A stretch of 20,963 bases of DNA, from positions 1-20,963 of the IMG/VR virus record IMGVR_UViG_3300007541_000296. One strand, given 5' to 3'. The stretch is from a virus. A program made the translations under genes and the position numbers. Shown piece by piece: positions 1-20,963 of the stretch. Below the pieces are notes generated by a model. That model worked only from the letters and a program-made list of their open reading frames with translations. It did no database searches and was not told where the DNA came from. The first letter of the stretch is position 1. Each line of letters opens with the position of its first letter.

Positions 1-1
1 A

Positions 2-391
2 CTTCCTATGCTCAAGCAACTAAAGGAAAAGAAGCACGGTGCTCCTTATGTGGATCTAACGGATGTGCCCAAGGAACTGCATCCTAAGAAGCAGACCAAG
101 AAAGAAAAAGACAACGGTCACACTGACAGCACACACTTTGAACGCTGGGATTGGGTGCTGGACGAAATGATTTTTGCGTTTGACAGCAAGGTCAATGATG
201 GCTGGGAAGATCAGTTTGAAACTGGTGAAAGCGATCTACAATGGAAGCAACTGGAAGGCGGCATGAGCGAAATGGTTCGTGGACCTAACGATACTAGAGA
301 GTATGATTGGGAAGGACGCAAAGCATATCAAGAAAGAATGAGCAATGGATTCAGACTCTTCGGCAAGTACTATGAAAACCTCTGGGATTGA
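2..391 (+). CDS. Conserved phage protein of unknown function, C-terminal part (5' end outside window)
   Basis: The frame is open from base 2 (Leu-Pro before the first Met at 8) and no ribosome binding site fits in the seven bases upstream of that ATG. I therefore read this as the end of a longer gene cut by the window edge. The visible 129 residues are charged, with a Gly-Ala-Pro-x-Val-Asp patch near the start, a Trp-rich stretch WDWVLDEMIFAFD in the middle and a C-terminal aromatic segment (FRLFGKYYENLWD). From memory this resembles conserved hypothetical proteins of T4-like cyanophages and pelagiphages, in which the LPMLKQLK segment is internal; that comparison was not run. No catalytic motif is visible. 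It ends in TGA and overlaps the next small ORF by 20 nt, so the two are probably co-transcribed. Confidence 0.7.
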   Translation, partial: LPMLKQLKEKKHGAPYVDLTDVPKELHPKKQTKKEKDNGHTDSTHFERWDWVLDEMIFAFDSKVNDGWEDQFETGESDLQWKQLEGGMSEMVRGPNDTREYDWEGRKAYQERMSNGFRLFGKYYENLWD

Positions 392-545
392 ACATAGGCT
401 TTATGGCATTGGAGAAAAAATAATACTCTGTACACCACGATATGCTACAATGTACGCATTAAAAGGTTATACAGTATTTGATTTTCATGAAAGTTTAGAT
501 ATGAAGCCGGAGTATTACAGTGAGGAAATAGAACTTGACTTATAA
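372..545 (+). CDS. Small hypothetical protein (57 aa)
   Basis: Short ORF overlapping the 3' end of the previous gene by 20 nt and the start of the next by 11 nt. I chose the ATG at 372 rather than the in-frame ATG at 345 because it gives a shorter overlap and drops a low-complexity Ser/Asp leader. The product starts MKTSGIEHRLYGIGEK and has an acidic C-terminus (SEEIELDL). No motif is recognised, and the ribosome binding site is weak. The main support is that it fills an otherwise empty gap in a run of overlapping genes. It could be spurious. Confidence 0.5.
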   Translation: MKTSGIEHRLYGIGEKIILCTPRYATMYALKGYTVFDFHESLDMKPEYYSEEIELDL

Positions 546-750
546 TTGTATTGTTTGTGATATACCTTTAGAAAAAATTGATGACCTACAACCTTTGGGA
601 GGTTTACATTTCTTAACGTATGGTCATTATGGTTCAACATTCTTTGATCCACTAGATGGAAGCACTTTAAATATTTTTGTATGCGATAGTTGTCTTTCTC
701 GTAAAAACGATAAAACAAGCAAAAGGAACCCCAATGAATATCAATCATGA
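535..750 (+). CDS. Small CxxC/CxxC zinc-binding phage protein (71 aa), TTG start
   Basis: The product has two Cys pairs, C5-x2-C8 near the N-terminus and C50-x2-C53 near the C-terminus, separated by a conserved-looking segment with the core TYGHYGSTFFDPLDGS. This four-Cys layout suggests a single zinc-ribbon or treble-clef-like site. The start is TTG, with GAGG at 522-525 about 9 nt upstream; the first Cys pair lies just after it, and no ATG exists that would retain it. Proteins with this GHYGST-FDP-DG pattern are familiar as short hypothetical proteins in marine T4-like phages, where their function is unknown. It overlaps the next gene by 17 nt. Nucleic acid binding or protein docking is possible, but the sequence does not show which. 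Confidence 0.75.
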   Translation: MTYNCIVCDIPLEKIDDLQPLGGLHFLTYGHYGSTFFDPLDGSTLNIFVCDSCLSRKNDKTSKRNPNEYQS

Positions 751-1150
751 ACCGCTTTTTGATGTAGAAAAAGTAACAGCACACTACACAGAAAAAGACG
801 GAGTAGAGGTAAAATATGTTTGCACTACAGATTTGTCTGCTAGTGATGTGCCTGTTGACGTATATTATAGACCGACACCCCACCCAACTTTTGGTAACCA
901 TTACTTTGGTTTGTATTATGATCATGTTAGAAATTGTGTCATGATCTGCAATGCAGACAGAGTAGAAGAACTAGACTTTGGTATGGTTAAAGATGAAAAC
1001 GATCATTATCAATATTCACAAAGTCATCACGATTACAGAAGGTTTTCTAACGGTTCAATGATCGATGGTGGCAGGGTCTACTGTCGTAGTTCTGGAAATG
1101 TAGCATTTTATAAAGTTCAGAACGGTGAATTTAAGCGAAACAAAGAATAA
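734..1150 (+). CDS. Conserved phage protein of unknown function (138 aa)
   Basis: I prefer the ATG at 734, with AAAAGGA at 721-727, over upstream alternative starts that would add a hydrophobic leader overlapping the previous gene. The product starts MNINHEPLFDVEKV. It is aromatic- and Asp-rich, with clusters such as YYRPTPHPTFGNHYFGLYYD and a repeated 'NADRVEELDFGMV' / 'SMIDGGRVYCR' style. There is no signal peptide or transmembrane helix. I recognise the overall pattern from T4-like cyanophage and pelagiphage hypothetical proteins but know no function. It ends in TAA just upstream of a strong promoter, so it is probably the last gene of the first small operon. Confidence 0.75.
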   Translation: MNINHEPLFDVEKVTAHYTEKDGVEVKYVCTTDLSASDVPVDVYYRPTPHPTFGNHYFGLYYDHVRNCVMICNADRVEELDFGMVKDENDHYQYSQSHHDYRRFSNGSMIDGGRVYCRSSGNVAFYKVQNGEFKRNKE

Positions 1151-1159
1151 TATCAACGG

Positions 1160-1188
1160 TTGACAACATCCAACTTTGGTTATATAAT
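1160..1188 (+). promoter_or_regulatory. Early-type sigma-70 promoter
   Basis: Perfect -35 TTGACA (1160-1165), 17-bp spacer and perfect -10 TATAAT (1183-1188). The predicted start is near 1195, giving a leader of about 21 nt that contains AGGAG (1203-1207) before the ATG at 1216. Host-type sigma-70 promoters normally mark early genes in T4-like phages. Confidence 0.85.
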
Positions 1189-1215
1189 ATAAAACATAAG
1201 TTAGGAGATGTGTCA

Positions 1216-1392
1216 ATGCTTAATATTAATGAAACTATCGAAAGTCTTGCTTGTATGAATAAATCCGAGCGAGAACAATTTGTTGAAGGATTAGTTGAAA
1301 GGTTTCCAAACCTAGCAAATGATCTTATGCACGACATTCAGGTTGTTATATTTGACAGGGAGTATGTGTTTAAAGACACACACTCACATTAA
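1216..1392 (+). CDS. Small hypothetical protein (58 aa), probably early expressed
   Basis: First gene after the sigma-70 promoter at 1160-1188. The ATG at 1216 has AGGAG at 1203-1207, which is better placed than the in-frame GTG at 1210. The product, MLNINETIESLACMNKSERE..., is predicted mostly helical, with a Glu/Asp-rich middle (FVEGLVERFPNLANDLMHDI). It has no transmembrane segment, Cys pair or enzymatic motif. Small acidic early proteins in T4-like phages often act on host factors, but nothing in the sequence points to a target. It is followed at once by a late promoter box and the next gene. Confidence 0.65.
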   Translation: MLNINETIESLACMNKSEREQFVEGLVERFPNLANDLMHDIQVVIFDREYVFKDTHSH

Positions 1393-1398
1393 TAAATA
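1391..1398 (+). promoter_or_regulatory. T4-type late promoter box AATAAATA
   Basis: AATAAATA, one mismatch to the T4 late box TATAAATA, followed by five bases (CAATC) and the ATG at 1404. With the late box at about -13 to -6, the mRNA would begin at or very near the ATG. Confidence 0.6.
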
Positions 1399-1403
1399 CA
1401 ATC

Positions 1404-1646
1404 ATGAAGTTTAATGTCAAACAAAAGTCAGGTCGTACGCCTTTTGAAGGTTCAATTGATAAACGTTATTCAGTTGTAACAAAAGAAGGTACATCAAGCA
1501 TGGACGAAGTTCAGTTTTGGACTTGGTTAAAGTACACATTCCCTAGAATGGATTTCAATACCCATCAAAAGGTACTTGGTTGCTCAGACAAAGATCTAGT
1601 TAAGATCCGCAATGAGTGGCAAGAAAAATTTGATTTTCAAAACTAA
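1404..1646 (+). CDS. Small hypothetical protein (80 aa), predicted leaderless late gene
   Basis: The ATG at 1404 follows a late promoter box by five bases and has no Shine-Dalgarno sequence. The product starts MKFNVKQKSGRTPFEG, is basic, contains FWTWLKYTFPRMDF in the middle and ends in a charged helix (KIRNEWQEKFDFQN). It has no transmembrane helix and no metal-binding motif. The family is not recognised. It ends seven bases before the tRNA gene. The late box suggests expression during virion assembly. Confidence 0.65.
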   Translation: MKFNVKQKSGRTPFEGSIDKRYSVVTKEGTSSMDEVQFWTWLKYTFPRMDFNTHQKVLGCSDKDLVKIRNEWQEKFDFQN

Positions 1647-1652
1647 TTTAAT

Positions 1653-1727
1653 GCAGGAATGGTGTTAACGGTAGCATAACGGTCTCCAAAACCGGAGGTT
1701 GAGGTTCAAATCCTTGTTCCTGTGCCA
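1653..1727 (+). tRNA. tRNA-Trp (anticodon CCA), CCA end encoded
   Basis: Folded by hand: acceptor GCAGGAA (1653-1659) pairs with TTCCTGT (1717-1723), followed by discriminator G and an encoded CCA (1725-1727). The D stem GTGT/GCAT has a U11-A24 Watson-Crick pair. The anticodon arm has loop CTCCAAA with anticodon CCA at 1686-1688; the outermost stem pair (27-43) is an A-G mismatch. The T arm has loop TTCAAAT. The tRNA is 75 nt, has a U at the usually A-occupied position 14, and no CCA addition is needed. In a phage it may supplement Trp decoding; see the in-frame TGA at 20685. Confidence 0.9.
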
Positions 1728-1815
1728 TATTTTGAGCAAAGCCACATTTAAATAGGTTGATTTTTTAGAAAAGAATATATACAATATAACTAAACATACA
1801 AGGACCACATGACAG

Positions 1816-3084
1816 ATGGCATTAAAAAAGAAAAGGGTTATGACGCCTAAGGCAAAGAACATTGAACCTGACTTTACGGGTTGTGAAACGTGGTCAGGAG
1901 AACAATTTCATAGAACAAAAAATCATGCATACGAAGTTTATCGTTTAGAGTTTAAGAACTCTGATTATAAGCAATGGGTGTTAGATTATATTGTAGGTAC
2001 CAACTTCGAAGAACATCTCGACAAATTAAAAAAACTTCCTGAGCATAGATTTTCATCTACACTAGGAGGACTATGCAGAATGATCAAGCACGGTAAGATG
2101 CCTGACACCCATGAAGCATATACTAAGCATTGGGAATCCCTACCTGGAACAATTGGTACTCCGAAGCCAAGCAGTGAATATATCAACACCAGCATTCAAG
2201 GGTTGATAGATCTAAATGAAGAACCAGCACCAGAAGAGAAAAACGAAGATATAGAAGATACTGATAAAAAAGCAGAAACTTATAGGCCATCAATTCAACA
2301 ACGTATCTGGGAACAGTCCTGCATTATTAGTGAATTTATTGAACAAGCATTTGACGATTTTACAGCAGGCAAAATTGTTGATTTTAAGTCTGTTAGTTTG
2401 CTCAAGCATCTACGACAAACAAATTGTAAGATGCCACACGCAAGACTTATTAAAGCGTTTTATGCACCACAAAAAGATGAACTATCAGAATTGCTCTTTC
2501 CACCGGATACTAAAAAAATGAATGAGCATGAGTTGGATATGCATAATCAACTCAAAGAAGGATATTCACACATAGATAAAAAGACCATGAAAAAGTTATT
2601 TGATTTTTTCGTTCAAATTGATAATGCCTGCGATGGCATCATTGCTGAAAGCAAAGCCAATCGTAAGCCACGCAAAATGAGCAAAAAAGCACCCGAGGTA
2701 ATTGTTAAGAAATTAAAGTATAAAGTTACTGACGAAAAATTTGGTGTAACTTCGATCGAAGCACACAAGATCATTTCGGCAAACTGTCTTGTAGTCTTTA
2801 ATTGCAAAACACGTAAACTGGGTGTATACTATACAAGTGTAGAAGATCCTACAGGTGCAGGTAGAGATGGTTCTGGATTGGATGTTAAAGGAACAACAAT
2901 TCAACGCTATAACGAAGAAAAAAGTATTTGGAAAACTCTACGTAAACCCGATGAACAACTACGAGAAGTTAAAAACTTAAACACAAGACGTAAATTTGAA
3001 AATTGGTTTGAGGGAATTAAAACAACTCCGGTCAAAATGAACGGACGTATTAATCCTGAAACCGTACTAATAGGAGTATATTAA
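1816..3084 (+). CDS. Phage protein of unknown function (422 aa)
   Basis: The start at 1816 has AAGGA (1800-1804) 11 nt upstream. Another ATG at 1809 opens a frame that stops after 13 codons. The protein begins with a basic tail (MALKKKRVMTPKAKN) and then has a compact N-terminal domain to about residue 130, rich in aromatic and charged residues. An acidic linker follows (about 134-154: Glu/Asp/Lys), then a helical middle (about 158-280) and a probably beta-rich C-terminal domain (about 290-422) containing a Gly-rich turn (DPTGAGRDGSG). No signal peptide, transmembrane helix or catalytic motif is visible. Its position directly before ClpP and a fibre-like gene hints at a structural or assembly role, but this is only context. 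The intergenic stretch 1728-1815 carries TTTAAATA (1747-1754), a weak late-box candidate. Confidence 0.75.
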   Translation: MALKKKRVMTPKAKNIEPDFTGCETWSGEQFHRTKNHAYEVYRLEFKNSDYKQWVLDYIVGTNFEEHLDKLKKLPEHRFSSTLGGLCRMIKHGKMPDTHEAYTKHWESLPGTIGTPKPSSEYINTSIQGLIDLNEEPAPEEKNEDIEDTDKKAETYRPSIQQRIWEQSCIISEFIEQAFDDFTAGKIVDFKSVSLLKHLRQTNCKMPHARLIKAFYAPQKDELSELLFPPDTKKMNEHELDMHNQLKEGYSHIDKKTMKKLFDFFVQIDNACDGIIAESKANRKPRKMSKKAPEVIVKKLKYKVTDEKFGVTSIEAHKIISANCLVVFNCKTRKLGVYYTSVEDPTGAGRDGSGLDVKGTTIQRYNEEKSIWKTLRKPDEQLREVKNLNTRRKFENWFEGIKTTPVKMNGRINPETVLIGVY

Positions 3085-3087
3085 AAT

Positions 3088-3681
3088 ATGAGTACATTGA
3101 TCCCAATGGTGGTTGAAAAATCACAAAATGGTGAAAGAGCATATGACATTTTTAGTCGTTTGCATAAAGAACGAATCATTTTCTTAAATGGTGCTGTTCA
3201 TGATGAGGTGTCACACACCATTAACGCACAATTGATTTTTCTAGAATCACAAGGCGGTGACAAACCCATTCATTTTTATATTAACTCCCCAGGTGGCGTG
3301 GTTACTGCTGGTATGGCTATCTATGATACTATGCAATATATTAAACCTCCTATTCACACATACGTGATGGGGCAAGCCTGTTCAATGGGATCACTACTTG
3401 CACAAGCAGGTGATCCAGGACATCGCTATATGCTTAAACACGCAAGGCATATGATTCATCAACCTAGCGGTGGATTTAGCGGACAAGCAACCGATATACA
3501 AATTCATGCGAATGAAATTCAACGTGTGAAAAAAGAGTTAACAGACATCTACGTTAAACATAATTCAAAAGGCAAGACATATGATGAACTTGCTAAGGAT
3601 ATGGAACGTGATTACTTTATGAATGCACAAGAAGCACTCGATTACGGACTTATTGACGAAGTTATCGAAAAAAGGAAATAA
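3088..3681 (+). CDS. clpP: ATP-dependent Clp protease proteolytic subunit-like serine protease
   Basis: 197 aa, the usual length of bacterial ClpP. The catalytic triad is intact: Ser99 in GQACSMGS, His124 in [10 protein letters not shown] and Asp175 in [23 protein letters not shown] (65-70) is the conserved strand/oxyanion segment, so the protein should be an active peptidase. Bacterial ClpP forms a 14-mer that degrades proteins fed by ClpA/X/C; no ATPase partner is encoded here, so it would use host chaperones or work alone. The start at 3088 has AGGAG at 3072-3076. The gene lies 3 nt after the previous one and overlaps the next by one base (TAATG). Phage ClpP homologues are known in marine T4-like phages; they may remodel host proteolysis or process virion proteins. 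The context does not decide between these. Confidence 0.93.
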
Positions 3682-3875
3682 TGAATATCCAACCAAAAGA
3701 TACTAGCAAAGGACATTTCTACGTTAGTCTTGTAAAAAGCGTTGTTAGAGTTATTGCAGGCGTAGCATTAATAGCAGGCGGCTGTATGTGGCAAGAGTTT
3801 GGCTTATGGTTCATAGTAGCAGGTATTGCTTTAATCATAGCAGAAGCGTTAGGAGTTGTTGAGGAACTGGTATAA
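3681..3875 (+). CDS. Small two-helix membrane protein (64 aa)
   Basis: The start codon overlaps the clpP stop (TAATG), and AAGGA just upstream supports it. After a short polar N-terminus ([13 protein letters not shown]) there are two hydrophobic segments, about residues 15-35 and 38-60, separated by the turn MWQEFG; the C-terminus is acidic (EELV). No family is recognised. The size and two-helix topology would fit a holin-like or membrane-anchoring protein, but nothing shows this directly. The one-base overlaps on both sides imply translational coupling with ClpP and the fibre-like protein. Confidence 0.75.
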   Translation: MNIQPKDTSKGHFYVSLVKSVVRVIAGVALIAGGCMWQEFGLWFIVAGIALIIAEALGVVEELV

Positions 3876-4990
3876 TGCCTATTGCTACCTGGGACCAAAA
3901 ACCTATCGAGAATATTCGTGTTGAACAACTGGATATAAAGCCGGGCGAGTTCAAGGGCGAATGGATCAAGGGTGGCCCTTTACAACAGTTTAGTTCAACC
4001 GGCATTATTGATAAAGCCAGCAAGGTTTCTTTAACCGTTGTTGATGGTTGCATTGTAGTTGATACTATTAATACCAAAGCAGTTACGGGTGATGTAACAT
4101 TTGCTGGTGATACAACCTTTAAAAAGGATGTGTTTGTTGGCGGCAAACTTGAAGTTGATCAGTTAATAACCAAGCAGTTAATTGCAGATCAACAAACTGA
4201 CAAGCAGTTTATAGAATTTACACATAAAAATAATCGTAAGTCAAATGTTGGAACCGGATTTCTGTGGACAGCAGAAAAGGGTTTTAACAAGCAGTTTATA
4301 TACAGAAACAATCCAGATAGATTCTGGAGCACAGAACCAATTGACATTCCACCTGATAAGGGTTATATGATCGATGGGTTAGAAGTTGTTACAAGAGACA
4401 CGCTAGGAGCCAGTGTTGTTAAAAGTAGTTTACGCGAAGTAGGACAACTTAAAAATCTTGTTGTGCAGGGTAGACTGCAGGTAGCAGAAAACTTATTTTA
4501 CGATCCTAATCTAGATCGGTTAAGTTTAGGAACTGATAAACCTGCGGGCGACTTTACTATTTTTAACTTTGAAAACGACACCAACTTTATTATTGATAGC
4601 GAAGATGGTGACAGCAAACTAGGAACCTACAACAGCAAAAGCCTAAGGATTATCACGTCCGATCAAACAAGAATTAAAGTATCTTTTAAAGGCGACGTTA
4701 CTGTGGGAAACGAAGGCACGGATACACAGGTACATCGCTTGTGGGGCAAGGTAGGAATAGGAATTAAAAATCCTGAACACAGTTTAGAAGTATCAGGAGA
4801 TATTAAATTTCAGAACAGACTGCACACAGTGGGTTCTAAACATCCTGCTAACGGACACTGGAACACAGGCGACGTTATATGGAACGATGCTCCTAAAAAA
4901 GATGCTCCTATAGGATGGGTATGCACAAAAGGCGGTACTCCGGGTTGGTGGGCACCTTTTGGTTTTATCGGTAGTAATATCGAAAATTAA
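3875..4990 (+). CDS. Tail-fibre-like virion structural protein (371 aa)
   Basis: Start ATG overlaps the previous stop by one base. Three features support a fibre role. First, repeated short beta strands of the type DVTFAGDTTFKKDVFVGGKL (residues about 73-92). Second, the classic fibre motif KVGIGIKNPEHSLEVSGDI (292-310), which matches the 'vGIGt.nP...L.VsG.i' pattern of phage fibre stems. Third, a C-terminal segment (about 328-366: GHWNTGDVIWN..IGWVC..GGTPGWWAPFG) resembling the tip motif of many marine phage fibre and baseplate proteins. No enzymatic motif is seen. It is translationally coupled to ClpP and the small membrane protein. Whether it is a side fibre, short fibre or baseplate component cannot be told. 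Confidence 0.75.
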   Translation: MPIATWDQKPIENIRVEQLDIKPGEFKGEWIKGGPLQQFSSTGIIDKASKVSLTVVDGCIVVDTINTKAVTGDVTFAGDTTFKKDVFVGGKLEVDQLITKQLIADQQTDKQFIEFTHKNNRKSNVGTGFLWTAEKGFNKQFIYRNNPDRFWSTEPIDIPPDKGYMIDGLEVVTRDTLGASVVKSSLREVGQLKNLVVQGRLQVAENLFYDPNLDRLSLGTDKPAGDFTIFNFENDTNFIIDSEDGDSKLGTYNSKSLRIITSDQTRIKVSFKGDVTVGNEGTDTQVHRLWGKVGIGIKNPEHSLEVSGDIKFQNRLHTVGSKHPANGHWNTGDVIWNDAPKKDAPIGWVCTKGGTPGWWAPFGFIGSNIEN

Positions 4991-5026
4991 AAATTAATAT
5001 TATCTGATTTCCTTTTATCATCAATT

Positions 5027-5034
5027 TATAAATA
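5027..5034 (+). promoter_or_regulatory. T4 late promoter box TATAAATA
   Basis: Exact T4 late consensus TATAAATA, eight bases before the ATG at 5043. A start five bases after the box gives a leader of about 3 nt. The 52-nt gap it sits in (4991-5042) shows no clear terminator hairpin. Confidence 0.75.
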
Positions 5035-5042
5035 ATTGTGAT

Positions 5043-5393
5043 ATGAAGGACAACAACAATTTACTTTTTTTAAAAAGCGTTAAAGAACGCATTCCTAACG
5101 ACATAAGAAAGCAGGCGGAATGGTGGGGCTTGTATGCTAAACTATCTCCGGCTGTTTTTACAGCGGTCGCTTTTCTCTTATGGTTTTTTGGGTTCGTTAA
5201 TGAAATGAATATTATGTACGCCGCATTGGGTATCTTTGCTATAACAGCCGTTACTTGGTGGTTCTGGACAGTACATACTATCGGACGCATAGGTAATAAA
5301 ATAGAACACGCTGAACGCGGTGTTGAAGATGTGCTGAGCGACATAAAATTGATCAGAGATATAGTCAGAGAAATTAGAAACAATCAAAAATAG
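5043..5393 (+). CDS. Membrane protein with C-terminal helical tail (116 aa)
   Basis: Two hydrophobic segments, about residues 33-52 (LSPAVFTAVAFLLWFFGFV) and 55-78 (MYAALGIFAITAVTWWFWTV), follow an amphipathic N-terminus (LKSVKERIPNDIRKQAEWWG). The C-terminal 30 residues form a charged, probably coiled-coil helix (EDVLSDIKLIRDIVREIRNN). From memory, similar proteins are conserved hypotheticals in T4-like cyanophages. The topology is compatible with a holin or inner-membrane factor, but no direct evidence exists. A perfect late promoter box (5027-5034) lies upstream and there is no Shine-Dalgarno sequence, so late expression with a very short leader is likely. Confidence 0.75.
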   Translation: MKDNNNLLFLKSVKERIPNDIRKQAEWWGLYAKLSPAVFTAVAFLLWFFGFVNEMNIMYAALGIFAITAVTWWFWTVHTIGRIGNKIEHAERGVEDVLSDIKLIRDIVREIRNNQK

Positions 5394-5396
5394 TAG

Positions 5397-5403
5397 TTAA
5401 ATA
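5397..5403 (+). promoter_or_regulatory. T4-type late promoter box TTAAATA
   Basis: TTAAATA followed by five bases (CCTAT) and the ATG at 5409, the same spacing as at four other genes in this window. There is no Shine-Dalgarno sequence in between. Confidence 0.6.
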
Positions 5404-5408
5404 CCTAT

Positions 5409-6026
5409 ATGGATTATGTTATCGTTATAGGTAATGGTGAAAGTCGAAAGAACTTTGATTTGTACCAACTTGAGTGGCTAGGACACACAATAGGGTGCAA
5501 TGCTGTACACAGAGATTTTCACCCTACAGAACTTGTATGCGTAGATAAACGTATGGTGCAAGAAGCAGTTAACTCTGGTTATGACAAACCTGTTTATACA
5601 CGCAAGGATTGGTATCGACAGTTTAGTTTTTGGAATAACGTAAGACGCATACCCGATCTACCTTACGAAGGAAGAAAACGTCCTGATGATTCAACACACT
5701 GGGGCAGTGGTCCCCACGCATTACAAATAGCCTGCTCATACAATCCAACATTCTTAGTAATGGTTGGATTTGATCTTTATGGTGTTAGCAAAAAGTTTAA
5801 TAACGTGTACAAGAACAGTCCAAATTACAACGAAGAAACAAAACCCGAAACGGACCCAACATATTGGATATATCAAACAGCCAAGTTAATGGAGTTATAT
5901 CCAAATATAAAATTTCTCCAAATACAACCTGATGACTGGGAACCTCCCAAAGAATGGGAAGAATACAGCAATTTTTTTATTGATAACTTTGAAAATTTGC
6001 AGATTTTGATTGACAAAAACAAATAG
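5409..6026 (+). CDS. Sialyltransferase-like (GT42/DUF115-type fold) phage protein (205 aa)
   Basis: The N-terminus MDYVIVIGNGESRKNFDL with TIGCNAVHRDF (about 27-37) matches the 'GNGPSL..D...CN' nucleotide-sugar-binding opening of bacterial sialyltransferase-like proteins (CAZy GT42 such as Campylobacter CST, and the related DUF115/MptE fold). A later segment, about 97-125 (GSGPHALQIACSYNPTFLVMVGFDLYG), parallels the 'G..ca..iAl..gykeIyL.GiDfY' core of the same fold. I infer a Rossmann-like transferase that could modify glycans or a virion surface; sugar and acceptor are unknown. The ATG is five bases after a late box with no Shine-Dalgarno sequence, so late expression is expected, which suits virion or envelope decoration. 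A role without catalysis cannot be excluded. Confidence 0.55.
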   Translation: MDYVIVIGNGESRKNFDLYQLEWLGHTIGCNAVHRDFHPTELVCVDKRMVQEAVNSGYDKPVYTRKDWYRQFSFWNNVRRIPDLPYEGRKRPDDSTHWGSGPHALQIACSYNPTFLVMVGFDLYGVSKKFNNVYKNSPNYNEETKPETDPTYWIYQTAKLMELYPNIKFLQIQPDDWEPPKEWEEYSNFFIDNFENLQILIDKNK

Positions 6027-6037
6027 TATGCTATATT
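6010..6037 (+). promoter_or_regulatory. Early-type promoter with extended -10
   Basis: TTGACA (6010-6015), 16-bp spacer, TATATT (6032-6037) preceded by TG-C (6029-6031), i.e. an extended -10. It overlaps the end of the previous gene. The next ATG (6060) has AAAGGAG at 6044-6050. Confidence 0.75.
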
Positions 6038-6059
6038 ATACTTAAAGGAGTATAATAAT

Positions 6060-6317
6060 ATGGAAAATGTAAAAGCGTTTATGTCAGGAGTTCTTACTGT
6101 TGCAATAATCATAACATTGATTTTGGCTCATAAGATTAACAATAAGTTAGATAACTTAACTGAAACATTGAACAAACAAACCGCTGTTGAAAGAACAGAA
6201 AAACATAGCAGACACGATACACATCCGGATGAAATGTTTAACAAATTTTTTGACTTGGTTGTAAAATTAAAAGAACTTGAAAGCAATAATGTCAAAAATA
6301 ATAAAGTTTCCGAATAA
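6060..6317 (+). CDS. Small membrane-anchored coiled-coil protein (85 aa)
   Basis: Start at 6060 with a strong AAAGGAG nine bases upstream and its own promoter at 6010-6037. One N-terminal hydrophobic helix (about residues 8-24, MSGVLTVAIIITLILA) is followed by a charged helix with heptad-like spacing (INNKLDNLTETLNKQ), a His/Asp-rich turn (HSRHDTHPDE) and another amphipathic helix (FNKFFDLVVKLKELE). The layout predicts a single-pass anchor with a cytoplasmic or periplasmic coiled coil. The family is not recognised. Early expression suggests an action at the host membrane soon after infection; this is inference. It overlaps the next ORF by 29 nt. Confidence 0.7.
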   Translation: MENVKAFMSGVLTVAIIITLILAHKINNKLDNLTETLNKQTAVERTEKHSRHDTHPDEMFNKFFDLVVKLKELESNNVKNNKVSE

Positions 6318-6543
6318 GAAAGTTACTGCTAGACAACGCAGTACCGATATTACAAACAAACTTATATACGGAATAGTAGAAACATTACACGAACATAACA
6401 TCAATACTGATGGCGTATTAAACGAATTAAGCAGTGCTATACGGTTATTAGAAGCAATAGTTGATAAACAACTAGGTTTGAACAATACACTACTTAAAGG
6501 TTTGGAAAAATTAAAGAGCGATATTGAATTCAATAAACGTTGA
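6289..6543 (+). CDS. Small helical hypothetical protein (84 aa)
   Basis: I chose the ATG at 6289 (MSKIIKFPNKKVTARQ) over the in-frame TTG at 6277. It overlaps the previous gene by 29 nt, so the two are co-transcribed from the early promoter at 6010. After a basic N-terminus the protein is predicted all-helical with leucine-rich amphipathic repeats (VLNELSSAIRLLEAIVDKQLGLNNTLLKGLEKL), suggesting an oligomer or a partner for the coiled coil encoded just upstream. There is no metal-binding or catalytic motif. Its TGA stop overlaps the -35 box of the next promoter. Confidence 0.65.
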   Translation: MSKIIKFPNKKVTARQRSTDITNKLIYGIVETLHEHNINTDGVLNELSSAIRLLEAIVDKQLGLNNTLLKGLEKLKSDIEFNKR

Positions 6544-6569
6544 CAAATATATAATTTTTAATATATACT
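6540..6569 (+). promoter_or_regulatory. Early-type sigma-70 promoter upstream of the QueD/PTPS-like gene
   Basis: TTGACA (6540-6545), 18-bp spacer, TATACT (6564-6569). The predicted start is near 6576, giving a leader of about 75 nt, the longest of any promoter seen here. Confidence 0.75.
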
Positions 6570-6575
6570 ATAACA

Positions 6576-6650
6576 TCGGCCTGGACGTCAACCCGATTCA
6601 TAAATTCTGCCGTCAAACTTACTCTAAAGCATTTAAAAAGGAGGCAAGAG
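6576..6650 (+). promoter_or_regulatory. Leader of the QueD/PTPS-like mRNA with alternative pairing segments
   Basis: CGGC (6577-6580) can pair with GCCG (6609-6612), and GACG (6584-6587) with CGTC (6611-6614). The two helices share bases, so they exclude each other. AAGGAGG lies just before the start (from about 6638). It does not match the preQ1-I riboswitch pattern I know. A structured leader is possible but unproven. Confidence 0.3.
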
Positions 6651-7100
6651 ATGGGTAAACATTATAGTACAAAACATTACGGACACAACATTGGGTTGAG
6701 TGCCGTATTTAGACAGCCTAACGCAGATCATTCACACTGTCATCTGCTTCACGGTTATAGTCTAGCATTTACATTTACATTTGGTTGTGATAATTTAGAT
6801 AATAAAAACTGGGCAGTAGACTTTGGTGGACTAAAGCCACTCAAGGCTTGGTTGGAAGATAAATTCGATCACAAACTTTGTTTAGATAACGCAGATCCAC
6901 ACATAGCCAAGTTCCAAGAACTTGAGAATCTTGGACTTGCAGAAATTAGATATTTCGATGGTGTTGGTGCGGAGAAGTTTGCGGAACACGCATTTCACTT
7001 TGCGGATCAATTAATACGAAAGGCAACGGACAATCGTTGTTATTGTGTCAAGGTAGAGTGTGCCGAACACGGTGCTAACTCAGCAATCTACGAAGGATAA
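6651..7100 (+). CDS. 6-pyruvoyl tetrahydropterin synthase / QueD family protein
   Basis: 149 aa, the size of the PTPS/QueD fold. Seen: HSHCHLLHGYS (27-37) with Cys30 at the catalytic cysteine position and His27/His34 as zinc ligand candidates; WAVDFGGLK (54-62), the family's 'vDF..lK' strand; FDHK with Asp73-His74, the conserved catalytic Asp/His pair; and a C-terminal ECAEHGANSAIY with Glu136/Glu139 for pterin binding. The family converts 7,8-dihydroneopterin triphosphate to 6-pyruvoyl-tetrahydropterin, or (QueD) to 6-carboxytetrahydropterin for queuosine and 7-deazaguanine synthesis. The usual third zinc His of HGH is Tyr36 here; marine phage members often seem to have HGY, so this may be a subfamily trait. 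No queC, queE or queF lies nearby. Start: ATG with AAGGAGG; own promoter. Confidence 0.85.
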   Translation: MGKHYSTKHYGHNIGLSAVFRQPNADHSHCHLLHGYSLAFTFTFGCDNLDNKNWAVDFGGLKPLKAWLEDKFDHKLCLDNADPHIAKFQELENLGLAEIRYFDGVGAEKFAEHAFHFADQLIRKATDNRCYCVKVECAEHGANSAIYEG

Positions 7101-7103
7101 CAT

Positions 7104-7283
7104 ATGAAAACATTTATAGTATACGTGTGGATGGTAATGGCCTATAACGGTAACCCTATTGTTGTAGGAGAGTTTGAAAACTGTGAGCAAGGTGTTGCCG
7201 CGGCAAAGAACCTGTATCCAGGACACGTGGCTATGCACTGTATCACTCCAGACCTAACACCGCCAGGTGGAGTAAAAATATGA
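7104..7283 (+). CDS. Small hypothetical protein (59 aa)
   Basis: Starts 3 nt after the QueD-like stop (ATG 7104; AAGGA about 7093-7097) and ends in an ATGA overlap with the next ORF, a strong sign of real translation coupling. The product MKTFIVYVWMVMAYNGNP... has a short hydrophobic N-terminus, two Cys (27 and 46) and a Pro/Gly-rich end (TPPGGVKI). The pattern 'hydrophobic strand, GNP, GEF-x-C' is seen in many small phage proteins whose role is unknown. Two Cys could form a disulphide if exported, but no convincing signal peptide exists. Confidence 0.65.
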   Translation: MKTFIVYVWMVMAYNGNPIVVGEFENCEQGVAAAKNLYPGHVAMHCITPDLTPPGGVKI

Positions 7284-7432
7284 AATCATTAATAGACTAT
7301 TTTGTTAATAAAATCAATCTAGACGATATCGCATTTACTTTTACCATATGTGATTTTGAAAAGAATTGGGAGTTTTCAGATGTAGTCTTAAAACAGATTG
7401 CTGATAAAGGTAAAGATGAATGGCAAAGATAG
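7280..7432 (+). CDS. Small acidic hypothetical protein (50 aa)
   Basis: Its ATG overlaps the previous stop (ATGA) and its end overlaps the glycosyltransferase start by 13 nt, so it sits in a fully coupled gene chain. The product, MKSLIDYFVNKINLDDIAF... to DEWQR, is acidic, with an aromatic middle (FTICDFEKNWEF) and a C-terminal helix. No motif is recognised. It is short, so a translational linker without independent function is possible. Confidence 0.6.
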   Translation: MKSLIDYFVNKINLDDIAFTFTICDFEKNWEFSDVVLKQIADKGKDEWQR

Positions 7433-8253
7433 ACAAGAGTCAATACTCCAAAGCGGAGTGGAAAAAGATTAAACTACAACGACGAGCAGAAAAGTCGCAA
7501 ACAGCATTAGATAACCTAACAGAACAAAGTCAAAATAATACGTTAGTAAAACAAAAAAGAACAATACTGTGTCTTAAGCACGGATCTAAATACACTCCTG
7601 ATTATGTTAATAATCTTTACAGTATGTGCAAACGTCATAGCAGTGTTGAATGGGACTTCGTTTGTTTAACCGAGAACAGCAAGGGCATAATTCCAGAAGT
7701 TAAAACACTTCCATTACCAGAAAATCTTGTTGGTTGGTGGTGCAAGCCTTACATATATTCAAATACATTACCCATTGAAGGAACCATTCTTTATATGGAT
7801 CTTGATGTTGTTATAGCAAGTAACTTTGATCATTTATGGACATTTGCTCCGCATTCTTGGTGTGCTATTAGAGACTTTACAAGAGCAATGCAACCTCAAT
7901 GGGAAAAGTATAACAGTTCTGTTGTGCGTTTTGAAAAAGGACAACTGCATAAGACCTGGCAAGATTTTATTAGAGATCCACAAGCAGTTATTACATCACA
8001 CTTCGGAGATCAGGATTGGTTATGGACAAGCCAGGGAAAGACGGGTGCATATTGGCCGGATCGTTGGATACAAAGTTGGAAATGGGAAATTCGTAAGGAT
8101 AAAAACTTAATGGCAGGATCTAAAGGATCACGTAAGTTTGTTAACATTGATAATGATGCAAGACCTCCGGAAGATTGTTGTATTACTGTTTTCCACGGAG
8201 ATCCTAATCCACATATGTGTGACGATGAGTGGGTAAAGGCAAACTGGAGATAA
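7420..8253 (+). CDS. Glycosyltransferase (GT-A fold, DxD motif), 277 aa
   Basis: After a basic coiled-coil-like N-terminus (residues 1-45) the core starts with RTILCLKHGSKYTPDYVNNLY. The DxD motif is ILYMDLDVVI (123-132; D127-L-D129), the metal and nucleotide-sugar site of GT-A enzymes such as GT8. Downstream are GDQDWLW, matching the acceptor-side Asp of such enzymes, and HGDPNPHMC near the C-terminus, corresponding to the 'HF.G..KPW' metal-binding His segment of GT8-like proteins. It should transfer a sugar from a nucleotide sugar to an unknown acceptor: DNA, virion protein or host envelope. It is followed by phosphomannomutase with a one-base gap, so a mannose-derived donor is a reasonable inference. 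Start ATG 7420 overlaps the previous ORF. Confidence 0.8.
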   Translation: MAKIDKSQYSKAEWKKIKLQRRAEKSQTALDNLTEQSQNNTLVKQKRTILCLKHGSKYTPDYVNNLYSMCKRHSSVEWDFVCLTENSKGIIPEVKTLPLPENLVGWWCKPYIYSNTLPIEGTILYMDLDVVIASNFDHLWTFAPHSWCAIRDFTRAMQPQWEKYNSSVVRFEKGQLHKTWQDFIRDPQAVITSHFGDQDWLWTSQGKTGAYWPDRWIQSWKWEIRKDKNLMAGSKGSRKFVNIDNDARPPEDCCITVFHGDPNPHMCDDEWVKANWR

Positions 8254-8254
8254 A

Positions 8255-8962
8255 ATGCATTTTGTTTTTGATGTTGATGGAACACTAACACCAAGCAGAC
8301 AACCTATTATTCCATCGTTTCATACTTTTTTCACAAACTTTATACAAAGACACAAAGTTTCGTTAGTAACTGGTAGTGATATTGGAAAAACAAAAGAACA
8401 ACTTGGTACAATGATTCCAGGAATGGTTGAATTTTGTTTTAATTGTTCTGGAAGTGACATTTATAGCGGACCTGTGCATATGCACACAAGCAAATGGGTA
8501 TTACCCGAACAAGCACAAGACTGGCTTTCAGAAAAACTTTCAGAGAGTAGATTTGTTTTAAGAACAGGATTACACTTTGAACATCGTCCGGGAATGTGCA
8601 ATTTTAGTATTGTAGGACGCAATGCTACAATAGGCGAACGCAAACTTTATGTCGATTGGGATACAAAAACTAAAGAACGTTTAAAAATAGCAAAGCAGTT
8701 TGTGGAATTATTTCCGGATATTGATGCTAGGGTTGGAGGCGAAACAGGAATAGATATATTTCCAAAAGGTTGTGATAAATCACAAATACTTCAATATATT
8801 GACGATGAAGAAATAATGTTTTTTGGTGATGCAATGGAAGAAGGTGGAAATGACTATCCATTAGCAGTAGCACTAAACAAATATCCAAAATCAAAAACGT
8901 TTCACGTGGAAAATTGGCAACACACAGAACGTTTGCTTAAAAAGATTGACAATAAACAGTAA
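8255..8962 (+). CDS. Phosphomannomutase, HAD superfamily, eukaryotic PMM-type
   Basis: 235 aa, close to eukaryotic PMM2 (about 246 aa). Seen: HAD motif I DVDGTLT with nucleophile Asp6 and acid/base Asp8; motif II LVTGSD (37-42); the PMM substrate segment RPGMCNFSIVGRNAT (111-125); GGETGIDIFPKGCDK (161-175), the PMM signature, with Cys173 where Trp is usual; and motif IV FFGDAMEEGGNDYPLA (189-204). The enzyme interconverts mannose-6-phosphate and mannose-1-phosphate for GDP-mannose synthesis. It sits one base after the glycosyltransferase, with GGAG before its ATG, so the pair probably acts together in sugar transfer. Some HAD IIB relatives are sugar phosphatases, but the PMM-specific motifs argue for mutase. 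A promoter for the next gene lies over its 3' end. Confidence 0.87.
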   Translation: MHFVFDVDGTLTPSRQPIIPSFHTFFTNFIQRHKVSLVTGSDIGKTKEQLGTMIPGMVEFCFNCSGSDIYSGPVHMHTSKWVLPEQAQDWLSEKLSESRFVLRTGLHFEHRPGMCNFSIVGRNATIGERKLYVDWDTKTKERLKIAKQFVELFPDIDARVGGETGIDIFPKGCDKSQILQYIDDEEIMFFGDAMEEGGNDYPLAVALNKYPKSKTFHVENWQHTERLLKKIDNKQ

Positions 8963-8974
8963 AGAAACTATAAT
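8946..8974 (+). promoter_or_regulatory. Sigma-70 promoter immediately before an ATG
   Basis: TTGACA (8946-8951), 17-bp spacer, TATAAT (8969-8974): both boxes perfect. The ATG at 8982 is only seven bases after the -10, so the transcript should begin at or next to the start codon. Confidence 0.8.
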
Positions 8975-8981
8975 ATAAACT

Positions 8982-9572
8982 ATGATAGAGCATAAACTGT
9001 TTCCGACATTTGTAGGTGAGTTCGATTTACGTTCAAAAGTAAATCCACAACTTCTCTATAATGAATTGGTTAAGATTGAAACCAAGGAGCATTCACTATT
9101 AGAAGGTGATGCAAAAAGCAGTTATGATCTAAACAAAGAGTTTTTATTGGATACTGATGTGCCGTTAATAGCAAAACTAAAAACTGCAATACAAGAATCA
9201 ATCAACGAATATGTTGAACGAATTGGTCTTTTACCAACTACAATATCCAACAGTTGGTATAGTATTATGAACAAAGGAAGTTCATTAAAATTTCATAGAC
9301 ACGAAGCAAGTGTTATAAGCGGTGCATATTATCCAAAAGTTCCAGATGGTAGCGTAGGATTATCTTTTGCAAGTCCTTTAGAAATTTATAGAATGGCTGA
9401 ATTACATAATCAAATTACAGAATATAATTGTGCTGAAGTATCTGTTCCTGCACAAGAAGGCTTTTTATACATATTTCCAAGTTGGCTAAAGCACGGATCG
9501 GGTGTGAACAAAGTCGATAATCGCATGGTAGTGAGTTTTAACACATTAAATATCCCTGGAGAGAAACATTAA
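8982..9572 (+). CDS. 2OG-Fe(II) oxygenase family protein (TIGR02466-like), 196 aa
   Basis: The start MIEHKLFPTFVGEFD is typical of this phage oxygenase family. The core holds SWYSIMNKGSSLKFHRHEAS (91-110), where His105/His107 lie in the iron-binding region, followed by ISGAYYPKVP (112-121). Distal His171 (LKHGSGVN) and Arg181 (DNRMVVSFN) are the expected third iron ligand and 2-oxoglutarate anchor. Enzymes of this fold hydroxylate proteins, nucleobases or small molecules; the substrate is unknown. The gene has a perfect early-type promoter whose start point falls on the ATG, and no Shine-Dalgarno sequence. It overlaps the next oxygenase gene by one base (TAATG), so the two are coupled. Such oxygenases are common in marine T4-like phages, usually without assigned substrate. 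Confidence 0.8.
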   Translation: MIEHKLFPTFVGEFDLRSKVNPQLLYNELVKIETKEHSLLEGDAKSSYDLNKEFLLDTDVPLIAKLKTAIQESINEYVERIGLLPTTISNSWYSIMNKGSSLKFHRHEASVISGAYYPKVPDGSVGLSFASPLEIYRMAELHNQITEYNCAEVSVPAQEGFLYIFPSWLKHGSGVNKVDNRMVVSFNTLNIPGEKH

Positions 9573-10147
9573 TGAACCTAGATACATACATTGAACAATA
9601 TCCAAATGCATTTACAAAAGAATATTGTGATAATGTTATTAATCGTTTCGAACTCATGGCTAAAAACAATGGTGTAGGTGGCGGCAAGAGCATAAGAAAA
9701 AATGCTGATACTAGAACAGTATATGACTGGGCACCACACTACGAAATGTTTTATCATGATCCAAAACTGGTTGAAGAATTCTACTCAACCATGCACAAAT
9801 ACTATTTGCAATACATGGACAAGTACACAGTACTAAAAGATAGTGTAGCAAAACACACACCCAAAGGAATGAGCATTCAACGAACAGATCCTAAAGAAGG
9901 ATATCACATATGGCACGTTGAATCAGAGAGTTTAAAAAGTTCCAATAGGGTAGTTGTGTATATGCTTTACCTTAACACAGTTATGAATGGCGGAGAAACA
10001 GAATTCCTTTATCAAGGAGTAAAAACTAATCCTGTTACAGGCAAGTTGGTTTTCTTTCCGGCGACATGGCAACATCCACACAGAGGAAATCCAATTTATG
10101 AAGGTAACAAATACATTATTACAGGCTGGTATACTTGGGATGAATAA
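9572..10147 (+). CDS. 2OG-Fe(II) oxygenase, prolyl-4-hydroxylase-like (191 aa)
   Basis: Carries the double-stranded beta-helix signature of P4H-like dioxygenases: GYHIWHVESES (110-120) with His115 and Glu117 as an HxE pair where HxD is usual, then VVVYMLYLNTVMNGGETEF (127-145), and the distal WQHPHRGNP (166-174) with His170 as third iron ligand and Lys180 (GNKYIITGW) as likely 2-oxoglutarate anchor. The substrate is unknown; prolyl or other side-chain hydroxylation is the family default. GGAGAG precedes the ATG, which overlaps the upstream stop. A TTAAATA sequence (9546-9552) inside the upstream gene could add late transcription. It overlaps uvdE by 8 nt. Two different oxygenases in tandem suggest sequential or parallel modification of the same target. 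Confidence 0.87.
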   Translation: MNLDTYIEQYPNAFTKEYCDNVINRFELMAKNNGVGGGKSIRKNADTRTVYDWAPHYEMFYHDPKLVEEFYSTMHKYYLQYMDKYTVLKDSVAKHTPKGMSIQRTDPKEGYHIWHVESESLKSSNRVVVYMLYLNTVMNGGETEFLYQGVKTNPVTGKLVFFPATWQHPHRGNPIYEGNKYIITGWYTWDE

Positions 10148-11213
10148 ACGCATAGGCTTTGCTTGTAAGTATCTACACCCAGATCAAACACAGAAAAAGA
10201 AACTGCTAGAAGAAATTCAACGACCATTGAATACTCGCAGTACCACGGTTCAATGGCTTAATAGGCAAACTAAAGAAGTTGCAGAAGAACGTCTATGGGA
10301 TATTATGGTACACAACATCAAGTCGTTTGAGAACTTGATTAGATACGTAGGAGGTTTACCAAATGAATTACGAATGGTTCGATTGGGCAGTGATGTCCTT
10401 CCTGTATACACTGAGCCTACTTGGTGCTATTACTGGAAACTACCTGATGTGGTCAAGTATTGCGAACAGCATTTCGCAAGGGTCGGCCAAGTTGCAAGAG
10501 AACTTGATGTACGGTTGTCTATGCATCCTGGTCAGTTTACTGTGTTGGCATCTGACAACCCTGATATAGTAAATAGAAGCATAGAGGAGTTTGAATATCA
10601 TGTCGACGTCATTCGGTGGATGGGTTATGGCAAAAATTGGCAGGACTTCAAGTGTAATGTCCACATCGCCGGTAGACAAGGTCCAGCCGGTATCATCAAC
10701 GTCCTTCCAAGACTGTCTCCAGAAGCACGAAACACACTTACTATTGAAAACGACGAAATGTCGTGGGGCATCGACGCAAGCCTCGAACTTGCCGACCACG
10801 TCGCACTCGTGCTTGACATACACCATCACTGGGTCAATAGTGGAGAATACATTTTACCAACCGACGATCGATTTGCTCGCCTAGTAGATAGTTGGCGTGG
10901 TGTACGTCCAGTTATACATTATTCAGTATCACGTGAAGATGTTCTAGTAGATTTTAATACTGCTATTTTACCCGACAAAGAACTATTATTAGAACAGGGT
11001 TATAAGAAAGCAAAACTAAGAGCACATTCAGACTTTATGTGGAATAATGCTGTAAACGACTGGGCATTAACATTCTGGGATTATGCTGATATTATGGTAG
11101 AATCTAAGATGAAAAATTTAGCCACCATTAATTTGCATAAATATTATCATGAAAATTACGGAATTAGAAAACAAGAATTGTCCGAGAACACACGCCTCGC
11201 TGTGTCAGTGTAA
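10140..11213 (+). CDS. uvdE: UV damage endonuclease UvdE (UVDE)
   Basis: 357 aa with start MNKRIGFACKYLHPDQ; the longer in-frame start at 10098 would only add residues inside the upstream gene. Family motifs of the UVDE TIM barrel are all visible: RLSMHPGQFTVL (125-136), CNVHIAGRQGPAG (172-184), LTIENDE (200-206), LVLDIHHH (223-230), PVIHYSVSRE (257-266) and RAHSDFMW (294-301). These His, Glu and Asp residues bind the metal cluster. The enzyme nicks DNA 5' of UV photoproducts and abasic sites, starting ATP-independent repair; it is unrelated to T4 DenV. The segment 10600-10870 is richer in G/C and C-ending codons than its surroundings. The gene overlaps the oxygenase (8 nt) and the SOD gene (65 nt). 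Confidence 0.92.
   Translation: MNKRIGFACKYLHPDQTQKKKLLEEIQRPLNTRSTTVQWLNRQTKEVAEERLWDIMVHNIKSFENLIRYVGGLPNELRMVRLGSDVLPVYTEPTWCYYWKLPDVVKYCEQHFARVGQVARELDVRLSMHPGQFTVLASDNPDIVNRSIEEFEYHVDVIRWMGYGKNWQDFKCNVHIAGRQGPAGIINVLPRLSPEARNTLTIENDEMSWGIDASLELADHVALVLDIHHHWVNSGEYILPTDDRFARLVDSWRGVRPVIHYSVSREDVLVDFNTAILPDKELLLEQGYKKAKLRAHSDFMWNNAVNDWALTFWDYADIMVESKMKNLATINLHKYYHENYGIRKQELSENTRLAVSV
11137..11143 (+). promoter_or_regulatory. T4-type late promoter box ATAAATA inside uvdE
   Basis: ATAAATA followed by five bases (TTATC) and the SOD ATG at 11149. The 16-mer ATAAATATTATCATGA here is identical to the one in front of the Fe-S gene at 12453, which makes chance unlikely and decides the SOD start. 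Confidence 0.7.
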
Positions 11214-11706
11214 AAGCATACACAAAATATCAGAATCTCAGGAAACCGTGTTTGCGGCTGTTTCTGAACTGATTCATTCGGATAAAGTTCAAGGAAAAAT
11301 TCTTTTCATGCAAAGACCCGGAGAGCCAACACTTATTAAAGGACGCATAACTGGTTTAGAACCAGGTAAGCACGGTTTTCATATACACGAATTCGGTGAT
11401 CTAACAGATGGTTGCGATTCTGCTGGCGGACATTATAATCCAGATAACACAGACCATGGTGATTTGGAAAATGGACACGTAGGAGACTTAGGAAATATCG
11501 TAGCGGGAACAGACGGCGTAGCCGATTTCACCATTGTTGCAAAACGTGTAGATTTAACCGGCGACCGATCAATAGTTGGACGCTCAATCGTTATTCATTC
11601 TGGAGAAGATGATCTAGGAAAAGGTGGCGATGAAGAATCACTTAAAACCGGGAATAGCGGGGATAGAGTTGCTTGTGGGGTAATTATACTTAGAGCAACG
11701 AATTAA
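11149..11706 (+). CDS. sodC: Cu/Zn superoxide dismutase
   Basis: Every key residue is present: copper ligands His78 and His80 (GFHIHEFGD), bridging His95 (GGHYNP), zinc ligands His103, His110 and Asp113 (HVGDLGN), copper ligand His150 (IVIHSGEDDLG), disulphide Cys89-Cys176, and the substrate-guiding Arg173 (SGDRVACG). It converts superoxide to peroxide and oxygen. Bacterial SodC is normally periplasmic, but no signal peptide is seen. Instead there is a 33-residue N-terminal extension with Cys11, Cys19 and Cys21 (CQC). I keep the ATG at 11149 because a late promoter box sits five bases before it, although this overlaps uvdE by 65 nt; a GTG at 11248 with AGGA is the alternative. Late expression would fit protection of the dying host or packaging in virions. 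Confidence 0.93.
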   Translation: MKITELENKNCPRTHASLCQCKSIHKISESQETVFAAVSELIHSDKVQGKILFMQRPGEPTLIKGRITGLEPGKHGFHIHEFGDLTDGCDSAGGHYNPDNTDHGDLENGHVGDLGNIVAGTDGVADFTIVAKRVDLTGDRSIVGRSIVIHSGEDDLGKGGDEESLKTGNSGDRVACGVIILRATN

Positions 11707-11721
11707 CAATAGGAGAATATA

Positions 11722-11946
11722 ATGTTAAACTGGATCAAAAAAACACTTGGTATGTCAACTAATACCAAATTATCTGATCTACCGATTGCTGAAAAAACTG
11801 TACGAACAACTGAAGGTAAGGATACGACAGTTGCTAATAAAGTAACAGTAAAGAAGTCTACTGCTACCAAGAAGAAGGCTCCAGCAAAAAAAGCCACTTC
11901 AGGTAACCGCGGTCGACCTCGAAAATCTAAAAACAAAGGAGAATAA
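11722..11946 (+). CDS. Lysine-rich AT-hook protein (74 aa)
   Basis: ATG 11722 with AGGAG at 11711-11715. The N-terminus MLNWIKKTLGM is amphipathic; the second half is a histone-H1-like Lys/Ala/Thr tail (residues about 43-62, KKSTATKKKAPAKKATS) ending in the AT-hook core RGRPRK at about 63-68. AT-hooks bind the minor groove of AT-rich DNA, so a DNA-binding role is likely for this AT-rich genome: condensation, host nucleoid change, or packaging. Small K-rich RGRPRK proteins occur in marine phages without proven function. It lies 15 nt after sodC and one base before the next gene, and shares the 'NWIKxxL' N-terminal motif with it. Confidence 0.75.
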   Translation: MLNWIKKTLGMSTNTKLSDLPIAEKTVRTTEGKDTTVANKVTVKKSTATKKKAPAKKATSGNRGRPRKSKNKGE

Positions 11947-11947
11947 T

Positions 11948-12118
11948 ATGAATCCTATTAACTGGATCAAAGATAGACTTGATGAAAGAACATCATGGGA
12001 CGGAGCCGTTCTAATTGGTGTAGGAGTAGTAGTTTTAATAGCAGGTCCACTAGCAAAATTAGTCGCATACGGTGCTATCGCATACGGTGCTTGGACACTC
12101 TGGAAAAAAGAGAAATAA
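11948..12118 (+). CDS. Small membrane protein (56 aa)
   Basis: ATG 11948 with AAAGGAG upstream, one base after the AT-hook gene. MNPINWIKDRLDERTSWDG is a charged head; then two hydrophobic segments follow (about 19-34, GAVLIGVGVVVLIAGP, and 36-52, AKLVAYGAIAYGAWTLW), ending in KKEK. From memory it resembles a short conserved membrane protein ('ERLDERTS.DG..LIG') of T4-like cyanophages. No function is known. It ends exactly where the convergent minus-strand gene ends (12118 against 12119), leaving no room for a terminator between them. Confidence 0.72.
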   Translation: MNPINWIKDRLDERTSWDGAVLIGVGVVVLIAGPLAKLVAYGAIAYGAWTLWKKEK

Positions 12119-12406
12119 TCACATACTGCTGATAGGCTTGTCAATGTCGACAGGCATATCCCAAACTAGACGTTTCTCAACACCTCGTTTTTGAGCAAAA
12201 CGTTTAGGATCGCATTTGGGGCAAACGTGGAAATAGTTGTTGTTTAAACGTCTAGGATCCACTTTGCCCCTTTCTCTTTTAAACTCTTCCCCGCAATGAT
12301 CACATTTAAACACCGCTAGGCGACATTTGCGTATATAAGCATGGTGGTTACCTAATTTGCTTTTGCGGTAATACGCTTTAGAAGTTATATCAGTTCGAAC
12401 GTACAT
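12119..12406 (-). CDS. CxxC/CxxC zinc-finger phage protein (95 aa), minus strand
   Basis: The only convincing minus-strand gene in the window. Cys35-x2-Cys38 (KCDHCGEEF) and Cys62-x2-Cys65 (VCPKCDPKRF) form a zinc ribbon, followed by a basic stretch (RFAQKRGVEKRLVWDMPVD). The start is placed at 12406 (MYVRTDITSKAYYRKSK) because, on this strand, TAAATA ends five bases upstream of that ATG. The longer frame back to 12502 would add a hydrophobic leader read through the opposite gene and its promoter. Similar 'YYRK.KLG...C..C....V.P.R....Y..VC..C..KRFAQK' proteins occur in T4-like cyanophages as conserved hypotheticals. Nucleic-acid binding is a fair guess. Divergent from the Fe-S gene, convergent with the membrane protein. 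Confidence 0.8.
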   Translation of the reverse strand: MYVRTDITSKAYYRKSKLGNHHAYIRKCRLAVFKCDHCGEEFKRERGKVDPRRLNNNYFHVCPKCDPKRFAQKRGVEKRLVWDMPVDIDKPISSM

Positions 12407-12411
12407 AAGTG

Positions 12412-12417
12412 TATTTA
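12412..12417 (-). promoter_or_regulatory. T4-type late box TAAATA on the minus strand
   Basis: Complement of TATTTA at 12412-12417, followed on the minus strand by CACTT and the ATG at 12406. Lies 22 bp from the opposing box at 12440-12447. Confidence 0.6.
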
Positions 12418-12439
12418 CATTCGGATTATAAAAAAAGAA

Positions 12440-12447
12440 TATAAATA
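12440..12447 (+). promoter_or_regulatory. T4 late promoter box TATAAATA
   Basis: Exact consensus TATAAATA, then TTATC and the ATG at 12453. It probably also drives the long fibre gene downstream. Confidence 0.8.
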
Positions 12448-12452
12448 TTATC

Positions 12453-12782
12453 ATGAGCATAGTGACAGTTACTGATTCTGCTAAGAAACATATGGAAAAC
12501 ATACTTTCTAAAGAGGGTAGGGAATACGTTATGCTTATGATTAAGGGCGGTGGATGTGCTGGTTTCAGTTATAATTGGAGCACAGTGGACGTTGAAAAAG
12601 TCAAGGAAAATGACGAAATTATACCACTATCAAACGGTAATTTTGTTATTGACGGTACTAGTTTAATGTTTGTTGCTGGAACCACTATAGACTATAAGGA
12701 AGAAGTATTTGGATCATATATGACCATAAGTAATCCTAACGTAAAATCATCCTGCGGATGCGGAGAAAGTTTCGGAGTATAA
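12453..12782 (+). CDS. A-type iron-sulphur carrier (IscA/ErpA/HesB family)
   Basis: 109 aa, the family length. The three conserved cysteines are Cys35 (GGGCAGFSY) and Cys101/Cys103 (SSCGCGESF). The N-terminus MSIVTVTDSAKKHMENIL is typical, which confirms the start at 12453. A-type carriers receive a [4Fe-4S] or [2Fe-2S] cluster from a scaffold and pass it to apo-enzymes in the cytoplasm. In marine phages these genes probably keep Fe-S enzymes supplied during infection; the target is unknown, and no nearby gene is an obvious Fe-S enzyme. An exact late box five bases before the ATG and absence of a Shine-Dalgarno sequence point to leaderless late expression. Three bases separate it from the fibre gene. 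Confidence 0.92.
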   Translation: MSIVTVTDSAKKHMENILSKEGREYVMLMIKGGGCAGFSYNWSTVDVEKVKENDEIIPLSNGNFVIDGTSLMFVAGTTIDYKEEVFGSYMTISNPNVKSSCGCGESFGV

Positions 12783-12785
12783 AGA

Positions 12786-15700
12786 ATGGCACGTAAAACA
12801 ATTAATATAGGTACAACGGGCAACGATGCTACAGGTGATAGCATACGTGAAGGCTTTAAGAAGGTAAATGAAAACTTTACTGAAGTCTATGCGGCGATTG
12901 GACTAGGTGGTGGTTTAACATTTGAATCATTAGACAATACTCCTGGATCGTTAACTCCTAACAAAATTTACACATCTAACTCAGCAGGTACTGCTATTGT
13001 TGAAAGAACACTACAAGGTAACGGTATTGGTGTTGACTTTGCTAGTGATCCTACAAAAGTTATTTTATCAAACACCGGTACTGAAGTTAGATTAGATACA
13101 ACACCACAACTAGGTAATGACCTAGATGCACAAGGATTTTTAATTGAGAATCTTGGTAACCCACAAAAAGCACAGGACGCTGTTACAAAAATTTATGCTG
13201 ATAACACATTCGTAAATGCGGCAGGTGATACAGCCACAGGTGTTATTAGATTACAAAACAGTGGTAGTCCAAGAATTCCAACCCTTACTGACGAAGCAGT
13301 AAACAAACAATACGCAGATACAAAAGTTGGTAAGACCGGCGATGCAATGACCGGTCCACTTCTATTAAGTGAACATCCACAGTTTGGTGATGATCCTTTA
13401 CAAGCGGCTACCAAAGGTTATGTTGATGCAAACAGTTTTGTTAGTCAAAACAACATCTTTGTTTCTCCACAAGGTAGATCAGAAAAAGAAATGTTGTCGA
13501 GTGGTATCGCTCAAGAGCAAGTTGGTAGAAGCCGTTCAAACGCATTTAAATCTGTTAGAGAAGCGTGTTTTTATTCAGAAAGAATTATCAAAGGCGATCT
13601 TAAACTTAAACAACAAGGATTGCTTCCTTCAACGCATACAGTATATTGGAGAGAACCTGCTAAGAAACCAGGACCATATACAATTAACCAAGCGGCTGAT
13701 GGTACAGAAGATTTAACAAACGTAATAGCAAATTCATTACTTGTTAAAAACAGAACATTTATTCAGCAAGAAACACTTGCTTGGATTGAAAGAGAAATTG
13801 CTGATGGTGATAACACAGATGCGTTTGGTAACACATTTACCTTTGACAGAGATTTTTGTTACAGAGATGTTGGATTAATTATTGACGCTGTCTCTTTTGA
13901 CTTAACCTACGTTGGAAATTCTAAAACAGTTGATGCGGCATTAAGTTACTGGAACGGTGCTACATCAAGAGTTGCTGGACAACAAACACAAACAATTACA
14001 GCAATAAATTTTGCTAGAGATTTAATTAACAATTACATACTAACACAAACAGCATATCCAAGTGCTGGTGCTGGTGCTAATCCAAATGCTATTGCACTAT
14101 TAAGAGCAAACAAAGATTTTGTAGTTGACGAAGTTATACAATGGATCAATGATCAGATTGCGGCAGGCACAGGTATTTGGAATGGTTTTACATATGATCA
14201 AAACAAGTGTGCTAGAGATTTAGGAATTATTATTGACGGTATCATTTTTGATATTCAATGGGGCGGTAATACACAAACAAGATACAATTCAACATTGTAT
14301 TGGGATGGTGTAACATCATATGTTAATGGTCAAGTTCAACAAACAGCAGATTCTTTAGCATATGCTAAACAACTTGTAACACAATTTATTTTAACAAACA
14401 CAGCGTTTGCTTCTTTACAATCAGGAGTTAATGCTTCAGATCAAGTTATTCTAGGATCAAATGGTGAGTCCGTGGCAATTACAGCGGTCGGTAACTTGAT
14501 GGACGATCTACAAGATGTTGTATCAAACGGGTTAGGTAGTCTACCTCCATTAGTTGGTACTTCACAAAATACCAGCGGTGTTACACAGTTTAGAGATTTA
14601 TCATACATTGTTGAACCAGGTGCTTCAACAACAATTACTAATTTAATGAAAATTATCACCGATGTAATTGCGGGTGGTATCGGAGCGGCTCCTGCTAAGA
14701 CAGGTGGTCAAGGTAGAGAACAAAACTTACCAGATCCTGAAATTTCAATCTTTGTTGAATCCGGTGTGTATGAAGAATTGTTCCCAATCGTTATTCCAGA
14801 GAACGTATCTTTGGTAGGTGACGAACAGCGTAGAACAATCATTCAACCAATACTTGGTGTAAGACCTCCATCTAGAGCATTAAATTTAAAATTTGAAAGA
14901 GGAATGGTTAAACGCTATGATGGTACTGCTACACCACTGGCGGCACGTTTCCGTAATCACTACGACTCACAATATTCACAGGCTGATACATCAACAGGTA
15001 TTAACCTAGCAGGTAACTCAAGCGTAAGATTAAAAAATCTTGTTTACTTCCCACTACCTGGTATGTACTTCGAATGGCAAGGAACAAGATACTATATTAA
15101 AAACTTTTCATACGACCCTGCCGGCGTAGGAGATTTTACAAGAGCGGATATTGAATTATTCACAGATCCAAACCTTGCTAATCCAACAACTCTACAAAAC
15201 GATATTCCGGTTAATACTGTTATTGAGTTGAAAAAACTTAACCAGCATATGGATATGTTCTTAATGAACAACTCCACTATTTTAAGAAATGCAACCTACA
15301 GAAGGGCACAAGGATTTAATATGGTACTTGACCCTGAAGGTCAAATTTTAACCAAATCTCCTTATGTTCAGGTTGCTTCGGTATTTGCTGGTCCTGGTGG
15401 CGGCGGTCAATATGTTGACGGTAATGCAGGTGTGCAATATGGTACAGTTGTGGATAATCCTGCGACAGGAACATCAATTACCCTGTCAGGTTTAACTAGA
15501 GCAATTCAAATTCCAACAACATTCCTTTATCAGGGTGCAGGCGGAACAGAAAAGAAAACATACAGAATTATCGGTTCCACATCACCAGTTGATGATGGAC
15601 TAGGAAATTCACCTGTAACATTTAAACAAACACTAACACTAGCCAACGACGCTAAAATTGAAGTTGACGCTAAAACATTGCCGGCTGGTACGATTCCGCA

Positions 15701-18700
15701 GGCGGAACAAATTAGAATTGAAACCGCTGGTAACAAATCCATGTGTTCAAATGACTACACACAGGTTAACTCCGACGGTTATGGATTGGTTGCTGACAAC
15801 GCAGGACTTGTTGAAACAGTTTCTGTATTCACATACTACTGTGACATTGCTTATTGGGCAAAAAATGGTGGACAGATTAGATCATTAAACGGATCAAACG
15901 CATACGGTCGTATAGCATTACAGGCAGAAGGTTCTAACCCGAACGAAAACGTACAAGGTGGTAAAGTTTACTACGAACACCTTAACTCTTATGTTACTGG
16001 ATCTCCTGAAGTAGATGGAACACAGGAAATGACTGTGCATAATCCAGGCGGAGGCGATGCATTAACAGGACAAACATCAATCGAAGTTAGAAACTATGAC
16101 TATCTACCATTTGAAAATTCTAAATTTAGATTAACAAAGTATTCAACAAACAGCGATGGAACATTCTACGAAATTGATGAAGTTGAATACATTAACGAAG
16201 TTGTTACCAGCATTACACTAGCATCAACGGCAGTTGTTACTACACAAAACGCACACTATTATAGAGATGGTTCTGTTATTAAATTAGCAGGATTCGATGG
16301 CAATGGTATGGTCAATACCAACGGTGTTTACTACTGTAAGGTATTAAGTTCAAATACATTCGAAGTTTATACCGATGCAAACTTAACGGTAGGCTTAGAT
16401 ACAACAACAAAAGGCAATCCTTCTTACAGTGGTAGTGGAGGTACAGCAGTTGGTGGTGGTAGAGCAAAATTAAATCTAGGACAAGCATTAGCAACAGGTG
16501 TTGGCAATGATATTCCAGATGGATCAAGAATTGTTGTTACAATAGGTAAAAAAATAAAAATTAAAGACCTAGTAGATACTCCTAGAGTATTGCCAAGTTC
16601 TGCTTTACAATATGCACTTGGTGATCAACAAGTATTTAGAATTTTAGGTGTTGATAGAAGAACAGCAAACGAACCGAGTGGTGATGTTAATTATCAATAC
16701 ATGACACTCGATCTTACTGTTCCTACAACAAGAACAGCAGACGAAACTGTTAAGGTTACAACACAAATTTCAACACTAAGAGCAACAGGCCATGACTTAC
16801 TAAACATTGGTTGGGGTAACTTTATAAACTCAAACTATCCAAACAACGTGTTTGGTGCTCCTGCTGGTAGACCAGACTTTTCATCAGACCAAGCGGCTGA
16901 AGCAGTTGAAGTTGGTGCAGGTAGAGTTTTCTATGCAACAACCGATCAAGATGGTAACTTTAGAGTTGGTAGATTCTTCCGTGTTAACCAAGGTGACGGT
17001 AGCGTAGAACTTAATGCAAATATTTCATTAACAAACGTTGACGGTTTAGGATTTACAAAAGGTACGGTTGTTGACGAGTTTTCGACAGATGATAAAATGT
17101 CTGGTAGATCAGACGATGCTGTTCCTACAGAAGCAACTATTGTTACATACATTAATTCAACAGTTATTGGTAGACACGAAGATGGTACATCAGTAACAGA
17201 CTTTACATCAAATGGTTCACAAAAATCAACAACCTCTGGAGGATTATTATCAAGAGATGGTTGGGATTCTGTTGAAAAACCTTGGAACAAAATGCAAGGT
17301 ACTTTCAATATGGGTTCAAATATTATTAGTAACCTTTCAAATGGTACAAGTTTAACAGATGCTGTTAACAAGAACTATACCGATAACGTGTTTAGAGGTG
17401 ACATTACAGATTCTATTAGAACAGATGTAAAAGCATTTACAATGTTAAATGATAGCACACTTGATACTGGTGCTATCGATATGAATGGTAATAGAATTAA
17501 ATCTTTGCGTGATCCAGTAGATGGTTCGGACGCAGTAACTAAAAAATATACTGATGCTAAAAATAGACTAGGTGGACTAAGCGGAGTAACCATCACAGGT
17601 GGTCCTAGCAATACCGATCTATTAATGTTCACAGGTGTTAATACGGTTGACGGTGATGGTAACCAAGTAGAAGGTGCTGTTAACGTAGGACTAGATACTA
17701 CCGTTGATACAACACCAGCAAGTCCAACATTTGGTGAACCAACAGGCACAGGATCAGACATTAGAATTGTAAGAAATGGAAATACAATTAGTGTAAACTA
17801 TGCAACAGGTTCTATTAGAAATGCTGATGTAAGTGGCACGGCGGCTATCGCACAAAGCAAGTTGGCTATGAATGCCGCTACTACAAGAGCAAATGCAACC
17901 GGCATTACACAAGCGAATTTAGGTTTAGCAAGTTTCCATAATACCCAATTTAATATTACAAATGGTTGGGTTGAATTAGCAACTCCAACTTCATTATCAC
18001 CAACATTAGGTACTCCTATTAGCAAATTAAGTTTCATTACTGGTAATAGTATCTTAGGAAACTCAGGTGTTAGCACAGGTGTTGTAACAGCACTATCTGG
18101 AGCAAGTGTAAGAACAATTATTGACTTTACCAATCAGGTCGAAGCGACAATTACTGAAAACTTATTACAGAGCAAAAATGCTATTACAAACACACTAGGT
18201 GGTACATTATCGGGATCATTAATTGTTGATGGTTCGCAGGGTGGTATTATTAAACCAAATGCGGCCAGCGGTGCTGATATTGGTTCATCGGCATTACCGT
18301 TTAATGACACATATTCTGATACGTTTGTTACAAACTACATTAAAGAATTAAACACAGCAAACAATTTAACAATTAAAGGTGCAGATGATTCACCAGCATT
18401 GGTTATCAGCGACACACCGGTTGGTAGTGCACCTGCACTAACAGCGACAAATAATCTAGCAACAACAGATACTTATGAAAACTCAGTTTTCTATGGTAAA
18501 GCAAGACGTTTAGAAACAGAAAGAACAATTTACATAACAGGTAGTGCTAGTGGTAATGCTACTTTCGATGGATCAAAAGATATTACAATTGACATAGTTC
18601 CTGCAATCGCAGTTGGTAACCCAACTGACGGAACATACATGAGACGTAATGGTATTACTGATGATTCATACGCACTAGGAACATTAGGTGTTAAATCAAT

Positions 18701-19250
18701 AGTTCCAAGTGATGGTACAACAGGAAGTTCTGTTCCTTACACAAATGTAAAAGCAGACAATCTATATGATATAGGTGAAGGTGACAGCGATCAGTTTGAT
18801 GGTTCTGGTAATAGATTTAGAACAGTATATGCTTACACATTCAATGGTACAGCAACCAAGGCTCAATATGCTGACTTGGCAGAGAAATATCGTGCAGACG
18901 AATCTTATGAGCCAGGCACTGTGCTAATGTTTGGTGGTGATAAAGAAGTTACACTTGCTCAAGGTAAAGCAACAACTAAAGTAGCAGGTATTGTTTCAAC
19001 TGATCCAGCATACTTAATGAATGCAGGATTAAAAGATGAAAATGTTGTAGATGTAGCATTACAGGGTAGAGTACCTTGTAAGGTTGTAGGAAAGATTTCA
19101 AAAGGAGATATGTTGGTTGTAAGTAACACGGCGGGCGTGGCTACTGCGGCTGGAACATCACCTAAACTAGGAACCATTCTTGGTAAATCGCTAATGGATT
19201 ATGATTCAGATGAAGTTGGCGTTATCGAAGTAGTGGTTGGTAGACAGTAA
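12786..19250 (+). CDS. Giant tail-fibre / virion structural protein (2154 aa)
   Basis: ATG 12786 with GGAG at 12773-12776. The N-terminal signature INIGTTGNDATGDSIREGFKK (from residue 6) is shared with the next gene and is probably the attachment domain. Residues about 110-220 hold fibre repeats (DAVTKIYAD, KTGDAMTGPLLL, AATKGYVD). Two homologous modules of about 120 aa follow (318-424 and 438-543; CYRDVGLIIDAVSFD against CARDLGIIIDGIIFD). Around 649-690 lies a pectin-lyase-like opening (FVESGVYEELFPIVIPENVS), suggesting a beta-helix. Residues about 1538-1605 are again fibre repeats. The C-terminus (about 2027-2154, QYADLAEKYRADESYEPGT to the end) is a conserved tip domain of marine phage structural proteins, perhaps analogous to intramolecular chaperone tips. 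There is no transmembrane helix. Role: host recognition or long fibre; its exact position on the virion is unknown. Confidence 0.85.
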   Translation: MARKTINIGTTGNDATGDSIREGFKKVNENFTEVYAAIGLGGGLTFESLDNTPGSLTPNKIYTSNSAGTAIVERTLQGNGIGVDFASDPTKVILSNTGTEVRLDTTPQLGNDLDAQGFLIENLGNPQKAQDAVTKIYADNTFVNAAGDTATGVIRLQNSGSPRIPTLTDEAVNKQYADTKVGKTGDAMTGPLLLSEHPQFGDDPLQAATKGYVDANSFVSQNNIFVSPQGRSEKEMLSSGIAQEQVGRSRSNAFKSVREACFYSERIIKGDLKLKQQGLLPSTHTVYWREPAKKPGPYTINQAADGTEDLTNVIANSLLVKNRTFIQQETLAWIEREIADGDNTDAFGNTFTFDRDFCYRDVGLIIDAVSFDLTYVGNSKTVDAALSYWNGATSRVAGQQTQTITAINFARDLINNYILTQTAYPSAGAGANPNAIALLRANKDFVVDEVIQWINDQIAAGTGIWNGFTYDQNKCARDLGIIIDGIIFDIQWGGNTQTRYNSTLYWDGVTSYVNGQVQQTADSLAYAKQLVTQFILTNTAFASLQSGVNASDQVILGSNGESVAITAVGNLMDDLQDVVSNGLGSLPPLVGTSQNTSGVTQFRDLSYIVEPGASTTITNLMKIITDVIAGGIGAAPAKTGGQGREQNLPDPEISIFVESGVYEELFPIVIPENVSLVGDEQRRTIIQPILGVRPPSRALNLKFERGMVKRYDGTATPLAARFRNHYDSQYSQADTSTGINLAGNSSVRLKNLVYFPLPGMYFEWQGTRYYIKNFSYDPAGVGDFTRADIELFTDPNLANPTTLQNDIPVNTVIELKKLNQHMDMFLMNNSTILRNATYRRAQGFNMVLDPEGQILTKSPYVQVASVFAGPGGGGQYVDGNAGVQYGTVVDNPATGTSITLSGLTRAIQIPTTFLYQGAGGTEKKTYRIIGSTSPVDDGLGNSPVTFKQTLTLANDAKIEVDAKTLPAGTIPQAEQIRIETAGNKSMCSNDYTQVNSDGYGLVADNAGLVETVSVFTYYCDIAYWAKNGGQIRSLNGSNAYGRIALQAEGSNPNENVQGGKVYYEHLNSYVTGSPEVDGTQEMTVHNPGGGDALTGQTSIEVRNYDYLPFENSKFRLTKYSTNSDGTFYEIDEVEYINEVVTSITLASTAVVTTQNAHYYRDGSVIKLAGFDGNGMVNTNGVYYCKVLSSNTFEVYTDANLTVGLDTTTKGNPSYSGSGGTAVGGGRAKLNLGQALATGVGNDIPDGSRIVVTIGKKIKIKDLVDTPRVLPSSALQYALGDQQVFRILGVDRRTANEPSGDVNYQYMTLDLTVPTTRTADETVKVTTQISTLRATGHDLLNIGWGNFINSNYPNNVFGAPAGRPDFSSDQAAEAVEVGAGRVFYATTDQDGNFRVGRFFRVNQGDGSVELNANISLTNVDGLGFTKGTVVDEFSTDDKMSGRSDDAVPTEATIVTYINSTVIGRHEDGTSVTDFTSNGSQKSTTSGGLLSRDGWDSVEKPWNKMQGTFNMGSNIISNLSNGTSLTDAVNKNYTDNVFRGDITDSIRTDVKAFTMLNDSTLDTGAIDMNGNRIKSLRDPVDGSDAVTKKYTDAKNRLGGLSGVTITGGPSNTDLLMFTGVNTVDGDGNQVEGAVNVGLDTTVDTTPASPTFGEPTGTGSDIRIVRNGNTISVNYATGSIRNADVSGTAAIAQSKLAMNAATTRANATGITQANLGLASFHNTQFNITNGWVELATPTSLSPTLGTPISKLSFITGNSILGNSGVSTGVVTALSGASVRTIIDFTNQVEATITENLLQSKNAITNTLGGTLSGSLIVDGSQGGIIKPNAASGADIGSSALPFNDTYSDTFVTNYIKELNTANNLTIKGADDSPALVISDTPVGSAPALTATNNLATTDTYENSVFYGKARRLETERTIYITGSASGNATFDGSKDITIDIVPAIAVGNPTDGTYMRRNGITDDSYALGTLGVKSIVPSDGTTGSSVPYTNVKADNLYDIGEGDSDQFDGSGNRFRTVYAYTFNGTATKAQYADLAEKYRADESYEPGTVLMFGGDKEVTLAQGKATTKVAGIVSTDPAYLMNAGLKDENVVDVALQGRVPCKVVGKISKGDMLVVSNTAGVATAAGTSPKLGTILGKSLMDYDSDEVGVIEVVVGRQ
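13737..14414 (+). repeat. Tandem protein module duplication within the giant fibre gene
   Basis: Codons for residues 318-424 (13737-14057) and 438-543 (14097-14414) encode diverged copies offset by about 117-120 residues. Matching anchors are W333/W453, RDVG(360-363)/RDLG(477-480), FD(371-372)/FD(488-489) and YW(388-389)/YW(505-506). The copies have diverged too far to be an obvious DNA repeat. Confidence 0.7.
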
Positions 19251-19253
19251 ATA
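19247..19253 (+). promoter_or_regulatory. Late promoter box GTAAATA overlapping the fibre stop codon
   Basis: TAAATA (19248-19253) includes the TAA stop of the giant fibre gene. The ATG of the second fibre gene (19272) is 18 bases on, with AGGGA at 19258-19262, so this one would have a short leader instead of a leaderless start. Confidence 0.45.
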
Positions 19254-19271
19254 ATGTAGGGAACTGATAAT

Positions 19272-20687
19272 ATGGCAGACGTAATTAATATAGGACAAAA
19301 TGTAAACGACGGAACAGGTGATGACTTACGTACCGCGTTTACAAAGGTCAATCAAAAGTTTGCAGAACTAGAAGCATTAGGTGGTGAAACAAACTCAGGT
19401 GTAAACGTTGGTAGCACTGCACCAGATGCTATCGGTGTATTTGCAGGAAAAACAGGAACAGATTTAGAATTTAGAAAAATCAAATCTGCTAACCCTGCAT
19501 ACTTAACTGTTGAAGTTGGTCCTAGTGGTGATATAGTTCTTAATAACTTGAACGTTCAAACTCCCGCTTTTAGAAATGTTCAAGCACAAAGCGGTCCAAC
19601 AATTAACGCAACAGCACCAAGTTATACACTTTCATTCCTTGGTGGTAATAACATTACAACAGAATCATCCGGTGGAAATATTTTAATCAACGGACAATTT
19701 GAACTTAGCCAAGATCCAAGTCCATCACTAGGTGGTAATTTGGATATGACCAATGCGGATATTATTGGTCCAGGTAATATTACTAACATTACAAAATTAA
19801 CAGTAATTGGAACAGACATTGTCAATCCAAGTACTATATCGAATTTAGATATTACAAATCAACTTAGGGTTTCAGCGGCAACAACATTTTCAAACAATGT
19901 AACAGTATCTGGGTCCAGCAACATAACACTAGGTACAGGTTCTTTAATTGGTAACGTTACAGGTGATTTAACAGGTAACATAATAGGTGGATTAGGAAAT
20001 GATTTAAATCTAAATCAATATACCATTACAGGACAAGGTTCAATTAACGTAAGAACACCTAACTCAGGTAATCCTGTAGAAACAGAAGGCGGCTTCTATA
20101 TGCAAACCGATGATTCGAATCCATCTGTTGCATTTAGATTGATCACTGCTAATAATTCAGAATCAGATGCATTCGTTGGTATCGAATCACATTCTTTATC
20201 AACAATTGATCCAGGCTTTGGTACTGGTATAGAATTTTCAGTAGGATCTGGATCTCTTAACAGTTTAAAACAACTTGGTTCTATTACAGGTGTTTACGAC
20301 GATGCGTCAAACTATTCGATTGAAATTAAAGCATATGGTCCGGGTTTATTTTATGATGCACCAGCGATAGCAAAATTTAAAGGTAACAACGAAATTATTT
20401 TAGGCCGTGGTGATCCTGCAATTAAAATTAAAGACAACAGAATTGAAAGTTACGGAGTATCAAACAGCAACTTAATATTCGATGCTGACGGAGCAGGTTA
20501 TATTGACTTTTATGGAATTTATCAATTTCCAAGAAGCATTGGACAAGCGGGTCAGGTATTAAAAGTTCCTACTAGTGGTACAGTGCTAGAATGGGGAACA
20601 GGTGGTGGCGGTGCTACAACAACTGCTATTACTGCTATTACTCTTACAAACCCATTAAGAATAACAACAGGTACAGCACACGGATGA
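19272..20687 (+). CDS. Second tail-fibre protein, interrupted by in-frame TGA (471 aa to the TGA)
   Basis: The N-terminus MADVINIGQNVNDGTGDDLR matches the opening of the giant fibre (INIG..xND.TGD..R..F.KVN..F.E), so both probably attach to the same structure. The middle has fibre-stem style strands (SLGGNLDMTNADIIG, GNVTGDLTGNIIGG) and no enzymatic motif. At 20685-20687 a TGA follows TAHG; sequence in the same frame stays open to the window end and looks like fibre (see next feature). If the TGA is a stop, the product is truncated in the middle of a recognisable module. If it is read as Trp, the protein continues beyond 563 codons. A late box overlaps the preceding stop codon. Confidence 0.8.
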   Translation: MADVINIGQNVNDGTGDDLRTAFTKVNQKFAELEALGGETNSGVNVGSTAPDAIGVFAGKTGTDLEFRKIKSANPAYLTVEVGPSGDIVLNNLNVQTPAFRNVQAQSGPTINATAPSYTLSFLGGNNITTESSGGNILINGQFELSQDPSPSLGGNLDMTNADIIGPGNITNITKLTVIGTDIVNPSTISNLDITNQLRVSAATTFSNNVTVSGSSNITLGTGSLIGNVTGDLTGNIIGGLGNDLNLNQYTITGQGSINVRTPNSGNPVETEGGFYMQTDDSNPSVAFRLITANNSESDAFVGIESHSLSTIDPGFGTGIEFSVGSGSLNSLKQLGSITGVYDDASNYSIEIKAYGPGLFYDAPAIAKFKGNNEIILGRGDPAIKIKDNRIESYGVSNSNLIFDADGAGYIDFYGIYQFPRSIGQAGQVLKVPTSGTVLEWGTGGGGATTTAITAITLTNPLRITTGTAHG

Positions 20688-20963
20688 ACTGATAATCAAA
20701 ACGTTACAACAACCGACATTGTTGGTACAACTGAACTTAACGGTAACAGTTACTATGTTGATGTTATTAACTCAACAACCGTAGATCTTTACACAGACGA
20801 AGCATTACCAACTGCCGTTGATGGCACAACAGGATTTACTGCATATACATCAGGCGGTTACATAACTGGTGCGGCGGGTGCAGGTGGTGGATCATTTGTT
20901 GCATTATCAGATACACCAAACTCTTATTTGGCGGCGGCTGGCGATGCTAACAAACTTGTTCAG
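20685..20963 (+). other. Same-frame open continuation of the second fibre gene after TGA (runs off window)
   Basis: After the TGA, 92 codons stay open to the last base. They encode VTTTDIVGTTELNGNSYYV and later SFVALSDTPNSYLAAAG, the usual '.LsDTP.SY..a' motif of marine phage fibres, so this is real coding sequence. The module spanning the TGA aligns with one in the giant fibre near 16203-16330 (AHYYRDGS against AHG-stop-TDNQ), which puts the stop at a Tyr position. No ATG lies in frame nearby for restart; only a late TTG exists. Readthrough as Trp, a recent TGG-to-TGA mutation, or a base-calling error all fit. Confidence 0.7.

What the first reader, a model, noticed from the sequence alone, without database searches (positions are those of the whole stretch)
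20685..20687. In-frame TGA inside a fibre module, at an aromatic position, in a phage that carries its own tRNA-Trp
The frame from 19272 meets TGA at 20685 but remains open for another 92 codons with unmistakable fibre sequence. Aligning by eye with the paralogous module in the giant fibre (ITLASTAVVTTQNAHYYRDG, codons near 16203-16262) places the TGA opposite the second Tyr (16260-16262). An aromatic site is what one would expect if TGA stood for Trp. Natural readthrough would give short and long fibres with different tips, a way to vary host range. The simpler explanation, a TGG-to-TGA change or sequencing error, remains possible.
Basis: partly seen in the sequence, partly recalled or inferred. 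Interest (0 to 1): 0.8.

Follow-up and report, generated by a model that had tools for sequence, protein, structure and literature searches.

The report
Private stop codon in phage fibre
A phage tail-fibre gene carries one stop codon (TGA) where its relatives have a leucine codon; this is most likely a one-off mutation or sequencing error rather than a new way of reading the code, although the phage's own tryptophan tRNA has features known to help ribosomes read through TGA.

Summary
The 19272 frame meets TGA at 20685-20687, inside an E1_FCCH-type module, and stays open for 92 codons to the contig end, with clear homology on both sides. The only two full-length relatives in the searched IMG/VR collection have uninterrupted fibres of 950 and 971 aa, and both have leucine at this site: TTA in L003 and CTA in L212. 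Across 66 distinct viral modules with a free codon at this position, the residues are Tyr 26, Leu 21, Phe 15, Met 2, Ala 1, Ile 1; none is Trp or a stop. No in-frame stop occurs in about 195 kb of homologous fibre sequence from 168 loci. The window has 98 TGG codons and no other interrupted gene was seen. Best reading: a private one-base departure from a Leu codon (consensus error near the contig end, or a recent nonsense allele), not a reassigned Trp codon or conserved readthrough site. One point keeps readthrough alive: the phage's tRNA-Trp(CCA) has an A27·G43 mismatch (4-bp anticodon stem), U11-A24 and A59, matching an E. coli UGA-reading triple mutant. However, about 10% of viral tRNA-Trp genes sampled combine a 27-43 mismatch with A24, and all seven terminase matches in mismatched-stem phages are uninterrupted. 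Only reads can decide.

The parts
19272..20687 (+). tail-fibre reading frame up to the TGA (471 aa); the first part of a fibre that is 950 aa in L003 and 971 aa in L212
   Evidence: T4 gp9/10 N-terminal-like match at residues 4-89 (below Pfam's cut-off)
20685..20687 (+). in-frame TGA; homologous codon is TTA (Leu) in L003 and CTA (Leu) in L212
20688..20963 (+). open continuation, 92 codons to the contig end, homologous to the uninterrupted relatives; the only in-frame start codon is a TTG at 20928
20625..20867 (+). E1_FCCH-type module containing the TGA, about residues 452-532 of the read-through frame; absent from the otherwise similar fibre of L041
16197..16406 (+). paralogous FCCH-type module in the giant fibre, with Tyr (TAT, 16260-16262) at the corresponding site
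12786..19250 (+). giant fibre gene (2154 aa), uninterrupted, directly upstream; same gene order in L003, L212 and L041
1653..1727 (+). tRNA-Trp(CCA) with A27·G43 mismatch (4-bp anticodon stem), U11-A24 and A59

Best explanation
The gene encodes a long (about 950 aa) fibre, and the TGA is a private single-base departure from a leucine codon (TTA in the closest relative) in the fibre's optional FCCH module. It is either a consensus or sequencing error 276 bases from the end of a metagenomic contig, or a recent nonsense allele that would cut the fibre at half length. It is not a reassigned Trp codon or a conserved readthrough signal. Shown: the position, the homology on both sides, Leu in both full-length relatives, and no stop in any related module found. 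Inferred: the direction of the change and that it is recent. Not decidable here: error versus real nonsense allele.
For: L003 reads GGA TTA ACA GAT where the window reads GGA TGA ACT GAT; L212 has CTA; both fibres are uninterrupted, 950 and 971 aa. 66 distinct modules found with a free codon at the site: no stop, no Trp, TTA in 5. A scan of 2.9 million viral contigs for TGA in a stricter module context gave 37 hits, none in an FCCH frame. No in-frame stop in about 195 kb of homologous fibre sequence, with the window as positive control. Only one interrupting TGA against 98 TGG codons, and TGA also closes two ordinary small genes. Downstream sequence shows no relaxed selection on the window's lineage, as expected if the change is very recent or an error. 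No stable structure downstream: z = 0.05 and -1.28.
Against: No reads are available, so neither error nor a real allele can be shown. Consensus stops were not seen elsewhere in these fibre genes, so an error or fixed nonsense here is uncommon. The phage carries a tRNA-Trp with readthrough-promoting features, a coincidence of about 1 in 10.
Confidence: 0.76

Rival explanations
1. The TGA is real and is partly read through as Trp by the phage's own tRNA-Trp(CCA), whose 4-bp anticodon stem (A27·G43), A24 and A59 relax decoding. A nonsense change at a hydrophobic site is thereby tolerated and some full-length fibre is made.
For: ARAGORN draws the 27-43 position as unpaired and U11-A24 as paired; the T loop is TTCAAAT, so A59. 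C27A (A27·G43) raises UGA readthrough about 2.5-fold in E. coli when overexpressed, and the C27A/G24A/G59A triple mutant reads UGA in vitro (PMC13092985). The site takes Tyr, Leu or Phe, and Trp occurs in one distant module. The downstream frame is conserved.
Against: In a viral sample, 20 of 118 tRNA-Trp genes have a mismatched 27-43 pair, 78 of 118 have A24, and 12 of 118 have both, so the tRNA is not exceptional. Of 20 phage records with a mismatched stem, all 7 with a detectable terminase match have it uninterrupted. No other in-frame TGA was seen in the window among 6138 codons. No relative shares the TGA.
Confidence: 0.17
2. Programmed readthrough: the TGA is kept to make short (471 aa) and long fibres with different tips, varying host range.
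For: The stop lies in a separable module and the frame is open beyond it.
Against: Both full-length relatives have a sense codon there; no stop in any related module found; no downstream structure beyond chance; the stop falls inside the module rather than between domains, so the short form would end in a broken module.
Confidence: 0.03
3. The phage reassigns TGA to Trp throughout (genetic code 4).
For: TGA is used sparingly as a stop (3 of 21 called genes including this one), and one gene ends in TGA with a TAG two codons later.
Against: 98 TGG codons against one in-frame TGA; the tRNA anticodon is CCA, and no UCA tRNA is in the window; two small genes appear to end at TGA.
Confidence: 0.01
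4. Split gene: a separate downstream protein starts after the TGA.
For: The downstream frame is open.
Against: The only in-frame start codon in the 92 codons is a TTG at 20928, beyond the module; relatives have one continuous gene.
Confidence: 0.02

Closest known systems
E1_FCCH-type modules (PF16190) in phage tail fibres
   Same: The interrupted region matches PF16190 over residues 466-532 when the TGA is read as Trp; same HG-x-(T/S)D ... ELNG layout as 66 other distinct viral modules.
   Different: A stop at position x. The match scores 26.9 bits, just under Pfam's cut-off of 29.5.
Phages with reassigned stop codons (table 15 or table 4, e.g. some Crassvirales)
   Same: An in-frame stop in a late structural gene.
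   Different: One interrupting TGA instead of many, no UCA suppressor tRNA seen, relatives have Leu. In the published survey only 11 of 73 predicted table-4 phages carried a Sup-TCA tRNA (PMC11210395), so a missing suppressor alone does not exclude recoding.
4-bp anticodon-stem tRNA-Trp(CCA), as in Blastocrithidia and Zinderia (PMC13092985)
   Same: CCA anticodon, 7-nt loop, top anticodon-stem pair unpaired (A27·G43, the tested C27A:G43 combination).
   Different: Also carries A24, so it falls outside that paper's 'Blastocrithidia-like' class; encoded by a phage; no readthrough shown.
Hirsh UGA suppressor (E. coli tRNA-Trp G24A)
   Same: U11-A24 pair in the D stem.
   Different: U11-A24 is the commonest state in viral tRNA-Trp (78 of 118), so it is not evidence of suppression by itself.

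Membership tests
Stop-codon-reassigned phage (TGA = Trp, table 4) | Many conserved in-frame TGA codons across genes | tested here: not met
   One in-frame TGA against 98 TGG in 6138 codons
Stop-codon-reassigned phage (TGA = Trp, table 4) | Homologues have Trp where this phage has TGA | tested here: not met
   L003 TTA, L212 CTA; no Trp in 66 modules
Stop-codon-reassigned phage (TGA = Trp, table 4) | Suppressor tRNA with UCA anticodon | tested here: inconclusive
   Only tRNA-Trp(CCA) in the window; the rest of the genome is not held
Conserved programmed stop-codon readthrough | The stop is conserved in related genes with a conserved open extension | tested here: not met
   No stop in either full-length relative or in 66 modules
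Conserved programmed stop-codon readthrough | Stimulatory RNA structure downstream | tested here: not met
   z = 0.05 for 151 nt around the site, -1.28 for 61 nt downstream; not every readthrough site needs one
Conserved programmed stop-codon readthrough | Extended protein is made | not testable with these tools
   Needs proteomics or a reporter
4-bp anticodon-stem tRNA-Trp(CCA) | Top pair (27-43) of the anticodon stem unpaired, 7-nt loop, CCA anticodon | tested here: met
   ARAGORN structure
4-bp anticodon-stem tRNA-Trp(CCA) | 'Blastocrithidia-like' subclass: lacks A9C and G24A changes | tested here: not met
   Position 24 is A
4-bp anticodon-stem tRNA-Trp(CCA) | Reads UGA in vivo | not testable with these tools
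   Needs a reporter assay
E1_FCCH-type fibre module | Profile match across the stop | tested here: met
   PF16190 E = 5.2e-06 over residues 466-532, 26.9 bits against a cut-off of 29.5

The most novel reading that the evidence does not exclude
[quoted passage not shown] This would be a phage counterpart of the Blastocrithidia mechanism and could help explain predicted table-4 phages that lack a Sup-TCA tRNA.
Probability: 0.14. Interest if true: 0.7.

Novelty: not a real feature. Interest (0 to 1): 0.22.

Why it matters
As it stands the TGA is most likely an error or a private mutation and matters little, beyond marking the deposited fibre as truncated by one base change. If the TGA is real and read by the phage's tRNA, it would be a phage case of UGA decoding by stem loosening rather than by an anticodon change. 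That idea can be tested directly across phages, since most predicted table-4 phages in one survey carried no matching suppressor tRNA (PMC11210395).

Tried and rejected
Genome-wide code 4 was rejected on codon use. A TGG-to-TGA origin was rejected because both homologues have Leu codons. A split gene was rejected for lack of a nearby start. A downstream stimulatory structure was not found. Searches that gave nothing: the whole window against annotated phages; the fibre and the module by tblastn against phages; the 422-aa gene next to the tRNA in viral contigs, so conservation of the tRNA locus could not be followed; the fibre in genome contigs, with only one N-terminal match of 47 residues in Methylobacterium. 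I asked whether phages with a mismatched stem use TGA stops less: 25.8% against 28.3%, not significant (Fisher p = 0.56; p = 0.07 for GC below 45%). FCCH modules in phages with the same tRNA type: none found. tRNA search in related contigs: none in seven short ones and 36 in one 167-kb contig.

Full report
What was checked. The window is a 20,963-base linear virus record of IMG/VR. The frame from 19272 has 471 codons, then TGA at 20685-20687, then 92 sense codons to the contig end. The continuation is genuine coding sequence. Read with TGA as Trp, residues 466-532 match the Pfam E1_FCCH profile across the stop (E = 5.2e-06, 26.9 bits, just below Pfam's cut-off). Homologous fibres align through the stop without a break. 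The quoted paralogous module in the giant fibre is at 16212-16271, and its second Tyr codon, 16260-16262, is opposite the TGA.

Relatives. Two full-length homologues were found in viral contigs. L003 has a 950-aa fibre, 63% identical, with the same giant fibre upstream. L212 has a 971-aa fibre, 49% identical over the aligned part. Both are uninterrupted, and both have Leu at the site: TTA and CTA. A third group (L041-L043, 38% identical) was found; the one read in full, L041, lacks the module altogether: its 909-aa fibre runs from LEWGAGGGG straight into FVGLSDTP. So the TGA lies in an optional module of a fibre that is about 900-970 aa in relatives, and a true stop would cut it to half length. 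The window and L003 differ by one base in this codon (TTA against TGA), so a single substitution explains the stop. A TGG origin is not supported.

How unusual a stop is. I scanned viral contigs for the module with a free codon at the site and collected 66 distinct modules: Tyr 26, Leu 21, Phe 15, Met 2, Ala 1, Ile 1, no Trp, no stop. A scan for TGA in a stricter module context gave 37 matches, none in an FCCH frame. The same scan with TGG gave 12 matches, one of them a real FCCH-like module, L045. In about 195 kb of homologous fibre sequence from 168 partly redundant loci there was no in-frame stop, while the same method does flag the window. The stop is thus private to this contig in what could be searched.

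Selection. Against L003, downstream dN/dS is about 0.18 (dN 0.20, dS 1.14) and upstream segments range from about 0.15 to 0.42. The window is no further from the outgroup L212 downstream (dN 0.32) than L003 is (0.36). The downstream half is therefore not decaying. This fits a very recent change, an error, or readthrough, and does not separate them.

Code use. The window holds 98 TGG codons in 6138 codons, one interrupting TGA, and two small genes that appear to end in TGA; most genes end in TAA. A general reassignment of TGA is excluded in practice. RNA folding around the site is no better than shuffled sequence (z = 0.05; -1.28 for the 61 nt downstream). The only in-frame start after the stop is a TTG at 20928, so a split gene is unlikely.

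The tRNA. The tRNA-Trp at 1653-1727 has anticodon CCA. In ARAGORN's structure its anticodon stem has four pairs: position 27 is A and 43 is G, unpaired; the D stem has U11-A24; the T loop is TTCAAAT, giving A59. This matters because a 4-bp anticodon stem made by the C27A change raised UGA readthrough about 2.5-fold in E. coli when overexpressed, and in vitro the C27A/G24A/G59A triple mutant of E. coli tRNA-Trp reads UGA (PMC13092985). G24A is the Hirsh suppressor (PMC11805395). The window's tRNA has all three states.

How special the tRNA is. In 118 viral tRNA-Trp(CCA) genes taken by one pattern scan, 20 (17%) have a mismatched 27-43 pair, 78 (66%) have A24, 12 (10%) have both, and one has A27·G43 with A24. 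In bacteria the paper reports 4-bp stems in 8.9% of tRNA-Trp(CCA) genes, most of those unpinned at the top also carrying A9C and/or G24A, and 2677 standard-code genomes having only the 4-bp form. Having such a tRNA does not imply reading TGA as sense: in 20 phage records with a mismatched stem, all seven terminase matches found were free of stops, and TGA stop use did not differ significantly between phages with mismatched and paired stems. The coincidence of tRNA and TGA in one contig is worth roughly a factor of ten at most.

Verdict. The most likely account is a private one-base departure from a Leu codon, either a consensus error 276 bases from the contig end or a recent nonsense allele. 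Readthrough by the phage's own tRNA-Trp, tolerating such a change, is the serious rival (about 0.17). A programmed two-length fibre is unlikely (about 0.03). Whether it is an error or a real allele cannot be settled without reads.

Noticed in passing
[quoted passage not shown] coli UGA-reading triple mutant. In a sample of 118 viral tRNA-Trp genes only one other has A27·G43 with A24 (L313).
   Followed up: partly
20625-20867 and L041:5989-8700: The FCCH-type module is an optional insert between the LEWG-GGGG linker and FVGLSDTP: present in the window, L003 and L212, absent in L041.
   Followed up: yes
12800-12884 and 19283-19367: The two neighbouring fibre genes share their N-terminal region (71% DNA identity over 85 bases, T4 gp9/10-like), suggesting duplication of a common attachment part.
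   Followed up: no
391 and 7283: The two small genes that end in TGA have a second stop two or three codons later in the same frame (TAG; TAA). Two cases only, may be chance.
   Followed up: no
L045:6757-6785: An FCCH-like module with Trp (TGG) at the site that is TGA in the window, showing that Trp can occur there.
   Followed up: partly
6651-7100 and 10098-11213: Host-like metabolic or repair genes in the phage: a 6-pyruvoyl tetrahydropterin synthase and a UvdE-type UV endonuclease (Pfam). By reading only, a ClpP-like protease at 3088-3681 and a Cu/Zn superoxide dismutase-like protein at 11149-11706.
   Followed up: no
L156 (record G007, 167,540 bases): A large phage related through the giant fibre carries 36 tRNA matches, whereas the short related contigs carry none.
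   Followed up: no
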